Shown here piece after piece: positions 1 to 64,000 of a stretch of DNA of 64,000 bases; the stretch's first letter is position 1; each line of letters starts with the position of its first letter. The translations under genes and the position numbers were made by a program. A model generated the notes under the pieces. That model did not search any database and had not been told where the DNA came from. It worked only from the letters and a program-made list of their open reading frames with translations. This DNA is from a virus, in IMG/VR virus record IMGVR_UViG_3300035664_000005, positions 1-64,000 of that record, one strand, 5' to 3'.

Positions 1-156
1 GCATTACACAACATGCCCACACCCAAAAACCCTGCCCAAGCCAAAAAACATGCCATCAAAGCACTAGCCACAGCATCCCGATACGACCCAAACACAGGGA
101 GCCCATACCACACCCACATCCAACAAACACAACAAAAAACGGATAAACCTAAATGA
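1..156 (+). CDS. Small basic protein of unknown function, possibly 5'-truncated
   Basis: The frame is open from the first base. The first ATG is at 13, giving 47 residues (begins MPTPKNPAQAKKHAIKAL, ends QKTDKPK). The stop overlaps the next start as ATGA, which supports translational coupling to the WhiB gene. The gene could begin before the window edge. No family recognised. Confidence 0.55.
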   Translation, partial: ALHNMPTPKNPAQAKKHAIKALATASRYDPNTGSPYHTHIQQTQQKTDKPK

Positions 157-467
157 AACAACAACACCACAAACCCCAAGACGATACACAAACAAACCGC
201 TGGCAAAAACACGCAGCCTGCCGAGGAAAAACAAACCTCATGTTCCCCCAACACCACAAAGACATCACCTACATCCTCACCGCAAGAGACATATGCGCAC
301 ACTGCACAGTACGACCACAATGCCTCAAAGAAGCCCTTGAATACCACCCAATAGACATGCACGGAGTATGGGCAGGCTTAACATCACGACAACTAGCCGC
401 CGAACAAAAACGCAGAGGCATCAAACCAATAAGACCATCAATCTCACAAATGTGGGATTTACAATAA
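153..467 (+). CDS. whiB-like: WhiB-family Fe-S transcriptional regulator
   Basis: 104 residues with the WhiB signature: four cysteines (C23, C48, C51, C57, the middle pair as CAHC) that in this family hold a 4Fe-4S cluster, then the G-V-W-A-G turn at 71-75 and a basic C-terminal tail. WhiB proteins are confined to actinobacteria and their phages, where they bind the primary sigma factor and change promoter choice or act as dominant negatives of host WhiB. The start overlaps the stop of the preceding small gene by ATGA. The codons are markedly A/C-rich compared with the leftward genes that follow. It is one of two WhiB genes in the window. Confidence 0.93.
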   Translation: MKQQHHKPQDDTQTNRWQKHAACRGKTNLMFPQHHKDITYILTARDICAHCTVRPQCLKEALEYHPIDMHGVWAGLTSRQLAAEQKRRGIKPIRPSISQMWDLQ

Positions 468-473
468 ATAGAC

Positions 474-809
474 CTATCGCAAACAAACCCCACACACATC
501 ACAAAAAGTAGACCCCAAAACCTCAACAGCCTTCTTATCGCAAGACGGCAAACCACAAGGCTCTAGCCTCCGCTCACCCCGCAAATAAGCCACAACCCCA
601 GACAAAGGCTCAACAGGATCAGAAACCTCTAATAGAGCCCGACCCTCAGCATCCCGAACACCATTCACAAGCAACAAACCCACAAGTTTCTGAAACGACA
701 ACTCCTTCAACACAGCCAAATCAACCAACTGATTCTTCAACCACCCCGGCACAGGAACAGTCACATACACCGAATCCCCATCACGAGCACGCCTAGACCT
801 AAACCCCAT
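474..809 (-). CDS. Small protein with C-terminal zinc-binding cysteines
   Basis: About 111 residues. The N-terminal part is mixed alpha/beta (an SVYVTVPVPGWLKNQLVDLA segment resembling ribbon-helix-helix proteins). The C-terminus has a cysteine cluster (C-x4-C, then CDVCGVC) that probably binds zinc. I chose the ATG at 809, inside the end of the upstream gene and behind a GGTGGGG run; a GTG at 818 is possible. Last gene of a short leftward operon with the RHH protein. DNA binding is inferred only. Confidence 0.6.
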   Translation of the reverse strand: MGFRSRRARDGDSVYVTVPVPGWLKNQLVDLAVLKELSFQKLVGLLLVNGVRDAEGRALLEVSDPVEPLSGVVAYLRGERRLEPCGLPSCDKKAVEVLGSTFCDVCGVCLR

Positions 810-984
810 CAACCCCACCAGAATCCCTCACAACCAAAACACCCAAATACTCAGAAATAGACAAATCATAAGCATCAGCCTGATCAACCATCAAATTCTT
901 TAAGTTTGCGTCAATTTTTATGGTGAGGGTTGTTTTTGTGTTTGCTTGTGCTCGTGTTGGTGGGCGTCCGTGTCGTTTTTTCAT
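799..984 (-). CDS. Ribbon-helix-helix-like small DNA-binding protein
   Basis: 61 residues: a basic AT-hook-like N-terminus (KKRHGRPPTRAQ) followed by a strand-helix-helix pattern (TLTIKIDANLKNLMVDQADA, then ISEYLGVLVV) typical of Arc/CopG-type repressors. SD GGAAAG lies just upstream. The start overlaps the upstream microprotein stop by ATGA. Role as an operon autoregulator is inference. Confidence 0.6.
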   Translation of the reverse strand: MKKRHGRPPTRAQANTKTTLTIKIDANLKNLMVDQADAYDLSISEYLGVLVVRDSGGVDGV

Positions 985-1094
985 TTGTGTTTCTTTCCGG
1001 CTGGTGGGCGGTTGGCATTTTTTTGGGCGATGTATAGTCCGAGGAGGATGCCGTGTGGTAGTCCTATGAGGATTCCGAAGATGTATTGTTGCAT
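981..1094 (-). CDS. Membrane microprotein (37 aa)
   Basis: Short leftward frame MQQYIFGILIGLPHGILLGL... with one hydrophobic helix (residues 3-23) and a basic C-terminus. It starts 4 nt after the stop of the gene upstream, with an AGGAT SD, and ends in an ATGA overlap with the RHH gene. The tight packing supports it as real; function unknown. Confidence 0.6.
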   Translation of the reverse strand: MQQYIFGILIGLPHGILLGLYIAQKNANRPPAGKKHK

Positions 1095-1098
1095 TATG

Positions 1099-1527
1099 TT
1101 ATCCTAGTGTTGTATGTTGGCTGTAGGTTTGTTTGAAGTGTTCTCTGTCTGCGCCTGTGGAGAGTGAGAGTCCGACTATTCGGATTACTTGTTTAAGTTT
1201 TTCGGGGATGTGTTGATCGGGTTGTGCTGTTCCTGAGTTGACGGTGTCTCGGAGGTGGCAGTAGGTGTTCCATGCTTGTGTGGCGGTGGGTTCTGCGTCG
1301 GGTTGGGTTTGTTTCCATTCTAAATAGATTTCGCCGGGGGTTGGGAAGAAGTGTTCTGTTTTGTTTAGTTTAACTAGGATGGTTTCTAGTTCGTTTAGTG
1401 GGCAGTCTTGAAGGATGAGCCACCATGCACGGTAGGTGATTTTGCGGTCGTCGTGGTCTAATGGTTGTTCTTTGCTCCACATGGCGTGGGCTAGGTCTAC
1501 GAGGGTTCGGCATTCAGTCTTGTTCAT
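1099..1527 (-). CDS. Replicative helicase loader/inhibitor-like protein
   Basis: 142 residues. The N-terminal helical domain with the segment RAWWLILQDCPLNELETI and the turn FFPTPGEI resembles phage helicase loaders of the G39P/G40P-loader type, which deliver a replicative helicase to the origin. It overlaps by 14 nt the replication-initiator-like gene upstream, the usual pairing of initiator and loader in phages. Family assignment is by pattern only. Confidence 0.5.
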   Translation of the reverse strand: MNKTECRTLVDLAHAMWSKEQPLDHDDRKITYRAWWLILQDCPLNELETILVKLNKTEHFFPTPGEIYLEWKQTQPDAEPTATQAWNTYCHLRDTVNSGTAQPDQHIPEKLKQVIRIVGLSLSTGADREHFKQTYSQHTTLG

Positions 1528-1933
1528 CTATCCATTCCTGTCCTGCGTCTCGTTTGTTGGATCGTTGTAGGAAGTATTCCACTTTTTCTGCGTTGCGGAA
1601 TATCAAACCTATACCGTTATATTTGACTTGTTGTTTGTTGGATCCCATATGGAAAGGTGATTTCGCGCAGGCATCTATGGCTTGTTTGCAGGCGTCTACA
1701 CCGTAGTCGTGGACAGCCCAGCCGATACTTACGACACGATCGGTGTCTAGGATCGCCTTTTTGGATTGCATTGCTTCAACCCAGTAATCCCATATTTCTT
1801 GGATTATGTCGGGATGGATTTTGGAAGCCTTGTCGCCTTGAGTCAATTTCCTTTTTCGTTTAGGTTTATCTAAGTTGTTTACGCCACCGTTCGGGTTGGG
1901 GAACAACTCTTCATTTTTTGAAGTAATCATCAA
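1514..1933 (-). CDS. Phage replication-initiation-type protein (C-terminal domain)
   Basis: 139 residues. The segment from about residue 70 (VGVDACKQAIDACAKSPFHM-like pattern, then KYNGIGLIFRNAEKVEYFL) matches the conserved C-terminal domain found in many phage replication initiators next to helicase loaders. No separate N-terminal winged helix is visible; a basic stretch KPKRKRKL sits at about 23-30. One copy of the window's ~28-bp repeat lies inside this gene and is translated as FPNPNGGVNN, which is unusual. Start uncertain (MMITS). Confidence 0.55.
   Translation of the reverse strand: MMITSKNEELFPNPNGGVNNLDKPKRKRKLTQGDKASKIHPDIIQEIWDYWVEAMQSKKAILDTDRVVSIGWAVHDYGVDACKQAIDACAKSPFHMGSNKQQVKYNGIGLIFRNAEKVEYFLQRSNKRDAGQEWIDEQD
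1877..1903 (-). repeat. Intergenic repeat, copy 1 (inside a coding region)
   Basis: Core ACGCCACCGTTCGGGTTGGG on the + strand. It is the first of ten same-orientation copies between 1.9 and 18 kb, and the only one inside a confident gene. Confidence 0.7.
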
Positions 1934-2160
1934 ACGAACTCTACACCCTTTTCAGTAAAAGGTCAAGTACTTCCGGCCGGTAATAAGTAATTGGTAGCAA
2001 CGTTGCTCTTAACAAAGAGGAAAGAACCTGTATCGGTAAAAACTTTGGAGAGTGTGAGAACCTTTACCAAACCTTTTCGGACGTTCGTGCAGCCGAAACA
2101 AGATCCGCGATTTTGTCTAGTCGCAGATTAAGATTTGATTATGGATCGCGCGCGAAAGGT

Positions 2161-2184
2161 TGTATACGCCACCGTGCATGTTAG
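2161..2184 (-). repeat. Intergenic repeat, copy 2 (diverged)
   Basis: TATACGCCACCGTGCATGTT, the most diverged copy of the family, at the left edge of the structured non-coding region. Confidence 0.55.
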
Positions 2185-2610
2185 ATGCTTATCTGCGCTT
2201 ACTATTTTATTCGTCGCAGTCCCGTGTAGCAGTGGTAAAAGATAGCAGACCAACAGCCCCGTCACACGCACGTTTCAAAAATAAACCACTATTAACGTCG
2301 TATTGTGTCCGACAGTCCCGCGTACCCGTGGGTAACCACAACATGTGGTGGTAACCCGCATGTTGGGGCGGGGCTATCCCGCAAAATGTGGAAGCATGCT
2401 TGCGGGGCTGATAACTGTTGTTAGGATAAAAGTTATCGGCGGGGCTCTGAAGACCCCCATCTGAAAGACTCGTCGTGGTAGTGAAGCGGGGCTACGAACT
2501 CTTCGTCGGGTTGAGTGTTGTAGCCCGCTTCCTACTTCAACCTAAACCAATTTGAGTTCAGGTTTTTTGTAGGTTGGGTGGTCACGCATGGATCGCGTGA
2601 GGTCGTTGTT

Positions 2611-2634
2611 TCCGCCACCGTTCAGTTTGTGGAA
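2611..2634 (-). repeat. Intergenic repeat, copy 3
   Basis: TCCGCCACCGTTCAGTTTG directly downstream of the zinc-ribbon gene that ends at 2648. Confidence 0.7.
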
Positions 2635-2647
2635 CTTCGGTTTCTTT

Positions 2648-2995
2648 TTAGAACGGTTCTTCTTCGTCGCCATCGTCGTCTCCTAGATCGTCAAGTTTCT
2701 GTTGCCATTCCAATAAGATGCTGAACGCTTCTGATCGTCGCAAGATTGCTTTATCGGTCATGATCGGCCAGTCTTTGATTGGTGTTGCGAACCCTTCAAA
2801 GTATTCTTGCATTCCTTCTTCTGTTCCACAGTCGGAACATACTTCAATAGGTTTATGTGCGTCTTGTCCTCGTGTGAGTCGCGAGATCGCACCCATGTAT
2901 TGTTTGTGATGCGCGTTTGATGGGATTAGTCCTTCGCATCGCGGGCAGATGCCCATGTCAATTTGTTTGCCGTGGATTTTGTTCCAAGGTTTCAT
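2648..2995 (-). CDS. Phage zinc-ribbon protein
   Basis: 115 residues with two CxxC pairs, CPRC near residue 17 and CSDC near residue 54, around the phrase GAISRLTRGQ...EVCSDCGTEE, a pattern common to small zinc-ribbon proteins of many tailed phages. The C-terminus is strongly acidic (DDLGDDDGDEEEPF). SD AGGAG. The start overlaps the upstream gene by ATGA. Probable nucleic-acid or protein adaptor; function unproven. Confidence 0.7.
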   Translation of the reverse strand: MKPWNKIHGKQIDMGICPRCEGLIPSNAHHKQYMGAISRLTRGQDAHKPIEVCSDCGTEEGMQEYFEGFATPIKDWPIMTDKAILRRSEAFSILLEWQQKLDDLGDDDGDEEEPF

Positions 2996-3156
2996 TTCCT
3001 ACTCCTTGTTTCTTGTTGGTTTAGTTTTATAGGTTCGTGTGGGGAGTTGTTGCCATCCCACCCGCATTGTTCTGCAAACCATTGGTCTTGCCATATGACT
3101 TGCTTGTTATATCTTACATCGGTTATTGCCCATCCACAATATTTGCAGGTTCTCAT
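2992..3156 (-). CDS. Small zinc-finger protein (54 aa)
   Basis: Starts MRTCKYCGWAITDVRYNKQ with a CxxC knuckle and a further Cys at residue 31; basic C-terminus. I chose the internal ATG at 3156 because it stands directly behind repeat copy 4, whose minus-strand GGTGGCGG can serve as SD; a longer frame back to 3246 would translate the repeat. Coupled to the next gene by ATGA. Confidence 0.6.
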   Translation of the reverse strand: MRTCKYCGWAITDVRYNKQVIWQDQWFAEQCGWDGNNSPHEPIKLNQQETRSRK

Positions 3157-3160
3157 TTTA

Positions 3161-3183
3161 TATCCGCCACCGTTCAGTTTGGA
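3161..3183 (-). repeat. Intergenic repeat, copy 4 (stop codon and SD)
   Basis: TATCCGCCACCGTTCAGTTT. On the minus strand its AACTGAACGG provides the TGA stop of the upstream gene and its GGTGGCGG sits at SD distance from the next ATG. Confidence 0.7.
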
Positions 3184-3392
3184 ATAGGGGTTTGTTCGTA
3201 AACCATGTATTCCCCGTCGTTGTTGATCGCGATGCCTGTGACCCAACTGTTGCGATGTTCTGATCCCGTCGGACTGTATGGATCGTCGCCTATTATGATG
3301 CGCGTTTTGTATACCGCGTTAGACATCGCTTCAATACTGTCTTCTGCTTCAACATCTGTTGTCACCATTGTTGTTACGCGATACTTTGCCAT
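3174..3392 (-). CDS. Hypothetical protein (72 aa)
   Basis: Begins MAKYRVTTMVTTDVEAEDSI, a single small alpha/beta domain. The start at 3392 overlaps the upstream stop as TAATG. The stop lies inside repeat copy 4. No family recognised. Confidence 0.6.
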   Translation of the reverse strand: MAKYRVTTMVTTDVEAEDSIEAMSNAVYKTRIIIGDDPYSPTGSEHRNSWVTGIAINNDGEYMVYEQTPIPN

Positions 3393-3715
3393 TACCTGTT
3401 GTCCTCCATATATTTGTTCACTGCTTTCAAACCGACATTCAGGATCATAGTTATTGGAAGAAACGCTGACGCTTGCGCGCCGTAAGTTTCTCCGTTCTTC
3501 TCTACTGACTCTGCGATCATCCGTTCTATGAGTTCGCTGTTGAATGCGACGCAAACATCTTTATCGCCGATCCCATACACCAACGGTTCCAACTCGTCTT
3601 TCACTGTGAACACCTCAGGAGGTGCGGTCAGGAATGTGACCTTAGTTCCGTCTTCATGTTCCATACGGATCATTACATCGTCGTTGTCTTCTTCTAAAAA
3701 GTCTTCAAAGTCCAT
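3392..3715 (-). CDS. Hypothetical acidic protein (107 aa)
   Basis: Begins MDFEDFLEEDNDDVMIRMEH. It may form a beta-rich N-terminal part followed by two helices. Repeat copy 5 lies 20-45 nt upstream of its start. Coupled by TAATG to the following gene. No recognisable family. Confidence 0.6.
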   Translation of the reverse strand: MDFEDFLEEDNDDVMIRMEHEDGTKVTFLTAPPEVFTVKDELEPLVYGIGDKDVCVAFNSELIERMIAESVEKNGETYGAQASAFLPITMILNVGLKAVNKYMEDNR

Positions 3716-3735
3716 GTCTTATTCTTTCTGATGAC

Positions 3736-3759
3736 ATATACGCCACCGTTCAATTTGGA
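3736..3759 (-). repeat. Intergenic repeat, copy 5
   Basis: TATACGCCACCGTTCAATTTGG between two leftward genes, just after a small hairpin (CCACTTC/GAAGTGG, about 3767-3786) at the end of the upstream gene. Confidence 0.7.
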
Positions 3760-3774
3760 TAAAGCCACTTCTGT

Positions 3775-4296
3775 TTAGAAGTGGTAGTCCACGATCACGA
3801 TCCACTGTTCTTCAGGGTTGGTCGCGCATCTGTCTTGTAGATATTTCGGGTTGGGTGTGTATTCTTGTGAGTCGTAGAAGTGTATGTCTGCGCCGTATTC
3901 GCTGTTCTTGACACGCAACGCTTGTCCGACTCTGAACACCGCGAGGGAGTTCTCTAACTGAGTGTCTCTCTCGTTTTGTGTGAGGTCGTTGTTTGACGAG
4001 AACCCGCCGAAGTCGTATTTGGGGTTGGTCAAGAGTTCCTTGAGTGTGATGTCCCCATACTTGCGGACTGTTTGGTCAATCGTTTCTTGTGTCCACCCCA
4101 ACGCTTCTTCAACAAGTTCGTTGAACTTTTCAGGGTTCGCTTTGTAGTTTGTTGCGACAGATACGCCGTCAAGACGATCGTTGTCGGGTAGTGAATGCCA
4201 ATCTGACCATGCTTGATTTTCTGCGAACTGTAGTGCTCTACCTTTTGCGTCCTCTTCGTCCATTGCTTCTACTGCTATTCGGTGATATGTATGCAT
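3775..4296 (-). CDS. Hypothetical protein (173 aa)
   Basis: Begins MHTYHRIAVEAMDEEDAKGRA. Soluble, no membrane segment, no cysteine motif. The N-terminal VEAMDEEDAKGRALQFAENQ pattern resembles small proteins with an 'A-x-D-E-x-E-A' substrate-like beta-alpha repeat seen in phages, but no family can be named. SD AAGGAG is visible. Confidence 0.6.
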   Translation of the reverse strand: MHTYHRIAVEAMDEEDAKGRALQFAENQAWSDWHSLPDNDRLDGVSVATNYKANPEKFNELVEEALGWTQETIDQTVRKYGDITLKELLTNPKYDFGGFSSNNDLTQNERDTQLENSLAVFRVGQALRVKNSEYGADIHFYDSQEYTPNPKYLQDRCATNPEEQWIVIVDYHF

Positions 4297-4306
4297 TTTG
4301 TTCTCC

Positions 4307-4525
4307 TTAGAATTGTCGTGAGTTCACAGGGTTGCCCTGATTGAATGTGAGTGCTGAATAACCATCTTCTGATGGAATGTGGAAACCGTCTATGTTGTAA
4401 TACCAACCGTCTAGGTCTCCGATAACGATTTGTGTGTTTGCATCAAGACCTTCTAACACTCGGATTAGTTGTCCGACTGTGAGAATGCCTCCTGATGTTT
4501 GGGTGTATTCGTAGATGTCTTGCAT
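4307..4525 (-). CDS. Hypothetical protein (72 aa)
   Basis: Begins MQDIYEYTQTSGGILTVGQL; the phrase TVGQLIRVLEGLDANTQIVI is common in small phage proteins. It shares one base with the preceding gene's stop and is followed 11 nt later by the next gene, so it is part of one leftward operon. Confidence 0.6.
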   Translation of the reverse strand: MQDIYEYTQTSGGILTVGQLIRVLEGLDANTQIVIGDLDGWYYNIDGFHIPSEDGYSALTFNQGNPVNSRQF

Positions 4526-4959
4526 TAGATGTTTCTCCCCATGATGTCGCTTGCGTAGTTACGGATACCTGATACGAGTTCCTCGCTGTAAACATTCCAC
4601 AAGTAATCGGACGAGAGGATGTATTGACCCAACTCGTTTAGTTGATCGTCTGTGAGTTCTTTTGCGAACTTGTATTCGTCGCTTGCGTAACCGCTATCTA
4701 AACGATCGGTGATTTCTTCGCGCAACGCTTTCACACTGAATGCGATTGAGTTCGCATAGGTGAGATCGTTGTCGGTGTATCGGTCTAGATCAACACCGTA
4801 TTTCTCGCCGATCTCACACGCTGTTCCGTCGTTCCCACCGTCGTTCCACTCCTGTAGAAGTGCCTTACCTGCTTCGTCTAGTTTTTCTGTATCCACGATC
4901 ACTGTGCCTGCGAGATCACAGACCGTGCCGTCGTGGATGTTGATTAGGAACTTGCCCAT
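4525..4959 (-). CDS. Hypothetical protein (144 aa)
   Basis: I chose ATG 4959 (MGKFLINIHDGTVCDLAGTV) because GGAGT stands at SD distance and a promoter lies 32-60 bp upstream. The longer frame to 5019 would run through that promoter. First gene of the leftward operon running to 3174. Confidence 0.65.
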   Translation of the reverse strand: MGKFLINIHDGTVCDLAGTVIVDTEKLDEAGKALLQEWNDGGNDGTACEIGEKYGVDLDRYTDNDLTYANSIAFSVKALREEITDRLDSGYASDEYKFAKELTDDQLNELGQYILSSDYLWNVYSEELVSGIRNYASDIMGRNI

Positions 4960-4990
4960 TTTTGTTACTCCATTTCTAGTAGGTGTATTT

Positions 4991-5019
4991 ATTATATCGG
5001 CTACAAAAACATTTTGCAA
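4991..5019 (-). promoter_or_regulatory. Sigma-70-type promoter (TTGCAA-17-TATAAT)
   Basis: Minus strand -35 TTGCAA at 5019-5014, 17-bp spacer, -10 TATAAT at 4996-4991, followed by a CTACTAGA leader and the SD of the gene starting at 4959. Confidence 0.8.
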
Positions 5020-5037
5020 CCTGAGGCGGTTGGGTTG

Positions 5038-5391
5038 TTACACCCGAACCGCCCTACTAAGGATTTCTGCCTCAATCTCTTTTACAGGACGAGGACTCCA
5101 ATGACAGTCGCGTTCCACCGCAGGGACACCGCCGAAGACGGTCACTGCTTCTAGTTCGCTGTATGAGAAGTATCCATATTCCATCTCAAACCCGTCCACA
5201 AGACCCCAAAAGGTATCTTCGCCGTCAAACTCAATCGCATACCAAGTCCATTGGGAATACGGTGAGAAGAACTTTACTTGCGCGATCGCTTCCATTTCGG
5301 GATGCTTCTCGCTGTTGTATAGGGGTTTCAGTGTTCCCTTGATTTCTTGTGTCAAGAGTAGGTGTCTGCGTTTTGCTCTTTGTGTTTCCAT
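5038..5391 (-). CDS. DUF2958 domain protein
   Basis: 117 residues. The run KVKFFSPYSQWTWYAIEFDG, then FWGLVDGFEMEYGYFSYSEL and VERDCHWSP, matches the DUF2958 family of mobile-element and phage proteins; its biochemical role is unknown. The start at 5391 (METQRAKRRH) overlaps the stop of the upstream gene as TAATG and has SD GAGGAG. Confidence 0.8.
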   Translation of the reverse strand: METQRAKRRHLLLTQEIKGTLKPLYNSEKHPEMEAIAQVKFFSPYSQWTWYAIEFDGEDTFWGLVDGFEMEYGYFSYSELEAVTVFGGVPAVERDCHWSPRPVKEIEAEILSRAVRV

Positions 5392-5510
5392 TATTTTTGC
5401 TCCTCGCAATCGTGACCGTAGAACCATTCGTTCGCGTCGTCTTCTTCCATGAGGTTGAAAACTCTGTCGCATTCCACGCATTTTGCTTTTGTGTGACTAA
5501 CGATCGTCAT
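5391..5510 (-). CDS. Zinc-knuckle microprotein (39 aa)
   Basis: Begins MTIVSHTKAKCVECDRVFN and ends FYGHDCEEQK: CxxC then HxC, a compact zinc knuckle. TAATG overlaps at both ends chain it between the DUF2958 gene and the gene ending at 5510. Confidence 0.65.
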   Translation of the reverse strand: MTIVSHTKAKCVECDRVFNLMEEDDANEWFYGHDCEEQK

Positions 5511-5848
5511 TATTTCGCTCCTTCAATCATGTCGGTATTGGTTTCAACGATCGTCGCCCAAGTGGTCGCCCACTCATTGACATCTTTCAACCCAATGATT
5601 TCGCCTTCAGGTTCACGCTCAAGAACATGAAGAAGAGTCGCCATGCGTGCTGTCGCTGTAGAGAGAAGATCAAACTCTTCTTCCCAACCGTTCGCCACAT
5701 AGTCGCCCCAAATTAGAACGAACTTGTTGAACATGATGCTTTCAGGTTCGGTTTCAATCAAATAGATTTCTGCCGAGTCTGCGTGCAACTCAAACAACAT
5801 ATTTGAGTTTGGATACTTTCTGCTTATTTCGTTTTTTATGACTGACAT
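5510..5848 (-). CDS. Hypothetical protein (112 aa)
   Basis: Begins MSVIKNEISRKYPNSNMLFE. Good AAGGAG SD behind an ATAAAC/ACTACTA-type leader. Coupled by TAATG to the following microprotein. No family recognised. Confidence 0.6.
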   Translation of the reverse strand: MSVIKNEISRKYPNSNMLFELHADSAEIYLIETEPESIMFNKFVLIWGDYVANGWEEEFDLLSTATARMATLLHVLEREPEGEIIGLKDVNEWATTWATIVETNTDMIEGAK

Positions 5849-5895
5849 ATTTTCTCCTTAGTAGTTTGTTTAGTATGGATATTCGGACTGTTTGC

Positions 5896-5933
5896 CCTTA
5901 CCCCAAATAATAGGGTAAGGGTGTAACACGGTT
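5896..5933 (-). promoter_or_regulatory. CCCTTACCC hairpin fused to a GTGTTACACCC box
   Basis: Inverted repeat CCCTTACCC/GGGTAAGGG adjoining AACCGTGTTACACCC directly after the upstream stop. The same box recurs at 9359, 10183, 10662 and 12543. Terminator or operator; no U-run. Confidence 0.5.
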
Positions 5934-5935
5934 GT

Positions 5936-6565
5936 TTAGACGCTTACTCCCAACGCTTCTTTGCATTGACTTTCAATCGCTTGGATGACTTGCAAGACTT
6001 GTTCGTAGAACTCGTCATACTCTTCGTTCTCTGACTGCTCTTCAGTCATTGAAGGGTATTCGCCTTCAATGTCTGCCATGATCTCGCCGTTACGGAATGC
6101 GTAACCACCACAGAACGCCATACCACCCTCGTCGTATGACAGAACAAAGTCAAGTGTCGGGAACTGCTTGGACACATTACAGATACCCTGACCGATCGGA
6201 GACCATGCTGACATGAAAGTCAAGTTGATTTCGTTATCGGTAATTGCACCGAACACACCATCAAAGTCTGACCATTTAGAACCGTAGTTCTTGCAATTCC
6301 ATTCATACCAATCAGGTGAACCAAACTTTTCAATGTTCGCTTTCTGCATTGCTTCCATTTGGATTTGCTTTTCTGAACCTTCGCCGAAAGAACCTTTTGG
6401 TGTTTCACGAAGTTCGGTCGGTGTTGGTAACAGGTTGTCAAGAATGCTGAATTGGTTGTAGTTCTCTCGTTCGCCATCTTCGTTCTTGATGATCGCTTCA
6501 TGGAAACGCTTGATTTCTTTTGCGTCGCCTGTAACGGTCAGATGGTTAGTGCAATAATTTGGCAT
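5936..6565 (-). CDS. YubB/Api92-like ferredoxin-fold phage protein
   Basis: 209 residues, beginning MPNYCTNHLTVTGDAKEIKRF, the hallmark N-terminus of the YubB ferredoxin-like family of plasmid and phage proteins. It continues with W-rich segments (PDWYEWNCKNYGSKW) and the family's closing pattern around LSYDEGGMAFCGGYAF. Function unknown. SD GAGGAG behind the ACTACTAGAC leader; own promoter at 6676-6705. Confidence 0.8.
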   Translation of the reverse strand: MPNYCTNHLTVTGDAKEIKRFHEAIIKNEDGERENYNQFSILDNLLPTPTELRETPKGSFGEGSEKQIQMEAMQKANIEKFGSPDWYEWNCKNYGSKWSDFDGVFGAITDNEINLTFMSAWSPIGQGICNVSKQFPTLDFVLSYDEGGMAFCGGYAFRNGEIMADIEGEYPSMTEEQSENEEYDEFYEQVLQVIQAIESQCKEALGVSV

Positions 6566-6675
6566 TTCTATTTCTCCTCGTCTAGTAGTTGATATGTTTA
6601 TTTGCTTACCCTCACAATATATCTGAGGGGTGTTGCAGAGTTATTTTTAGTAGGTGCTTATTTATTACTAGTATC

Positions 6676-6705
6676 ATTATATACACACCACAAAACAAAT
6701 TGCAA
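6676..6705 (-). promoter_or_regulatory. Sigma-70-type promoter (TTGCAA-18-TATAAT)
   Basis: Minus strand -35 TTGCAA at 6705-6700, 18-bp spacer, -10 TATAAT at 6681-6676. It drives the YubB-like gene. Confidence 0.75.
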
Positions 6706-6760
6706 CTATCTTCCCAAAAACTTTTACGCGAGATCGTTGATCCAACCCGAAGATCGCGTT

Positions 6761-6790
6761 TAGGTTTATATACGCCACCGTTCAGGTTAG
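6761..6790 (-). repeat. Intergenic repeat, copy 6
   Basis: TAGGTTTATATACGCCACCG then TTCAGGTTAG. It sits 56 bp upstream of the leftward promoter at 6676-6705. Confidence 0.75.
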
Positions 6791-6833
6791 ATAACAATCA
6801 ACTGATGCTAACTAACAACCGTTGCAAACTAGA

Positions 6834-6899
6834 CAGCCCCGCGTATCCGTAGCACCCCGTGCTACAGCCCCGCCCCCTCGCGCGCACGCGCGGGACTGT
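6834..6899. repeat. AGCCCCGC/GCGGGACT inverted-arm element
   Basis: CAGCCCCGC arms at 6834 and 6865 face GCGGGACTG at about 6890, with an inner GTAGCACCCCGTGCTAC hairpin. Same arm pair as at 11242, 11870, 15051, 16110 and 17987. Confidence 0.55.
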
Positions 6900-6938
6900 T
6901 GCAAGCGAACAACTGTTCGCGGGACTACTATCTGCGTT

Positions 6939-7319
6939 ATGACAATTTCACGCACAGACAGATGGCAATACAGGTTCGGGGCTCTAAAACAGTATGCAGA
7001 TCGGACAGGAACTTCGCTTGTCCCTGCAACACAGGTTGAGGTTTATCAGGGGAAGAATGTCGCGGTTGGTGCATGGGTCGCCTACAACCGTCAGCAATAT
7101 CGTCTCAAGGAACTATCAGTCGCGCGACAAGAACAACTTGAAACGCTCGTGGGGTGGCATTGGGACAAACAAAAACCTGGCAGACGCTACGACAAGAAGC
7201 GAGACACAGATATTGCTCGGCGTTATAAAGACGGTGAGCGTGTAGGTGTTATCGCAGATAGTTACAATTTGTCGCGACAACGAGTTCATCAGATCTTGAA
7301 GCAGTTACAAAATGTCTAA
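6939..7319 (+). CDS. Helicase-associated-domain plus HTH protein
   Basis: 126 residues. Residues about 8-75 (RWQYRFGALKQYADRTGTSL ... GAWVAYNRQQYRLKELSVAR ... LVGWHWD) follow the W-x-L...G...W...R-x-Y pattern of the helicase-associated (HA) domain, a small DNA-binding module. Residues 86-122 (TDIARRYKDGERVGVIADSY then SRQRVHQIL) form a helix-turn-helix. No SD; a TACTAT box ends 7 nt before the ATG, so a leaderless transcript is likely. Probable transcription factor. Confidence 0.65.
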   Translation: MTISRTDRWQYRFGALKQYADRTGTSLVPATQVEVYQGKNVAVGAWVAYNRQQYRLKELSVARQEQLETLVGWHWDKQKPGRRYDKKRDTDIARRYKDGERVGVIADSYNLSRQRVHQILKQLQNV

Positions 7320-7662
7320 TCCCGAGTTTGGTCACGATCACAACAAGCGTGACGCATGGAAGAAGATGAGCGAGTGGTCGCATAGTCTTTCCGATGAAGA
7401 CTTGAATGAATTGTTTAGAGAAGATGAAGATGATTTCTACGATTACGAATTGGAGCGAGAAACAGTGAGCAAACAATTAAGTAAGTTTATTGTTGGGTTG
7501 TTCGGTGCATCGCTCGGTATCGGTGGTATGTCGTTCGTTGTTTATCGTGTCGCGCTCGCGTTGGGTGTGGATACTTTGTCGTTTGGTGAAGCGGTGATCG
7601 TGACCGCAGGTGTTGCTTTCATCCGTTACGCGGACGCAGGAGTAATGAAACAGTTCCGATAA
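7312..7662 (+). CDS. Two-helix membrane protein (116 aa)
   Basis: The start overlaps the upstream gene by 8 nt. An acidic N-terminal half (SDEDLNELFREDEDDFYDYE) is followed by two hydrophobic helices (about 58-81 and 90-108). Probably an inner-membrane protein with a cytoplasmic acidic domain; no family. Confidence 0.6.
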   Translation: MSNPEFGHDHNKRDAWKKMSEWSHSLSDEDLNELFREDEDDFYDYELERETVSKQLSKFIVGLFGASLGIGGMSFVVYRVALALGVDTLSFGEAVIVTAGVAFIRYADAGVMKQFR

Positions 7663-7751
7663 ACACAGCAGGACGCACCCTTGCGAGTGCGCCCTCTGCG
7701 GAGAAGCCGAAAGGTGAAAGGAGAAGTCCTTTCGTTTCCTCTAGCAATACA

Positions 7752-7778
7752 GAATAACATATAACCAATATGTTATTC
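7752..7778. terminator. Bidirectional hairpin between convergent genes
   Basis: Perfect 11-bp inverted repeat GAATAACATAT/ATATGTTATTC with a 5-nt loop. A second stem (CGATTAGG/CCTAATCG, about 7784-7805) overlaps the end of the leftward vWA gene. Confidence 0.6.
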
Positions 7779-7793
7779 CGAAGCGATTAGGTT

Positions 7794-9284
7794 TTACCCT
7801 AATCGTTTCCCGTTTAATTTTTGATATGTTTCGTTCCAACATCTTGGATACCACTTGGTCGGTTTCTTGCCGACCTTGAGTTGGTTCAAGACCGCGAGAC
7901 CTTGTTCAACATTGAGTGCCATAAACACTTTGTGCTTCAAGACTTCTTTAATGCAATCCTGCGCCAAGATGTCGTGATACCCACCATATTGTCCGTTGTT
8001 GCCAAGACCGTGAACATGACCGTCAGTAATCCAAACGATCGGAGTGGACGCTCGCTTGCGTTGCTTGATCGCCCAACGAATTGCTTCGCCGTCTACGCCG
8101 TTACCGCCGTTGCGTTCAGGAAGTTTGTCTACCATTTTTCCGTTTTGCGCAATGATAAGAAGGTTTGGTTTGACATTGTTTCTGTCTGCTGAATAAACCG
8201 CAACCGTGCAACCTGCTGACGCTTCTGTGATGTCAAGAATATCTTTGTGAGAGAATGACATTGAACCTGAACCGTCAATCAAGACGATACCGCCGTTGCC
8301 TTTCTTGTATCGGTCAAACACTCGCTTCTCGGGGTCTGCTAATGCATTGCCAATTCTGCGAGGGTTGCGACCCATGTTGCACGCTGTTCGCTTGCGACCG
8401 AGACCGCCATGCGCTTTACGAGTAAGTGGAAGTGTGCCGATGATTAGATTGCCCCAACTCGGAACAACACCGCTACCTTTGTCTGCGTCCGTTGGACGAA
8501 CTTTCTTTGGATCTGCTTTCGCAGGTTGATCGGTTGCGCCGTTACCTTTTGCACCGTCTTTCTTTTCTTTTTTAGGTTCTCCTTCACCGTCTTTGGTTTC
8601 ACCCTTTTCGGTGTCACCCTTTTCGGTTTCGTCCTCGTCCTCTTGCGGTGGGTTTGCCAAACGATCTACCCACTCTGCAATGCGCTCTGTGTGCGCAAAA
8701 CCAAACGGTGCTAAACCGTGTCGTGGGTCTACTTCAGTAGAACCGAGTGTGCCTGTCTTGAACGCCTTGACAAACTCTTTTTCAACTGCCTTGATGATCT
8801 CGCGCAATGTTTTCGCCCATGCAGGGTTCACACGCCTTACGCCTGTGATGAAGTCTTTACCACCACCACAGATTGAATACCCAACCGCAATATAAACCGC
8901 TTGAGTCCAATCCGCTTGTTCTGCAATGCGAACGCCTGACGCTTTCTCACTTCCGTCTGCGAGAAGATCAACATCAAATCCTGCTTTCTTGATCAGGAAA
9001 TTAACGCGAACTTCTTCAACGACTGTGAGTGCGCTTTCAGTTGCGATACCACGCGCTATCCACTTTGGGAAATCTTCCGCAGGTGAGAACCTCGCGTGTG
9101 CCATTTCGTGCGCACGGATAACTCGGTCAATCTGCTCGTCACCGACAGGGACGACCATGTGTTTCGTTACGACATTGGTCATCGGTTTGCCACGAACAGG
9201 TGCGCAAGTATCTACACGCCACTCGCCTGCGTCTTTATCTTTACGCCCCAACATCTCGGGGAGTGGTCTAATTTCTGTTTTCAT
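7794..9284 (-). CDS. vWA-domain protein with zincin-like HEMAH motif (CobT-like)
   Basis: 496 residues. The N-terminal domain carries HEMAH at 59-63, a metalloprotease-like signature. A long low-complexity acidic/lysine linker (about 212-270) follows. The C-terminal von Willebrand A domain (about 332-480) has the MIDAS motif D-G-S-G-S-M at 337-342 and TDGH near 420. Such proteins partner with MoxR/CobS AAA+ ATPases as chaperones, for example in metal insertion or complex remodelling. The partner ATPase lies directly upstream (9376-10104). Start: SD AAAGGA behind ATAAACCAACTAGAC. Whether the HEMAH domain is an active protease is unknown. Confidence 0.85.
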   Translation of the reverse strand: MKTEIRPLPEMLGRKDKDAGEWRVDTCAPVRGKPMTNVVTKHMVVPVGDEQIDRVIRAHEMAHARFSPAEDFPKWIARGIATESALTVVEEVRVNFLIKKAGFDVDLLADGSEKASGVRIAEQADWTQAVYIAVGYSICGGGKDFITGVRRVNPAWAKTLREIIKAVEKEFVKAFKTGTLGSTEVDPRHGLAPFGFAHTERIAEWVDRLANPPQEDEDETEKGDTEKGETKDGEGEPKKEKKDGAKGNGATDQPAKADPKKVRPTDADKGSGVVPSWGNLIIGTLPLTRKAHGGLGRKRTACNMGRNPRRIGNALADPEKRVFDRYKKGNGGIVLIDGSGSMSFSHKDILDITEASAGCTVAVYSADRNNVKPNLLIIAQNGKMVDKLPERNGGNGVDGEAIRWAIKQRKRASTPIVWITDGHVHGLGNNGQYGGYHDILAQDCIKEVLKHKVFMALNVEQGLAVLNQLKVGKKPTKWYPRCWNETYQKLNGKRLG

Positions 9285-9337
9285 TTTGTTTTTCCTTTTG
9301 TCTAGTTGGTTTATATCTCTTGCTTATGGAGACTTGA

Positions 9338-9374
9338 TTACACCCCCACCTTACGGCAGGGGTGTAACACGGTT
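9338..9374 (-). promoter_or_regulatory. TTACACCCC hairpin with GTGTTACACCC box
   Basis: TTACACCCC/GGGGTGTAA inverted repeat between the AAA+ gene stop and the vWA gene leader. Same arrangement as at 10155-10196. Confidence 0.5.
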
Positions 9375-9375
9375 G

Positions 9376-10104
9376 TTAGACCGCGACCTTGTTGATCGCG
9401 ATTGCGTCTAGGACACTTTCTGCCTGCTTACCAAACACCATGCGTGCGCTCTCTGCGTCACCAAGTGTCTTGCGTAGGTGATCAAACGCATAGAAGGTGC
9501 GGAGTGAGATTCTGCGCTCACCTGCGTCTGCCATGCGAACTGCGTATTCACGCAAGTCTGCCGACAACTTCACGAGTGCGTCAGGGTGTGGTTGGTTTAT
9601 ACGGATTGCTACAGGGAAACGATCTTTCAACGCTTCAGGTAGTTCTTCCATAGTCTCAATGTTCGTGGTCATCACGACACTGAAACCGTCTTTCGGTGTG
9701 ATCGTCCGATTGTTGTCAGGTGATTCCCACTTTGCTGATTCAGGTGAGTCAGTGAATGCGAGAAGTGTTGCGAACACATCTGCGCCTGCTTTGTCAATCT
9801 CGTCAATTACGAGACGACCGCCACGCAAACCGTCACCCTTCCACGCCGATACTGCTTTACCGTCTGTCCAAGACCAACCGCCTTCGCCGTTCATCTTGTA
9901 GTGACCTTCAACTTGTGCGTTGGACATATCCTCTGTGCAGATAAGTCTGAATGCGCCTGCTGTGACATCGCCGTAGTTAAGACCTGCGAATGTCTTGCCT
10001 GTCCCTGGGGGACCGAACAAGATAAGACGATCTACTCCTGCGTTCAATGCGTTTTCTACATCCTGCCAACACTGTGGAAGGATTGTTTTTTGTTCTACTG
10101 ACAT
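9376..10104 (-). CDS. MoxR/CobS-type AAA+ ATPase
   Basis: 242 residues. Walker A GPPGTGKT at 31-38, Walker B LVIDEIDKA near 97-105, sensor-1-like MTTNIE near 145, arginine-finger region LKDRFPVAI near 158-166. Short AAA+ proteins of this type couple ATP hydrolysis to a vWA partner, encoded immediately downstream. The pair is probably co-transcribed, separated by about 90 bp holding a hairpin and a leader. Substrate unknown. Confidence 0.88.
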   Translation of the reverse strand: MSVEQKTILPQCWQDVENALNAGVDRLILFGPPGTGKTFAGLNYGDVTAGAFRLICTEDMSNAQVEGHYKMNGEGGWSWTDGKAVSAWKGDGLRGGRLVIDEIDKAGADVFATLLAFTDSPESAKWESPDNNRTITPKDGFSVVMTTNIETMEELPEALKDRFPVAIRINQPHPDALVKLSADLREYAVRMADAGERRISLRTFYAFDHLRKTLGDAESARMVFGKQAESVLDAIAINKVAV

Positions 10105-10154
10105 TTTATTGCCTTTCGTTTTAGGTGGTTAGTATTTTTATTTTTATTGCTTTG

Positions 10155-10196
10155 GTTATTACACCCCCAACATTACATTGGGGGTGTAACAGGGTT
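10155..10196 (-). promoter_or_regulatory. TTACACCCCC hairpin with GTGTTACACCC-type box
   Basis: Perfect inverted repeat TTACACCCCCA/TGGGGGTGTAA between the 133-aa gene and the AAA+ gene. Confidence 0.5.
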
Positions 10197-10199
10197 TAG

Positions 10200-10601
10200 T
10201 TACGCTACTTGCGCTTCTGCTGTTGCCTTGCTGTCGGACTTTGCGCCCTTGAGTTCGGTAACACGGATTTGCTCGTATGCGGTGATCGTGGTTACTGCGT
10301 CTGCGACATCTGCTTTGATGACACCAACTTCAACCGCCGACTTGAACTTCTTTCCGTCAATGGTTGCTTTCGTAACCGTCTTGAAAACTTTGTCGGACAC
10401 GAGATCCTTCAATGCTTCCACGCTGTAGTTCGGACGCTCGCCCTTAACGACTGCGACTTTTGTTCCGTCTACGACTGCGTAATCCACGCCTGCTTTTGCG
10501 AGTTCCAACTTGAAACTTGCTTCCGCTTTTGCGAGGTTCTGCTCTGCTGTTGCCAATGCTTCTCGCATTTCCAACACTTGCTTCGCTGTATTTGTAATCA
10601 T
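10200..10601 (-). CDS. Hypothetical coiled-coil protein (133 aa)
   Basis: Begins MITNTAKQVLEMREALATAE with an N-terminal coiled coil (about 5-37), then an alternating beta/alpha region ending in a disordered Ala/Lys tail. It sits directly upstream of the MoxR/vWA pair and may belong to the same transcript. No family. Confidence 0.6.
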   Translation of the reverse strand: MITNTAKQVLEMREALATAEQNLAKAEASFKLELAKAGVDYAVVDGTKVAVVKGERPNYSVEALKDLVSDKVFKTVTKATIDGKKFKSAVEVGVIKADVADAVTTITAYEQIRVTELKGAKSDSKATAEAQVA

Positions 10602-10699
10602 GTTTTTTGCTTCTTTCTATGTTTAGGGATATTTCTAACTTCTTAACCACCACTCTATATGAGGGGTGTAACACGGTTACTTTCTTTGCTATCAGACTA

Positions 10700-10718
10700 A
10701 CTATCTATGATAGATAGT
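10700..10718. promoter_or_regulatory. Perfect 9-bp palindrome
   Basis: ACTATCTAT-G-ATAGATAGT in the gap between two leftward genes. It is flanked by AGACTA/TAGTCT partial arms. Candidate operator or terminator stem. Confidence 0.45.
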
Positions 10719-10748
10719 CTAATACCACTTGTGGGTAAAAAACAACCT

Positions 10749-11021
10749 CTATTTCAAGATTTCTGAAATTGTTTGATCTAGGTTGGTTGCGAACTCTGCC
10801 ACCACGCTGTTCTCGTATTCCTTCATGATCAGGTCGGTGAGACCACCGAACTTGCCTGCGAGGTCTTGTGCCACTACTAGACGGTCACCAAGAGTGTCTG
10901 AACGCTCCTGATCGGTCGTCTCTAACGATTCCGCACAGTCTTTGATGACCTGCCCACCCAACGCGAGATGTATGTAAAACGCCTCGCTCGCTGTGAGTGT
11001 CATTGTGTATTGCTTTTCCAT
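10749..11021 (-). CDS. Hypothetical protein (90 aa)
   Basis: I chose ATG 11021 (MEKQYTMTLTASEAFYIHLA) with SD AAAGGA; the longer frame would read into the promoter leader. Helical, no cysteines, no membrane segment. No family. Confidence 0.6.
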   Translation of the reverse strand: MEKQYTMTLTASEAFYIHLALGGQVIKDCAESLETTDQERSDTLGDRLVVAQDLAGKFGGLTDLIMKEYENSVVAEFATNLDQTISEILK

Positions 11022-11054
11022 GTTGTTTCCTTTCGGGTTGTTTGTTGTTGTATC

Positions 11055-11089
11055 TCTATTACGCACTGAGCCCCCGAAAGTGTGCGGTC
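11055..11089 (-). promoter_or_regulatory. GCGTAATAG-type promoter
   Basis: Minus strand CCGCACACTTTCGGGGG then TGCGTAATAGAG, a member of the GTCACAC...TGCGTTATAG promoter family. It drives the gene starting at 11021. Confidence 0.45.
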
Positions 11090-11104
11090 TTTTTTAAGAA
11101 ATCT

Positions 11105-11136
11105 TTTCCACAGGGTTGTCCACAGGATGTGGATAA
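11105..11136. promoter_or_regulatory. Cluster of DnaA-box-like 9-mers
   Basis: TTTTCCACA (11105), TTGTCCACA (11116) and inverted TGTGGATAA (11128-11136, perfect consensus) adjoin repeat copy 7. Confidence 0.5.
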
Positions 11137-11140
11137 CTCG

Positions 11141-11172
11141 TTTAGGTTTATATACGCCACCGTTCAGGTTGG
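11141..11172 (-). repeat. Intergenic repeat, copy 7
   Basis: GTTTATATACGCCACCGTTC preceded by TTTAG and followed by AGGTTGG, immediately after the DnaA-like boxes. Confidence 0.8.
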
Positions 11173-11241
11173 AGATCATTTCAGGATCGCCGATCCCCGT
11201 GCGCCCGCGCCCGCGAGCCCCGCGTTGCTTGCATCCTCCCG

Positions 11242-11275
11242 CGAGCCCCGCGCCACATTCTTGGTGGCGGGACTC
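11242..11275. repeat. GAGCCCCGC/GCGGGACTC hairpin
   Basis: Long stem GAGCCCCGCGCCAC against GGTGGCGGGACTC with a short loop. One C/A mismatch in the arm becomes a G-U pair in minus-strand RNA. Confidence 0.6.
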
Positions 11276-11314
11276 GGCACAAAGTAAGGGGAGGCTTCCG
11301 CCCCCCCGTGCAAT

Positions 11315-11458
11315 TTACTTTGCGTCCCTGTGACCCTGTTGGTCTGAGAACCACTGCAAGTCATCATGGTGAATGTCTTGCGCGTCTTCCATCTTTTGGA
11401 ACTGACGCTCGCGTGCTTCTGCTTTCTCAAAAATCTTTTTGAGTTCCGCTTCTGTCAT
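11315..11458 (-). CDS. Charged helical microprotein (47 aa)
   Basis: Begins MTEAELKKIFEKAEARERQF, a single amphipathic helix, ending FSDQQGHRDAK. Strong SD AAAGGAG and a promoter at 11503-11536 support it. Function unknown. Confidence 0.6.
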   Translation of the reverse strand: MTEAELKKIFEKAEARERQFQKMEDAQDIHHDDLQWFSDQQGHRDAK

Positions 11459-11502
11459 ATTTTTTCTCCTTTCTTCTGTGTAGGTGGGGCGATTGCCTCA
11501 CA

Positions 11503-11536
11503 CTTATATAACGCAAGATTACGGCAAGGGTGTGAC
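11503..11536 (-). promoter_or_regulatory. Leftward arm of a divergent promoter pair
   Basis: Minus strand GTCACACCC ... TTGCGTTATATAAG; mirror image of the rightward promoter 33 bp away. Confidence 0.55.
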
Positions 11537-11568
11537 ATAGATAAATCTAAAAATATTTCTAGATCGGC

Positions 11569-11601
11569 GTCACACTTTATATGACCATGTGCGTTATATA
11601 G
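11569..11601 (+). promoter_or_regulatory. Rightward arm of a divergent promoter pair
   Basis: GTCACAC, then 18-19 bp, then GTGCGTTATATAG. It drives the 47-aa gene at 11644. Confidence 0.55.
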
Positions 11602-11643
11602 ATGTAGGGCAACAACGCACTACCAAAGCGTTAGGAGACGCAG

Positions 11644-11787
11644 TTGGAAATCAACTATGAAGCAATAAAAGAAATGACCCGAGCGTTGAAGCAAGAAATT
11701 GCACGAAACGGGATCAACGAAAACAATTCGCAATGGGTTCACGAAATGCGAGTTGCGATTGAACTTCGTGAAAGCGGTGTCTACTAA
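11644..11787 (+). CDS. Small helical protein (47 aa), TTG start
   Basis: TTG start (translated MEINYEAIKEMTRALKQEIA) 8 nt behind TAGGAG, ending ELRESGVY, followed at once by a strong intrinsic terminator. Own promoter, own terminator: a monocistronic unit. Could be a small regulator; no motif. Confidence 0.55.
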   Translation: MEINYEAIKEMTRALKQEIARNGINENNSQWVHEMRVAIELRESGVY

Positions 11788-11801
11788 CACCGCCAAGAAG
11801 A

Positions 11802-11831
11802 CCCCAACTCGGAAACGGGTTGGGGTTTTTT
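11802..11831 (+). terminator. Intrinsic terminator
   Basis: CCCCAACTC, loop GGAAAC, GGGTTGGGG, then TTTTTT. Confidence 0.85.
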
Positions 11832-11869
11832 GTGCCCTAGCCCCGCAGGCTGATGGTGTTACCGCACAG

Positions 11870-11902
11870 CCCCGCGATCCGATGCGCGACGCGGGACTGA
11901 GA
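11870..11902. repeat. CAGCCCCGCG/CGCGGGACTG hairpin
   Basis: 10-bp arms with the same single C/A mismatch as at 11242-11275, between convergent terminators. Confidence 0.55.
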
Positions 11903-11910
11903 CAAAAGAA

Positions 11911-11943
11911 AACCCGCAGAAGATGTTTGGTCTCCTGCGGGTT
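11911..11943 (-). terminator. Intrinsic terminator of the gene ending at 11961
   Basis: Minus strand AACCCGCAGGAG ... CTGCGGGTT followed by TTCTTTTG. Confidence 0.7.
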
Positions 11944-11960
11944 GATGAAGCGTCAGGTGT

Positions 11961-12203
11961 TTAGTAGACCCCGAACGATATTCCGTCTGATGTCATCCCG
12001 AACAATGCACCTGCGTCGTTTCCTTCTGTGTCCATTGACGGATACAGAATTGTTCCGCTTGACAGGACGAGAACCATAGGGATTTCTCGTTTGCGCCAAC
12101 CTTCTTTGTTCATTTCTTCTTTTGTCATCGGACGGATGTCAATGATTGTTGATCCGATCATTGAGTCGTCTACGGTCTCTGCTTCGTATGCTGTTTCACT
12201 CAT
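11961..12203 (-). CDS. Hypothetical protein (80 aa)
   Basis: Begins MSETAYEAETVDDSMIGSTI. Beta-rich, with a central TILYPSMDTEGNDAGALFG stretch. The leader ATATAAACCCAAAC precedes the SD. Terminator directly downstream. No family. Confidence 0.6.
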   Translation of the reverse strand: MSETAYEAETVDDSMIGSTIIDIRPMTKEEMNKEGWRKREIPMVLVLSSGTILYPSMDTEGNDAGALFGMTSDGISFGVY

Positions 12204-12245
12204 CTGCTTATCTTTCTGTTTGGGTTTATATGAAGCGTCTCGTTG

Positions 12246-12497
12246 TTACACGGACGCTTCCACAGGTGATTTGATGTTTGCTAGTTCGCGCTCCAACTCC
12301 GCGCCTTCAACATTGTTCATGAGGTCAATCAAATTGTCCAACCAATTTGCAACCGATGCGGGTATGGGTGTCGTGTTGAGATAGTCGGTGTATTTGTTCA
12401 ATACGCCATCTATTTCGTTTGCTAATCCTGCACCTTCAACATTGTTTGTGATGTCAAGGATTTCTATGACTAGGTTTAGGTAACTTTGCTTTATCAT
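12246..12497 (-). CDS. Hypothetical protein with an internal duplication (83 aa)
   Basis: All-helical. Two similar segments, ITNNVEGAGLANEID (about 16-30) and LMNNVEGAELERELA (about 58-72), suggest a duplicated helical unit. Leader ATATAAACCTAAACG and SD AAAGGA. Confidence 0.6.
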   Translation of the reverse strand: MIKQSYLNLVIEILDITNNVEGAGLANEIDGVLNKYTDYLNTTPIPASVANWLDNLIDLMNNVEGAELERELANIKSPVEASV

Positions 12498-12554
12498 TTC
12501 TATTTCCTTTCGTTTAGGTTTATATAAATATCTTACTGAAGCGGTGTAACAGGG

Positions 12555-12692
12555 TTATCCCTGCCACCTGAAGTTACGACACGCCTTCTTGTCGTTCTTC
12601 TTCCGCTTGTCTGCGACACGCTGTGCCTTCAGGATGTTCCTGTCTGCGAACGCCTGACGCTCTTCTGCCGACCATGATCTATCTATTTTCAT
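12555..12692 (-). CDS. Basic microprotein (45 aa)
   Basis: MKIDRSWSAEERQAFADRNI..., strongly basic C-terminus (ADKRKKNDKKACRNFRWQG). TAATG overlap with the zinc-ribbon gene upstream. Nucleic-acid binding is plausible from charge only. Confidence 0.6.
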   Translation of the reverse strand: MKIDRSWSAEERQAFADRNILKAQRVADKRKKNDKKACRNFRWQG

Positions 12693-13168
12693 TATGCCCT
12701 TCTCCTGTTCAGTTTCCATTCTTGACAACTATGTATCGCTTGCTCGTCTACTTGCTGTTGGTTCATATCTTTTGTAATCAACGGACGGTATCCGCATGAA
12801 CCGCACGCAACACCGAGATACTCGGTGATACCTTGCGCTACCTGATATGCGTGAACCGTAGTGTTGCCGTGAGTTCTCTCGTTGAGATAAACGGTGATGA
12901 ACACTTCACAGTTCGCGCAACCGATGATCTTGACATCTTTGCCGTCAGTCGGTGCTTGTTTCGCAAAGAAGTCAAACTTGAAGTGATTACAAGTTTCGCA
13001 CTTGTCGTCAAGTTTGCGCGACTTCGCAACTTCTGTTTTGCCTTCAGTTATAACCGTCCACTCTTTTGGGAGTATTCCTTTTTTTGTTGCTTGCGCGATC
13101 AAGTGATTACGCACTTGCCATTCCGTGTAAGGCTTGGCAACTTTTTTTACTTTTTGCTTCTTTGCCAT
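12692..13168 (-). CDS. Zinc-ribbon protein (158 aa)
   Basis: Basic N-terminus (AKKQKVKKVAKPYTEWQVRN), then three CxxC knuckles: CETC, CANC and CGSC. Leader TAGATAAACCTAAAC and SD AGGAG. Probable multi-zinc nucleic-acid-binding adaptor; exact function unknown. Confidence 0.65.
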   Translation of the reverse strand: MAKKQKVKKVAKPYTEWQVRNHLIAQATKKGILPKEWTVITEGKTEVAKSRKLDDKCETCNHFKFDFFAKQAPTDGKDVKIIGCANCEVFITVYLNERTHGNTTVHAYQVAQGITEYLGVACGSCGYRPLITKDMNQQQVDEQAIHSCQEWKLNRRRA

Positions 13169-13220
13169 TTTTGTCTCCTGTCTAGGTTTAGTTGTTTAGG
13201 TTTATCTAATTGCTTACTAC

Positions 13221-13253
13221 TACTATAACGCAACGGTGTTGTAAATATGTGTC
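13221..13253 (-). promoter_or_regulatory. GTTGCGTTATAGT-type promoter
   Basis: Minus strand GACACATATTTACAACACC then GTTGCGTTATAGTAG; drives the zinc-ribbon/microprotein operon. Confidence 0.5.
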
Positions 13254-13254
13254 A

Positions 13255-13333
13255 TTTTTAGATATATTTTTTATTATATCCGTAATATATCAGGGGCATA
13301 ATATCCCCACCTTTATCCACACCCTGTGGATAA
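13255..13333. other. Candidate replication-origin element: AT-rich stretch plus inverted DnaA boxes
   Basis: A ~38-bp nearly pure A/T stretch (13255-13292) is followed by perfect TTATCCACA (13313-13321) and inverted TGTGGATAA (13325-13333). Repeat copy 8 follows 47 bp later. An origin is inferred, not shown. Confidence 0.45.
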
Positions 13334-13379
13334 CTTCACCTGAGACAGAACTGCGATCGTGTCTCAACATCGCCGTTGT

Positions 13380-13409
13380 GGTTTATATACGCCACCGTTC
13401 AAGTTGGGG
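13380..13409 (-). repeat. Intergenic repeat, copy 8
   Basis: GTTTATATACGCCACCGTTC then AAGTTGGGG. Confidence 0.8.
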
Positions 13410-13453
13410 AGTGTTGATGTCATGATGTCATGATGTCGGATCGCCCGATCCCA

Positions 13454-13487
13454 TAGCCCCGCGCCATCCGTCGCACGGCGGGGCTCA
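13454..13487. repeat. AGCCCCGC/GCGGGGCT hairpin
   Basis: Perfect 8-bp arms; a third GCGGGGCT lies at 13505-13512. A short tandem GTCATGAT repeat (13417-13435) lies just before. Confidence 0.55.
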
Positions 13488-13554
13488 CAAGTCTCGCATC
13501 CGTTCGCGGGGCTGTCGCCGTCGGATCTTCGGTTTGTTGGGATAGTGTTGGGAT

Positions 13555-13755
13555 ATGGCTATGCCCTTCAGTCCCAAGCATTCCACTAACTTGCAGATCG
13601 GCGAAGTTATTGACGCGCTCGCGCAAACTGAGCCCGATCTATTTGGCGAAGGTGACGCGACACTAATGCCCGTGCAATACTCTGATCGTCTCGCGTTAGT
13701 GATATGCGATCGTTCGCTAGGGGAGCCCATAAACGCTAATAGCCCGCCTGCCTAA
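13555..13755 (+). CDS. Hypothetical protein (66 aa), probably leaderless
   Basis: Begins MAMPFSPKHSTNLQIGEVID. TAGTGT ends 6 nt before the ATG and no SD is present. A terminator hairpin overlaps its 3' end. No family. Confidence 0.5.
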   Translation: MAMPFSPKHSTNLQIGEVIDALAQTEPDLFGEGDATLMPVQYSDRLALVICDRSLGEPINANSPPA

Positions 13756-13769
13756 CGGCGGACGGGCTA
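13740..13769. terminator. Terminator hairpin between convergent genes
   Basis: TAGCCCG/CGGGCTA arms preceded by ATAAACGCTAA, nearly the same lead-in as the terminator at 15425. Confidence 0.6.
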
Positions 13770-13785
13770 CGACACTGCGGACTAT

Positions 13786-14028
13786 TTACTTATTGCGTTG
13801 CGACTCTGCCCATAGGTGACGGAATACGAACGCAGGTATCGCGCTCCCGTCATCCGTGAAGTAGTAACCATTGTCAAGTGTTGAATGATCGGGGATAGTT
13901 ACGATCTTACGCCGAGTAGATCTATGCGCATACCAATATCCAACGATAAAAATATTGCGATCGCTTGTCGTCTCCCATTGCCAACGCGACGCGCCGACAT
14001 ATCCCTTATAGGTGAGTTGAGTGCTCAC
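13786..14028 (-). CDS. Hypothetical protein (80 aa), GTG start
   Basis: I chose GTG 14028, which overlaps the upstream stop as GTGA; a longer start at 14064 exists. Aromatic-rich (GASRWQWETTSDRNIFIVGY). No family. Confidence 0.55.
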   Translation of the reverse strand: MSTQLTYKGYVGASRWQWETTSDRNIFIVGYWYAHRSTRRKIVTIPDHSTLDNGYYFTDDGSAIPAFVFRHLWAESQRNK

Positions 14029-14273
14029 GCCTGCACCCAACCTTGTGGTGTGCGCATTGCCCATAGGTATGGTTGGACTTCAACGATGAGATCCGTGAGT
14101 GCTTGCGACACTTCATCCCGACTAGTTGCCATGCCTGCAATGAACTCTTCGTATCGTGCGTTTATGAGATCGTCTACGATCGCACCGATAACGCCGATAC
14201 CCGTTGCGCCGATGCCGAGATAATTCTCTGCAAGGACTTCGCTAATAGATACCGTCTCAATAATCTCTGACAT
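14025..14273 (-). CDS. Hypothetical protein (82 aa)
   Basis: Start MSEIIETVSISEVLAENYLG behind AAGGAG and a TTACAACCAACTACTAC leader; the upstream extension to 14366 is rejected. A glycine-rich helix (YLGIGATGIGVIGAIVDDL) may associate with membrane. Confidence 0.6.
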   Translation of the reverse strand: MSEIIETVSISEVLAENYLGIGATGIGVIGAIVDDLINARYEEFIAGMATSRDEVSQALTDLIVEVQPYLWAMRTPQGWVQA

Positions 14274-14320
14274 AAATTGCTCCTTGTGTAGTAGTTGGTT
14301 GTAATCGGCTTGCGCCTTGT

Positions 14321-14359
14321 GCCTAGTTGGAATTGAATCCCACGCCGAACGCGCTAGGC
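14321..14359. other. Intergenic stem-loop
   Basis: GCCTAG/CTAGGC stem enclosing a CGC-GTTCG-GCG mini-hairpin between two leftward genes. Looks tRNA-like at first but lacks a tRNA fold. Confidence 0.35.
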
Positions 14360-14379
14360 GACTCACCTAAGTGAGTGTG

Positions 14380-14829
14380 TTAGATCGCGACCGCTTCGCT
14401 GTAACGAAGTGTGCCATCGCCACCCATCGCGATCTCAGTCGCGCGTGCCCAAAGGTTGCCCACGACTTCATTACCGCGTGCCCACGAAGTTAAACATCCG
14501 AGAACTTCAGTCTCAAACTCCGCGAGTGCTTTATCCGAGTATCGCTTAACCGACTTACGGATAAGAGTTGCGAACGGATAATTTACGCGATCGTAAATAC
14601 CAACCAATTCACTTGTCTGATCGTAGTGTCGCAACGCGATGGACGACATGAGTTGCTTATTATCCGCATCGTGCCAAATTGTGATACGCACTAAAGTGCC
14701 CATTGGTCTGCCATCCACTTCAACCGAGTCACAAGTCGGACTCTTAAGTGTGTAGGTGATCTCGCGATCTTTAACCTTGCGTGTCGCTTGCGCTAACACT
14801 GTATTTTGACTAACAATTAAATTACTCAT
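14380..14829 (-). CDS. Hypothetical protein (149 aa)
   Basis: Begins MSNLIVSQNTVLAQATRKVK. Alpha/beta, one Cys, no known motif. SD GGGAG behind ATAAACCAACTAGAC; promoter at 14875-14907. Confidence 0.6.
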   Translation of the reverse strand: MSNLIVSQNTVLAQATRKVKDREITYTLKSPTCDSVEVDGRPMGTLVRITIWHDADNKQLMSSIALRHYDQTSELVGIYDRVNYPFATLIRKSVKRYSDKALAEFETEVLGCLTSWARGNEVVGNLWARATEIAMGGDGTLRYSEAVAI

Positions 14830-14874
14830 TATTTATCTCCCATGTCTAGTTGGTTTATGTTTATTACTTACTGT

Positions 14875-14907
14875 CTATATTACGCAACGGGTGTTGCATA
14901 GTGTGAC
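14875..14907 (-). promoter_or_regulatory. GTCACAC...TTGCGTAATATAG promoter
   Basis: Minus strand GTCACACTATGCAACACC then CGTTGCGTAATATAG, a clear member of the promoter family seen at 11503, 11569, 13221 and 15959. Confidence 0.55.
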
Positions 14908-14971
14908 ATTGCCATTCTGCAATATCGCGTATCCGCTATATCCGTGATCCGATATCTACGATCCGATATAC

Positions 14972-15001
14972 GGTTTATATGCGCTACCGTTCAGGTTGGG
15001 G
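14972..15001 (-). repeat. Intergenic repeat, copy 9
   Basis: GTTTATATGCGCTACCGTTC then AGGTTGGGG; two substitutions from the consensus. Confidence 0.75.
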
Positions 15002-15050
15002 ACTTGGATCGGCGATCCGCCCGCGCTACGCGCCCGCCCGTGCCCGCGAG

Positions 15051-15080
15051 CCCCGCGCGCTAAATGGGGGCGCGGGACTG
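15051..15080. repeat. AGCCCCGCGC/GCGCGGGACT hairpin
   Basis: 10-bp arms with one mismatch. Confidence 0.55.
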
Positions 15081-15141
15081 TCAAGTTTTTTGGGGCAAAC
15101 AGTAGCGTTTGCAGTGTCGCCTTACCCCCCTGTGACACATA

Positions 15142-15172
15142 TGAGCCCCGCGTGTTTACACGGGATGCGGGG
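15142..15172. repeat. AGCCCCGC/GCGGGGCT hairpin
   Basis: Perfect arms with an inner CGTGT/ACACG stem. Confidence 0.55.
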
Positions 15173-15424
15173 CTGTGGGCAGAAAAGCCAGAGCCGCGGG
15201 TTGGGGAAGCCGCTGAGCGGCTTCGCCGTCGGTATCTGTATCTGAACTGAGACAATTACACAATCCTTCCGAAGTCGGAATAGTTGTGACGATCGGGCTT
15301 AGAAACAAAACACCCTCGTAGTTAGAAAACTCGCGTGAGAAGTAGCGTCCATGATGTGTGAGTGGCACGGTGCGCTCAACCTAGATAGCCGTGAGACGCA
15401 CTACAAGCCCCTATAAACGCAAAT

Positions 15425-15450
15425 AGCCCCCACCCCGAAGGGTGAGGGCT
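15425..15450 (-). terminator. Intrinsic terminator
   Basis: AGCCCTCACCC, loop, GGGTGGGGGCT on the minus strand, then ATTTGCGTTT. Confidence 0.75.
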
Positions 15451-15466
15451 CGCGCCTTGCACGCGC

Positions 15467-15925
15467 CTAGTGAGGGACTCCGTTCCAATAAGGTCGCGGT
15501 TCAGTCTCCGAGTAATCGTCCTCCGAAACCTGCGCGCGAACATTCTCAATGTTCGTGAAGTGCGTGACGCCTTCCGCCGTCTTGAAACCGACCTTGACCA
15601 CGCCGTAACCGTCCTCCTCGGGTGCGACCCAAAAGACCTCGCCGACCGTGCCTTTAGGAACTTTGCGCCCCTTGAAAACCTCAACGGTTTGACCCTTGAC
15701 GACCTTGCCGTCCGCGATCGCCTGCGCGAGACGATCCTCCTCGTGACGGAGGATTTCCGCCCAACGCGCGACCTGCGCCTCGGTGTGCCTGTGTGGTTGT
15801 TTCCAACGACCCACGCCACCCTCGTATACCTGACCTGCGCGCTCCGCGAGGTAACGCACGCCATTGCGGTTGATGTCCCAAAACACCTCCGCACCGCACC
15901 CGCGACAAGTAGTTAATTTGCTCAT
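15467..15925 (-). CDS. Zinc-finger protein with KOW/SH3-like segment (152 aa)
   Basis: MSKLTTCRGCGAEVFWDINR gives an N-terminal CxxC knuckle; the pattern GQTVEVFKGRKVPKGTVGEV then GVVKVGF looks like a small SH3/KOW beta-barrel. I chose ATG 15925, with SD AAGGAGG; the longer frame would run through the promoter and a tandem repeat. Function unknown. Confidence 0.65.
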   Translation of the reverse strand: MSKLTTCRGCGAEVFWDINRNGVRYLAERAGQVYEGGVGRWKQPHRHTEAQVARWAEILRHEEDRLAQAIADGKVVKGQTVEVFKGRKVPKGTVGEVFWVAPEEDGYGVVKVGFKTAEGVTHFTNIENVRAQVSEDDYSETEPRPYWNGVPH

Positions 15926-15958
15926 ATGCCCTCCTTGGGGTCTAGTAGTTGATACACA

Positions 15959-15989
15959 GATTACGCACGGGGTGTAACAAAGTGTGACT
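15959..15989 (-). promoter_or_regulatory. GTCACAC...GCGTAATCT promoter
   Basis: Minus strand GTCACACTTTGTTACACCCC then GTGCGTAATCT; shares both the GTCACAC and the GTTACACCC box. Confidence 0.5.
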
Positions 15990-16008
15990 TGGATAAACCT
16001 AAACGGGG

Positions 16009-16071
16009 AGACGGTCATGCCGCTTGGTTTGACGGTCATGCGGCTTGGTTTGACGGCGAAGCCGCTCTGGC
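16009..16071 (+). repeat. 21-bp tandem repeat, about three units
   Basis: Two near-identical units GACGGTCATGCSGCTTGGTTT and a third diverged one. It could encode a short peptide (MPLGLTVMRLGLTAK) behind GGGGAG. Unproven. Confidence 0.5.
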
Positions 16072-16109
16072 TCCACTTGCTATCTATGGCTTGATTTTGT
16101 GTATGCCCA

Positions 16110-16142
16110 TAGCCCCGCAAACCGCGTATCTACGCGGGACTA
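16110..16142. repeat. TAGCCCCGC/GCGGGACTA hairpin
   Basis: 9-bp arms with one mismatch plus inner CGCGTA/TACGCG. Confidence 0.55.
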
Positions 16143-16466
16143 GCGAATTGCGGACCGCATACTTTTTGGGATCGCCGTGCTGCTGAACGTTCAGAAAAAA
16201 CTCACAAAACGTGCAAAAACGTCACTTTTTGACGTTCTTCAGAAAAACTAAATTTAGTGTCAAATTTAGACTTTTTTAAAAGCCTTATGTTGTAAGGGTT
16301 TTATGGAATGAGTTTTTGGGGAACTTCTGAGCCAACACGAAAAACCATCAAAAAGAACAACTTTTGAAAGATCCGGCTGCCAGGTCCCACAATTTCGGGC
16401 AGGTCTTTCTTCAGGATGCTCGGAAGTCCCGTTGGTGTATCAGTTTGATACCCGTTTTAACGGGAC
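16143..16466. other. Non-coding stretch with hairpins
   Basis: AACGTCA/TGACGTT (about 16218-16236), repeated AAATTTAG, and AGTCCCGTT/AACGGGACT (16425-16467) with inner GTATCA/TGATAC. No gene seen. Confidence 0.45.
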
Positions 16467-16467
16467 T
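16425..16467 (-). terminator. AGTCCCGTT/AACGGGACT stem-loop
   Basis: 9-bp perfect arms with a nested 6-bp stem at the 3' end of the gene 16467-16697. May terminate it. Confidence 0.45.
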
Positions 16468-16697
16468 CAGAAGAGAGTTGGGGCATCATCAAAGGCGTTA
16501 CGCGACTCAGTGCATATTCTGTGTGCATAACCAAGAGGGGTTGAAGGGTTGCGTGGCGCACCAATGTAACGCCCGTTGTTGTGTTCTACCCAAGCCATCA
16601 CCTTCACACAATATGAAGTGTTCACCGTGTCAAACTCAATATTACAGATGGAGCAGGAAACTTTCACGATCCGATCATACTCGCCGAAAGTCCGCAA
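16467..16697 (-). CDS. Small Cys/His protein (76 aa)
   Basis: TTG start after the upstream stop; a GTG at residue 12 is possible. CSIC near 15-18, then a histidine and cysteine downstream (AHRICTES), possibly a zinc site. No SD seen; probably coupled to the gene upstream. Confidence 0.45.
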   Translation of the reverse strand: MRTFGEYDRIVKVSCSICNIEFDTVNTSYCVKVMAWVEHNNGRYIGAPRNPSTPLGYAHRICTESRNAFDDAPTLF

Positions 16698-16718
16698 TAC
16701 AAAGCGGGGATTATTTGG

Positions 16719-16880
16719 TTAGTTGTCCACGCCGACGGTTACGAGTTGTTCTGTTGGGGTTTGTAATTCACACAACATACGGAGGTCTAAAAGTAGATCA
16801 ACCATCTCCGAAGATGCGACAAGTTCTCGCCCTGAGATGGTTCTGATTGTTTTGTCTATGAGTTCAATGGTGGGTGTCAT
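16719..16880 (-). CDS. Hypothetical microprotein (53 aa)
   Basis: MTPTIELIDKTIRTISGREL..., helical. SD CAAGGA behind GATAAACTATTAAACTAGAC, the shared leader motif. No family. Confidence 0.6.
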   Translation of the reverse strand: MTPTIELIDKTIRTISGRELVASSEMVDLLLDLRMLCELQTPTEQLVTVGVDN

Positions 16881-16915
16881 TAAGTTCCTTGTCTAGTTTA
16901 ATAGTTTATCTTAAT

Positions 16916-17065
16916 TTATTCATAGAACGGTTTCGGTGGTCGCTCTTTCGGGTTGTTGCGTCCGAACCTGCGTATTTGATACAACGCAAAAAGAATTGGG
17001 ACACCGAAGAACGCCACCAAGACCATCTTGATAGTCAAAAATATACCGACTGTGCGTTTATTCAT
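16916..17065 (-). CDS. Membrane microprotein (49 aa)
   Basis: MNKRTVGIFLTIKMVLVAFF..., one transmembrane helix (about 6-28) and a basic/proline-rich tail. Starts inside the end of the upstream gene (8-nt overlap). Function unknown. Confidence 0.6.
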   Translation of the reverse strand: MNKRTVGIFLTIKMVLVAFFGVPILFALYQIRRFGRNNPKERPPKPFYE

Positions 17066-17270
17066 GCTCACCGACGAGGTTTAACGCTTCATCTATTTGC
17101 ATGGATGTCTTGATGGAATGGTCGCCGTCATACATGACAGTCACATAGTTTGCGCCCTGTGAAGGGTCTTTCGCAAGGTCGCAAATCTCTGCGTATGCCT
17201 GCGTAATTGCGTCTATGTGGTTATCTGCGTCGTAGATCATTTCCCAACGGACTAGGTAAGGTTTGGTCAT
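17058..17270 (-). CDS. Hypothetical protein (70 aa)
   Basis: MTKPYLVRWEMIYDADNHID; beta-alpha-beta pattern like small phage proteins of ferredoxin-like shape. I chose ATG 17270 because it overlaps the upstream stop as ATGA. Confidence 0.6.
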   Translation of the reverse strand: MTKPYLVRWEMIYDADNHIDAITQAYAEICDLAKDPSQGANYVTVMYDGDHSIKTSMQIDEALNLVGEHE

Positions 17271-17479
17271 GCGAATGCGTCTACTTGCCACTTGAACATT
17301 GGTTTGACACCGAGTTCATCATTTATGGTTCGGTTAGTCACCTCAACATCAACCTTGTATTGCTCCAAGTATGCGAGTTCTTCTGCGAGTTCCATCTTTG
17401 CGTTCTCTATTTGTGAACGAAGTTCATAAACTCGTTTTGATGTTGTCTCAAATGTGCGCTTCCGTTTTCTCAGTTTCAT
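17267..17479 (-). CDS. Coiled-coil protein (70 aa)
   Basis: Basic N-terminus (MKLRKRKRTFETTSKR) and a coiled coil (about 17-47). SD AAAAGGA with an ATAAACCAACTA leader. No family. Confidence 0.55.
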   Translation of the reverse strand: MKLRKRKRTFETTSKRVYELRSQIENAKMELAEELAYLEQYKVDVEVTNRTINDELGVKPMFKWQVDAFA

Positions 17480-17547
17480 TTGTTTTCCTTTTTTAGTTGG
17501 TTTATGTTGATTGTTACCTTAATTGATGGGTGTAACAAAGTGGTGGA

Positions 17548-17814
17548 TTAGAACGCTTGTTTTTCTGCCCTGAAAGACTCAGGTAGTTTTAATCCGCTTT
17601 GTGCATGAACGATCATGCTTTCTGCGTTGTATAGAATCTCACGAAGATCAACCAATGTTTTGATGTGAAGTGCCGAACGCTGATTGTTGTCGCGCGCGAC
17701 TGTTTCACTGATTATCGTGTCAATCGTAAGTGCTAATGCTTTGCTGATACGACTAAGACTTGCTGAGTCCTCATCAAATATTTCTGCTAAAGATTGCTGT
17801 CGTGCTTCTGTCAT
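17548..17814 (-). CDS. Helical hypothetical protein (88 aa)
   Basis: MTEARQQSLAEIFDEDSASL..., helical throughout. SD AAAGGGG; own promoter at 17861-17889. No family. Confidence 0.6.
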   Translation of the reverse strand: MTEARQQSLAEIFDEDSASLSRISKALALTIDTIISETVARDNNQRSALHIKTLVDLREILYNAESMIVHAQSGLKLPESFRAEKQAF

Positions 17815-17860
17815 TTATTATTTACCCCTTTCAGAGTTCTAGTATTTATCTAACATACCC

Positions 17861-17889
17861 ATTATATACGAGTCTTAGTTGAAAAGCAA
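17861..17889 (-). promoter_or_regulatory. Sigma-70-type promoter (TTGCTT-17-TATAAT)
   Basis: Minus strand -35 at 17889-17884, -10 at 17866-17861. Repeat copy 10 begins 14 bp upstream of the -35. Confidence 0.8.
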
Positions 17890-17902
17890 CCTTAAAAAAA
17901 AA

Positions 17903-17932
17903 TCTATATCCGCCACCGTTCAGGTTGGGGAA
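17903..17932 (-). repeat. Intergenic repeat, copy 10
   Basis: TATATCCGCCACCGTTCAGG then TTGGGG, the last copy; none seen after 18 kb. Confidence 0.8.
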
Positions 17933-17986
17933 CTTTGGTGCGATGCCTGCGTGTTGGGTGAGGGGGGGTGTCCCACTTCTGACTTC

Positions 17987-18029
17987 TGAGCCCCGCTCCG
18001 CTTCTTCACTTTTTTCCTTGGCGGGACTA
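17987..18029. repeat. AGCCCCGC/GCGGGACT element
   Basis: Same arm pair around a pyrimidine-rich loop, just upstream of the rightward promoter at 18036. Confidence 0.5.
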
Positions 18030-18035
18030 AAAGAC

Positions 18036-18064
18036 TTGCAAATGTTTGGGAACTCAGATAAACT
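18036..18064 (+). promoter_or_regulatory. Promoter (TTGCAA-17-TAAACT)
   Basis: The -10 overlaps the recurrent GATAAACT leader motif, suggesting this motif can act as a -10. Confidence 0.6.
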
Positions 18065-18092
18065 AAAAAGAAATACTAGAAAAAGGAGTTTT

Positions 18093-18701
18093 ATGGCTCA
18101 AAAAGAATTAGAAGAACTCAAAGTTTTAGAAGAAGTCAGCAAACAATGGGTTTCGTGGGCGAAAAACAACAGCATTCGCAGGAACTCTTGCATTTTGGGT
18201 TGCAACTTTGCACATCAAATGTTGATCCGTTTGGATGTTGATCACGAAGTTCTTCCCGTCGGGACTACAGTCTTCAACCGACGAGGTTGGGAACTATTCG
18301 GGATCCCTGCGCACCGACTACCCGACGACGCATGGCAAGTAAATTGTTCTAGTCATTCTTTGGGTTCGGGTTTTAGCGGGCATGTCATAATCCAAACCAA
18401 GAACTACTTTTTTGACCCAACCGCCGTGCAGTTCTCACGACCTCAACACGACATTCATATTGATGAAACTTTGATAGTCCCGTTATCGGAGATGGAAGTT
18501 CACCAGCGAGGTTCTTCACCGCACGCAATACATCTACTTTACAGAACCGACGAGTTCCGCACTTTTCCGATTGGTTCGGGTTTGTATTCATACTTTTTGG
18601 AGAAATGGAACACTGTTTACCGAAGAGCACCCGATTGGAAAATATCACCGAAGGAGTTAGGCATACCTGACATTATTGCGGAGATGCGGAAGGGTATTTG
18701 A
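18093..18701 (+). CDS. Papain-like (C-H-D) protein of unknown function
   Basis: 202 residues from ATG 18093 behind AAAGGAG. After a helical N-terminus come C33 in RNSCILGC, then RLDVDHEVLPVGTTVFNRRG, H97 in SGHVII and D108 in NYFFDPTAVQFSRP. The Cys, then a G-H strand, then an F/L-D-P-T turn is the order of the catalytic triad in papain/transglutaminase-like enzymes, and a similar layout occurs in uncharacterised actinobacterial proteins. Peptidase, amidase or acyl-transfer activity is inferred. First gene of the rightward block. Confidence 0.5.
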   Translation: MAQKELEELKVLEEVSKQWVSWAKNNSIRRNSCILGCNFAHQMLIRLDVDHEVLPVGTTVFNRRGWELFGIPAHRLPDDAWQVNCSSHSLGSGFSGHVIIQTKNYFFDPTAVQFSRPQHDIHIDETLIVPLSEMEVHQRGSSPHAIHLLYRTDEFRTFPIGSGLYSYFLEKWNTVYRRAPDWKISPKELGIPDIIAEMRKGI

Positions 18702-18726
18702 CTTTGTTACACCCCACCCATATAAT
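18698..18726 (+). promoter_or_regulatory. Consensus-like promoter (TTGACT-17-TATAAT)
   Basis: It overlaps the stop of the previous gene; the spacer contains TTGTTACACCCC. It drives the block 18767-21698. Confidence 0.85.
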
Positions 18727-18766
18727 GGTAGTTGTAATATAAACCTACTAAATAAGGAGAAACTAA

Positions 18767-18976
18767 ATGAGTAACTTTCCAACTTACATAGTTCTAGCGA
18801 CTGACCCGAAAGATCACTTGACACCCGAGTTCACTGAAGGGCATTACCAATATTGTGAATGGGTGATCTTTGACGGAGCACTAGGTGAAAAACAAGTTGA
18901 TGCAAAAGCACGAGAGTTTCGTGAAATATTCCATGAAGTCCAAGTCCGTGAAGTCGGAAAGATTACAGGTAAATAA
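18767..18976 (+). CDS. Hypothetical protein (69 aa)
   Basis: MSNFPTYIVLATDPKDHLTP..., small alpha/beta protein. SD AAGGAGA behind ATATAAACCTACTAAAT. No family. Confidence 0.65.
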   Translation: MSNFPTYIVLATDPKDHLTPEFTEGHYQYCEWVIFDGALGEKQVDAKAREFREIFHEVQVREVGKITGK

Positions 18977-18978
18977 TC

Positions 18979-19311
18979 ATGAACGAAAACAGTTACCGAA
19001 CAGCAAAAACAATTCTCATCACGGCGACAGTAACTATTGCGTCAGTATTCGCATTCAGTTTTCTGAAAGAACAGAACCGACAAGATAACGAGTTCTTTTG
19101 CAACGGAGCACCGATCACTATCAAAGAAGGAGACACTCTTTATTGGATAGCACGAGAAAACTGCGACGGAAACATTATGAATGTCGTGGACAAACTTGTT
19201 CTTACCTATGGAGCAGACTTGACCATTGGTGACACGATCTATCTACCGACTCACCCGAACTGTGAACTACGCATGACAGACGGCGGACAAGTAATGGAAG
19301 AGTGCAAATAA
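18979..19311 (+). CDS. Membrane-anchored LysM protein (110 aa)
   Basis: N-terminal transmembrane/signal anchor (about 8-28, TAKTILITATVTIASVFAFS), then a LysM-like domain (about 46-96): PITIKEGDTLYWIARENCDG ... LVLTYGADLTIGDTIYLP. LysM binds peptidoglycan, so it probably sits outside the cell membrane against the wall. Partner of the secreted lysozyme-like gene at 21826 is possible. Confidence 0.75.
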   Translation: MNENSYRTAKTILITATVTIASVFAFSFLKEQNRQDNEFFCNGAPITIKEGDTLYWIARENCDGNIMNVVDKLVLTYGADLTIGDTIYLPTHPNCELRMTDGGQVMEECK

Positions 19312-19481
19312 TGAACATAGAGAAACTAGATAACCCATACACAACGGAGTGTCTTGACTGTGGGATAAACCTATGGTCACAGTACCTTCACTATCTAGGT
19401 ATGGACAACGACACTGCACAATGTGCGAACTGTCTAACAGCGAACCCTACTAAATACGAAAGATGGAGCGACATAGTATGA
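19311..19481 (+). CDS. Zinc-ribbon microprotein (56 aa)
   Basis: MNIEKLDNPYTTECLDCGIN ... AQCANCLTANP: two CxxC knuckles. TAATG overlap upstream and ATGA overlap downstream. Confidence 0.7.
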   Translation: MNIEKLDNPYTTECLDCGINLWSQYLHYLGMDNDTAQCANCLTANPTKYERWSDIV

Positions 19482-19603
19482 GCGAACAGAACGGACAACT
19501 ACCAACCTTTGGCGAATGGTGCGATCTGCATTCATTCAACCCCGATAACGACGACAACTTTAGTCTCTACCTAAATTGGTTACAGAGAGAAACGAGCAAG
19601 TAA
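19478..19603 (+). CDS. Hypothetical microprotein (41 aa)
   Basis: MSEQNGQLPTFGEWCDLHSF..., acidic/aromatic. Chained by ATGA and TAATG overlaps, which is the main support. Confidence 0.6.
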   Translation: MSEQNGQLPTFGEWCDLHSFNPDNDDNFSLYLNWLQRETSK

Positions 19604-19740
19604 TGAACGACACCGAGCAAGCAATCGTTGAAGTAACCCTTGACGCATTGGACGAAACCGTAGATGAACTAGAGCGTCTAATGGCGTTACTAGCGGAGCG
19701 TCTAGGCGCAAAACCTGTCATTCATTACCAAGACAAGTAG
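19603..19740 (+). CDS. Acidic helical microprotein (45 aa)
   Basis: MNDTEQAIVEVTLDALDETV..., leucine-rich amphipathic helix. Ends just before the SNF2 gene. Confidence 0.6.
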   Translation: MNDTEQAIVEVTLDALDETVDELERLMALLAERLGAKPVIHYQDK

Positions 19741-19754
19741 ATAAACTATGAGGA

Positions 19755-21698
19755 GTGTCAGATAAACGCCTCTACCTAGCCGACGACGATCTAATCTCTA
19801 CCTCGCCGTATGACCGAGGTGAAGTAGAACAAATAAAAGCGATACACGGCGCTAAATGGGACAAGGTAGCCAAAGTGTGGCGTATCCCAATGAGTTCAAT
19901 CGTTGAAGCCCGAGAGTTCGCTATGAGCAACGGGTTCACCATAGACCCGCAAGTGATGACCTTTGATCTACCCGAGAAACTAAATCCCGTATTCGGGGTA
20001 ACCCTTGAAGCCGACTTTATCTATATGTCATTCGGCTATGACCCTGTAAAAGTGAAAGCCGTCAAACAGATACCGAGCGTCACTTGGCACGCAAAAACTA
20101 TGGCGTGGAGAGCACCCGTAGCAAGTATCGCCGAGTGCATTGAATGGGCAAATAAGTTTAACCAACGAGTCCCCAACAACCTAAGCCAATTAGCCAAACA
20201 GATAAAAGAAACCCACGACGACTCAGTTCAGCAGTCCCGATCCACAGATGCGGATCTAGAAGTAGCGGGGCTACCACTTCTTCCATACCAGCGAGCCGGG
20301 GTGAAGTATGCATCAGCAGCGAAAAGATGCTTCATTGCTGACGACATGGGATTGGGGAAAACTTTGCAAGCGATTGCAACTTTGGAAAACACACCGAACT
20401 CGTATCCTGCGTTAGTTGTTTGCCCGCCGAACTTGGTTCTTAATTGGCAAAAAGAATACGGTAAATGGTTACCTGAAAAGAAGGTGGTGACTGTTACCGA
20501 CCGAAAAACTTTCCCTGAACATAGAGACTTTGATGTTCTTGTTATTGGATATTCTAACATTTCGCATTGGCAAAAGCAAATAACCGAATTCAAATCGTTC
20601 GTTTTTGATGAATCACATTACGTTAAATCACCAACGTCCCAACGCACCAAAGCGGCGATCAAGATTGCCCGCACAGCCCCGCAGGATGGCATCGTTTTGT
20701 GTTTAACAGGCACACCCGTAACCAACCGTCCGGCTGAATACGCCAGCCAACTGGACGTTCTCGGAAAACTCAACACGTTTGGTGGACTTTGGGGTTTTTA
20801 CCGACGGTATTGCGGTGCTTTTAGAGACAGATTCGGTCAATGGAACATCAGTGGGAACTCAAACTTAGATGAATTAAACGAAAGATTGCGTGGGAACTGC
20901 TACATCCGCCGAACGAAGGATCAGGTTTTAAAGGATTTGCCTCCCGTGCGTCACGCAAACATCATTGTTTCTGGATCACCAACGCAAATGGTGGAATATC
21001 AGAAAGCAGAGCGGGACATCGTAGAGTATTTGGTGGAACGCGCCAAGCAGATCGCGTTGGAACTGGGAACTTCGCCCGGATCGGCAGCCGTGCAAGCCAG
21101 AATGAAAGCCGAAGCGAACGAACATTTAGTGCGTATTTCTGTTTTGCGGAAGTTAGCGGCAAAGGCAAAGATGGACTCGGTTGTTGAGTTTATTGAATCC
21201 CACATTGAGGTTGGGTTGAAAGTGGTTGTTGCTGCTCACCACCGAGAGATCGTTGATGAACTTGCCAACAAGTTTGGGGGGTTGAAGATCCAAGGGGGGA
21301 TGCAGGTGTCTGAGGTGGAAGATGCGAAGTCCCGTTTCCAAGAACAATCAACTGAAGATGCACCCGTGATCGTTCTTTCCATCCAAGCCGCCAAAACTGG
21401 GCACACTTTAACGGCTGCCCAAGACGTTCTTTTTGTTGAACTTCCGTGGACACCCGCAGATGTAGACCAAACATATAGTCGTTGCCATCGGTTGGGACAG
21501 CAAGGTTCTGTTACCGCAACATACCTTTTGTGCGAAGGGACAGTTGATGAGGAGATTTATAATCTGATCAGCAGGAAACGTGGGGTTGTTGATGCGGCGA
21601 CTGAGGGCGGGACTGCCGATCGGAAGCAGGAATCGGTTGGGCAAATGATCGTTGGTCTGTTCGCACAGCGAGGATTGAAAAGCGCACAAAACCCTTAA
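19755..21698 (+). CDS. SNF2-family DNA helicase/translocase
   Basis: 647 residues, GTG start (no in-frame alternative upstream). The SNF2 core has the Q-like PYQRAGVKY, MGLGKT at 198-203, DESH at 285-288, LTGTP near 318-321 and the C-terminal motif CHRLGQQGSV. It uses ATP to translocate on double-stranded DNA. The N-terminus holds two copies of a ~27-residue module (about 19-45 and 95-121: YD-x-V...I...W-x-K...W-R-x-P) similar to the HARP-type elements of annealing helicases such as SMARCAL1. Likely role in fork repair, recombination or annealing. Confidence 0.9.
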   Translation: MSDKRLYLADDDLISTSPYDRGEVEQIKAIHGAKWDKVAKVWRIPMSSIVEAREFAMSNGFTIDPQVMTFDLPEKLNPVFGVTLEADFIYMSFGYDPVKVKAVKQIPSVTWHAKTMAWRAPVASIAECIEWANKFNQRVPNNLSQLAKQIKETHDDSVQQSRSTDADLEVAGLPLLPYQRAGVKYASAAKRCFIADDMGLGKTLQAIATLENTPNSYPALVVCPPNLVLNWQKEYGKWLPEKKVVTVTDRKTFPEHRDFDVLVIGYSNISHWQKQITEFKSFVFDESHYVKSPTSQRTKAAIKIARTAPQDGIVLCLTGTPVTNRPAEYASQLDVLGKLNTFGGLWGFYRRYCGAFRDRFGQWNISGNSNLDELNERLRGNCYIRRTKDQVLKDLPPVRHANIIVSGSPTQMVEYQKAERDIVEYLVERAKQIALELGTSPGSAAVQARMKAEANEHLVRISVLRKLAAKAKMDSVVEFIESHIEVGLKVVVAAHHREIVDELANKFGGLKIQGGMQVSEVEDAKSRFQEQSTEDAPVIVLSIQAAKTGHTLTAAQDVLFVELPWTPADVDQTYSRCHRLGQQGSVTATYLLCEGTVDEEIYNLISRKRGVVDAATEGGTADRKQESVGQMIVGLFAQRGLKSAQNP

Positions 21699-21721
21699 CC
21701 AGCAAGGAGTTCACCTAATGT

Positions 21722-21751
21722 TTGCTTGTTGGGACACCTATTTGCTATACT
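21722..21751 (+). promoter_or_regulatory. Promoter (TTGCTT-18-TATACT)
   Basis: Start site about 68 nt before the lysozyme-like gene. Confidence 0.65.
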
Positions 21752-21825
21752 TAGAGATACAAGATTACTTGACATAGACGGGCACAAGAGACCCGAGACC
21801 TATCCCCAAACCGAAGGACAATCTT

Positions 21826-22389
21826 TTGATACGCAAAGCAACTTTTCTTATAATTGCCATATATGCCATAACCTTTCTTGCACCAATGGCGAAAGCATCA
21901 GCACCCGACGACTCTTCCAAGAAGCAGTTTGTCGCTTTAGCCCCGCTGAGCATCCCTCAGGTGGAGCGTGCAAATAAGCCAATAGAAACAGTGGTTTTTA
22001 TGCATGGAGACATAAGTTGGTTGCCGAAACTTGCACTAGAAGCAGGTTGGGAAGAGAAACATTTACCCAAACTAGGGCAAATCATCCTCCGAGAATCAGG
22101 CGGATGCCCGAATCGGATCGGAAGTTCTATTGTTGATAAGAACTGCAATATCATTGGTTACACGAAGGCGACGAATAAGTCGGACTCGGGACTGTTGCAG
22201 ATCAATGGCGTTCACTACGACCTGAAACGGAACAAGCGGGCGCTTGCGTGCACGAAAATGAATATTTGCACCCAAGAACCGTTGCTTGATGCAGTCACCA
22301 ACCTGAAGTTCGGAAAACTGCTTTTTGATGAGGCGGGCTGGGGTCCGTGGAATGTGTGTAATTGGAACCCGAAGGCAAAAGGCTGTTAA
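21826..22389 (+). CDS. Secreted lysozyme/transglycosylase-like enzyme
   Basis: 187 residues, TTG start behind AAGGAC. A signal peptide (about 1-26: basic start, hydrophobic core, AxA at APMAKASA) precedes a domain with catalytic Glu90 in ILRESGGCP, then KSDSGLLQIN, the hallmark order of SLT/Rpf-like muramidases, and a closing WGPWNVCNW. It would cleave peptidoglycan outside the membrane. Sec export rather than holin release fits either a cell-wall remodelling role or a signal-peptide endolysin. Confidence 0.75.
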   Translation: MIRKATFLIIAIYAITFLAPMAKASAPDDSSKKQFVALAPLSIPQVERANKPIETVVFMHGDISWLPKLALEAGWEEKHLPKLGQIILRESGGCPNRIGSSIVDKNCNIIGYTKATNKSDSGLLQINGVHYDLKRNKRALACTKMNICTQEPLLDAVTNLKFGKLLFDEAGWGPWNVCNWNPKAKGC

Positions 22390-22481
22390 TAAAGGAATAA
22401 TCTTCTTCGGAATAGTTGCTTTCTACCCTCAACTCGTATAAACTATCCTGTATAAACTAAACAGGAACCGAGGAGGTTCAA

Positions 22482-23507
22482 ATGGCAGCAAATATAGAAA
22501 TAAACAAAGATGGAGAAGCAAGGTTCGCATATGCGGGCAACCAAACTCCATGGCACAGACTCGGTAAACCGATGAACGGACTCCAAACCATTGACGCAAT
22601 GTTGGAAGCATCCCAAGCGGACTACCAAGTGTTACTCACCAAGATCGCAGTAGTGGACGACGAAGGGAACCTCATCAGGAACCCTGACGGCACACCCGTA
22701 GTCCTACAAGACGACAGGGCAACCGTAAGAATGAACGAAGATGGTTCGTTCTCACCGTTCGCAACCGTAGGCACTCGTTACGATGTCCGACAAAACCGTG
22801 AGGTTCTTGAACGAGCAATGGCAGTCGTAGGCGCATCAAAGGGCGACGCAGTGATTGACACCTGCGGAGTTCTCAAAGGTGGAGCACGATTCTTCGCAGG
22901 CATTGACTTGGGAACCCTCGTCATTGACCCAACGGGTGTGAACGACAGAATCGCACGATATCTAGTCGTATCTCACGGACACGACGGTTACTGGCCGATT
23001 CGGTATGCGAATACCGATGTTCGGGCAGTATGTCAAAACACCGTAATCATGGGAATCAAGAACGCAGAGCGACTATTCACTGCACGACATACCCGTAACG
23101 CAGACGAATACCTCAACACGGCACAAGAGGCATTACAGATCTCTACCGAGTGGGCGAAGTCGTTCAAGATTATGGCAGAACAAATGTTGGCAATTCCTGT
23201 CCCTCAGGCATCACAGCGAGTGGACAAGGTTCTCAACACAGTTTTCCCAATCAAAGCAACGGAAACAGATTCACAGCGACGCAATCGCGAAGATATCAAT
23301 GGAACTATTCGCGCGTTGTATGGTTCGCAAAAGAATGCGGGCGGTTACGGTTTCAACGGATGGAGTATCTACAACTCAGTAGTTGAATATCTTGACCACC
23401 ACCGTAAAGGTGACGCAAGTGACCGAGCATTGGCAACCATTGAAGAATATTCTTGGGTGAACAAAGCGAAGATCACAGCACAACACGCGGTGTTAGAACT
23501 CGTTTAA
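22482..23507 (+). CDS. DUF932 / phage-plasmid-like protein (TIGR03299)
   Basis: 341 residues. N-terminal RFAYAGNQTPWHRLGKPM and central SHGHDGYWPIRYANTDVRAV followed by CQNT are family hallmarks of the widespread DUF932 proteins of phages and plasmids. Function unresolved; often near replication genes, as here with SSB. Strong SD GAGGAGG after two ATAAACT motifs; terminator immediately downstream. Confidence 0.9.
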   Translation: MAANIEINKDGEARFAYAGNQTPWHRLGKPMNGLQTIDAMLEASQADYQVLLTKIAVVDDEGNLIRNPDGTPVVLQDDRATVRMNEDGSFSPFATVGTRYDVRQNREVLERAMAVVGASKGDAVIDTCGVLKGGARFFAGIDLGTLVIDPTGVNDRIARYLVVSHGHDGYWPIRYANTDVRAVCQNTVIMGIKNAERLFTARHTRNADEYLNTAQEALQISTEWAKSFKIMAEQMLAIPVPQASQRVDKVLNTVFPIKATETDSQRRNREDINGTIRALYGSQKNAGGYGFNGWSIYNSVVEYLDHHRKGDASDRALATIEEYSWVNKAKITAQHAVLELV

Positions 23508-23536
23508 CAATCTCACATCTCCTTGTTGAGGCAAAA

Positions 23537-23562
23537 ATACCACCCCGACGCTGGGGTGGTAT
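23537..23562 (+). terminator. Intrinsic terminator
   Basis: ATACCACCCC/GGGGTGGTAT followed by TCTTGTTTT. Confidence 0.8.
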
Positions 23563-23571
23563 TCTTGTTTT

Positions 23572-24018
23572 ATGGATGAAACATCATGGGAAGATTTCAT
23601 AGGTAAAAAGATAGAGTTACCTCCATTAAACATCCCAAAAGACTTGTTAAGAGAGTTATCCGAGTTTGTTCAGAACGCTTTAGAGAAGGAGAATAAGTTA
23701 GTGAGCCTCACAGCGGAAGTGTTAGATGAGTTATACCGAGAGATAGATGACGATGATATCGCCGCCTCACATATCATTTCTTACCTACAACGCCGACACT
23801 ATTGGGATGTGGAATTACTCGCCGAACGCCAAGATGTAGACGAAATGCTGATGGCAAAACACAACATTTTTGACGAACATATGTGGGACAAAGTAATGAA
23901 TACGACCGCGATATCCGATCTTCACCACGAAACTTTCAAACTCTCCCAAAAATACATTGCACGCGCGATCGCAGAAGTATTGGCTAAAGACGGGACTGCT
24001 GAACAACCAGCGTTCTAA
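23572..24018 (+). CDS. Hypothetical protein (148 aa), probably leaderless
   Basis: MDETSWEDFIGKKIELPPLN..., helical and acidic. No SD; TATTCT overlaps the terminator stem and ends 6 nt before the ATG. No family. Confidence 0.6.
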   Translation: MDETSWEDFIGKKIELPPLNIPKDLLRELSEFVQNALEKENKLVSLTAEVLDELYREIDDDDIAASHIISYLQRRHYWDVELLAERQDVDEMLMAKHNIFDEHMWDKVMNTTAISDLHHETFKLSQKYIARAIAEVLAKDGTAEQPAF

Positions 24019-24269
24019 AGTAGATCTGCTTCTTCAAGCGGATCGCCATCAATGATCTCCAACTTCGCAGTGAACTTGGTTCCTTCTTCGTTATCCACCG
24101 AGACGACTTGGAACCCAAGCGAATCAAGCATCAAATCTGCTACCCCACCCATGTCGTCCTCAAATGTGGCGATTTCATCATCGGTGGTTTCGTCATCAAC
24201 TGCTAGGGACACAAGGATCTCCATCAGCAGGTCACGGACTTTTAGGCGGGTTTCTTCAGGTGTGAACAT
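24015..24269 (-). CDS. Hypothetical acidic protein (84 aa), probably leaderless
   Basis: Starts MFTPEETRLKVRDLLMEILV. TAGTAT ends 7 nt before the ATG and no SD is seen. The stop overlaps the convergent gene's end by 4 nt. No family. Confidence 0.6.
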   Translation of the reverse strand: MFTPEETRLKVRDLLMEILVSLAVDDETTDDEIATFEDDMGGVADLMLDSLGFQVVSVDNEEGTKFTAKLEIIDGDPLEEADLL

Positions 24270-24353
24270 GGTTGCAATACTAGTCCCGCGTCGGCTATAG
24301 TTTTGGTAACTTCCCATCCATAAGGGTTGGGATTTACATTAGGAGGATACGAA

Positions 24354-24821
24354 GTGAGTGCATCACCCGTAACATTAATTGGGAATCTGACCGCAGACCC
24401 TGAACTGAAGTTTCTACCAACAGGAGTTGGTAAGTTGGCTTTCAGTATCGCAGTAAACCATTATTGGACTGACACAGATGGTGAAAAGCAGGAGAAAACA
24501 TCGTTCTTCAACATTGTTGCTTGGCGTAACCTTGCCGAAGATGCAGCGAATGTGCTTGCTAAGGGCGTTCGTGTTGTTGTAACGGGACGGTTGGAACAGC
24601 GTTCGTGGGACGACAAGGAAACAGGTGCAAAGCGTTCAACTGTTGAAGTTCTTGCCGACAACATTGGTTTGTCTGTTGGGAACATTGACTCGTTTGTTCG
24701 TAAGCAGAAGGCTGAAGGTTCATATACACCGAAGGCAAAGCCCGCAACGGCTACTGCACCTACGCGCAATAAGCCACAGCCGATGGCTCAAGTTCAACTT
24801 GAAGAAGAAGAGGCTTGGTAG
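24354..24821 (+). CDS. ssb: Single-stranded DNA-binding protein
   Basis: 155 residues from GTG 24354, chosen for the AGGAGG SD. OB-fold typical of bacterial SSB: VTLIGNLTADPELKFLPTG, FFNIVAWRNLAEDAANVLAK, GRLEQRSW, then a disordered Ala/Pro/Thr/Gln linker and an acidic tail ending EEEEAW. It coats single-stranded DNA in replication and recombination. The tail is a variant of the DDDIPF tip. Confidence 0.93.
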   Translation: MSASPVTLIGNLTADPELKFLPTGVGKLAFSIAVNHYWTDTDGEKQEKTSFFNIVAWRNLAEDAANVLAKGVRVVVTGRLEQRSWDDKETGAKRSTVEVLADNIGLSVGNIDSFVRKQKAEGSYTPKAKPATATAPTRNKPQPMAQVQLEEEEAW

Positions 24822-24844
24822 ATCCCGAAAAGAGTGGTTTTCGT

Positions 24845-24877
24845 CCCCAATAAGCACCAACCGTGATTGGCTTGGGG
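24845..24877. terminator. Hairpin between convergent genes
   Basis: CCCCAA/TTGGGG with inner CCAA/TTGG pairing. Confidence 0.55.
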
Positions 24878-24885
24878 AATGAAAT

Positions 24886-25278
24886 CTATTCCGTGGTGAA
24901 TGTCCATCTCGTATCAACTTTTGATGCGAGATCCGCGAGTCGTGCTTTGCTCTCTGCGTCAGTGTTGCATGATTTGTAAATTTGTGCGGTTTCGTCGTCT
25001 ATCACGAAGTCGGTTTCATCACCCGAGACGGTTGAACGACTGAGAACGACATCGCCAACAATTACTTGTCCGAACAGGTAACTAATTGCGACATTTGGTT
25101 CTTGTTTGAGTAAGAGTCCTTCGTCGTGGACATATGCGTGGAAGTCTTTTCGGGTTGGGTGTCGCACGATATCAAACCATCCGCCCACCATGTGGTGAAC
25201 CATGATGTGTGCGTCTGTTACGGGTAGGTCAATGTGTCGCACTTCGCCGTTTGCTCTAACTAATACTGCTGATGTCAT
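24886..25278 (-). CDS. DUF3846-like protein (130 aa)
   Basis: The run HHMVGGWFDIVRHPTRKDFH, then AYVHDEGLLLKQEPNVAISY and FGQVIVGDVVL matches the G-G-W/Y...D-E-G...N...I-x-G-x-V layout of DUF3846 phage proteins. Last gene of the leftward operon from 26703. Shares one base with the next stop. Confidence 0.55.
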   Translation of the reverse strand: MTSAVLVRANGEVRHIDLPVTDAHIMVHHMVGGWFDIVRHPTRKDFHAYVHDEGLLLKQEPNVAISYLFGQVIVGDVVLSRSTVSGDETDFVIDDETAQIYKSCNTDAESKARLADLASKVDTRWTFTTE

Positions 25279-25613
25279 TATTGTTCCTTAATTGTGTGGT
25301 CAAACTCTCGTTCACTGTTTTCGTGACGCTCAGGTAGGTGGAAGTCGTTTGAGTTTCTTTTGATGTGTGGTGTGCGTATTGCGTGCCAAATGAAGTGGAC
25401 ACCAAAGGGTTGCTTTTCATACCATGCGTATGCTTCTAATCCGTTGCTGAACGGACCATACAGTTTCATGGTTCTGTCCATGTAAATTATTGCCACCAAC
25501 GGTGTGTTTTCGTAAACTGAAGTTAGGTATTCGTATACCCGTGCTTTCTGTTCGCGATGCTTTTCGTTTTCTTCTTCTGCGAAGATATCCCATTCATCTA
25601 TGTATTGGCTCAT
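25278..25613 (-). CDS. Hypothetical protein (111 aa)
   Basis: MSQYIDEWDIFAEEENEKHR; the GPFSNGLEAYAWYEKQPFG segment recalls SPOR-like or WD-type small beta-alpha repeats in phages, but no family can be named. Start at 25613 overlaps the upstream stop as ATGA. Confidence 0.6.
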   Translation of the reverse strand: MSQYIDEWDIFAEEENEKHREQKARVYEYLTSVYENTPLVAIIYMDRTMKLYGPFSNGLEAYAWYEKQPFGVHFIWHAIRTPHIKRNSNDFHLPERHENSEREFDHTIKEQ

Positions 25614-25879
25614 CGGATTGCGTTCGCCCATTCTTGTTCGCTGATCTGTTGCGGTTTCGCTACCACGACCGCATCGGTTTTGATGTTGTGTGCTGTTACT
25701 TTATTGCTTTGGATAAGTAGTGTGATATCACCCGAGTATTCATAGAAATAGTCGCCGAGGTCTACCGCACCGCATTTTGTATCTGCTACAAATTGTGCGT
25801 ATGCGAGTAGACGATCGGCTTCTGTTTCGTAATCGTCTTTCGGACGATCGGGGGGCATTTGCTCTTTTGGTTTACGCAT
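25610..25879 (-). CDS. Hypothetical protein (89 aa)
   Basis: MRKPKEQMPPDRPKDDYETE; single alpha/beta domain, no motif. It overlaps both neighbours in one operon. Confidence 0.6.
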   Translation of the reverse strand: MRKPKEQMPPDRPKDDYETEADRLLAYAQFVADTKCGAVDLGDYFYEYSGDITLLIQSNKVTAHNIKTDAVVVAKPQQISEQEWANAIR

Positions 25880-26703
25880 TACTCGTAACTTTCCAATAGT
25901 TGATTGAACTCCACGCCAAGTTGATAGTTGTATGCGTGTGTGTTTGCTGACATTAGTTCATCTTCTTGTTGGGAAAAGTCTAATATCAACACACTTTCGT
26001 CACCCATACCGTCGCGTCCGAGAACATTGACTTCAGTTTCGCCGTCCATCCAAGTTTCACGAACATGGTGGTGTCCGCAAATATGGAATTGTGGTGTTAC
26101 TTTGTCAAGGATTTCTTTTACAAGATGTCGTTGTGCGATGGATACTTGTAGATCATCCTTGTATGTGATTTTCTCTCCGTTGTTATACGGTGCGTCGTGA
26201 GTCATCAAGATGTCCACGGGTTGAGGTGAGAGTTCGTCTACATCAAACGGGTTGATAAGTTCACCCCTCCACCACGATTCGCCTTCAACACGGTCTAACC
26301 AATCAACTGAATACGCACCGCCGTAACCCATCAAGGTGTTACCCGCGATAGTGAAACGACATCCACGAGGAATGTATTGACACCACTCGTTAGGTGTGTT
26401 GATCGGATTATATTTTCCGTGTTTGTCGGTGAGGTCACGAAGTATGTCGTGGTTTTCGTGGTTGCCGTCAATCCAAAGGAACTTGATTTGTGCTTTTTCC
26501 GCGAGTTGTGCAACACGGTTTACGAACTTTTCTCCACGAGGTTGGTGAACCCAATATCCGAAGTCGCCTACGGAGATGATGTGTGTGCAACCTTGTTCGG
26601 ATGCGTGCTTGAATAACCACTCTGCGTGGATGGTGTCGCCGTGAATGTCACCCGCGAACAAAACTCTTTGATTTAGTTGTTTAGTGTTGTCTAGTTGTTT
26701 CAT
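25879..26703 (-). CDS. Calcineurin-like metallophosphoesterase
   Basis: 274 residues. All five metal-binding motifs are present: GDIHGD (18-23), GDFG (46-49), GNHEN (80-84), THDAP (about 167-171) and GHHH (about 209-212). Members hydrolyse phosphomono- or diesters, including nucleotides and RNA ends. I chose ATG 26703 because the promoter's -10 ends 6 nt before it and the longer frame would overlap that promoter. First gene of a four-gene leftward operon. Confidence 0.88.
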   Translation of the reverse strand: MKQLDNTKQLNQRVLFAGDIHGDTIHAEWLFKHASEQGCTHIISVGDFGYWVHQPRGEKFVNRVAQLAEKAQIKFLWIDGNHENHDILRDLTDKHGKYNPINTPNEWCQYIPRGCRFTIAGNTLMGYGGAYSVDWLDRVEGESWWRGELINPFDVDELSPQPVDILMTHDAPYNNGEKITYKDDLQVSIAQRHLVKEILDKVTPQFHICGHHHVRETWMDGETEVNVLGRDGMGDESVLILDFSQQEDELMSANTHAYNYQLGVEFNQLLESYE

Positions 26704-26709
26704 ACTTCC

Positions 26710-26738
26710 ATTATATAGCCTTACAGTCATATTGTCAA
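26710..26738 (-). promoter_or_regulatory. Perfect consensus promoter TTGACA-17-TATAAT
   Basis: Minus strand -35 at 26738-26733, -10 at 26715-26710; 6 nt to the ATG predicts a leaderless mRNA. Confidence 0.92.
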
Positions 26739-26801
26739 GCCCATAAACGCCCTATTTTGAGGCTTTCTGTGATATATCCCAAATTAAGGTAAGGTTGTCG
26801 T

Positions 26802-27215
26802 ATGGCAACTACACAGTCAATAATCAAAAGTATGCCCGAAGATGTGGTGGAACTGATCGCCCGCGTCTTAGGGGACGGGGATGTGGACTCAAACGACAAA
26901 GAGGTCAAGATGCTGTTGCCCGCTAGTCCCGTGGTGGATGTAATTTTGGGCTATATCGGGGTGGGTAGCCCGCCCAAGCAAAGCGATTTGGATCAGGCTC
27001 AAGCGTGGATTGAAGAACAATACAGTTGGCAGGATCGCGCGAGTGCGGTAAAAGACAAACTTCAAGAAATGCAACCATTCGGCGAAGAACAAGCGGTCAA
27101 AGGCGAAATCCCATTGTGGATGAATGCTCCGTGGGCTCAAAAACTGTTATTCTCTTGGTCTGACGGTTTACGAGATGCGGTAATTGACGCAGAGGATTAT
27201 GTGGACAAATTATGA
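26802..27215 (+). CDS. Hypothetical protein (137 aa)
   Basis: MATTQSIIKSMPEDVVELIA..., helical. TAAGGT ends 6 nt before the ATG; no SD. Coupled by ATGA to the next gene. No family. Confidence 0.6.
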   Translation: MATTQSIIKSMPEDVVELIARVLGDGDVDSNDKEVKMLLPASPVVDVILGYIGVGSPPKQSDLDQAQAWIEEQYSWQDRASAVKDKLQEMQPFGEEQAVKGEIPLWMNAPWAQKLLFSWSDGLRDAVIDAEDYVDKL

Positions 27216-27595
27216 GTGATGCACCCGTAGAGGACAATCTTGAATCCGCGATGGGCAAGGTTGCTGAGACTTTAGATCCAACACGATCACGGTTGGTTGG
27301 CAAGAAGAAGAAAGACAAGGACGGGACTGAACTTTCTTCAACCGCTCAAGAACAGGTGCTGTTTCGTGCGACCACTGAAGACAAACAGAAGTGGGAAGAA
27401 TGCTCCAAACATTTGGGGATTTCTATGGCTGAGTTTCTGCGTGTTTCCGCAAATGAAAAGGTTGAAAGAAGCACTGCTGTATGTGAACACCCGCAAGAGT
27501 TTCGTAAAATATACCCGTGGAAAGAAGAGTGTTTGAAGTGCGGGAAAGTTTTGTGGGCTAAGAACGACAACGCCAATTATGGGAATCGTCGCTAG
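27212..27595 (+). CDS. RHH-like protein with C-terminal zinc knuckle (127 aa)
   Basis: After a basic KKKKDKDG linker, VLFRATTEDKQKWEECSKHL then GISMAEFLRVSANEKVE reads like a ribbon-helix-helix/antitoxin-type DNA-binding unit. The end has CEH...ECLKCGKVLW, a probable zinc site. Sits between two coupled genes. Function inferred. Confidence 0.55.
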   Translation: MSDAPVEDNLESAMGKVAETLDPTRSRLVGKKKKDKDGTELSSTAQEQVLFRATTEDKQKWEECSKHLGISMAEFLRVSANEKVERSTAVCEHPQEFRKIYPWKEECLKCGKVLWAKNDNANYGNRR

Positions 27596-27949
27596 TTGAA
27601 GCCCCGCAAACCGCTTAAACGATCGCCACTTAAACGATCAACAAAGCCAATCAGACAGAAGTCGGCAAAGCGGGAAGTCGCTGATGTGGAGAGGCGCATC
27701 TTTGTTGCGATGATGCTGAACAAGCACCCGTATTGTGTTGCGTGTCCTGTGTTCGCTGAACATGATGGTCTTGTGACTTATGTGCGTCGCCCATCTCAGG
27801 ATATCCATGAACTTATCCGTCGGTCTCAGGGTGGTTCTACTGTTAGTGAAAATAACTGTATTGCTGTGTGCCGTCCGTGTCACACACGAATCGGGGAGAA
27901 TCCTCAGTTAGCCTTTGACTTGGGGTTAGCAAAACACTCGTGGGAGTGA
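27596..27949 (+). CDS. HNH endonuclease-like protein (117 aa)
   Basis: Lys/Arg/Ser-rich N-terminus, CVAC, then DIHELIRRSQGGSTVSENNC and AVCRPCHTRIGENP: the zinc-bracketed beta-beta-alpha-metal nuclease layout (central H in place of the second-line H-N). TTG start directly after the upstream stop. HNH proteins in phages act as homing, packaging or anti-host nucleases. Confidence 0.75.
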   Translation: MKPRKPLKRSPLKRSTKPIRQKSAKREVADVERRIFVAMMLNKHPYCVACPVFAEHDGLVTYVRRPSQDIHELIRRSQGGSTVSENNCIAVCRPCHTRIGENPQLAFDLGLAKHSWE

Positions 27950-27959
27950 AAGGGGATTT

Positions 27960-28097
27960 ATGTTCTTACTGCTGTGGTTTATCAAACTGATGTGGGTTAT
28001 CGCTTTTGTATCAGTTGTTGCGTTGCTGTCCATACTTGCGATGATACTGATATCCGACTTGAAGGGTTCATGGTATTGGAAGAAACGGGGTTGGTAG
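27960..28097 (+). CDS. Membrane microprotein (45 aa)
   Basis: MFLLLWFIKLMWVIAFVSVV..., nearly all hydrophobic with a short basic aromatic tail (WYWKKRGW). SD AAAGGGG. Function unknown. Confidence 0.6.
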   Translation: MFLLLWFIKLMWVIAFVSVVALLSILAMILISDLKGSWYWKKRGW

Positions 28098-28119
28098 TCA
28101 CCCGTAAGCACCCGTGACA

Positions 28120-28218
28120 CTATTTTCGTTTGCGTCCATGTCTGCGTTCATGTTGAACTCCCATGCGATACAACCATATGCCTGCTACTAGTAGGACGAA
28201 ACCTGTTATGACATTCAT
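28120..28218 (-). CDS. Membrane microprotein (32 aa)
   Basis: MNVITGFVLLVAGIWLYRMG plus a very basic tail; ATGA overlap with the gene upstream. Confidence 0.55.
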   Translation of the reverse strand: MNVITGFVLLVAGIWLYRMGVQHERRHGRKRK

Positions 28219-28751
28219 TTAGTTTTTCCCTTCTTGCAGAAGTCAATATATTTGGTCATTACATAATCAACGAACTCTGATTTTACTATTGCTTCATCGT
28301 GTTCTTTGACAACAGTGAACTCAGGTAAACCTTTATCGTTGTAAACATAAGTTACACATTTGCCTGCACTCTCTCCGTGATACCCGTAGGTCGCTACAGT
28401 CAATGCCTCGGAAACAGGTGAATCAGGATTGTGCTTATATTCGCGTGCTAGATCGCCTCTCTGATAATCACCAATACGGTCTACAGGTTTAAGACGAACA
28501 TAACTATCAACGACAATGCTTACGGTGTCAAACTCTGTTAAACCATCACTGTATGCGTCACTTAACACATCAGGTAACGATTCAAAAGGGTGACCATCTA
28601 CACCGCTTTGACGACATTCAAATACATCGCCTCTTTGAAAGACAACGAAAGACTGCATATCAGTAATGCCATTATCTTCTTGACATACCTCTGTCTTACG
28701 AAGTTGCGCTATCTTTGCGATCTTCTCTACCTCTGACGCTATGTCAATCAT
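28215..28751 (-). CDS. Hypothetical protein (178 aa)
   Basis: MIDIASEVEKIAKIAQLRKT..., soluble alpha/beta protein with four Cys. Coupled at both ends by ATGA overlaps. No family. Confidence 0.6.
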   Translation of the reverse strand: MIDIASEVEKIAKIAQLRKTEVCQEDNGITDMQSFVVFQRGDVFECRQSGVDGHPFESLPDVLSDAYSDGLTEFDTVSIVVDSYVRLKPVDRIGDYQRGDLAREYKHNPDSPVSEALTVATYGYHGESAGKCVTYVYNDKGLPEFTVVKEHDEAIVKSEFVDYVMTKYIDFCKKGKTK

Positions 28752-28912
28752 TTCTTTACCCGTGTGCCTCTTTTGTCAATCAACAAACATTCTCTATATG
28801 CCTCTGCTCTAGTGTTATGTGATGACACAGGTAAATTATTGTTGAGTGTGTCAATCACCAACCATTTAGTGGAAGGGTATCTATCAGGTGATATGTCGTA
28901 TCTGTAGTTCAT
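28748..28912 (-). CDS. Hypothetical microprotein (54 aa)
   Basis: MNYRYDISPDRYPSTKWLVI..., basic. SD AGGAG lies inside the preceding microgene. Chained by ATGA overlaps. Confidence 0.6.
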   Translation of the reverse strand: MNYRYDISPDRYPSTKWLVIDTLNNNLPVSSHNTRAEAYRECLLIDKRGTRVKK

Positions 28913-28983
28913 TGTGCTCCTATGAATAGTATTAGTAGGGCTAATGTCATTGTTGCTATGCCTAGTAGTGCATCTGTAGTCAT
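28909..28983 (-). CDS. Membrane microprotein (24 aa), leaderless
   Basis: MTTDALLGIATMTLALLILF-type single helix. A consensus promoter ends 7 nt before the ATG and the stop overlaps the next start, so this very short frame is probably real or a translated leader for the operon. Confidence 0.5.
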   Translation of the reverse strand: MTTDALLGIATMTLALLILFIGAQ

Positions 28984-28990
28984 GTGTCTA

Positions 28991-29019
28991 ACTATATAAC
29001 AGTAGAGAGTATATGTCAA
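28991..29019 (-). promoter_or_regulatory. Consensus promoter TTGACA-17-TATAGT
   Basis: Minus strand -35 at 29019-29014, -10 at 28996-28991. Drives the microprotein operon 28983-28120. Confidence 0.88.
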
Positions 29020-29044
29020 GTATTACCCGTAGCCACCCGTAGCA

Positions 29045-29263
29045 CTATCTCTCAACACGCCACCTCAAACCTAAAGACCTACGCCTCTCATTAGCCTCCA
29101 ACTTACGAGACCTCTCAGGCTCAGGCAACAACTCATACAAGGCAACACGCTGACGATTCTTACGCTCACGCTCATACTCTCTACGCCTCTCACGCTTAGC
29201 CTTCGTATCCTCACGATGACAGCGTTGCCACTCTCTATGATCAGAATAATTTTTGTAAGGCAC
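29045..29263 (-). CDS. Very basic protein (72 aa)
   Basis: GTG start proposed at 29263 (PYKNYSDHREWQRCHRED follows), overlapping the previous gene by 23 nt with GGA at SD distance. Arg/Lys/Glu-rich charged helix (KAKRERRREYERERKNRQ). Nucleic-acid binding is plausible; start uncertain. Confidence 0.45.
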   Translation of the reverse strand: MPYKNYSDHREWQRCHREDTKAKRERRREYERERKNRQRVALYELLPEPERSRKLEANERRRSLGLRWRVER

Positions 29264-29411
29264 GAACAATCCAATACAAAAACAAAACAACAAAACAAAT
29301 CACAAAAGAAGCAACAACATTCTCAAAGTTCGTCACAAACACAAACCACAACAACTGACAAACCCAATACAAAACAACCATCACAAAGAGTAGTGGCACA
29401 AGCACTTTCAT
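29241..29411 (-). CDS. Membrane microprotein (56 aa)
   Basis: MKVLVPLLFVMVVLYWVCQL..., two hydrophobic helices. SD AAGGGGG. No family. Confidence 0.55.
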   Translation of the reverse strand: MKVLVPLLFVMVVLYWVCQLLWFVFVTNFENVVASFVICFVVLFLYWIVRALQKLF

Positions 29412-29453
29412 AACGACCCCCTTAACGAACACAAATAGTTATGTAAAGTTATG

Positions 29454-29678
29454 CTATTCATAAGCGGGGCTGTCAACCTTTTGGATCGGTTTCTGCTTAC
29501 TGGGCAGTGTTGCGACAAATTTTTTGGTCGGGTTTTGTTTTTTAGGTTTATCTGACGAGGGGCTGTTTGGTTTTGGTTTGTAGATTTGTTCTAGTTGTTT
29601 GATTTCTTTTTGGAGTTGTTTGATTTCTTTGTCTAGTTGGGCGAGTTGTTGGTCTAGTGTTTTTGGTTTTTGTGTCAT
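29454..29678 (-). CDS. Coiled-coil protein with basic tail (74 aa)
   Basis: Residues 8-33 (QQLAQLDKEIKQLQKEIKQL) form a coiled coil, then a Pro/Lys/Ser tail. A copy of the 29.5-33 kb repeat (29543-29569) lies within the gene. ATGA-type overlap with the DUF6378 gene. Confidence 0.55.
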   Translation of the reverse strand: MTQKPKTLDQQLAQLDKEIKQLQKEIKQLEQIYKPKPNSPSSDKPKKQNPTKKFVATLPSKQKPIQKVDSPAYE

Positions 29679-29992
29679 GTGTTTGTGCTTTCTGTTTGGT
29701 TGATCATGTTGAGGCAGGTGAGGTAGCCGATTGTGTCTAGGAGTGTGTCGTGGTGTAGTTGTCCTTGGTCTAGGTTGGTTTTTAGTCTTGCGAGTTTGAC
29801 GGAGACCATGAAGAGGATTGCTTCGTTGAGGGTGAGTTGTTTTCCTGTGAGTGTTTGGAAGATGTTGATGACTTTGGTGTAGTCGTCTTTGGGGTGTCCG
29901 TAGGTGTTTTGGCGGTCTTGGTTGACGATTTTGTAGGCTTCTTGGAGGATTTCGGTGCCGGGGGTGGGCGTATTTTTTGGTGTGTTGGTCAT
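29675..29992 (-). CDS. DUF6378 family phage protein (105 aa)
   Basis: ILQEAYKIVNQDRQNTYGHP, then DYTKVINIFQTLTGKQLTLN and KLARLKT...DTLLDTIGYLTC follow the DUF6378 pattern found in many tailed phages. Function unknown, possibly related to the all-alpha NTP-pyrophosphohydrolase shape. Leader GATAAACTAAAACG. Confidence 0.75.
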   Translation of the reverse strand: MTNTPKNTPTPGTEILQEAYKIVNQDRQNTYGHPKDDYTKVINIFQTLTGKQLTLNEAILFMVSVKLARLKTNLDQGQLHHDTLLDTIGYLTCLNMINQTESTNT

Positions 29993-30004
29993 GGTCGTTT
30001 TAGT

Positions 30005-30328
30005 TTATCTGTTTAGGGACTGTTGGGGGTCGTTTTTCAAAATTTCGCGCGGCGGTTTTGCCTTTTTTAGGGTTTCGCGTTTTTCTTTGATTTGTTTTTT
30101 GTTTGCTTCATAGAATTTGTCGTGGAAGTAGATTGAGGTTTCTAATGCTTTTTCTATTCCTTTGAGTTGGGTTAATTTTTGGTATATGCGATCGGTGTCT
30201 GGTGCGTTGCCTTTTTCTTGTAGGTTTTTTGCGAGTTGTTTTCGTTGTTTGGTTACGAGTGCGAGGAGCGCTTCCATTTGTGGTTCGCTGACGTTGAGGG
30301 CATATATTTGGCGTTGTCTTTTTTTCAT
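30005..30328 (-). CDS. Coiled-coil hypothetical protein (107 aa)
   Basis: MKKRQRQIYALNVSEPQMEA..., long basic helices. SD AAGGAAC. No family. Confidence 0.55.
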   Translation of the reverse strand: MKKRQRQIYALNVSEPQMEALLALVTKQRKQLAKNLQEKGNAPDTDRIYQKLTQLKGIEKALETSIYFHDKFYEANKKQIKEKRETLKKAKPPREILKNDPQQSLNR

Positions 30329-30338
30329 TTTGTGTTCC

Positions 30339-30560
30339 TTATTGTTCGTTCATGTATTCGCAATATTTTTCAAACGCTCTGTGTGCGATTAGGTTGACTT
30401 CGTCGTCCAACTTGTCGGCAACACTGCCAGAGTTGTCCCATCCTTTGTCTGCCATAATCCAATCAAAGAGTTCCCCTACTGCTCGTTCTAGGAGTTCTAT
30501 TTTCTTTTCTTTTGATTTTGGGATGGCTGGTAGCGTGTGGTCTGTGTACAACATGCTCAT
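30339..30560 (-). CDS. Hypothetical protein (73 aa)
   Basis: MSMLYTDHTLPAIPKSKEKK..., helical. SD AAAGGAG. Part of the leftward operon from 31108. Confidence 0.6.
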   Translation of the reverse strand: MSMLYTDHTLPAIPKSKEKKIELLERAVGELFDWIMADKGWDNSGSVADKLDDEVNLIAHRAFEKYCEYMNEQ

Positions 30561-30574
30561 TGTGTTTTCTCCTT

Positions 30575-31108
30575 TTATAGGTGTGTGAGTTGGTTTTCGT
30601 TTAGTTTAAGTCTTGGACCATAACCGTAGTCGGCTTTTTGGGCGTTTGCAAAAAAATTTTCGCGGCTTGTTCCGCCGATTATTTGGAATTGGGTGTTTGT
30701 CCCTATGTTTTCCCATTGGGCTTTGGGTTGGTTGCACCATACGACTATGCATTGTTCGGTGTCGGGTTTCCATAGCCCATATTTGCAGTGTTCAGGGTCG
30801 TTGATGATCAGGTCTTTTTGGGATGATGTTTTGATTTCGGTTTTTTTGTTGTTTATGGTGGTGTCAAAGCCGTTGTCTGCGCCTACATAGATTTCCCAAT
30901 CTATTTCGGTGTTGTAGTAGCGGGAGATGATCACTTCTCCTGCTTTACCAAGCATGATGATGCCTTTTTCTGTGGCTCCTGCCGTATATTTTCTGTCGGT
31001 TACTTGGTGTTCGTTTTTGTTTGCTTTGCAGAGGTCAGTGAATCTGCGTAGTTGTAGCACTTCTCGGGCTGTGAGGTGCATCAACGGATATTTTGTAGCG
31101 GTTTCCAT
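30575..31108 (-). CDS. PD-(D/E)XK nuclease-like protein (177 aa)
   Basis: GKAGEVIISRYYN (helix with Glu), then YVGADNGFDTTINNKKTEIK with D...E-x-K followed by TS is the order of the PD-(D/E)XK nuclease active site. The rest is alpha/beta. The gene is separated by two genes from a DNA methyltransferase (32320-33027), so a restriction-like or self-sparing nuclease role is possible but unproven. Leader TTAGATAAACT with TTGACA 17 bp upstream. Confidence 0.5.
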   Translation of the reverse strand: METATKYPLMHLTAREVLQLRRFTDLCKANKNEHQVTDRKYTAGATEKGIIMLGKAGEVIISRYYNTEIDWEIYVGADNGFDTTINNKKTEIKTSSQKDLIINDPEHCKYGLWKPDTEQCIVVWCNQPKAQWENIGTNTQFQIIGGTSRENFFANAQKADYGYGPRLKLNENQLTHL

Positions 31109-31138
31109 GTCGTTGTAGTTTATCTAACGACGGACTGT

Positions 31139-31699
31139 TTATGTCAACGAGTTATGAAGGTCGCTTAACTCGGTTCCTAACCATTCTTTGAATGTGTCGG
31201 GATCGGGGGTGAGAACAGAGATGCCCATGCTGAACACATTGCTTGTTGGGTCGGTCACGATCGCAACAGACACGGGTGGGACTATCTCACCTTTAAGTAC
31301 TTGTTCTGCCCATTCGTTGAATGTGAGTTTGCGTTGCGCGATTGGGTCGTCCCATCCGCCTGTTGTCCAACCGTTTAAAACTTCTGTCCATCCGTCAATG
31401 GTGGTGTTGAAGTGTCCACGCCATGCACTACTGCTAACCCATTCTCTATCAATTTTTAGGTCGGTTCCGTAAAGGTCATCACCGAATTCGGTCATGCGTA
31501 CATGGTTTCCGATGTAATACTTTTTTGTGACTCCTGCGTCTGCGATGTTGACGGTTGATAGAGAACTTTCGTCGCTTTCACGACATCCGAGACAGAGGTA
31601 GTCTTCTTTTACATTGCTCCATCCGTAGTCGTTTTCAACATCTACTTCTTCTGCGCATTCACAACAGGTGTTTTTGATTGTTTCGTCTGTGGTTGTCAT
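31139..31699 (-). CDS. Hypothetical protein with zinc-ribbon N-terminus (186 aa)
   Basis: CCECAEEVDV ... DYLCLGC gives two Cys pairs near the N-terminus; the rest is beta-rich with many Trp (RGHFNTTIDGWTEVLNGWTT). Start at 31699 lies 2 nt after the upstream stop. No family. Confidence 0.6.
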   Translation of the reverse strand: MTTTDETIKNTCCECAEEVDVENDYGWSNVKEDYLCLGCRESDESSLSTVNIADAGVTKKYYIGNHVRMTEFGDDLYGTDLKIDREWVSSSAWRGHFNTTIDGWTEVLNGWTTGGWDDPIAQRKLTFNEWAEQVLKGEIVPPVSVAIVTDPTSNVFSMGISVLTPDPDTFKEWLGTELSDLHNSLT

Positions 31700-31700
31700 G

Positions 31701-32204
31701 TTATTTCTGTGCCTCTCTGTCTGCTTTTGCGTCACGGATTTCCCACAAACCTTTTTTGAGTTTGCGGAAAGTTGGGGTTTCTTGTAAATATTTGAGGGTG
31801 GTTTGGTAGGAGAAACCGCTTTGCTCGGTTAGTTGTTCGGTGGTGTATTGCTCAAAATGGTGTTCGTTTGCCCATTTCAGGAACTTGTTAAATTTCTGTT
31901 CCCGTGTTTCCACCCGAAGTTCTTCAGGTTTTGCACAAACTTCTTTGCCAAGGTAGTCGGTGACGAGTACGGGGATCACTTGTTCATGGACGCTGTAACT
32001 GTTTAGGAAGATTTCAGGTGCGCCTTTTGCGCCTTCGCTCTGCCATTTTGACAGGACACTTAAACCTCTGTAGATTTCGCTGAGGAATACGCTTTCTTCT
32101 TGGTGTTCTTTTCGCCAAGACCATCCGTCGCCGTACTTTGCGGTTCGTTCCGCAAAAAGTGACTTGAATGTTTCGTTTACAAAACTTTCTGTAAGTTGTT
32201 TCAT
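31701..32204 (-). CDS. Hypothetical protein with C-terminal winged-helix-like part (167 aa)
   Basis: Helical N-terminal two-thirds; the C-terminal QYTTEQLTEQSGFSYQTTLK then YLQETPTFRKLKKGLWEIRD resembles a winged-helix domain. SD AGGGAG behind ATAAACATATCTAGAC; promoter at 32247-32275. Regulatory role inferred. Confidence 0.55.
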   Translation of the reverse strand: MKQLTESFVNETFKSLFAERTAKYGDGWSWRKEHQEESVFLSEIYRGLSVLSKWQSEGAKGAPEIFLNSYSVHEQVIPVLVTDYLGKEVCAKPEELRVETREQKFNKFLKWANEHHFEQYTTEQLTEQSGFSYQTTLKYLQETPTFRKLKKGLWEIRDAKADREAQK

Positions 32205-32246
32205 TTTTATCTCCCTGTCTAGATATGTTTATTTATTACAGATGTC

Positions 32247-32275
32247 ATCCTAGCAGCACCACCAACAAAAAGCAA
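32247..32275 (-). promoter_or_regulatory. Promoter (TTGCTT-17-TAGGAT)
   Basis: Minus strand -35 at 32275-32270, -10 at 32252-32247. Confidence 0.6.
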
Positions 32276-32319
32276 CCTTTATTTTTGCCCCATTTTTGGG
32301 GTGTACCTTTAAATGGCGT

Positions 32320-33027
32320 CTATTGGCTTGCTTGTTTCACATATTCTGCGTCTAGGTCATACCCTATATAGCGTCTGCCTAGTTTCCGAGCCATAGATGT
32401 GGTTGTACCTATCCCATTGAAGGGGTCTAGGACAATATCGTCAGGCTGTGTGGTTAGAAGGATGCAGTTTTCTACTAGTTGTGGCGGGAATGGCGCAGGA
32501 TGCGTGGTTTGTCGTTGTGGTGAGATATCCCATATTTCGCCTAGATATTTTGGGTCTATGTTTTCGCGAAATGTTTTCGGCTTGTTTTTAGATAGCCAAT
32601 AGATGTGTTCGGTGTTTGGGAGAAGATGATCCTTGCGTATGTTCGGACTGTTCTTGCGGTTCCAAATGATGAGTTGATAGATGTTTGCGTTTGTTTTGTG
32701 AATGAACTCTGTTGGTAGTCGGGCTTGATTATTGTGTCGCCTTGGTTTGTGGTTGAAAAAGATAGATCCGTCGGGGGTGATGATGCGGTGTAGTTCGTTG
32801 ATTACTTCTATTATCCAGTCTTGATACATTTTTTCTGGCATGTTGTCGTGGTATTCGTTGTAATCAATATTGTGCTTTTGCCATATCTGATTGCTGTTTT
32901 GTGTTTTACCGTTTTGTATACCCTTTTTGTTGTATGGGGGCGAAGTGATAACAGTGTTTATTGTGGAATCAGGAAACTTTTTAAGTTCCTCTAAGGCATC
33001 ACCACATTTTATGAAGTTGGATTCCAT
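32320..33027 (-). CDS. DNA N4/N6-methyltransferase (beta class)
   Basis: 235 residues. TSPPY (catalytic motif IV) at 28-32 precedes the AdoMet-binding DPFNGIGTT near residue 200, the order of beta-class amino-methyltransferases. It transfers methyl from AdoMet to adenine N6 or cytosine N4. Very compact, with little target-recognition domain. No adjacent restriction gene is certain; likely an orphan phage methylase. Confidence 0.88.
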   Translation of the reverse strand: MESNFIKCGDALEELKKFPDSTINTVITSPPYNKKGIQNGKTQNSNQIWQKHNIDYNEYHDNMPEKMYQDWIIEVINELHRIITPDGSIFFNHKPRRHNNQARLPTEFIHKTNANIYQLIIWNRKNSPNIRKDHLLPNTEHIYWLSKNKPKTFRENIDPKYLGEIWDISPQRQTTHPAPFPPQLVENCILLTTQPDDIVLDPFNGIGTTTSMARKLGRRYIGYDLDAEYVKQASQ

Positions 33028-33055
33028 TCCGTTTAGTTTATCTAACGAGGGACGT

Positions 33056-33601
33056 TCAGGAAGAGAAGAAAGGGTGGAACGGATTCCGACAGTCCGTTTT
33101 GGCGTGAGGTGTTATTTTTATTTCCCATCTAGTGTCTTTAAAAAGTTCAGAAGCGAGGTGTGCGTCTTCTCCTGACAGATACATAACACTGCGATTCATT
33201 GAACCTTGATTGATGGTTTCGTAGTAAGATCCTTCAAGCCTTCCTTCCACATATTTTACTTCTAACGCATCCATCAAAAGACGCCAATCTTCTACTTCTT
33301 CAATGCTGTTTAGAGTATTGAAATCTATATACAAACCTTTGAAGTCGTATGAGCCAAATATTTCCCTTGGGGCTTCAAATGCTATTCCTTCTGTCCCAAC
33401 ACAGATTATTGTGTCGCATTTTTCTACAAGGTCTTTTAAGGTCGCGACTGTTTGAAGACCCGCTCTTTTTGCCCACTTGATTGTGTCGTCTTTCCGCCGA
33501 TATCTAGCAAAATAAGTTTTATGCCCGTTGGCGTTCAGCGACAAGGCAAGTGATCGCCCCATTCTGCCGGGTGAAACGATACCTATGTGGTTTATCGCCA
33601 T
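33056..33601 (-). CDS. NAD(P)-binding 6-phosphogluconate/hydroxyisobutyrate dehydrogenase-like protein
   Basis: 181 residues. N-terminal Rossmann fold with GIVSPGRMGRSLALSLNANG (variant of G-x-G-x-x-G followed by M-G) and a second beta-strand ending YFARYRRKD, as in NADP-binding beta-hydroxyacid dehydrogenases; DTIICVGTEG follows. Full-length family members have about 290 residues with a helical catalytic domain, which is missing here, so it is either a free NAD-binding domain or a reduced enzyme. Last gene of the tailoring operon. Confidence 0.6.
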   Translation of the reverse strand: MAINHIGIVSPGRMGRSLALSLNANGHKTYFARYRRKDDTIKWAKRAGLQTVATLKDLVEKCDTIICVGTEGIAFEAPREIFGSYDFKGLYIDFNTLNSIEEVEDWRLLMDALEVKYVEGRLEGSYYETINQGSMNRSVMYLSGEDAHLASELFKDTRWEIKITPHAKTDCRNPFHPFFSS

Positions 33602-33888
33602 GGCGTTGACTCATCTCTCGTTTTTTGTAGCGCTCCGCTGATCGCAAGATTTTTGCCGAATGTGTTTAAAGCGTGTATCACGCCAAGCGGTTCAGGGAAT
33701 CCCAACTTTTTTGCAACAACCTCTAAGGTTTTATTTTCTATGTCCATCCAAGCGCCGAGAACCGCTTGGGCTCCTGTGGTGTTTTCGTCGTAATAGTTGT
33801 TTGCAATAATGTCTATTCCCTGTATCTCCCAAAGTTCGGGATCATGTTTGTCGGTTGTTTGTACACGGGTTATGTTTTTATTTATCAC
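33592..33888 (-). CDS. Hypothetical protein (98 aa) of the tailoring operon
   Basis: GTG start overlapping the upstream gene by 11 nt; the stop overlaps the next start by 10 nt. Contains WEIQGIDIIANNYYDENTTG and LGAWMDIENKTLEVVAKKLG. It could supply the helical domain lacking in the next protein; that is only an inference from tight overlap. Confidence 0.5.
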   Translation of the reverse strand: MINKNITRVQTTDKHDPELWEIQGIDIIANNYYDENTTGAQAVLGAWMDIENKTLEVVAKKLGFPEPLGVIHALNTFGKNLAISGALQKTRDESTPWR

Positions 33889-34699
33889 GAGATTCCTCTA
33901 TTTTTTTTGCTTGTTTATAGAGTATTACAGAAGGGGCTAGAAAGGAATCTATTCTGCTGTCTCTTTGAAAACGAGAAAAAACTTCTTTGAGTACGGATGA
34001 TTTAATTACGAAATCTTGGGGTGTGTGTCGGGAAATGTCTAATTCGTACTTTTGGCTTATGCAACGAATTGTGTCGTTTTCCTCAATTTTGGAATTTACA
34101 TAGTCTTGGTGCATTTGTTTTATTTTTTCAAAACCGACAATATGGATGTTGTCGTGATTTTGTAGAACAAAATTTGTCCACCTATTGTAGTAGTTGATTA
34201 TTCTTGTTAGGTGATAAAAATTGATTTCACCACTTGAAAGAAAATCGTGTAGTTGTGATTCATTTTCTTCTCTTTGTAGGTGTTCGCTGAAAAGCGAGGC
34301 AAGACTTTCGTATGGGTCTCGTATTGTCAGCAAAACAATCTCATTATTATTAATTGATTGTTTTGTGATTTCGGTATTGTGCAGAAGAGGCAATGGAACA
34401 TTTGCTTCCTGAAATATCCTGAGCATCAGGTTTCTGAAGGTTGTGTTCCCCTGATGGGGAAGACCATCAATATGAAATGTGTATTTAGCGTCTGATATTT
34501 TGCGAGTGAGTGTTAAATCCGATATGTGATTGTCTGATTTTAAAACAAATCTTTTAAATTCGTATCCGTTGTCCTCGGAGTGTGTTTCGGTTTTCCACAT
34601 CCCGCTACTATCTATTGGAAAATCAAAAGTCCATTCTTTTGTGTCCTTCCTAAATACCCATTCACCATGATATTTTTCTGGAACAAAATTTTCTTTCAT
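33878..34699 (-). CDS. Sulfotransferase-like P-loop protein (273 aa)
   Basis: HIDGLPHQGNTTFRNLMLRI (about 76-95) resembles the 5'-phosphosulfate-binding loop of PAPS sulfotransferases (P-x-x-G-T/N-T), and IVLLTIRDPYESLASLFSEH resembles the 3'-phosphate-binding R-D-P...S segment. Substrate unknown. It overlaps the SDR gene by ATGA. Whether PAPS is really used is uncertain. Confidence 0.6.
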   Translation of the reverse strand: MKENFVPEKYHGEWVFRKDTKEWTFDFPIDSSGMWKTETHSEDNGYEFKRFVLKSDNHISDLTLTRKISDAKYTFHIDGLPHQGNTTFRNLMLRIFQEANVPLPLLHNTEITKQSINNNEIVLLTIRDPYESLASLFSEHLQREENESQLHDFLSSGEINFYHLTRIINYYNRWTNFVLQNHDNIHIVGFEKIKQMHQDYVNSKIEENDTIRCISQKYELDISRHTPQDFVIKSSVLKEVFSRFQRDSRIDSFLAPSVILYKQAKKIEESRDK

Positions 34700-35448
34700 C
34701 TCGTATTGCTCACTCCGCCGTCAACAACAAGGGTTGATCCCAAAACATAATCTCCTGCCTGTGATGCCAAATATACAACGGCGCCAACAATGTCTTCTGG
34801 TGTTCCTGTTCGCCCAACAGGAATGTATTTTGCTGTCTCGTATGGGTAGTCGCGGGCATATTGGTTCATGTTTGATGGGAATGCGCCGGGGCATACCGCG
34901 TTTACCGATATGCCATCTTTAATGAGTTCTATAGACATTTGGCGTGTCAAATGCAGTAGTCCTGCTTTACTTGCGTGATAGCCATAGGAGTGATCTTGGT
35001 CTAACGTGAGTGCGTTAATTGATGAAATGTTGATCACTTTTGCTAAACGATTATTTAGCGAGTGCGATTTTTTTAAAGACCTATGAAACCGTTGAGTTAA
35101 AAACATCGGGGTTTTCATATTAATATCTACTGCTGTTTCCCAATTTTGTTCGGTGAAATCCTCAAAACTTTTTGCACCCGCACTACGACCAGCGTTGTTG
35201 ACGAGTATGTCTATGTGTGTTTCTTTTTCTTCTACCTGAGAAACAGCCCTATCTATTCCTTCAAGAGTTGAAAGGTCTTCTTTTATGTATGTGACACGGG
35301 TTCGTTCTTGTAACGGGTCATGTACAGAAATGTTGTAGACACGAGTACAACCGAATTTAACTAACCCCCTTGAGATCATTTCACCAATTCCGCTTGAACC
35401 ACCTGTTACAACGGCTACACGACCTTCAAGAGAAAATAGATCTTTCAT
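34696..35448 (-). CDS. Short-chain dehydrogenase/reductase (intact)
   Basis: 250 residues with all classical SDR landmarks: VTGGSSGIG (14-22), NNAG (84-87), N110, S143, and Y157-x-x-x-K161 in YGYHASKAG; C-terminal DGG motif. NAD(P)-dependent oxidation or reduction of an alcohol/ketone, often on sugars or steroids. Coupled by ATGA to both neighbours. The adjacent SDR homologue is inactive by motif. Confidence 0.9.
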   Translation of the reverse strand: MKDLFSLEGRVAVVTGGSSGIGEMISRGLVKFGCTRVYNISVHDPLQERTRVTYIKEDLSTLEGIDRAVSQVEEKETHIDILVNNAGRSAGAKSFEDFTEQNWETAVDINMKTPMFLTQRFHRSLKKSHSLNNRLAKVINISSINALTLDQDHSYGYHASKAGLLHLTRQMSIELIKDGISVNAVCPGAFPSNMNQYARDYPYETAKYIPVGRTGTPEDIVGAVVYLASQAGDYVLGSTLVVDGGVSNTR

Positions 35449-36293
35449 CCCCGAATCTCTGATACACCACCGTCTACAACAAGGTGTGCACCGACACAGT
35501 AGTCTCCCGCGCGGGAAGCAAGGTATGTGATCGCCGCAACGATGTCATCTTTGTGCCCGAGTCGTTTTGCGGGGATTCTTTGCGTTACCTGAAGTCGGTT
35601 TGCTGGATTAACTTCGTTGGGTGTCGTATTGAATAATCCAACGGTTATAGATGAGACAACTATTTTGTGACGAATGTATTGCACAGCAAATGATTTTGAT
35701 GCATGGTTTATGCCTGCGTTGCTTGAACTGAAAGCAAAGTTGGATATCTGTGGCGGGTTTATTCCGTCAACGGTAGAGATGTTGATTACTTTCCCATAAA
35801 TTTGTTCCGTTGAGATGCTTGTTCCTTCATCAGGGTTTGTTGATGCTTTTAGAAGGGGGAGAAATTTTTCTGTGAGTTTTATTGGTGCTTCTAGGTTGTA
35901 TTTGATTACTTCGTCCCAATTTTCCGAAGCGTAAAGCGAGGAATTAATGAGAATATTGAGGCTTGGCTCAAGGGCACTGATTTCGCAAAATAGTTTTTCT
36001 CGCCCCTCTTCCGTGGTTATGTCGCACTGTATTGGGATGATGTTTTTGTAAATGTTTTCAAGCCGTATTTTCTCATCTTTTTGGTATTCAGCCAAAATTG
36101 ACTCTTCGTGCGAGTATTCCAATTTGTCGTAATCATCAACTTCAATTGTTCGCGGGGTAAATGATTCTTTATCGGCGACATAGACACGAGATGCACCCTG
36201 TTCAATCAAGCCTTCGGCGATCATCCAGCCGTACCCGCTCAGTCCACCCGTTAAAAGCGCGGATCTGTTTTCTAATGAAAATAATGTGGTCAT
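35445..36293 (-). CDS. SDR-fold protein lacking the catalytic Tyr and Lys
   Basis: 282 residues, clearly homologous to the downstream SDR (same FSLENR start, same LVVDGGVSEIR end), but GGxxGIG is GGLSGYG, NNAG is INSS (116-119), the catalytic Ser is T174, and the Y-x-x-x-K pair is F188...N192 (FSSSNAG). Such changes remove the proton relay, so this is probably a non-catalytic partner or regulator of the intact SDR. Also carries an insertion at about 45-85. Confidence 0.85.
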   Translation of the reverse strand: MTTLFSLENRSALLTGGLSGYGWMIAEGLIEQGASRVYVADKESFTPRTIEVDDYDKLEYSHEESILAEYQKDEKIRLENIYKNIIPIQCDITTEEGREKLFCEISALEPSLNILINSSLYASENWDEVIKYNLEAPIKLTEKFLPLLKASTNPDEGTSISTEQIYGKVINISTVDGINPPQISNFAFSSSNAGINHASKSFAVQYIRHKIVVSSITVGLFNTTPNEVNPANRLQVTQRIPAKRLGHKDDIVAAITYLASRAGDYCVGAHLVVDGGVSEIRG

Positions 36294-36301
36294 TATCTCT
36301 C

Positions 36302-36715
36302 CTATTTCTTTTGTAGGGGAAATCTTAGTGCTTTTCTCTCGTTATGCCAGCGGGCGAGCCCATTGTTGTAGTTGTACTGTTTTTGTAGTTTTTCTTCTTT
36401 TTTGCGCTGTTGCTCGCCCAATACCATCAATGCGTGATGCCCGCTAAGGGTGATTTGGTAAACATATTTTATATATCCAAATTCTTTTGTTTTTATAAAG
36501 TCCTCAAGTCGGCTTTTCTCTAAATAGCCACACCTGACCAAAGAAAGAAGGTTCGCATCAATTCTCTTGGGGGGAACCTGATCTAAAACAAAATTTCTGT
36601 AATCTCCTGAAGTGAAAGGATTGTCTCTCCTGAACCTGCCGTAACACAAAATCCTGTAAGAACCTGAACCGTAACGCAGGTATTTGGCTGGATTGTTTAT
36701 GGGGGTATTTTTCAT
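36302..36715 (-). CDS. Winged-helix-like hypothetical protein (137 aa)
   Basis: The middle part (DANLLSLVRCGYLEKSRLED ... YVYQITLSGHHALMVL) has the helix-helix-wing pattern ending in I-T-x-x-G typical of MarR/PadR-like wings; basic C-terminus. First gene of the leftward tailoring operon; TAAATT ends 6 nt before its ATG (leaderless). Confidence 0.5.
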   Translation of the reverse strand: MKNTPINNPAKYLRYGSGSYRILCYGRFRRDNPFTSGDYRNFVLDQVPPKRIDANLLSLVRCGYLEKSRLEDFIKTKEFGYIKYVYQITLSGHHALMVLGEQQRKKEEKLQKQYNYNNGLARWHNERKALRFPLQKK

Positions 36716-36747
36716 TAGGCAAATTTATCCTGTGGTAATCTCATTTC
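36716..36747. promoter_or_regulatory. Divergent leaderless promoter pair
   Basis: TAAATT (minus, 36727-36722) and TAATCT (plus, 36736-36741) each end exactly 6 nt before an ATG, in a 32-bp gap. Confidence 0.6.
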
Positions 36748-37677
36748 ATGGATTTTGCTCTAGATTCTCACGAAATTTTGCCGTATGTTCGTGTCTATCC
36801 GAATGTGTTCCCCGACATTGAGGAAATGAAATCAATTCTGTATGAACATGAAAGAACCACCACGGAAGATCCTGAATCGCCTCATCTTTTTGAACCCTAT
36901 AGACCTTGGTACACATTCGGTCGTGTAACCGATGTGCAAAGAACCCCTGATGAATCTTCCCACGAATATATCCGTAAACAAACATATTTTTATGAACGGG
37001 TAAAACAAGTAAGAGAAGCAGTTATTGCGGATTATTGCGATAAATATAAAGTTTTTGATTTCATTAACACAGAGACATGGATTCAACAGTCTGTGAATTT
37101 GGCGGAATATTTTGATGGCGCGTCGGTTCCCGACCCGCAAATAGACGGCTTAAGTATTTCACTAAAACCAAAAGCAATGAATTACCATACGGATTTTGAA
37201 ATAAAAAAAATGTGCGAAGATTCAGATAATTTTGTGCTCACCTGTAATGTCTATTGGAATGATGATTACAAAGGCGGAGAGATTGTTTTTTTTGACTCAG
37301 ATCAATTACTTCCATATAAACCCAAACAAGGAGAAGTGCTGATTTTCCCGTCAGGTTCACCATTCTTCCCCCAAGACGGACAGGCGTTTTACCACTGTGC
37401 AAATAGTGTGTTTAAAGGCAAAAAATATTTTTCACGAAATTATTTGCAATACAAGCATGTACCGACTGAGGAAATGCGCGACGCACAGGAAGACTACCCC
37501 ACTGGTGATCGTGTGAACGGCGACCATCACTACGCTTCTCTTTTCAATCAAATGATGGACGTGAGTACGAGTAATGAAAAGAAATTCCTTGTTCACCCAA
37601 TTGCGAAAAGATTTTATAAAAAACTTGATGAGTGCATTTTGGTGAATGACTTTAGCAAAAAAGATTTTTTTCAGTAA
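36748..37677 (+). CDS. 2-oxoglutarate/Fe(II)-dependent oxygenase (prolyl-hydroxylase-like)
   Basis: 309 residues. Iron ligands H147-x-D149 (NYHTDFE) and H216 (AFYHCANSV), with R230 in FSRNYL for 2-oxoglutarate and GGEIVFFD on the central strand. Hydroxylates protein, nucleic acid or small-molecule substrates. Divergent from the tailoring operon; its end overlaps the convergent ParB-like gene by 7 nt. Confidence 0.85.
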   Translation: MDFALDSHEILPYVRVYPNVFPDIEEMKSILYEHERTTTEDPESPHLFEPYRPWYTFGRVTDVQRTPDESSHEYIRKQTYFYERVKQVREAVIADYCDKYKVFDFINTETWIQQSVNLAEYFDGASVPDPQIDGLSISLKPKAMNYHTDFEIKKMCEDSDNFVLTCNVYWNDDYKGGEIVFFDSDQLLPYKPKQGEVLIFPSGSPFFPQDGQAFYHCANSVFKGKKYFSRNYLQYKHVPTEEMRDAQEDYPTGDRVNGDHHYASLFNQMMDVSTSNEKKFLVHPIAKRFYKKLDECILVNDFSKKDFFQ

Positions 37678-38438
37678 TTTGCGTGTGCGTCAACAAAATT
37701 GAGTACACGCTCTGCTGTTGTTTCGCCGTCTGTGCCCGGGTCGCTCTTTAGCCAACGAATAAAGTCATACCATTTTCTTTGCTGATCAGGGCTGTCAAAC
37801 ACGAGCGTGTATTGAACAATTGTTTTTGAACCGTTAGCAACAACTGAAGGTGCTCCCTGAGTCACTGCTTGCTGTATGTCTGTGCCTTTGGGTGCGGTAA
37901 GCATTGTTTCACCGTTTTCCATTTGCGTACTTACAACGGTTGGGTTGTTTGACGGTTCTATCGTTGCTATTGGTTGGATGACTGGTGCTTCGTAGGGCGC
38001 ATCGTCTTCTTGATAGTAGTCACCTTCCATGGCGGCTAAATCAAATTCGTCCCATCCAAGCGCATCTATTAAATTGTCGTATTGTCCGCCGACTTCTCCA
38101 AGAAGTTCAAACAACATATTGCTGTCGGTGGTTCCAAGTTCGTTTGTTCGGTTGTCGGCTAAAGCGTAGGCAATAGCGCTTTCATTGTCGCCCTCAAATT
38201 TGACGCAAGCAATTTTATCCCAACCAAGTTTTTTAGCGGCTTCGTATTGGTGGTTTCCTGCAATAATTGTTGAGGTTCCATCCTTGTTGTCTTTGATGAC
38301 GATTGGTTTTACTTGACCGAATTCTTTGTATGACGCAACAATTGCGTCTATGTTGCCTTTTCGTGGGTTGTTTTCTAAATGAATAAGTTCTGAGAGCGGA
38401 ACAGCCAAGTGTTCAATGTTTTTGTGAATGTTAGACAT
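37671..38438 (-). CDS. ParB/Srx-domain protein
   Basis: 255 residues. N-terminal ParB nuclease-like domain: VPLSELIHLENNPRKGNIDA, GQVKPIVIKDNKDGTSTIIA, GNHQYEAAKKLG, and ALADNRTNELG. Such phage proteins lie near terminase and methyltransferase genes and may bind or nick DNA or use CTP. Residues about 135-255 form a low-complexity linker and a small C-terminal domain of unknown role. Confidence 0.85.
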   Translation of the reverse strand: MSNIHKNIEHLAVPLSELIHLENNPRKGNIDAIVASYKEFGQVKPIVIKDNKDGTSTIIAGNHQYEAAKKLGWDKIACVKFEGDNESAIAYALADNRTNELGTTDSNMLFELLGEVGGQYDNLIDALGWDEFDLAAMEGDYYQEDDAPYEAPVIQPIATIEPSNNPTVVSTQMENGETMLTAPKGTDIQQAVTQGAPSVVANGSKTIVQYTLVFDSPDQQRKWYDFIRWLKSDPGTDGETTAERVLNFVDAHANY

Positions 38439-38783
38439 TTATAATCCTGTTTGTACACGGACATTGGCGTTCAATGTCCTTAGTGCGTCCAACGATGTTC
38501 GCACGGTTAGCAATTTTTCTCTTTTAGATTTAACTAACGCCTCGCTAATCTTATACGAATATGACTCGTCGGAAAGTTTGTAGTCAGCCCACGCTTCACG
38601 CTCTTTGATGGATCCCTTGGCGGCTAGATATTCTTTAGCCCAATTACTTTTCATTAAAGAATCTTTTTTCGCTGCATCAACTGCAAGCACTTCAAATGCT
38701 TCGGTTTCCTCTTCAAGAATGCCAAGCAGACGCATAATCTCTGATTCAATTTCCACTTGAGATATTGGTTGTGACCTACCCAT
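38439..38783 (-). CDS. Helical hypothetical protein (114 aa)
   Basis: MGRSQPISQVEIESEIMRLL..., all-helical, ending LLTVRTSLDALRTLNANVRV, a pattern frequent in phage proteins next to RuvC-like or recombination genes. It overlaps the RuvC-like gene by 8 nt. Function unknown. Confidence 0.6.
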   Translation of the reverse strand: MGRSQPISQVEIESEIMRLLGILEEETEAFEVLAVDAAKKDSLMKSNWAKEYLAAKGSIKEREAWADYKLSDESYSYKISEALVKSKREKLLTVRTSLDALRTLNANVRVQTGL

Positions 38784-39303
38784 TTTGTTCTCCTGTTATT
38801 GCCGTGAAATCGCATTTTTTTAGCGCCAAAACTTGATCTGTATTCCACTCGTATTGAGACAGACCCAAGTATGTGAGCGTCATTTGTTCAAGAATCCAAG
38901 CATCACATCTGTCATTGCCGTCTCCACCCGACCAGATTATCCCTGTTTTTGCTGAGATCGCTGACATTACTTCAGATTTACCTGAGTTTCCTTTTCCCGT
39001 AGCAAATTTGGCTCTACAGGTTGGAGGTATAACCACGACTGGCACTCCCAGTTCGCGTAACGCGACCCTTACAACTCCTCCAAGTTCTCCTATGGAGTGG
39101 GCTTGCGAATGTCGTGAAGCATATGAGTAGCCTTCTACTGCCACTATTTGAACACCAGCCTCTTGGGCTAGAGCCAAGATTTCGTTTCTTATTTCTAGGA
39201 GTCGTTCGGATCCTTTGTTTTTGGATTTGATGCTCGTTGTTAGACCGCCGATACTGACACCCGTGCTGGTCAGGGAGAGGTCTAAACCCATTATTTTTGC
39301 CAC
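38776..39303 (-). CDS. RuvC-like Holliday-junction resolvase
   Basis: 175 residues. RNase H fold with GLDLSLTSTG (D8), VEGYSY (E57) and GNDRCDAW (D131, D134), the four acidic ligands expected for RuvC. It cuts branched DNA during recombination or before packaging. Transcribed ahead of the ParB-like gene, both close to the small terminase gene. Confidence 0.85.
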   Translation of the reverse strand: MAKIMGLDLSLTSTGVSIGGLTTSIKSKNKGSERLLEIRNEILALAQEAGVQIVAVEGYSYASRHSQAHSIGELGGVVRVALRELGVPVVVIPPTCRAKFATGKGNSGKSEVMSAISAKTGIIWSGGDGNDRCDAWILEQMTLTYLGLSQYEWNTDQVLALKKCDFTAITGEQNG

Positions 39304-39325
39304 ATTTGTAGATTACTATATTTAT

Positions 39326-40375
39326 GTGGAAAACATAATCTTCAGTGAAAACAAGGTTGAGGTTTTGAATAAAAAAATTTTTGTTGCCATTCCTTCGTTT
39401 CAGGAAGAGGATTTGCTAAATACGGTTGACAGCATTTTTTTGAATGCTTCAAACCCGAACCGCGTAATTGTTGGCATTTGTAATCAACGAGTTGTAGACG
39501 GCGAATTTGAGTCTTTTGAATGCTACGACGATCATGTCAAAGTTATAAATGTGCGATCACCCAAGCCGATGGGATTGGGGTTTGCATATTTTGCTATCTG
39601 CCAAATGGTGCAAGACGAAGAGTATTTTATGCGGATTGATGCTGGTACGAGAATGAAACCCGACTGGGACAAAATTTTGATTGAATCCTATGAATCGGTT
39701 TGTCGCCATACGGGTAACAAAACGATTATTAGCGGTCAAATCGGTGCTTTTTATAAAACAGACGAGGAACTGAGCGCGGGTTACTACACCGATGACCTTT
39801 GGACATTTAAAGAAGGTTGCTGGTTTCAGGATTTTGCTCACCCCGAAAGCGAATATTGGGTAGATGGGCTGATAAAGCAGTTCGTAATGACCGTTTGGGA
39901 TGTTGATGAAAATAAATATAATTCAAATAAAGACTCAATAAGTAAGTTTATTTGGAACAATGAAGATAAAAATTTGGGATTTAAACAAATATGTTTTGTA
40001 AACGGTGCTTTTCATTTCTCCAAAAGTCAACTCGTAAGAGATTGCCCGCCTGACCCTAGAATGGTTTTTTGGGGCGAAGAACACCTCTTGGGTCTCAGGG
40101 CTATCACCAGAGGTTATGGGATTTACGCATTAAATATTAGCGTGCTATTTACTCTAAGTAAACCAAAGTCCTATGTTGAAGGTCAAGGCGTTTTAAATTG
40201 GAGGAATTTTAGCAACGAGACATTTGTTCAAAGCCAAAATGTTTTAGCAAAAAAAATTCTTTTAGGTGAAGAATACGGTTTGTTTGGTGCACCAAATGAA
40301 GAACTTTACCAACAGTACTTCGGTCAAATAGGACTAAAAAACGAAGACAAAGAAAAATGGATTAAAAATGATTAA
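39326..40375 (+). CDS. Glycosyltransferase (GlcNAc-transferase-like, GT-A)
   Basis: 349 residues from GTG 39326: TACTAT ends 6 nt before it. Pattern KIFVAIPSFQEEDLLNTVDS ... GICNQRV ... GLGFAYFAICQMVQDEEYFM then RIDAGTRMKPDWDK (D-A-G in the DxD position) and FVNGAFHFSKS ... FWGEEHLLGLRAIT matches the GlcNAc-transferase family of cytoplasmic glycosyltransferases. Might glycosylate a protein or modified base. A longer ATG frame to 39215 would overlap the RuvC-like gene and is not preferred. Confidence 0.8.
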   Translation: MENIIFSENKVEVLNKKIFVAIPSFQEEDLLNTVDSIFLNASNPNRVIVGICNQRVVDGEFESFECYDDHVKVINVRSPKPMGLGFAYFAICQMVQDEEYFMRIDAGTRMKPDWDKILIESYESVCRHTGNKTIISGQIGAFYKTDEELSAGYYTDDLWTFKEGCWFQDFAHPESEYWVDGLIKQFVMTVWDVDENKYNSNKDSISKFIWNNEDKNLGFKQICFVNGAFHFSKSQLVRDCPPDPRMVFWGEEHLLGLRAITRGYGIYALNISVLFTLSKPKSYVEGQGVLNWRNFSNETFVQSQNVLAKKILLGEEYGLFGAPNEELYQQYFGQIGLKNEDKEKWIKND

Positions 40376-40802
40376 TAAAAAATCTGCTCCACAAAAAAAT
40401 ATTGTTTCCATTGACAAACAAGGGGCTTGGGGTGATGTTTCTTATTATCATAAACTTGAATGCGGGCATATAGAGGTTCGCAAACGGGCATCAACAGCCC
40501 CAAGAATTGCGTGTACTTGGTGTGTTATCGGTGAAGAAAAAGGCAGGGAACTTAAAGCATTGACTATTGTTCAGCCACCAACCCTTGAAGAGGTGTGGGA
40601 TTTTTACGATGATTCAATAAACGAGGAAGTTAATGTTGCCCAACTACGGGCTGGTATCGCCAGTGCTGTGGGTTGTCCACAGGACAGCGTTGAAGTGGTA
40701 TCTGAAGTTGGCGAAGACAATATTCTTCGTGTCAATTATGTAACAATTTTTTTGGACATTGAACTTGCAAAGAAAATAGGCAAATATCAAAAAAACATTT
40801 GA
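40368..40802 (+). CDS. Hypothetical protein with Cys/His knuckle (144 aa)
   Basis: KLECGHIEVRKR then IACTWCVIG gives C-x-H plus CxxC, probably a zinc site; the C-terminal half is alpha/beta. It overlaps the glycosyltransferase by 8 nt. Confidence 0.55.
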   Translation: MINKKSAPQKNIVSIDKQGAWGDVSYYHKLECGHIEVRKRASTAPRIACTWCVIGEEKGRELKALTIVQPPTLEEVWDFYDDSINEEVNVAQLRAGIASAVGCPQDSVEVVSEVGEDNILRVNYVTIFLDIELAKKIGKYQKNI

Positions 40803-40875
40803 TGTTCCCCGAAGGGGCTAGTAGGGTAAAGCGAAATAACAATTACCTAAAAGTTAGATCGGGGGCAACTTAGGC

Positions 40876-41223
40876 ATGAAACTCATTGAAGATTTTTTTG
40901 ACACGAAAAAAGCCGCGTGCAAAGGCGAAGACATCACTTTGTTTTATCCGATTCTCCCCGCTGGTCAGCATCGCAAAGACGTTGAAATTGCAAAACATTT
41001 ATGCTCGCAGTGTGAAGTGATTGAAGGATGCTTGGAGTATTCGCTTCACTATGAGCCCCTTGGAATTTGGGGAGGGAAAAGCGAAGTTGAACGAGAAGTT
41101 TTGAGACAACAAAAAAATATTTGTTTACCTATTGATCGCAAAGCATCACATTCTGTGCGCAGATCAGTTAGAGCGGGTCGGGTTGGCAGAATAGTTCGGC
41201 GAATAGACTCGTTGAATGAGTAA
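40876..41223 (+). CDS. whiB-like: Second WhiB-family regulator
   Basis: 115 residues. C15, C43, C46 (CSQC) and C52 plus the G-I-W-G-G turn at 63-67 and a long basic tail (about 80-110). Its tail and sequence differ from the WhiB at 153-467, so they are probably not a recent duplication. SD is weak; overlaps the primase gene by 8 nt, which suggests co-regulation with replication. Confidence 0.92.
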   Translation: MKLIEDFFDTKKAACKGEDITLFYPILPAGQHRKDVEIAKHLCSQCEVIEGCLEYSLHYEPLGIWGGKSEVEREVLRQQKNICLPIDRKASHSVRRSVRAGRVGRIVRRIDSLNE

Positions 41224-42970
41224 TGCTTCCGTACCTATCCATGTAGATCGGTTCATTGCCAAACTGAATGGTGTCCGACCGACCAGCAACGGTTTTGAGG
41301 CTAGATGCCCGTGCCGAAACGACGACAACAACCCTTCGCTTTCAATCGGGATAGGTAGTGAAGACAAAATTTTGATTACTTGCCACCGTGGGCAGGGTTG
41401 CTCCGTGGAACAAGTTTGTCAGGCAATGGGTGTGACCGTAAAAGAGTTGTACCCCGAGAAAAAGGAAGAAAGAAAACTATCACTAGTAGCCACATATGAC
41501 TACCGTGACGAAAATGGAAAACTTCTTTTTCAAAAACAACGATTCGTAGACCAATGGGGTAAGAAAACTTTCCGGCAACGAAGACCAGATCCTGTCAACA
41601 AAGGGAAATACATTTTTTCTTTAGATGACACACCAAAAATTTTGTACCGCTTGCCCGATGTGCTTCACGCTAAAAGCAACGGCGATGTGATTTGGCTCGT
41701 GGAGGGTGAGAAAGACGCTGACAACTTAGTCAAACTTGGTTTATGCGCAACCACACCACCAAACGGAGCGGGCAAGTGGCTGGATATTCACACACGCGCG
41801 TTAGAGGGTGCACAGGTTTGGATAATTGCCGATAACGATTCGGTCGGTAGAGACCACGCCAAGATGGTGAGCAACACCCTTCAACAAAATGGTTGCACTG
41901 TTATCAATTGGGTTCCTCCAAATAATTACAAAGATGTTTCCGAACTTCTTGGTGCAGGGGGAAGTGTTGATGACTTGATTGAAATGGATAATGCTGAACC
42001 ACTTGATGACATTGTTCAGCATGAAGAAGAAGAGCAACAGACGGAAGCAATTGTTGAAGCAACAACCCCATTGATTGCTCTTGCTGAACGCATAAATTCT
42101 CTGCTGATACGAGAGGACATCTCGGAGACGGTGCGCCTAACCAAAGCATCAATGATGATCGGGTCTTTTGGGCATGAAGATGAAATTGACAGAGGAAGGC
42201 TTGTTAATTGGTCGGATTTTCTATTGGAGACAGAAAATGACGAATACGACTGGATTATTCCGAATGTTCTTGAAAGAGGCGAACGAGTAATCGTTGTCGC
42301 TGCGGAAGGCGTCGGCAAAACCATGCTCGCCAGACAGATCGCAATATGCAGTTCTTTTGGAATTAATCCGTTCAATTTTTCAAGAATGAAACCAATCAGA
42401 ACATTAACAATTGACCTTGAAAACCCCGAAAGAATTATTAGGAGAACCTCATCAAATATAATGGGAGCCGCTCGGCGACTTGGATACTTGGAAGGTCAAC
42501 CTGAATGCCATATTTTGATAAAGCCTTCAGGTGTGGATTTGATGCGACCAGCAGATCGCCTCATAATTGAAGAAGCGGTAGAAACTATCAAACCTGATCT
42601 CATTTTGCTCGGTCCTATTTATAAGTCTTTTGTGGATCCCGGTGGCAGAACATCTGAATCAATAACTGTTGAAGTGGCAAAGTATTTTGACATGTTGCGC
42701 GATTACTACAACTGTTCGTTGTGGCTTGAACACCACGCACCATTGGGTACATCTTCATCCACGAGAGATCTGCGACCATTCGGTTCGGCTGTTTGGTCAC
42801 GCTGGCCGGAGTTCGGTCTATCGCTGACTCCCGACCCAACTGCTATTGGTGATTATGTCTATGATGTGCGACATTTTCGTGGCGCGCGAGACCTGCGGGC
42901 ATTTCCGACTAAAATGAGAAGAGGGAAAATCTTCCCGTTTGAAGTTATTGAATTCATGGACACAATTTAA
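41216..42970 (+). CDS. DNA primase fused to RepA-type AAA ATPase
   Basis: 584 residues. N-terminal CHC2-like zinc site (C31, C33, C56, C62), Toprim domain with VEGEKDAD (162-169) and ADNDSVGRDHA (205-215), an acidic linker, then a RepA/RecA-like ATPase with AEGVGKT (363-369) and TIDLENPERI downstream. The first half resembles phage primases (no complete primer-synthesis core is obvious), the second a hexameric helicase. It would open and prime the replication fork. Confidence 0.85.
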   Translation: MSNASVPIHVDRFIAKLNGVRPTSNGFEARCPCRNDDNNPSLSIGIGSEDKILITCHRGQGCSVEQVCQAMGVTVKELYPEKKEERKLSLVATYDYRDENGKLLFQKQRFVDQWGKKTFRQRRPDPVNKGKYIFSLDDTPKILYRLPDVLHAKSNGDVIWLVEGEKDADNLVKLGLCATTPPNGAGKWLDIHTRALEGAQVWIIADNDSVGRDHAKMVSNTLQQNGCTVINWVPPNNYKDVSELLGAGGSVDDLIEMDNAEPLDDIVQHEEEEQQTEAIVEATTPLIALAERINSLLIREDISETVRLTKASMMIGSFGHEDEIDRGRLVNWSDFLLETENDEYDWIIPNVLERGERVIVVAAEGVGKTMLARQIAICSSFGINPFNFSRMKPIRTLTIDLENPERIIRRTSSNIMGAARRLGYLEGQPECHILIKPSGVDLMRPADRLIIEEAVETIKPDLILLGPIYKSFVDPGGRTSESITVEVAKYFDMLRDYYNCSLWLEHHAPLGTSSSTRDLRPFGSAVWSRWPEFGLSLTPDPTAIGDYVYDVRHFRGARDLRAFPTKMRRGKIFPFEVIEFMDTI

Positions 42971-42971
42971 A

Positions 42972-43613
42972 ATGGCTGAAAAGGGACTAACAAGAGAATT
43001 TCTCGCTGAACGAGACCTGCGCATTTTCAAGATGAGGCAGGCTGGCGTTCCAATTGCGGAGATTGCACGAAGGTTTGGTATTGGCACATCCAATGTTTCA
43101 AACTCCGTGAAAAGACAATTGAATAAACTTAGTCAAGAAGCCTTGCTTATTTATCCTGAAGTTCTTCAGATGGAACTTGAACGATTAGATGCTCTTCAAT
43201 CCGCAATCTGGCCGTTAACGCAACACAGGAAACAGAAAATGGATGACGGCACAGAGGTCTCTATTGAGCCAGATATCAAGGCGGTGTCAACGGTGCTTTC
43301 AATCATTGATCGTCGCGCAAAATTGCTTGGTATGGAACAAACGAATGTAAATGTTCAGATGGATGTCCGTGATTCTTCTCCGATACGAGCGGTATTGGCT
43401 GGCGCGCCGGGCGTTGTTCAGGCTGAGAAGTTTGATTCCGAGGCTGAGGCTAAGAAACTTTTGATATTGATGAGCGATGCGGGGATTATGCCGAAAGATA
43501 CGATCAAACAACTTCTTGGTGATATGCCAGCCTTGAGTGATGGAGAAGATGAGATTGAAGATGCGGAGGTTGTGGATTCGTTGGAATCACCAACAGAGAT
43601 AGAGTCTATCTAA
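42972..43613 (+). CDS. Terminase small subunit-like HTH protein
   Basis: 213 residues from ATG 42972. HTH at about 15-45 (FKMRQAGVPIAEIARRFGIG then TSNVSNSVKRQL), followed by a helical region with VLSIIDRRAKLLGMEQTNV, a hallmark of phage small terminases, and an acidic tail. It would recognise the packaging site. No large terminase is found in the window. Confidence 0.65.
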   Translation: MAEKGLTREFLAERDLRIFKMRQAGVPIAEIARRFGIGTSNVSNSVKRQLNKLSQEALLIYPEVLQMELERLDALQSAIWPLTQHRKQKMDDGTEVSIEPDIKAVSTVLSIIDRRAKLLGMEQTNVNVQMDVRDSSPIRAVLAGAPGVVQAEKFDSEAEAKKLLILMSDAGIMPKDTIKQLLGDMPALSDGEDEIEDAEVVDSLESPTEIESI

Positions 43614-43671
43614 TTTCAAGAAGTGATGATTTCGCGCAGTCCATCTCAATCAAAGATGGCATTATTGTTAA

Positions 43672-43845
43672 ATGATATTTTCACTTATTTTCATCGCCAT
43701 CACCGTTTTAGCGCTTCATCTTTTTGTCATGAGATCAATTGATTCATACGACGGATATGGGGGCGTTAGCGCATATCGCGAATGGAAACAATTTGAGACA
43801 AAGTACAATATGTATTTTGAAAACAACAATTCTTCTTCTTTGTAG
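43672..43845 (+). CDS. Membrane microprotein (57 aa)
   Basis: MIFSLIFIAITVLALHLFVM..., one transmembrane helix and a soluble tail (SAYREWKQFETKYNMYFENN). CATTAT ends 6 nt before the ATG. Preceded by a CCATCT/AGATGG hairpin. Function unknown. Confidence 0.55.
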   Translation: MIFSLIFIAITVLALHLFVMRSIDSYDGYGGVSAYREWKQFETKYNMYFENNNSSSL

Positions 43846-43850
43846 AAATT

Positions 43851-44621
43851 CTATCTAAGATCAAAGTAGTAGGAAGTTTCGTTCCACTGTTTTATTTTTG
43901 GTTGTTCTAAAAGTGTTTTCATTTCTTCTAAATAACTTTTACTTTTTGCCCCCTCGGAGTGAAGGGTATTTGTGTAGTGACCAATTACTGCTCTCCTGAG
44001 AATTATCCCTTTAGGCTCTAACGCACAGTGAATTAGATTGCCGTGCCAAATCAAAACATCTCCTTTTTTGGCGAGGAAAGTAAAATGTTCGTGATCGTTG
44101 TGCGATTCAATTTCTTTTGTAAGACGTGGGTTTTGCCAACGACCGTTCACTATTTCTTGGTCTTTACCCATGTAAACCGCTTGTTTGTCAAATTTCCATT
44201 TGTGGGATTTAGCAATTAACTGGAATGGTCCTGCTTCCATAGTGACATCTTCTGCTGCAACCCACGCACCAATGTAGTTATTGTACGCAATCGGATTAGA
44301 CAGCATTGAATCTTGATGCCATGGTTTTTGGCTGGTTGTTCCCCAAGTGTCAACACGATGTAGTGCTACAGGTAATTCTAAATCTATAAAAAATTGATTT
44401 ATTGAAGAATGACACATTATGTCCATCACTTCAGGGTGGTTCAAGTATTCGTGAGGATCGTTCCCAGATTCCATTGACCAACCAAAATTGTTTCCATGTT
44501 GGTCAAAATTATTTGAGTGTTCCTTGTTCCAACTGTCAATATAGCGATCTATCAGATCATCGCTTATGGCTTTTTCTAGTACCACATAGCCATTCTCTTT
44601 AAAAAATTCAACATTGTTCAT
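43851..44621 (-). CDS. PhyH-family 2OG-Fe(II) dioxygenase
   Basis: 256 residues. KPWHQDS gives H102-x-D104, LIHCA gives H198, and RRAVIGHY supplies the 2-oxoglutarate-binding Arg near 210. Phytanoyl-CoA-dioxygenase-like enzymes hydroxylate small molecules, including antibiotics and modified nucleosides. Follows the gene ending at 44628 by 6 nt. Confidence 0.85.
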   Translation of the reverse strand: MNNVEFFKENGYVVLEKAISDDLIDRYIDSWNKEHSNNFDQHGNNFGWSMESGNDPHEYLNHPEVMDIMCHSSINQFFIDLELPVALHRVDTWGTTSQKPWHQDSMLSNPIAYNNYIGAWVAAEDVTMEAGPFQLIAKSHKWKFDKQAVYMGKDQEIVNGRWQNPRLTKEIESHNDHEHFTFLAKKGDVLIWHGNLIHCALEPKGIILRRAVIGHYTNTLHSEGAKSKSYLEEMKTLLEQPKIKQWNETSYYFDLR

Positions 44622-44627
44622 AAGGTT

Positions 44628-45260
44628 TTAAAGATCGTCCCTGTAAAATATTTCAAAGCCACAGTGCATTACCGCTGAAGCCAGTGTACCAAAGTATGTT
44701 TGTCGGTCTATTGATGGATCAACTGGCTCGGTATCTATTCTGAGTGATGCTTTCAATGCGGCGGGATATTCAATGTCTCTCATGGCTTTCCCACCGTTGA
44801 ACCAGAGCACATCACCGAAATCAATTTTTCTTCCAAGTTTTACTTGATATGACATTGCGACGAAGACATGGTCGTCGGATTTTAGATGCGTAAACGAAAC
44901 ACACTCTTTGACTGGAGAATTTTTTATTGCGAACAGGCTTGCTAGGTTTTCTCCAGTTGTTTCTGCTGGAGACATTGAGCAGTACCCTTCGGCTGCGAGT
45001 GTGTATTCGGTGATACCCCACCCTTTTCTCATGATGACAGATGCCTCTATTACCGACCTAATGCGTTCGTCTTTTGGGGTACCAAAAGTATCCTTAAGTT
45101 GAATTATTGTCGCCAACTCATTATTTTTCCAACCAAATATATTAATATTTAAATCAGAACCTATTCCGTCTTCGTCAACTAAGGCTATTTTTGCTGTTTT
45201 GATAGATTCAACACATAGGGCTATCTTGTCAAAGTCGGTTTCGTAAAAGCCTGTATACAT
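44628..45260 (-). CDS. Hypothetical protein (210 aa)
   Basis: MYTGFYETDFDKIALCVESI..., alpha/beta soluble protein with no recognisable motif. In operon with the PhyH gene, so possibly linked to its reaction. Confidence 0.55.
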   Translation of the reverse strand: MYTGFYETDFDKIALCVESIKTAKIALVDEDGIGSDLNINIFGWKNNELATIIQLKDTFGTPKDERIRSVIEASVIMRKGWGITEYTLAAEGYCSMSPAETTGENLASLFAIKNSPVKECVSFTHLKSDDHVFVAMSYQVKLGRKIDFGDVLWFNGGKAMRDIEYPAALKASLRIDTEPVDPSIDRQTYFGTLASAVMHCGFEIFYRDDL

Positions 45261-45343
45261 ATAAGGGAAACCTTACAACATTACGATTTTACAAAAATGA
45301 TGAGGTTACATTTGAGGCATTAAGTCTGTACTAGTGTTTTTCT

Positions 45344-45634
45344 ATGACCTCAAAACAAACAAAAAAATCAGTTAAAAAAAGCACTTCAAATAAGAAAGCG
45401 CCTGCTAAAAAGGCTCCCGTTAAAAAGGCGTCGGCTCCCAAAAAGCCTGTCAATGTTCGCCCCGAGGATGCCGATCGTTTGTTGGCAACTGCCAACGAAA
45501 CAAAACAGCAGTTCGCTAGCGCAGATAAGTTGATGAAAACACTGGCTCAACAGCCTTCCATCATTCGGGCTAATGATGTAAAATCTTTGCCTCTTCGCAA
45601 AAGAATGCTTGCGTGGTTTAAAATTTCAAAGTAG
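45344..45634 (+). CDS. Lys/Ala-rich histone-H1-like protein (96 aa)
   Basis: Residues 1-40 are almost only K, A, S, P, T (KKSTSNKKAPAKKAPVKKAS), like bacterial H1-type tails; the rest is helical. TAGTGT ends 6 nt before the ATG. DNA binding or condensation is inferred. Confidence 0.55.
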   Translation: MTSKQTKKSVKKSTSNKKAPAKKAPVKKASAPKKPVNVRPEDADRLLATANETKQQFASADKLMKTLAQQPSIIRANDVKSLPLRKRMLAWFKISK

Positions 45635-45670
45635 TCTTATCCCCATGAGGGGATTTCGGGGGAAACAACA

Positions 45671-47047
45671 ATGACAACAGATGCTGATGTGCTGCCCCTG
45701 AATATAGATGAAAATATTCTTCTTGGCGATGTCCGAGAAACTTTGGCTTTGTTGCCAGATAAAAGTATTCACTGTGTGGTTACATCCCCTCCATATTGGG
45801 GTTTGCGTGATTATGGAACAGCAACTTGGATTGGGGGCGACCCCGAATGTTCCCATAAGCGTGACAGTAAATTCAGTGAAAGTTGCTCCACAGGACAAAA
45901 ACTTTTAGAAGGCGCAATCGGTGACGGGATATATAAAGTTCAATGTCCTCGTTGCGGCGCAATGCGCGAAGACAGTCAACTTGGTTTAGAACCAACAGTA
46001 GATGAGTATGTTGAGCATATGGTTCAAGTTTTTCGGGAAGTTCATAGAGTTCTGCGAGATGACGGAACTCTTTGGTTGAATCTCGGTGACTCTTATGCGG
46101 GGAGTAACGGAAACGGATGGAAACAATCCATTGCGTCAACAAATGCTTCAAACGCTGGTGGGGAAAACGAGGACTTCAGAGCAAAGATCGGCAGAGACGA
46201 CGGCGATTTAAAACCGAAAGATTTGGTTGGTGTTCCTTGGCGTGTGGCTTTTGCGTTACAGGCAGATGGATGGTATTTGCGTCAAGATATTATTTGGGCT
46301 AAACCCAACCCGATGCCAGAATCTGTAAGGGATAGATGCACAAAAGCCCACGAATACATTTTTCTTTTGACAAAAAAATCTCATTATTTCTTTGATAGCG
46401 AAGCAATTAAAGAACCAGCCAAATATGCTTATGACGACAGGGGGGCTCGTGCGGACAGCCGTAAAGACGCAGGGATCTCAAACGCAATGCACGGTTCAAC
46501 TGGTGCATTTAGAAACAAGAGGTCAGTATGGACAGTGACAACGAAACCTTTCAAAGAAGCACATTTTGCGACCTTCCCACAGGATCTAATAGAGCCCTGT
46601 ATTGCTTCTGGTACGAGCGAGAAGGGATGTTGCGCTCAGTGTGGCTCCCCGTTGGTTCGTCAAGTTTTACGCAAGCGAATCGCACGCAACGAACTCCCCC
46701 AAGAAGATCCCCGTTACCGCCCGAACGACTACAACGGCGCGTATGGGGAAATCAACGGGAAAGGGGACGCTGGCTATACCCAAACAAGCACAACAGGTTG
46801 GGAAAAAGCGTGTAAGTGTTTAACAGAAGATGTCGTCCCCTGCACGGTTTTGGACGTGTTTTTTGGTGCTGGCACGACAGGCGTTGTGGCACAGAAATTG
46901 GGCAGAAATTATAAGGGTTGCGAGTTAAACCCTGAATATGCCGAGATAGCAACAATTCGTCTCATTAACGATAAAGAAAAAAACAGGCTTTTAAAAGAAG
47001 CCGAAGATAGCCAACCTTCTTTATTTGAGGTTGCTTCCGACGAGTAA
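45671..47047 (+). CDS. DNA N4/N6-methyltransferase (beta class), large
   Basis: 458 residues. TSPPYW at 38-43 and DVFFGAGTT near residue 394. The middle contains CPRC and CCAQCG...CKC cysteine groups and a long target-recognition region, so it is bigger than the methylase at 32320. SD GGGGGAA. Orphan methylase likely; specificity cannot be read from sequence. Confidence 0.9.
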   Translation: MTTDADVLPLNIDENILLGDVRETLALLPDKSIHCVVTSPPYWGLRDYGTATWIGGDPECSHKRDSKFSESCSTGQKLLEGAIGDGIYKVQCPRCGAMREDSQLGLEPTVDEYVEHMVQVFREVHRVLRDDGTLWLNLGDSYAGSNGNGWKQSIASTNASNAGGENEDFRAKIGRDDGDLKPKDLVGVPWRVAFALQADGWYLRQDIIWAKPNPMPESVRDRCTKAHEYIFLLTKKSHYFFDSEAIKEPAKYAYDDRGARADSRKDAGISNAMHGSTGAFRNKRSVWTVTTKPFKEAHFATFPQDLIEPCIASGTSEKGCCAQCGSPLVRQVLRKRIARNELPQEDPRYRPNDYNGAYGEINGKGDAGYTQTSTTGWEKACKCLTEDVVPCTVLDVFFGAGTTGVVAQKLGRNYKGCELNPEYAEIATIRLINDKEKNRLLKEAEDSQPSLFEVASDE

Positions 47048-47081
47048 TAAATGTTGTATGATTTATCTACATAGAATTCTC

Positions 47082-47099
47082 TTTGACTTGGAGGTCAAA
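47082..47099 (+). promoter_or_regulatory. SD presented in a hairpin loop
   Basis: TTTGAC / loop TTGGAG / GTCAAA places the GGAG(G) SD of the gene at 47102 in and beside a 6-nt loop. Confidence 0.5.
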
Positions 47100-47101
47100 T
47101 A

Positions 47102-47533
47102 ATGTCAGCATCAGCACCCCTTCTTCTCCCAATGACAGTCACAGGCGCATGTGCAACAACTTCAACAGTTGTCGCTCGCACTCCTGTTGCAGGTCGTGTC
47201 CGTGGCATCACAGTTGCAGTTGGTACTGCTCCTGCGGGTTCGGTTTTGAGTGGAACAGTTCGTAAGGCAACTTCCTCTGGAACTGTTATTGGAACTTGGT
47301 CAATCGCCGCTGGAGCAACTTCTGCTGTAGCGACAATGTCATCCACAGATGGTGCTGACGAACTCGCAGCAGACGATCTCGTTCTTTTGGTTGTTGGTGC
47401 AGTTGGTTCGGGTACCGCTGGTTCTAACTTGACCGCTCTTCTTCAGATTGATCAGTCAGCAGACCAAGACGGTTCAGATGTTGTTGCAGTAGCAACACTT
47501 CGTGGCAACCACCCAGGTAGCGTTGTAGCCTGA
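47102..47533 (+). CDS. Free-standing Ala/Val/Thr-rich protein, possible virion decoration protein
   Basis: 143 residues, low in charged residues, alternating short strands (GTVIGTWSIAAGATSAVATM). A beta-sandwich resembling head-fibre or decoration proteins is inferred. The gene has its own strong SD and is followed at once by a strong terminator, as for highly expressed structural genes; it lies outside the main virion block. Confidence 0.5.
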   Translation: MSASAPLLLPMTVTGACATTSTVVARTPVAGRVRGITVAVGTAPAGSVLSGTVRKATSSGTVIGTWSIAAGATSAVATMSSTDGADELAADDLVLLVVGAVGSGTAGSNLTALLQIDQSADQDGSDVVAVATLRGNHPGSVVA

Positions 47534-47574
47534 TAATTAAGTAAGTAAAAGAGAATTAAACCCGACAAACTTTT

Positions 47575-47608
47575 AGTCCCCCACTTCCGTGCAGGTCGGT
47601 GGGGGACT
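47575..47608 (+). terminator. Strong intrinsic terminator
   Basis: AGTCCCCCAC/GTGGGGGACT stem followed by AATTGTATTT. Confidence 0.85.
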
Positions 47609-47616
47609 AATTGTAT

Positions 47617-47982
47617 TTATGGGCGTAAAAATGTTATAGCGACTCTCTCGCTTGCCCTCACAAGCAAAAACAATGCTTCTGTTTGTGTGTGTGTCAAACA
47701 CCATTCCGATATCTCTGTATCAGTAACAAGTTCCAAATATTCACAAAAGAATCTTGCCCTACCACACATAAACGGTGGCACCCCGCATTCTTCTGCTTCC
47801 ATGAAGCCTTCTGCTAAAAGTTTTTCTTTAGCGCCACACGCTAAAAGTATTGCGCCCCATATGTCTATTTCTTTTGTGTATGGGTCGTAGGTTGCGTGGT
47901 TGGAGAACCCGTGTTCTTTTATGTAGTCAACAGCCTTGTCGTAGATGCTGTCAGCGCCAAGTTGTTTTAAGGTTGGGAACAT
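47617..47982 (-). CDS. Hypothetical protein (121 aa)
   Basis: MFPTLKQLGADSIYDKAVDY..., helical, with EECGVPPFMCGRARFFCEYL. Shares one base with the gene upstream. No family, though the pattern GAILLACGA recalls small phage and actinobacterial proteins. Confidence 0.55.
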   Translation of the reverse strand: MFPTLKQLGADSIYDKAVDYIKEHGFSNHATYDPYTKEIDIWGAILLACGAKEKLLAEGFMEAEECGVPPFMCGRARFFCEYLELVTDTEISEWCLTHTQTEALFLLVRASERVAITFLRP

Positions 47983-48239
47983 TATTCTTTTGAGATTCCC
48001 TTTTTACTACAAAGATCGGCATATGCATGGTTTGGGGTTTCCCCTATTCCTACAGTCTGCTTGTATTCGTCGGTGAACAGATCAACGGCTTCGCAGTCAT
48101 CACCTTCAAAATAGTTGAGCATCGCTTCCGTGAACTCATCGCACTCTGCGAATGCAAGCCACTTCCCACCCTCATATATCCCCCCATACCTCGCTTCCCT
48201 TATGACGACGGGGTAAAGGTTGATCCGTTTGTGAGTCAT
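47982..48239 (-). CDS. Hypothetical protein (85 aa)
   Basis: MTHKRINLYPVVIREARYGG; I chose ATG 48239, which follows the RNR stop directly. GGKWLAFAECDEFTEAMLNY suggests a small alpha/beta domain. Operon with RNR. Confidence 0.6.
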   Translation of the reverse strand: MTHKRINLYPVVIREARYGGIYEGGKWLAFAECDEFTEAMLNYFEGDDCEAVDLFTDEYKQTVGIGETPNHAYADLCSKKGISKE

Positions 48240-48240
48240 T

Positions 48241-50169
48241 TCATTTGATCGGACATGCACCTGTTGCACAGTCATCAAGCGATAATTCTGAACCTGTTGC
48301 CTGACTTAACGGCAAAGATGGATCAATTTTTTTCACAAGTGCATCATAATCGGCTTGGCTGATCTGTTCATATGGAGGAAGCGGGAAGTTGTGGTCTGCG
48401 TGTAGGAGAAATGATACCGATTTGACACCAGTGTCATAATTTTTTGACAACCATTCTTTGATTGATTCAAGTTCTTCTTTTCTATAATAAACAGTTACAG
48501 ACACGGCGTTGTCCGCCCACTCTGTCTGCATTTTTTTGACCCATTCAAGTTGTTCTACTGCCGTCATGTTCTCGGCGAGAACCGCATTATCTGGTGACTT
48601 GCATGGGAACTCAACGACATAGCGTGAGTGGTCTTCTCTGCCGTCAATACCGATATCCCAAACAACCTTGTGTCCTCTCGCACGCAAGCCTGTCACAAGG
48701 GCGTCAGACGCACCAAAACGCACCCTACGGATGTAGAACGGCGCGAATGCGGGATGAATGCCCGGAGTGATACCGGGGAGTAAGGAGAGCGTCCCTGACG
48801 GTTGGACAGTGGTAAGTCTGACGGAACGAGGGAAGCCTTTTTCCTTTGAGTAATACATGTCAAATTCGTCTAGGTGTCTGTAAGCCTCATCTAGCCAAGA
48901 AACTTGCTCTGCTGAAGCCTGTAAAACGCCAGAGATGCTTTGTCCTAGTCGTGCGTTTTTCGCAACGATTGCGTTTGTTTTTGCATAAGGGTAGGCAAGA
49001 CGGGTGATCTGTTTTTGAACCATGTAAAGAAGTTCGGATATTTCTTTTAATTGTTTGATGTCGCAGATATTGGGTAGGAATATGGTTGAAAGATTGCATG
49101 ACTCTCCATCGCCTAAACCAATTTCGGCACATGGGTTGAAACCTTCAATGGTTTTATCTGCTCGTTCTTCTTTAAGTCTTCCGAACTTGCGGGCGAGACG
49201 GCGATTTACAAGACCGTAAGGTTCGCCACCACCCGTATAGCCCTTCCATAGTTCGGGCATGATGTGGTCGTAGTAGTCGGCATAGATGCTGTTGTTTGAG
49301 TTGGCTCGGTAACCGGGGATGTCTCCCGAAGCCCAATTTTTTGCTCGCAAAAACAGAACATCGTCGGGGTCGCCGATAGCGATCTGTGCGGAGCGTCGTG
49401 ATGAGCCTGAGACAACCACACGACCGATTATGTTGCAAATGTCTAGGACATCAATTGAGCGAAGTTTCTTTCCCTCTCTTGCTTCCATCACTCGGCAGAT
49501 GTCTGCAATCCCGTCCACCAATGCGCCGGGTCCGCTTGCTGTGCCTCCAAATGTCTTGAGGGGTGCACCAAATTCTCGGATAAGAATCGTTGAGTATGAG
49601 AATGATTTACCTGTATCAAAATATGACTTCAATACGCTGTGTAATAGTCTTCGCCAACCTTGACGAGAATCAGGGACAATAATGTCTGCGTCGTTTGAAC
49701 GCTCGTGAGTGATTTTTACATTAGGGAGAACCTTTGGAAGATCGTGAATTTTTGCTCGTTCCACCGAGAATCCGACACCACCGCCGAGCATGAGGTGGTC
49801 AAAAAGAAATTCAAAATCTTCTACCTTTTCTATGTTTACGAAATAGCAGTTATTGAGCGAGGCGGCGTTGAATTGTTTGATGAGTGGAGTTCCGAGTTGC
49901 CAAAGAGCACGACCCGAGAATGATCCACGCAGGTTGAAGACATGATCAAAAAGTTTTTCTGCTTGAGTTTTGGTGAGCGGAGTTCCAATGTCTATGGCTC
50001 CGTTAACACAGCGTTGAACGGTTTCTAGCCAAGTTTCGTTGCGATTAAGGTCTTCAATGCGTCGCGAATATGTGCGAAGGTATACAACTTCGCCTAGCCC
50101 ATTAAATCCCCAAGGAGGTGTCTGAGTCTTGTATTGGTCAACAAATTCTTGGGATAGGTGAGCGGTCAT
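48241..50169 (-). CDS. nrdJ: Adenosylcobalamin-dependent (class II) ribonucleotide reductase
   Basis: 642 residues; ATG 50169 behind GAGG. Landmarks of monomeric RTPR: NNCYFV (N-terminal redox C),  NPCAEIGLGDGESCNLS with the thiyl Cys and the second redox Cys 11 residues later, QPSGTLSLLPGITPGIHPAF, and the C-terminal pair CATGAC. It makes dNTPs from NTPs using vitamin B12, without needing oxygen and without a second subunit. Phages carry it to sustain dNTP supply; it depends on cobalamin in the host. Confidence 0.95.
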   Translation of the reverse strand: MTAHLSQEFVDQYKTQTPPWGFNGLGEVVYLRTYSRRIEDLNRNETWLETVQRCVNGAIDIGTPLTKTQAEKLFDHVFNLRGSFSGRALWQLGTPLIKQFNAASLNNCYFVNIEKVEDFEFLFDHLMLGGGVGFSVERAKIHDLPKVLPNVKITHERSNDADIIVPDSRQGWRRLLHSVLKSYFDTGKSFSYSTILIREFGAPLKTFGGTASGPGALVDGIADICRVMEAREGKKLRSIDVLDICNIIGRVVVSGSSRRSAQIAIGDPDDVLFLRAKNWASGDIPGYRANSNNSIYADYYDHIMPELWKGYTGGGEPYGLVNRRLARKFGRLKEERADKTIEGFNPCAEIGLGDGESCNLSTIFLPNICDIKQLKEISELLYMVQKQITRLAYPYAKTNAIVAKNARLGQSISGVLQASAEQVSWLDEAYRHLDEFDMYYSKEKGFPRSVRLTTVQPSGTLSLLPGITPGIHPAFAPFYIRRVRFGASDALVTGLRARGHKVVWDIGIDGREDHSRYVVEFPCKSPDNAVLAENMTAVEQLEWVKKMQTEWADNAVSVTVYYRKEELESIKEWLSKNYDTGVKSVSFLLHADHNFPLPPYEQISQADYDALVKKIDPSLPLSQATGSELSLDDCATGACPIK

Positions 50170-50243
50170 TACGTCCTCTTTCGGCGCATAGGGCAATATG
50201 GGTAAAGAACCATATTACAGCACCCCGCATTTTCAGTAAAATC

Positions 50244-50537
50244 CTAATTACGGGTAAGGTTATATTTTCTTGCTTCGGTCAGCGAGATTATTTGACCTTT
50301 AGCGAATTTCCGTACTTTTGCGATAACACCAGCAGATACTTCCTCGGGGACAAAGAAATCTTCTTCTACTCTGAATGTTTGCCTGTCATCTAATGATTGA
50401 AAAATACCTAAGCCAAGAAGTTTTTCGGGGGGTTTATGCCCTTTGGGCACACAATTCCCTGTTGGGTCACCACAGACAATGCACGGCTCTCCTGTGGCAC
50501 GAAGAATCTCTATATCACCATAGATGTATTCAGGCAT
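50244..50537 (-). CDS. Hypothetical zinc-knuckle protein (97 aa)
   Basis: MPEYIYGDIEILRATGEPCI gives an N-terminal CIVCGDPTGNCVPKGHKPP knuckle; the rest is alpha/beta. Short distance to RNR. Function unknown. Confidence 0.6.
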   Translation of the reverse strand: MPEYIYGDIEILRATGEPCIVCGDPTGNCVPKGHKPPEKLLGLGIFQSLDDRQTFRVEEDFFVPEEVSAGVIAKVRKFAKGQIISLTEARKYNLTRN

Positions 50538-50568
50538 AAACAATGATACATCGTGCCCCCAAAAGGAA

Positions 50569-50592
50569 AAGGAGCACCTTGCGGTGCTCCTT
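50569..50592 (-). terminator. Intrinsic terminator
   Basis: AAGGAGCACC/GGTGCTCCTT followed on the minus strand by TTCCTTTTG. Confidence 0.8.
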
Positions 50593-50637
50593 AGTCATTC
50601 CTTCTATGCGGGGGGCATAGACTTTTTGCCCCAAGTG

Positions 50638-50883
50638 TTATCCCTTGGTTGCGAACTTGTTTTCTGCTTTCATTGCCTTCATTTCCTCTGCGAACAGTTC
50701 CTCAAATTCGTCGGTGTATCGTGTTTGAAGAACAAACGATGCTCGTCGTTTTGCCTCGTTGCGACGCTTTGCTTCAATCTTCCGAAGTTCTGCGCGTCGT
50801 ACACGCTCTTCTGCGGGGAGTGGTTTGCGACCGCGGCTCACGCCGAGTTTCTTTTTAAGTTGCTGATATGTCGTTGTAGCCAT
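50638..50883 (-). CDS. Basic helical protein (81 aa)
   Basis: Lys/Arg-rich (KKKLGVSRGRKPLPAEERVR ... KIEAKRRNEAKRR). SD AAGGAG behind ATAAACAACTAAATAGA. Nucleic-acid binding is plausible. Confidence 0.55.
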   Translation of the reverse strand: MATTTYQQLKKKLGVSRGRKPLPAEERVRRAELRKIEAKRRNEAKRRASFVLQTRYTDEFEELFAEEMKAMKAENKFATKG

Positions 50884-51001
50884 TATGGGCTCCTTGTCTT
50901 TCTATTTAGTTGTTTATGTATTTCTTACAAAAGAGATACTAACTAATGGCTTGATGAAAAACAACCCGATATTTAGGAAATATCTAAAAATGTTTTTCCC
51001 T

Positions 51002-51010
51002 TTATCCACA
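51002..51010 (+). promoter_or_regulatory. DnaA-box consensus TTATCCACA
   Basis: Single perfect 9-mer in the divergent gap before the phosphatase gene. Confidence 0.45.
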
Positions 51011-51100
51011 GGGGTTTGAGCGGAGTTGCTAAACCCCATCTATGGGGGCTACACTTACGGTATAAGTAATATACCTACAAATACTAAAGAAAGAGAAACA

Positions 51101-51589
51101 ATGAAGACATCTTTAATAACCCCGCCAACGGTAAGGAACCTAGAAGAAGCAAGAGAACAATGTCTTGAATACGACGCGGTTTTGACTGCGGGTCCGTATC
51201 GCGATGAGGTTAGAAACTTCAATCACCCTATTCACAAAGTCGTTGAATTTAGCGACACAATGTTTGAGGAGCACGGCGGACCGACATATGAGGACATCGT
51301 TGAACTCGTAGAGTTTGGTGTAGGCGTCCCAAAATTGTTGGTGCATTGTCACGCGGGTATTTCCCGTTCAACAGCAACAGCATGGGGAGTGGCGATAGCA
51401 AACGGTAACGATCCGTTAGAAGCATTTCTATACCTTCAAGATAAACACCCTGAAGAGAAAGGGTTTTTTAATCAAGGAAAACGACCATTCGCACCGAATA
51501 TCTTGATCGTCAAACATTTGGATAAGTACTTTAATCTTGGTACGACACTCTTGGAAATTCGTCATAAGCATTCCGAATCAGGTTGGTAA
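51101..51589 (+). CDS. Dual-specificity/tyrosine phosphatase-like protein
   Basis: 162 residues from ATG 51101. HCHAGISRS at 82-90 is the C-x5-R active site (nucleophile C83, R89) of cysteine phosphatases; D52 in EFSDTMFEE could be the general acid. It would remove phosphate from protein, nucleotide or sugar phosphates. SD AAAGAGA. Leads the 51.1-54.2 kb rightward cassette. Confidence 0.8.
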   Translation: MKTSLITPPTVRNLEEAREQCLEYDAVLTAGPYRDEVRNFNHPIHKVVEFSDTMFEEHGGPTYEDIVELVEFGVGVPKLLVHCHAGISRSTATAWGVAIANGNDPLEAFLYLQDKHPEEKGFFNQGKRPFAPNILIVKHLDKYFNLGTTLLEIRHKHSESGW

Positions 51590-51593
51590 AGTA

Positions 51594-52565
51594 ATGAAAG
51601 TTTTTTGGAACGAAAACTACACATCCATCAAATATGATTTTGATACATCAAGAAAATCTGACGATATTGTCAATTTGATTAGCAAAAAAGTTTTGGAAAC
51701 CCCTGCAAAAGTTCGTGTATTGCAGGATGTCCCAACAATAGAGATAGTTGACCCCGAAAAGGCAACCGACATCTCAAAGACTGAACAACTAATTAAAAGA
51801 TGGTTGAGTCCTCAATATGTTGAGGCATTGAAAACAAACAACGACTCACGGCTATCGCAGAGTCAAGGTTTTGAATGGTGTTCAAACACTTACAAGTTTG
51901 CGCGAGCACATACACATGGACTGATCGCATCAGTTGATGAAGTCTTGGCAAACGGGGGGAGAAGCGGAAGCCTTTCTTCAGGTTTGCATCACGCATCAAA
52001 AACTGGTGGTGCAGGGTTTTGTACGATCAACGGCATAGCACTGTCAGCAATTTACGCATATGAACAAGGTCTTGAACCAATAGTTTTAGATTTTGACGCA
52101 CATTGCGGTGGTGGCACTATGGACTTCTTGAAAACCTTCAACGGGGTTTTACAAACCCAAAACAAGATTTTTGGAAAATCAACACCTCCGATCCGTCACA
52201 TTGATTTATCAACTAACTACTTTGACGAATACGACATTGAAGTTGATGAAACTTGGGCAAACTTACATGTTCTTGATTGGGAAGAAGATTATTTAGAAGA
52301 AATACAAAAATCCCTCTCATTAGCGGAGCCGTTTATGACTGATAAAACTATATTTATCTACAATGCAGGGATTGACCCGATTGGTTCACATGAGATAGAC
52401 GAAGAAGTTATAGCGCAACGGGAGAAGATTGTTTCGGAGTTCATCGGCGGTCACAAGGCTATCTTTGCGTTAGCGGGTGGATATTCGGATATATCAACAA
52501 CAAGAGAAGATGTAGCAAAAATGCACCTCAAAACGATTTACGGTTGGTCATGGCAGACGAAATAA
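51594..52565 (+). CDS. Histone-deacetylase/acetylpolyamine-amidohydrolase fold protein
   Basis: 323 residues from ATG 51594. All active-site groups of the arginase/deacetylase superfamily are present: LHHAS (H132, H133), DFDAHCGGGT with zinc ligands D168 and H170, D261 in YNAGIDPIGSH, and the catalytic-Tyr motif GGYS (Y297). These enzymes remove acetyl or other acyl groups from lysine or polyamines. Unusual for a phage. Its 4-nt gap to the phosphatase and 16-nt overlap with the next gene suggest one transcript. Confidence 0.88.
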   Translation: MKVFWNENYTSIKYDFDTSRKSDDIVNLISKKVLETPAKVRVLQDVPTIEIVDPEKATDISKTEQLIKRWLSPQYVEALKTNNDSRLSQSQGFEWCSNTYKFARAHTHGLIASVDEVLANGGRSGSLSSGLHHASKTGGAGFCTINGIALSAIYAYEQGLEPIVLDFDAHCGGGTMDFLKTFNGVLQTQNKIFGKSTPPIRHIDLSTNYFDEYDIEVDETWANLHVLDWEEDYLEEIQKSLSLAEPFMTDKTIFIYNAGIDPIGSHEIDEEVIAQREKIVSEFIGGHKAIFALAGGYSDISTTREDVAKMHLKTIYGWSWQTK

Positions 52566-52816
52566 TTCACGGGCTATACGCCACATACACAAACACCAAA
52601 TGCAGGTGCTCGTTGTGCAAAAAAGCCGCGGCGGAATATATGCGTGGCTACAGGAAAACTTCCACAGGTAAAAATAACGCGAAGTTTCATCAGATCGTTG
52701 CCAATAAACGCTCACAAATTGCTATCAAATGGATTAAGGAAAACCATCCTCAGCAATGGGATAAGATATGTTCGCGAGCCATAAGAATTGTTGAAAAACA
52801 AGAAAGAGGAGAATGA
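52550..52816 (+). CDS. Small zinc-knuckle phage protein (88 aa)
   Basis: HGLYATYTNTKCRCSLCKKA then YMRGYRK is the recurrent phage/actinobacterial H-G...C-x-C-x-x-C...Y-x-R pattern, a DNA-binding-like zinc knuckle. I chose ATG 52550 inside the deacetylase end. Confidence 0.6.
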   Translation: MADEIIHGLYATYTNTKCRCSLCKKAAAEYMRGYRKTSTGKNNAKFHQIVANKRSQIAIKWIKENHPQQWDKICSRAIRIVEKQERGE

Positions 52817-52817
52817 A

Positions 52818-53051
52818 ATGCCTTACGGCGCTGACAATATAGAAAATCGTTTTGATGACTTTGTGGAAGAAACAAACAAAAAGATAGAAGAACTTGAAGC
52901 AAAAGTTCGCTTCCTTGAGAGTGAACTCGGTAAAAACAAAATAGACAGTAAATCAATTATCAACATCACTAATCAGGAAATCAAAAGTTCTCTTGGTTCT
53001 ACGATCAAAACAATTGGCGACATTGTCAAGAAAAATAATTTAAAAAAATGA
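52818..53051 (+). CDS. Coiled-coil protein (77 aa)
   Basis: MPYGADNIENRFDDFVEETN; coiled coil at about 15-45. ATG 52818 has SD GAGGAG; its end overlaps the FkbM gene by 4 nt. Confidence 0.6.
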   Translation: MPYGADNIENRFDDFVEETNKKIEELEAKVRFLESELGKNKIDSKSIINITNQEIKSSLGSTIKTIGDIVKKNNLKK

Positions 53052-53635
53052 ACAAATATGTGGGTGACAGCAATCAGGAAGCATTCGTACTGGATGTTCT
53101 TGACTACAAAAGAGATGGTTTCTATGTTGAACTTGGCGCTTTTCATTCCTCTGAAGGAAGCAACACTTACGCTCTAGAAAAGTCGTTCGGTTGGCAGGGT
53201 GTTTCTTTTGAACTAGTTGATGAACGCCGTGAAGAGTTCATTCAAAATAGGTCAAACCCGTGCATGGGTGATGCCCTCAATTTTGATTACATAAGTTATT
53301 TTCATAACAATCACTTTCCGAAACAGATTGACTACCTACAAGTTGATATTGACTCAGGGTACGACAGGGCTACTAGACCTATCGGGAATCATTACACAAC
53401 ACTTTTGGGTTTAATCACCGTCCCCTTAACGCAGTACAGATTTTCTGTAATAACTTTTGAGCACGACGCCAATATGTATTTCCGTAACAGCGGGCAGAGG
53501 GATGCTCAACGAGAGATACTTGACTGTCTTGGCTACACCTTGGTAACTAGAACGATTCATGAAGATTGGTGGGTTGATCCGATAGTCGTAAGCCCTGATA
53601 TGTATAAGAAACATATGAGGTGGGAGACGCTTTAA
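53048..53635 (+). CDS. FkbM-type methyltransferase
   Basis: 195 residues. DGFYVELGAFHSSEGSNTYA then LEKSFGWQGVSFELVDER is the FkbM AdoMet-binding pattern (G-x-F-V-E-L-G-A...S-N-T...G-W-x-G). FkbM enzymes O-methylate sugars or polyketides. Shorter than typical members (about 230-280 aa). Overlaps neighbours in the cassette. Confidence 0.7.
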   Translation: MNKYVGDSNQEAFVLDVLDYKRDGFYVELGAFHSSEGSNTYALEKSFGWQGVSFELVDERREEFIQNRSNPCMGDALNFDYISYFHNNHFPKQIDYLQVDIDSGYDRATRPIGNHYTTLLGLITVPLTQYRFSVITFEHDANMYFRNSGQRDAQREILDCLGYTLVTRTIHEDWWVDPIVVSPDMYKKHMRWETL

Positions 53636-53636
53636 T

Positions 53637-54194
53637 ATGTCCAACCCGTACCTGCCGTTCATTTACTTAACAAATTTTCTTTCCGCAAATACTTTTCAAG
53701 AAATTCTTATTCAGGCTAAATCCTCTGAGGGAATGTCATCCGAGCAAACCCCACATTTAATGAATCTTGCGAATGTCAACACTTTGGATGTTCAATCACA
53801 GATCCGCAATATATACCCTCGTTACCATCAAAACGCAGGGCTCAAAATAAAGGGCGGAAATGTCCTTGTTTTTTCCGACAACCGAGGCATGGATGTCCAT
53901 CAAGACAATGTGCCCAACAAAGACTATCCCAACGATCCAGATGTTGGCTTCAAACCTAATGCGTCTGCTATCTACTATCTGAATGATGATTACGAAGGAG
54001 GGGAGATCTGTTTCACGACAGAGCGTCCTAGTGAACCGCAATCATCAACAGATAATCCAAATCTCAAAAATTTGTTCACTCTGAAACCGCAACCAAATTC
54101 GTGCGTGTTTTTTGATGCTTCGCTGTGGCATTGGGTTAGACCTGTAACCAACGGCAAACGGTTCTCTTCAACATTCTTTTTACTAGTTGAATAA
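53637..54194 (+). CDS. 2OG-Fe(II) oxygenase (prolyl-hydroxylase-like)
   Basis: 185 residues. H88-x-D90 (DVHQDN), H165 (LWHWVRPV) and R175 (GKRFSSTFFL) with GGEICF on the central strand. Same architecture as the 309-aa enzyme at 36748 but lacking its N-terminal extension. Starts 1 nt after the FkbM gene. Confidence 0.82.
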   Translation: MSNPYLPFIYLTNFLSANTFQEILIQAKSSEGMSSEQTPHLMNLANVNTLDVQSQIRNIYPRYHQNAGLKIKGGNVLVFSDNRGMDVHQDNVPNKDYPNDPDVGFKPNASAIYYLNDDYEGGEICFTTERPSEPQSSTDNPNLKNLFTLKPQPNSCVFFDASLWHWVRPVTNGKRFSSTFFLLVE

Positions 54195-54211
54195 AGCGCT
54201 AATGTAGTTAG

Positions 54212-54370
54212 ATGCTTGAAAAAACATCTTTAGCCGAAACCGAATTTAACGCTCTTTACAATAACAATACTCGTGCTTTACAAGACGAGATAGCGTTGCT
54301 CAAATTGAAAATTAGCGAACTCCGAGGTCAAATAGATTGGCTAGAACGAGAAAACGCTAAACATCTATAA
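54212..54370 (+). CDS. Coiled-coil microprotein (52 aa), leaderless
   Basis: MLEKTSLAETEFNALYNNNT ... LKLKISELRGQIDWLEREN. TAATGT ends 6 nt before the ATG; no SD. Ends back-to-back with the convergent microgene. Confidence 0.6.
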   Translation: MLEKTSLAETEFNALYNNNTRALQDEIALLKLKISELRGQIDWLERENAKHL

Positions 54371-54520
54371 CTATTGTTTTCTGTTCCTAACTTCCTCATT
54401 AGGGCTCAAATCTTTTAACATCTCAGCAACACGCTTGTATTGTTCTTCAGGGCTCAACTTAAAAAATTGTTTGTCAACTTTTTTTGTTCTTTGAATAATC
54501 TTATCTGTTGGCTTAGCCAT
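54371..54520 (-). CDS. Basic microprotein (49 aa)
   Basis: MAKPTDKIIQRTKKVDKQFF..., helical, basic. Starts 3 nt after the stop of the virion-block gene upstream, SD GGAAA. Confidence 0.55.
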   Translation of the reverse strand: MAKPTDKIIQRTKKVDKQFFKLSPEEQYKRVAEMLKDLSPNEEVRNRKQ

Positions 54521-54523
54521 TGA

Positions 54524-55345
54524 TCATTTCCTTTCCGATTCGTCAAGTATTACTATACGAAAATTTTCAAGAGATGCCAATTTTTCGCTTATTGTTCGTT
54601 TTCTCGGGATTGAAGGGATAAGCAGATCAACAGTCCGTGGGATGGATTTATAAATGTCCATGATGTCATCAAAAAGTTCAAGGGGAAGCGTTTCTGAACC
54701 ATTCCCATCCGCTTTAATCATTGCCTTACTCCAGTCACCTGTTTTGGCGGCAATCTTTACTTCTTCAAGATGGGCTACATAAAGTTGGTTTTGTAATGTC
54801 CCTAGTTTTGACGCTCGTGCAAGGTTTTCTGGTGTGCTGTCGTAAATGTCGGAAGCATCCAAATAGAACATTCCTTCGTCTACCCAACCCCCAATTCCAA
54901 CTTCTCGCGCGCCTTCTAAAGGGTTATCAAAAATTTCTTCACCGTGATAAGTCAGCCAAGACATCACAAGCCTTATCGCTTCATCGGTTGGTTGACCATC
55001 ATCGTCGTACATTTCCGAGGCTGGTTTTTTAATTCCATGCTTGTTTCGTCCGATTGCAATGCCTTTAACGATGTCATCTTTTTGTGTTTTCTCTACAGTA
55101 AAGCCGCCCTCGTTCGCCTTGAGCAGCATTTGTTTGATGCGTTCTTTTCGTTCAGGATTTTCCTTAACAAAGTTTCTAACTTTTTTTCTTGCTAGGTTCC
55201 TAGCGATTTCAATAGCCGCGCCAATTGGGACATTGTCTTCGTCGCCGAGGGTGAACATACCATCGCCATCGCCATCTTTGGGTACTTTGTCTGAGGAGAA
55301 ACCACCAATTGGTGTACCAAGTATCTTGTATAAAAGTTTGCTCAT
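54524..55345 (-). CDS. Virion-block protein with DGDGDG calcium-like loop (273 aa)
   Basis: The N-terminus GTPIGGFSSDKVPKDGDGDG (loop at 25-30), then EDNVPIGAAIEIARN, is the same unit that occurs twice in the 838-aa protein at 58410. The D-x-D-x-D-G loop resembles EF-hand/dockerin calcium sites. The rest is helical with no known family. Possible minor capsid or scaffold component. Confidence 0.55.
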   Translation of the reverse strand: MSKLLYKILGTPIGGFSSDKVPKDGDGDGMFTLGDEDNVPIGAAIEIARNLARKKVRNFVKENPERKERIKQMLLKANEGGFTVEKTQKDDIVKGIAIGRNKHGIKKPASEMYDDDGQPTDEAIRLVMSWLTYHGEEIFDNPLEGAREVGIGGWVDEGMFYLDASDIYDSTPENLARASKLGTLQNQLYVAHLEEVKIAAKTGDWSKAMIKADGNGSETLPLELFDDIMDIYKSIPRTVDLLIPSIPRKRTISEKLASLENFRIVILDESERK

Positions 55346-55348
55346 GGG

Positions 55349-55696
55349 TTATTTTGCTTTTACGACTCCGTCAGGGATGACAGCGAACCTACATTTTCCT
55401 TCAGGGGCGACAGGGAGCGAGATTATCTTGCACGAAGTACCGCCTTCGTATAAAACACAATTAGAACACTTGACGCCTATCTGTGCCACTTCATTTTTTG
55501 ATGGATCATCATAACCAGCCCATACACCTGTGTAATCTTGATTGAATTTTCCATATTTTTGAGTGATTTGGATAAGCGAATCAGCAAGTGCTTGTTCTTC
55601 GGGGTTAAGAGTTGGTGTTTGTGGTTTAGATATGGCAATCATCCTCATAGGCATTTGCGACATCAGCATCTCAATGAACGATTTTTCTGTTGTCAT
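55349..55696 (-). CDS. HiPIP-like cysteine protein (115 aa)
   Basis: C-terminal VKCSNCVLYEGGTSCKIISL then APEGKCRFAVIPDG has the C-x2-C...C...C layout of high-potential iron-sulfur-like domains found in phage head-region proteins. N-terminus helical. Start MTTEKSFIEM at 55696. Confidence 0.65.
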   Translation of the reverse strand: MTTEKSFIEMLMSQMPMRMIAISKPQTPTLNPEEQALADSLIQITQKYGKFNQDYTGVWAGYDDPSKNEVAQIGVKCSNCVLYEGGTSCKIISLPVAPEGKCRFAVIPDGVVKAK

Positions 55697-55697
55697 T

Positions 55698-56105
55698 TTA
55701 TTTTGTTTCCTTTTTGAACTCTGCCCAAGTTTTATCTCCGACGCCATAGTATTCTCTAGCGTTCCCTGACTGAATCATGTCAATATTAAGACACGCTGTT
55801 TGAGGGTCATCAATTTTGTCTGAAGAATAAATTCTTGCCAAAACACGACCATACTTGTCGCTCTTATCAGGAATTGTGTTAACAAAAACCCATTTATGAT
55901 TCGTGATCCAATCCTCAACAAACTTCTTTGCCTTCAACCCAAGTTCCTTTTCTTTCAAATCTTTTGTCCGTGATTCAGGGGTGTTGATACCATATAAACG
56001 AACACGGATTTTATGATGAACGCTAAAACCAAGATCAACCATTAAATCAACGGTGTCGCCGTCAACTACTTTGAGAATTGTTGCTCCGTACCAAAATCTT
56101 TCCAT
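55698..56105 (-). CDS. Staphylococcal-nuclease-type thermonuclease
   Basis: 135 residues from ATG 56105. VVDGDTVDLMVDLGFSVH (Ca ligands D16, D20), RVRLYGINTPE (R35, E43) and DKYGRVLA (second Arg) reproduce the SNase active site; no signal peptide, so it acts inside cell or virion. It degrades DNA/RNA; phage versions could recycle host DNA. Confidence 0.88.
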   Translation of the reverse strand: MERFWYGATILKVVDGDTVDLMVDLGFSVHHKIRVRLYGINTPESRTKDLKEKELGLKAKKFVEDWITNHKWVFVNTIPDKSDKYGRVLARIYSSDKIDDPQTACLNIDMIQSGNAREYYGVGDKTWAEFKKETK

Positions 56106-56107
56106 AA

Positions 56108-56869
56108 TCAATCCTTATCTTTAGAGTTTTTATATCGTTCCAACAATCGTCTGCCCTTTTCAGCAAGACGCGCCGCTGCTTCTCTGTCTTGTGGGACTGG
56201 TTCACCCCAAGCCGCGGCGGAAAGAGCGAGCCGTGTTGGGCGCCCTTTTTCGTCTTTCATAGGACCAGAAGGGTTGGTGAAGAACCGTGTAAGAAACGAT
56301 CCTTTGCGACGCATCTTTTCTGGTGTATCGGCACGACCCTTAACTCCTGGTTTTAAATTAGATCCTTGAGTTCTGTTGAAGTGCGCCCTGCCAGCGGCGG
56401 TCAATCCACCCTTTGGGTCGCGCAATGGTTTAGCGGACTTCTCTTTGACGATCGGACCACCAGTAACCCATGCACGGCAAGTTCTCTTTGATGCACACTT
56501 AAAATCAAACGCTTCGCAATATCCAAGTTCACCAGCACTATCAATTGCTTCCCACTCATCCTTACGCTCGCCGTTAGTAACGCCCTTTTCTATGCAATCC
56601 TTCATAGACGGAGTCTGTATAAACAAAGCACAGTTTCCGCACAGTTGTTTTTTTGCCGACGCAGTATCAACATCCCACTCTTTTGCTAACTTTCCCCAAT
56701 AATCATTATTGGGTTCAGAAGGATTAAGCGGACCGTACATTGCTGTCTTGATTGCTTTACCACGGTTACTTAGGTTTGTTGCAATGTCCTGTGTCGCTTT
56801 AGGGCAAGATTCTTCCGCTTTAACACGAACAGAGATCGGTTGACCGTTAATCAAATCAGTGAATTTCAT
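56108..56869 (-). CDS. HiPIP-like plus DUF6321 protein (253 aa)
   Basis: Middle: LCGNCALFIQTPSMKDCIEK ... LGYCEAFDFKCASKRTCRAW, a six-Cys HiPIP-like unit. C-terminal half: GGLTAAGRAHFNRTQGSNLK, MRRKGSFLTRFF and GRPTRLALSAAAWGEPVP, the DUF6321 signature. Both units recur in phage head-region proteins. Function unknown, perhaps a capsid-associated protein. Confidence 0.8.
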   Translation of the reverse strand: MKFTDLINGQPISVRVKAEESCPKATQDIATNLSNRGKAIKTAMYGPLNPSEPNNDYWGKLAKEWDVDTASAKKQLCGNCALFIQTPSMKDCIEKGVTNGERKDEWEAIDSAGELGYCEAFDFKCASKRTCRAWVTGGPIVKEKSAKPLRDPKGGLTAAGRAHFNRTQGSNLKPGVKGRADTPEKMRRKGSFLTRFFTNPSGPMKDEKGRPTRLALSAAAWGEPVPQDREAAARLAEKGRRLLERYKNSKDKD

Positions 56870-56898
56870 AGTTCCTCATTATCCCACAAAACACAAAA

Positions 56899-56930
56899 CC
56901 CCCACCCCAACCTTGCGGTCAGAGTGGGGG
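56899..56930 (-). terminator. Terminator of the major capsid gene
   Basis: CCCCCAC/GTGGGGG stem followed on the minus strand by TTTTGTGTTTTG. Confidence 0.85.
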
Positions 56931-56950
56931 TCGTGTGAATTATTTATTGA

Positions 56951-58261
56951 TTAGGCTGATGGAGCCGCATCAAAATTTACCTTCACGAACGACTCTGGTC
57001 GCTTCACAGCGAGAGCCAATCGTTGCTCGGCAAGGATCACGATTGCGTTACGCACGAAGAAGTCTGCATGCTGTTCGCTCACTCGGATGCTTGGTGATTC
57101 ACGGTCGTAGATTTGTGCTCCCGTACCGAATGCACCAATAAGTGCTGTACCTTCAGCAATTGCTGGAGTGTCCACTACTGGAATTCTCCACAAACGCTGC
57201 TCGCCACCCATTGCAACAGAGACTGCTACGACGTAAGCGCCGTTGCCATCTTTGCTGAGTTCAATGTCTTCCCAATCGTTCGGGTTAAGAACGATACCCG
57301 ATGGCTCGTAGTAAGCCAAGAAGGAAAGAGTTGCGGCACGACGGACTGCGTCAGCCTTGGTGTCGCTCATGCCTGCTGTTGCTGAGTATGTGCCATCCGA
57401 CCAGTCATAGGTTTGTACGCCCGGTGTATTCAAGATACCTCGGAGGTTTTCGCCAGTGCCTGAACCGTTCAAGATCTGTGCATCTTCCTGCAAACGGAGA
57501 CCGTACATCAACTCGTTGTCAATGATTGAGCGTAGTTGTGGCTCATCAGCAAGAACGTTGCGGTGTGCGGCTTCCCAGTGTGCCATTGTGCGAACAGGAG
57601 CCTGCTCACCAACGAAGGTGAAGGACGACTGTGGCTTCGCACCGAAAGCATCGCCTGAACGCTCAGCAACTGCTGATGCGTTGTTGACGAAACCTGTCAT
57701 ACGGAAGTATTCAATGATCGCGGCGTTCGTGGTGCGGCTTGGGAACAAGTCACGGACACGCTTCGTGCGCATTGGAGGGATAACCATTGCATCGCGTTGG
57801 ATGGTTCCAAACGAGCCAGGTGTACCTGTTGGAAGTGCCGAGTACAGATCTTTTACGCTGTAATCGCTACCCGAACGGTATGGGCTTGGCATGTTTGCTG
57901 AACCGCTTGCGAGCAACGACTTGAACTCTGCTGAAGCAAGGAATGCTTCGCCGATTGTCTTTGCACGCATTGGCTGTACTGCGTTTTGCAATTCGGCAGT
58001 TGCATAAGCCGAAGCCTGTGCTACTGAATCTTGTGGTTCTGAAGCCCATTTGTCAGCATCGCGCATTGACTCAAGGCTCTCAACGAGTGACTTGATTTCG
58101 CGGATGTCTGACATGTTCTTGTCAAACGCTGTTTTTTGTTCTGCTGATACAACTACAGTGCCATCTTCAATTTTGAAGTTGTCTGCGATTGTTTTGTTTT
58201 CTGCCATCTTGGCGCGCATTGCACCTTGAAGTTCAGTTAAACGGCTGTTGTCAAATGACAT
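56951..58261 (-). CDS. Major capsid protein, HK97 fold
   Basis: 436 residues. N-terminal coiled-coil scaffold-like delta region (about 5-75: LTELQGAMRAKMAENKTIAD), then the HK97 capsid: TIGEAFLASAEFKSLLASG, LPTGTPGSFGTIQRDAMVIP, NGSGTGENLRGILNTPGVQT, WEDIELSKDGNGAYVV and a final VNFDAAPSA. The processing site would follow the delta region. Start ATG 58261 behind AGGAG (GTG 58270 possible). Ends at a strong terminator, consistent with high expression. Confidence 0.93.
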   Translation of the reverse strand: MSFDNSRLTELQGAMRAKMAENKTIADNFKIEDGTVVVSAEQKTAFDKNMSDIREIKSLVESLESMRDADKWASEPQDSVAQASAYATAELQNAVQPMRAKTIGEAFLASAEFKSLLASGSANMPSPYRSGSDYSVKDLYSALPTGTPGSFGTIQRDAMVIPPMRTKRVRDLFPSRTTNAAIIEYFRMTGFVNNASAVAERSGDAFGAKPQSSFTFVGEQAPVRTMAHWEAAHRNVLADEPQLRSIIDNELMYGLRLQEDAQILNGSGTGENLRGILNTPGVQTYDWSDGTYSATAGMSDTKADAVRRAATLSFLAYYEPSGIVLNPNDWEDIELSKDGNGAYVVAVSVAMGGEQRLWRIPVVDTPAIAEGTALIGAFGTGAQIYDRESPSIRVSEQHADFFVRNAIVILAEQRLALAVKRPESFVKVNFDAAPSA

Positions 58262-58409
58262 GTTGTTCACTCCTAGTGAATTGGATTTTGTTGGTGGTTA
58301 CTTATTTTTTTATTATTAAGACTTCGGTAAGCACCTAGTCCAGTTACATTTGCTGTATTACGAGAATAACATCAAAGTAACATTAAAAATGCAACCCCTT
58401 TTATTGGGT
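58262..58409 (-). promoter_or_regulatory. Capsid gene leader and upstream hairpin
   Basis: Hairpin AACCC/GGGTT at 58393-58411 at the end of the 838-aa gene, then an A/T-rich leader with TTGCAT and TAATAC boxes whose spacing is not convincing. Promoter likely but not placed. Confidence 0.4.
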
Positions 58410-60926
58410 TTACTTTGCGTAGTGTCGTTTTACTACTCGTGGGCAACATTTTTTGGCGTACTTGACTCCGTATTCGCCGTCGTCAAATCCTGCCCATTTT
58501 TTGGTTGTTTTTCGGTTCCGCCAAGGGTGGTCTAGTGGAAGTAGATCATTGTCATCAAAATATTTGACATCTTTCGGTTTGTCTGACATCAATAGCGACA
58601 AAAACTTGGAAACACGCTTGTTCGCAGAGGTTTTGTCACCATCTTCAAGACCTCGCATATACACATTTTTGAGGTCTCGCAGGTTAGCCCGTTGTGAGGC
58701 TTTGGCTTTTGCGTTGTGCTGACGGACACGGACAGCAAGGTTATTGATATCGGTACTTGTCACGGTTGGTGGCTTCTTTTTGGGTTTTGGCACACCCTTA
58801 AAAGAAATCAGACCAGTCTGAGCAATTGAACTTTGAGCATCCTTTTTACCGAAACCCTTACGCTCTACAGATTTAAACTCATCCCCAAGATTCACTTCTT
58901 CTTTCCAGACAAAAACAGGAACACGGAAATCGGGGTGATTATCATATGCGGCTATAAGACGATGATGTCCATCATAAATGCTTCTCTTTCCGTCAGCCCA
59001 TTCTCGCAATATTATTGGATAAAATACACCCTCTTGGCGAATACGCTGATTCATGCCACCAGAATTAATTCGCCGCTGATCCTCCAAATACTCCGCAGAC
59101 TCACTGTCCAGTAACGAAAGATTATACGCATTCTCCGCAGGAAGTTTCATTAACTCGGCAGCACTGAATTCCTCGTCACCATGTCTTTCCGAACTTTTTT
59201 TAGGATCCAAAAAATCAGGATTCACATCAGAGCGCATCTTCTTCAGAGCCTCCGTTGTCAAAACATCGGGTAGTTTCACTACAGGGATTTTGTCTTCTCC
59301 ACCAATAATTCCACCAGTTGTGAACCCGTCACCGTCACCGTCTTCATTAGACCTACTACCAATTGGTGTACCCAAAACCTTTTTTCCAAATTTGGAACCC
59401 TGACGGCGAGGATTATTCCTAGGGCTGTTATCCCCTCGGATACCTGTTACACGGTTGTAGTCAGACACATTCGTGCAAGGCAACCAAACAAGTTTCCCGT
59501 CAGACGCCGTGTATCTGCGGATACCGATACAGCCCAAGTTTCTTGCACGGATACGGGCGGACTCTGCGTTGCTAAAAGTATCAGGGTCTGTTGAACGGCT
59601 AACAAAGTTAACAAAACCTTTTTGTTTCATTTTATTTTTAGGAAAATGTCTCCCACCAGAAACATGGTGAGAACCACTTATTTCAAACAAGTTATCGTCG
59701 TCAGAAGTAACTATTTTCTCTTGCTTTGTATACAGAGCATCAAACATCTTCTTGATCATGTCATCTGGAAGCACCCCCGCTTTTTGTGGAGGAAAATCTC
59801 CTCGTTCAATCAAGAATGCGTTTTGTCCGCGTGTTTCCATCGCCAAAGCGCCGTGTACTTCAGCAGGTAAAGTCAATTTGTGTGCTTGGTACGCGGCTTC
59901 TTCACCGTGACGATCAAATCCGCGACCAGTCGCCAAATGACCCAAAACATCGTGCACCGCCCTGAACTTGTCATTGGTCGCGTCACTCCAATAAGGGTGA
60001 GATCCAGTCACTGAAGTTTTCATAACTTTCAGTCGTCGGTTCCGTATAAAATCCTCGTGCATTTCATAAAATGATTTATACGGATCTTCATCAACGAATT
60101 CAAATTTGATACCCTGCTCTTCCAAGAATTTGAACTGACGGTCAAGTTCTCCCGCAAATTGGTCGTATGCTTTTTTTGCCTTCTCATCTAATACGGGCAT
60201 ACGGTCATATTGAGATACAATTTTTTTTCTTCTATCTGTATCTATTCCGACTACTTCTGAGAAGTCTTGATCATCTAAGGTCGCTGAAAGTCCTTTAATT
60301 CGTTGCGCTAATTGCATTTCAACGCCTTCAGGACCTATCTTTTTTATTTGTTCTAAAACAGTCCTTGCAATTACGGGAATTTTGTCTTCACCACGAGCGT
60401 TAGATGTAAAGCCGTCACCGTCGCCATCAATCTCCGATACACCACCAATTGGGCGACCAACCGAAGTACCCAAAGCCTTTCCTGAGAAAGAACCAGTTAC
60501 TAGTCCACCACCCGGCAAGGTGGCGATACCCGTAATGGGTTTTTCGTCAAGGTTCTCCCAACCCTTCTTCGGTGCCCGATGATTGCAAACAGCATAATAC
60601 TTTTTCCCATCAAGCATGACGGTTCGTACACCACCACAACCACGAGCCTTAGAAATAGCAACCGCATCAGCACGATTCTCGTAATAGGCATCAGACTTTG
60701 TTTCCAAACGCTTGGTGCGTTGAACCATTTTTGGCAAAGGCTTCTTCTTCTTTGATGCAAGGACTTTTAGATATTCTTCTTCACCTTTTTTGATTGCTTC
60801 ATACTCTTCATGCGACCCACAAGGCATCCAACCATTTTCGGTTTCATGGGCGCCTTTGCATCCGAGCATACGTGCGACACGAAGAGCCTGTTCTCGTGTG
60901 GTCAAATCAGGTTTTTTATCGGTCAT
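58410..60926 (-). CDS. Large multi-domain polyvalent-type virion protein (838 aa)
   Basis: Contains: three copies of a ~30-residue Cys unit (about 15-36, 86-114 and 484-513; A-R-x-L-G-C-x-G ... G-x-x...P/V-C); two GTP(x)IG...DGDGDGF...EDKIPV units (first loop at 167-173); an HDVLGH domain (FRAVHDVLGHLATGRGFDRH) with HEEAAYQAHK-like continuation, as in phage polyvalent proteins; a ParB-like segment (VFYPIILREW ... YDGHHRLIAAYDNHPDFRVP); and a basic C-terminus. Located directly upstream of the capsid gene. Possibly injected or head-inserted; function inferred only from neighbours. Confidence 0.7.
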   Translation of the reverse strand: MTDKKPDLTTREQALRVARMLGCKGAHETENGWMPCGSHEEYEAIKKGEEEYLKVLASKKKKPLPKMVQRTKRLETKSDAYYENRADAVAISKARGCGGVRTVMLDGKKYYAVCNHRAPKKGWENLDEKPITGIATLPGGGLVTGSFSGKALGTSVGRPIGGVSEIDGDGDGFTSNARGEDKIPVIARTVLEQIKKIGPEGVEMQLAQRIKGLSATLDDQDFSEVVGIDTDRRKKIVSQYDRMPVLDEKAKKAYDQFAGELDRQFKFLEEQGIKFEFVDEDPYKSFYEMHEDFIRNRRLKVMKTSVTGSHPYWSDATNDKFRAVHDVLGHLATGRGFDRHGEEAAYQAHKLTLPAEVHGALAMETRGQNAFLIERGDFPPQKAGVLPDDMIKKMFDALYTKQEKIVTSDDDNLFEISGSHHVSGGRHFPKNKMKQKGFVNFVSRSTDPDTFSNAESARIRARNLGCIGIRRYTASDGKLVWLPCTNVSDYNRVTGIRGDNSPRNNPRRQGSKFGKKVLGTPIGSRSNEDGDGDGFTTGGIIGGEDKIPVVKLPDVLTTEALKKMRSDVNPDFLDPKKSSERHGDEEFSAAELMKLPAENAYNLSLLDSESAEYLEDQRRINSGGMNQRIRQEGVFYPIILREWADGKRSIYDGHHRLIAAYDNHPDFRVPVFVWKEEVNLGDEFKSVERKGFGKKDAQSSIAQTGLISFKGVPKPKKKPPTVTSTDINNLAVRVRQHNAKAKASQRANLRDLKNVYMRGLEDGDKTSANKRVSKFLSLLMSDKPKDVKYFDDNDLLPLDHPWRNRKTTKKWAGFDDGEYGVKYAKKCCPRVVKRHYAK

Positions 60927-61180
60927 TTCTTCTTCTTCTTTTTCTTCTTTTCGCTCTCGGAAATGTATGGTGTAATCATCCCATAAGTTTTATGCATTTC
61001 ATCAATCTTGTCTTGATTTCTCATAAGATAACTGACCATTGACTCAAGGTCACCGTCTTCACCATTGTCTTCGGCGAAACCGAACGCTGTAGCAATAATT
61101 TTTGAACGCGTATTAGCGTTTTTTACTTTTTTGTATAGTTCAACTTTTATCGCAGTTTTTTGTTTTTCTGTGAGTTTCAT
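60923..61180 (-). CDS. Small protein ending in polylysine (85 aa)
   Basis: Helical, with ENGEDGDLESM in the middle and eight lysines at the C-terminus encoded by an AAG/AAA run. It overlaps both neighbours by 4 nt. The run is slippage-prone. Function unknown. Confidence 0.6.
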   Translation of the reverse strand: MKLTEKQKTAIKVELYKKVKNANTRSKIIATAFGFAEDNGEDGDLESMVSYLMRNQDKIDEMHKTYGMITPYISESEKKKKKKKK

Positions 61181-64000
61181 GTCAGCCTCTTGTACCTTAT
61201 CGCTCTATCTCTAAGCAAATTTTTTCTTCTTATATTTCGGTAAGCAGATTTCTCCCCAATTTTGTTGTCAGCGAAATTCAGGGCGGCACCCGAATATAGG
61301 GGCATGTGTTCTATGAACCAATGTTTTATGTAATCTCTACGGGCTTGTTCTTGGATACCACCAGAATCCATCATAAAGATTGCATCTTGGAGGGAAAGAG
61401 GTACACCAGATTTTTGTAGATCAACGAACGCTTTGACTCGTTGGTACTCTTCATCCGTTGTAATTAAACCACTGCCACCCAAAACTTCATAAGTCCGCAT
61501 TGCTGCTTTGAAGTGGCTCATCCTGTAACTATCTAGAGGTTCCTCGTTCTTAAACCCGACACGAGCCCAAATGTATTGTCCATCTTCCGCTGGACTTACT
61601 TGTGCTTCTTTAACCCCTATTTTTTCTAAATACCTGAAAGCAACACCGTTATAAACTGTTGCCAATCCTGCTCCTTTGTCGCTATTTTTTGAAATGAAAA
61701 AACTTTGTTGATAGACGCTTGGTGGGTTTCCATTCATTTGTAATCTGCGTGTAGATGCCGCGATTCGCTCTCTCACTACCCTGCCGTCTTCATCTACTTC
61801 GTCAAACTCAACGTCAATAATTGTTTCATCAGGATTGTAGCGAAAACGCTGCACTCGTGTCCTATAAAACTTCCCGTTTGCACCTACGATCTGGTCAAAG
61901 GTGTAAGCCTCTCGCAAATATCCCTCTTTTTGTTCGTTAGAAAGAGTCCCCCATTTTTCTGGTGTCATACGAACAAAATCAGGAAGCATATTGTTTGAAT
62001 CTTCAGGATCGCCACCGTAATCAGGGAACTGAGATTCCAAATAGGTTTCAACCTCTGATGCACGTTTAGCAACTGCTTTTTCTATACTTGTGTCAATATC
62101 TGATTTAAGTTTTTCCGATGTTAGTTCTGGCGCTTCAAGTTCTTTAGGATCAACAAAGTATCCTTCCTGAAGTCTCAGAAGAGCCTTGTCAAAATCTTCT
62201 CTCAGTGAATTTCTTTGACGCATCCCGTGTTGTGCTTCGGCAATGCTAATTCTCGCCCTACCTATTTCACTGACAGCGCGGTTTATCGCTGAGGGTGACG
62301 GATTGTCCTCGTTTGATAATTTTTCAAGTTTTTCAACAGCATCTAAAATTCTTGCTCGCGCTTCTTCAATTCTAGCCAAATCGTCCGAGTCATTCCCATA
62401 TCTGTAGTCGGCACGAATTTGTTCAACAGCGGCAGTGACATCTCTGCCGTCAGCAACTTGGGCTACACGTTGACTCAAATTATCAACATACGCCATTTCA
62501 AGTCGTTGTTGGGTTTCAGCAACATCATATTTGTTTTCATCAATTACTGCAAGGACACCCGAAAGGTCTTTCACATCACTAATTTTTAGTACTGCTTGTT
62601 CCAAAAGTTTTTCTTCAATTGGATCCAACATTTTCTCAACTGGTGTGGGTCTATAGCGAAGTTGTTCAGGTGTACCTACGATTCCTTTTGGTTCCCCAAC
62701 TTTGAATGCTTCCAATGGCGCCAATTTTCCTTCTTGGAACTCTTTTAAAAGTCTTTCTTCTAGTTTTACTCTCACAAGTTTTGCTTTTGCATCAGCAATA
62801 TTTTCCAACTGTGCGCTTATCGGACTTTGAGTGCCGATATTTTGTTTCATGATTTCAAGTTGTTCTTTGATGGTGTTTTGATATGTGTCACGAAGAGATT
62901 CCGCTTGTTCAATCCTCGTAGCGATTTGGGCAGCGCCACCAAAATCCCCATTAAACAGACCTGCGGTATAAGATCTTTCCCAGTTTACGAATTCATCAAG
63001 CCGTGTTTGCAGTTTTGTTTTATAAAGTTCTTTCGCTTGCAAATACAAAATCCCGTTAGAGGAATCTAAGAGTTCATTAACATCATTATTTAATTCAGGA
63101 TCATCAATATCGGCAATGGGCTGATCTGCACCAATTACTGCACGCACAGGGACATCGGGTCTTGCTCCTTCAATACCGAAAGGGTTTTGTTGTATGACCG
63201 CGTTGATGACACGGTTTTCTTCATACATTCTTTCTCTGCCCTGTATCGCTAACACCAGTTTTTGAATTGCTCGTTGACGTTCTTCACCTTCTAACGCGTT
63301 GAGCAATTCTCGTTTCGCGTCGCGTATTTGATTATTGAAATCGGATGCTTTTTCCGAATTAGATGCAATGATTTGATTGAGTGCTTCAATATCCCCGTAT
63401 ATGCCGTCCTGCAATTGGGCTGAATTGTATATTACAGGGTTTTGATTTTTTGCAATTTGATATTGCGAATTGATGGTATTAACTTCGGAATAATTTAGAT
63501 CTTCAATGATTTTAAATTCTTCAGCAAGTTTTGGATCATTAAAACGGCGCGGTCCTGCTGGTTGTGGTTGTGGTTGTGGTTGCTTATCTAGGGGATCGTT
63601 AACCAAGTTGCGTTGAGGTACGGGTCTGCGGCGCCATTCAATATTTGCTTCAATTTCTAATTGACGCATTTCCATCTGTTTTATTTTTTCATCAGACCCT
63701 TGTTGTGCCGCCCACGCGATCAGATACCTGTCACGCACCATGTCTCGTGCGCGTCCTCCGTTTTCTGTTCCCAAGTCTCGTTGAAGATTTAACCACGAGT
63801 CTCCTGCGTCCCTCAACCTTTTTTCAAGGGTCACCTGTAATCTTTTTTCTCTTGCCAATAGATCTTTAAGTTCGTCTAAGTTCGCGGAATTAAAATTCTG
63901 CATATTGTCGTAATTGTTGATTATGTCAAAATTGACGTTATTGAGCGCATCATTAATTTTTGCTTGATCTCGGTCTTCTTTGAAAGTTGCCTCAGGAACA
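61177..64000 (-). CDS. Very large coiled-coil virion-block protein, 5' end outside the window
   Basis: The frame is open upstream of the ATG at 63903 to the window edge, and that ATG has no SD, so the true start is beyond 64000 (>940 residues). Mostly helical/coiled coil, with an N-terminal Gln/Pro linker (KQPQPQPQPAGPR). The C-terminal ~200 residues form a globular domain (STRRLQMNGNPPSVYQQSFF ... YIWARVGFKNEEPLDSYRMS ... GGSGLITTDEE) of the type found at the end of polyvalent phage proteins. Possibly a minor head or ejection protein. Confidence 0.65.
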   Translation of the reverse strand, partial: VPEATFKEDRDQAKINDALNNVNFDIINNYDNMQNFNSANLDELKDLLAREKRLQVTLEKRLRDAGDSWLNLQRDLGTENGGRARDMVRDRYLIAWAAQQGSDEKIKQMEMRQLEIEANIEWRRRPVPQRNLVNDPLDKQPQPQPQPAGPRRFNDPKLAEEFKIIEDLNYSEVNTINSQYQIAKNQNPVIYNSAQLQDGIYGDIEALNQIIASNSEKASDFNNQIRDAKRELLNALEGEERQRAIQKLVLAIQGRERMYEENRVINAVIQQNPFGIEGARPDVPVRAVIGADQPIADIDDPELNNDVNELLDSSNGILYLQAKELYKTKLQTRLDEFVNWERSYTAGLFNGDFGGAAQIATRIEQAESLRDTYQNTIKEQLEIMKQNIGTQSPISAQLENIADAKAKLVRVKLEERLLKEFQEGKLAPLEAFKVGEPKGIVGTPEQLRYRPTPVEKMLDPIEEKLLEQAVLKISDVKDLSGVLAVIDENKYDVAETQQRLEMAYVDNLSQRVAQVADGRDVTAAVEQIRADYRYGNDSDDLARIEEARARILDAVEKLEKLSNEDNPSPSAINRAVSEIGRARISIAEAQHGMRQRNSLREDFDKALLRLQEGYFVDPKELEAPELTSEKLKSDIDTSIEKAVAKRASEVETYLESQFPDYGGDPEDSNNMLPDFVRMTPEKWGTLSNEQKEGYLREAYTFDQIVGANGKFYRTRVQRFRYNPDETIIDVEFDEVDEDGRVVRERIAASTRRLQMNGNPPSVYQQSFFISKNSDKGAGLATVYNGVAFRYLEKIGVKEAQVSPAEDGQYIWARVGFKNEEPLDSYRMSHFKAAMRTYEVLGGSGLITTDEEYQRVKAFVDLQKSGVPLSLQDAIFMMDSGGIQEQARRDYIKHWFIEHMPLYSGAALNFADNKIGEKSAYRNIRRKNLLRDRAIRYKRLT

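Follow-up and report, generated by a model that had tools for sequence, protein, structure and literature searches.

Pseudoenzymes are well studied in eukaryotes, and phage genomes are generally believed to face pressure to lose genes without a use. To our knowledge, pseudoenzymes kept by phages have rarely been described. Among SDR proteins, the BbsCD system of bacterial toluene degradation is said to combine an SDR pseudoenzyme with an active SDR, both made from adjacent genes. Its PDB entry, 7PCS, carries the title 'heterotetrameric SDR family member BbsCD', and the primary description (von Horsten et al., doi 10.1111/febs.16216) is cited in PMC10818641. A literature search for SDR pseudoenzyme heteromers and phage pseudoenzymes gave nothing directly relevant beyond this citation, and among the literature searched we saw no previous description of an SDR pseudoenzyme from a virus.

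Here we describe a phage locus with a comparable gene pair. The window, i.e. the whole stretch of DNA that was analysed, covers the first 64,000 bases of a virus record that is 100,945 bases long. Its minus strand carries two SDR genes in head-to-tail order, with the copy that lost its catalytic residues (the dead SDR) upstream and the active SDR downstream.

The SDR pair and its accessory module

The features of the locus are as follows.

33056-33601, minus strand: short Rossmann NAD(P)-binding protein (F420_oxidored / NAD_binding_2)
33592-33888, minus strand: P98, a conserved 98-aa protein found only on contigs with the module or cut inside it
33878-34699, minus strand: optional module member with sulfotransferase-like motifs recognised by eye
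34696-35448, minus strand: canonical classical SDR (N110-S143-Y157-K161, NNAG), RhlG-like, 250 aa
35445-35448, minus strand: ATGA stop/start overlap of the dead and active SDR genes, kept in all lineages
35445-36293, minus strand: dead SDR homologue (T174/F188/N192, NSSL), 282 aa, ATG start
36302-36715, minus strand: 137-aa protein at the same locus, not counted in the module
36748-37677, plus strand: 2OG-Fe(II) oxygenase-like protein, divergently transcribed; occurs where the SDR pair does and is missing where the pair is missing

From IMG/VR we distinguished four lineages of the dead SDR, namely W/L004 (W being the window's own sequence), L005/L006, L007-L010 and L011-L013. The ATGA overlap and an adjoining active SDR were found in every dead-SDR locus checked, and the dead SDR never occurred without the active one wherever a contig spans both. 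Adjacent genes for a pseudo and an active SDR, as in BbsCD, were thus seen in every lineage, and the overlap presumably couples the translation of the two genes. Searching the virus record with the dead copy recovered no SDRs beyond the pair.

We fetched 44 relatives through the conserved neighbouring ParB-like gene. The 2OG oxygenase-like protein, the dead SDR, the active SDR, P98 and the short NAD-binding protein were all present or all absent in these relatives, allowing for contig ends. The ParB-like gene lies on one side of the module and a DNA methyltransferase gene on the other, and sister phages without it miss all five genes as a block. Neither an SDR nor P98 was found in ten cassette-lacking records (0.88 Mb), and the same SDR query matched six of six module carriers. 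Remote SDRs and contigs cut within the module aside, scans with the dead copy, the active copy and P98 gave the same contigs. In comparisons of W with the L011/L053 type, the most conserved module members were the dead SDR (76%) and P98 (73%), with the other four at 48-54%.

The P98 family was not found in Pfam, PHROGs or PDB. The NAD-binding protein, about 180 aa long, matches 6-phosphogluconate dehydrogenase-like families only in their N-terminal Rossmann part, does not have the C-terminal half of the F420_oxidored / NAD_binding_2 families and may be non-catalytic when alone. The sulfotransferase-like protein displays a P-loop-like GLPHQGNTTF motif and an RDPYES motif, and searches of Pfam and PDB gave no match; its gene is present in W and L053 and absent in L005, L047, L050 and L051. 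The gene for the 137-aa protein occurs also in phages without the module and is relocated in one lineage. A link of the module to anti-phage defence was considered and rejected, as PADLOC matched just the DNA methyltransferase among the genes tested.

The host of the virus is likely actinobacterial, since the window encodes a WhiB protein (PF02467, 40876-41223, plus strand) and whiB has been taken as a marker gene for phages of actinobacteria (PMC6802176). No close relative was found among the named reference phages searched. The phage is rich in accessory genes: besides WhiB and the oxygenase of the module, the window contains a B12-type ribonucleotide reductase (48241-50196, minus strand), PhyH-like and further 2OG oxygenases (43851-44621, minus strand; 53637-54194, plus strand) and a GlcNAc-type glycosyltransferase (39215-40375, plus strand). 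A histone-deacetylase-like protein is encoded at 51537-52565, plus strand (PF00850, 6e-19).

Lost and kept residues of the dead SDR

The first-pass annotation had proposed that in the dead SDR the catalytic Ser, Tyr and Lys are replaced by Thr174, Phe188 and Asn192, that NNAG is lost and that the ends of the fold are conserved, and all of this was confirmed. The three substitutions appeared in the same register against the neighbouring SDR, RhlG (2b4q) and about 60 SDRs. In the alignment with the neighbouring SDR, the NNAG position reads NSSL and is followed by a deletion of about 10 residues, which the annotation had not mentioned. TGxxxGxG and the C-terminal AGDY...VDGG are both present, and the fourth residue of the tetrad, Asn, is kept as N133. 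From strand b5 to strand b6, residues 174-211 of the dead copy align with residues 143-180 of the active copy without any indel, which makes the register of the catalytic residues firm. We rejected a misalignment or a shifted Y-x-x-x-K (HASK, 197-200), as HASK aligns to HLTR/K of the active copy and there are no b5-b6 indels.

The active SDR possesses TGxxxGxG, NNAG and the full N-S-Y-K tetrad in all four phage lineages. The dead SDR lacks the catalytic Ser and Tyr-x3-Lys in all four and still matches the SDR family profiles (PF13561, 4e-21; PF00106, 3e-19). An identical protein in L004 and the same substitutions in three diverged lineages argue against chance or sequencing error, and we infer that the dead SDR has no catalytic activity. 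An insertion of 19 residues at about positions 51-69 (about 36087-36143), in the variable loop after b2, is restricted to the W/L004 lineage.

The AF2 model of the dead SDR, based on 53 homologues, displayed a complete SDR fold (pLDDT 90.8, pTM 0.90), which is partly imposed by the ordinary SDRs that form most of the alignment rows. A run with four sequences reached pLDDT 48 and was not used. The best PDB match of the model was RhlG (Z 32.7); many FabG-like enzymes were also recovered, and chain B of 7PCS (BbsD) matched with Z 31.0.

Conservation and origin of the dead SDR

The dead SDR of L004 is identical to that of W, and those of L005/L006, L007-L010 and L011-L013 are 86%, 88% and 76% identical to it. 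Thr, Phe and Asn at the catalytic positions and NSSL are invariant in the four lineages, and the reading frame is open in every one of them. Pairwise dN/dS was 0.04-0.11, with dS above 1 and thus near-saturated. Recent decay is ruled out by these dN/dS values together with the invariant dead residues. The retention of a pseudo-enzyme beside its active homologue, as the earlier annotation had claimed, is therefore borne out: the gene is constrained and overlaps its partner by ATGA in every lineage, and the relatives show neither an intact Y-x-x-x-K nor signs of recent decay.

Between W and L011 the dead copy was identical at 190/251 positions (76%) and the active copy at 124/249 (50-51%; p=2e-9), and between W and L007 the values were 231/263 (88%) and 183/250 (73%; p=3e-5). 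For W and L005 the order was slightly reversed, with 229/250 (92%) for the active and 227/263 (86%) for the dead copy (p=0.07). As the dead copy is conserved at least as carefully as the working one, it very probably does a real job. The active copies of W are 92% identical to L005 and 73% to L007, whereas for the dead copies the two distances are nearly the same (86-88%); active copies could possibly have been exchanged between lineages.

Loss of the catalytic residues seems to be rare among related proteins. Tyr was kept in all but two of about 50 other readable viral SDRs and Lys in all, in a survey that started from an intact glycine motif and favours normal enzymes. One viral SDR (L111:1501-2133) displays F-x-x-x-K with Ser kept and another (L097:261-917) S-x-x-x-K with Ser changed to Ala; both are possible further viral SDR pseudoenzymes. 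S/Y/K were kept in all of about 30 cellular relatives, one of which (L148) is a short, doubtful extraction. A scan of genome contigs and about 700 actinobacterial and proteobacterial genomes, which is a partial sampling, recovered no cellular SDR of the dead form, and acquisition of a ready-made dead SDR from a cellular source was rejected at that sampling. Among the neighbours of the cellular SDR relatives, no clear substrate was found.

In a tree with sparse cellular sampling, the dead clade (100/100) joined the phage active copies with 99/99 support. With more cellular sequences, the actinobacterial SDR L137 joined the dead and active phage copies, with weaker support. The dead SDR thus appears to be a paralogue of the phage active SDR. 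The stem of the dead clade is long (1.4-2.1 changes per site) and its inner branches are short, a pattern that suggests one episode of fast change with constraint afterwards.

Possible role and comparison with known SDRs

We favour the reading that the dead SDR, as a non-catalytic subunit, forms a complex with the product of the overlapping gene, the active SDR, in an accessory oxidoreductase module, and give it a probability of about 0.55, based on the linkage, the ATGA overlap, the paralogy and the BbsCD precedent. Ser, Tyr, Lys and the NNAG loop would have been lost once in a paralogue of the active SDR, before the known lineages split, and the paralogue would have been under strong purifying selection ever since. 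The dead subunit would assemble with the active SDR and either stabilise it or shape its substrate specificity. We infer that the two proteins hetero-oligomerise, and the earlier suggestion that a structural subunit forms part of a heteromeric enzyme, or that the protein senses a ligand, seems plausible. A simple scaffold with a tightly co-evolving interface fits less well, as helices aF and aG are more variable in the active copy (14/25 and 15/32 identical between W and L011) than in the dead copy (22/25 and 30/32).

The unusual conservation of the b5-aF pocket loop (8/11 in the dead vs 2/11 in the active copy, p=0.03) is a second point that does not suit a simple scaffold. Together with the equally unusual conservation of b3-aD (24/26 vs 9/26), it hints at the binding of a ligand or of another partner. 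The dead SDR could thus be a sensor whose conserved pocket takes up a metabolite or cofactor and which regulates the active SDR or some other module enzyme, and the retained D41 and D91 positions and the TGxxxGxG of three of the four lineages would agree with such a role. However, the protein has no fused regulatory or DNA-binding domain, and in L007-L010 the first Gly of the motif is Cys (TCGLTGYG), so dinucleotide binding is not essential in that lineage. We consider the sensor unlikely.

Halohydrin dehalogenases are SDR folds with changed chemistry, and the active-site region of the dead SDR is invariant in sequence despite the loss of the canonical residues, which would suit a non-hydride reaction in a remodelled site (T174, D176, N179, Q182, N185, N192). 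We find this quite improbable, as no replacement catalytic set can be recognised and H-A-S-K, which lines up with H-L-T-R/K in the active copy, is ordinary aF sequence. The surface of the dead copy is more conserved than that of the active copy, as expected with an invariant partner, and close cellular SDR relatives occur in actinobacteria (L137). A subunit or inhibitor of a host target, e.g. a host SDR, in place of the phage's own SDR is nevertheless very doubtful, given that the dead gene is strictly linked to the phage SDR gene, which it overlaps, and to the remaining module genes. A decaying copy or a translational leader without function at the protein level, compatible with the upstream position of the dead gene and the overlap of its stop with the active start, is contradicted by the selection data, the open frames and the invariant dead residues and can practically be dismissed.

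Beyond the favoured non-catalytic subunit, we tentatively consider a more speculative idea, possible but on the unlikely side, in which the duplicated dehydrogenase now serves solely as a non-catalytic protein. An invariant partner or a ligand, which may come from the host, would be bound by its conserved pocket and surfaces, and the phage would use this pseudoenzyme to control how specific an oxidoreductase pathway is or how it is assembled. Two small overlapping genes, four lineages and sister phages without the module offer a clean test of whether the active SDR needs a dead subunit.

RhlG-like classical SDRs, namely P. aeruginosa RhlG (2b4q) and its counterparts from actinobacteria and proteobacteria (L137, L149-L160), are closest in sequence and fold and show identities of about 27-39% with the dead copy. 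They share with it the Ser-to-Tyr spacing of 14 but keep NNAG and S/Y/K in all cases checked. Compared through identity, length and annotation, UniProt A0A6J5Q7F5 from an uncultured Caudovirales phage is 67% identical to the dead SDR over the full length and has 251 aa, as the L011 variant. Its record describes a normal dehydrogenase ('FabG Dehydrogenases with different specificities'), and such 'FabG' annotations in phages can conceal non-enzymes.

The phage pair resembles BbsCD in its adjacent pseudo and active SDR genes and differs in its setting, a phage accessory module in place of bacterial toluene degradation. For the phage active SDR, RhlG is a better match (E 1e-39) than BbsD (E 7e-25). 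The phage pairing may have arisen independently of BbsCD: in a tree of phage and RhlG-like SDRs, BbsC and BbsD aside, the dead copy falls together with its active partner and with one SDR from an actinobacterium. Judging from the sequences, the phage pseudoenzyme is real, constrained and paired with an active paralogue, and a pairing of this kind is already known from BbsCD.
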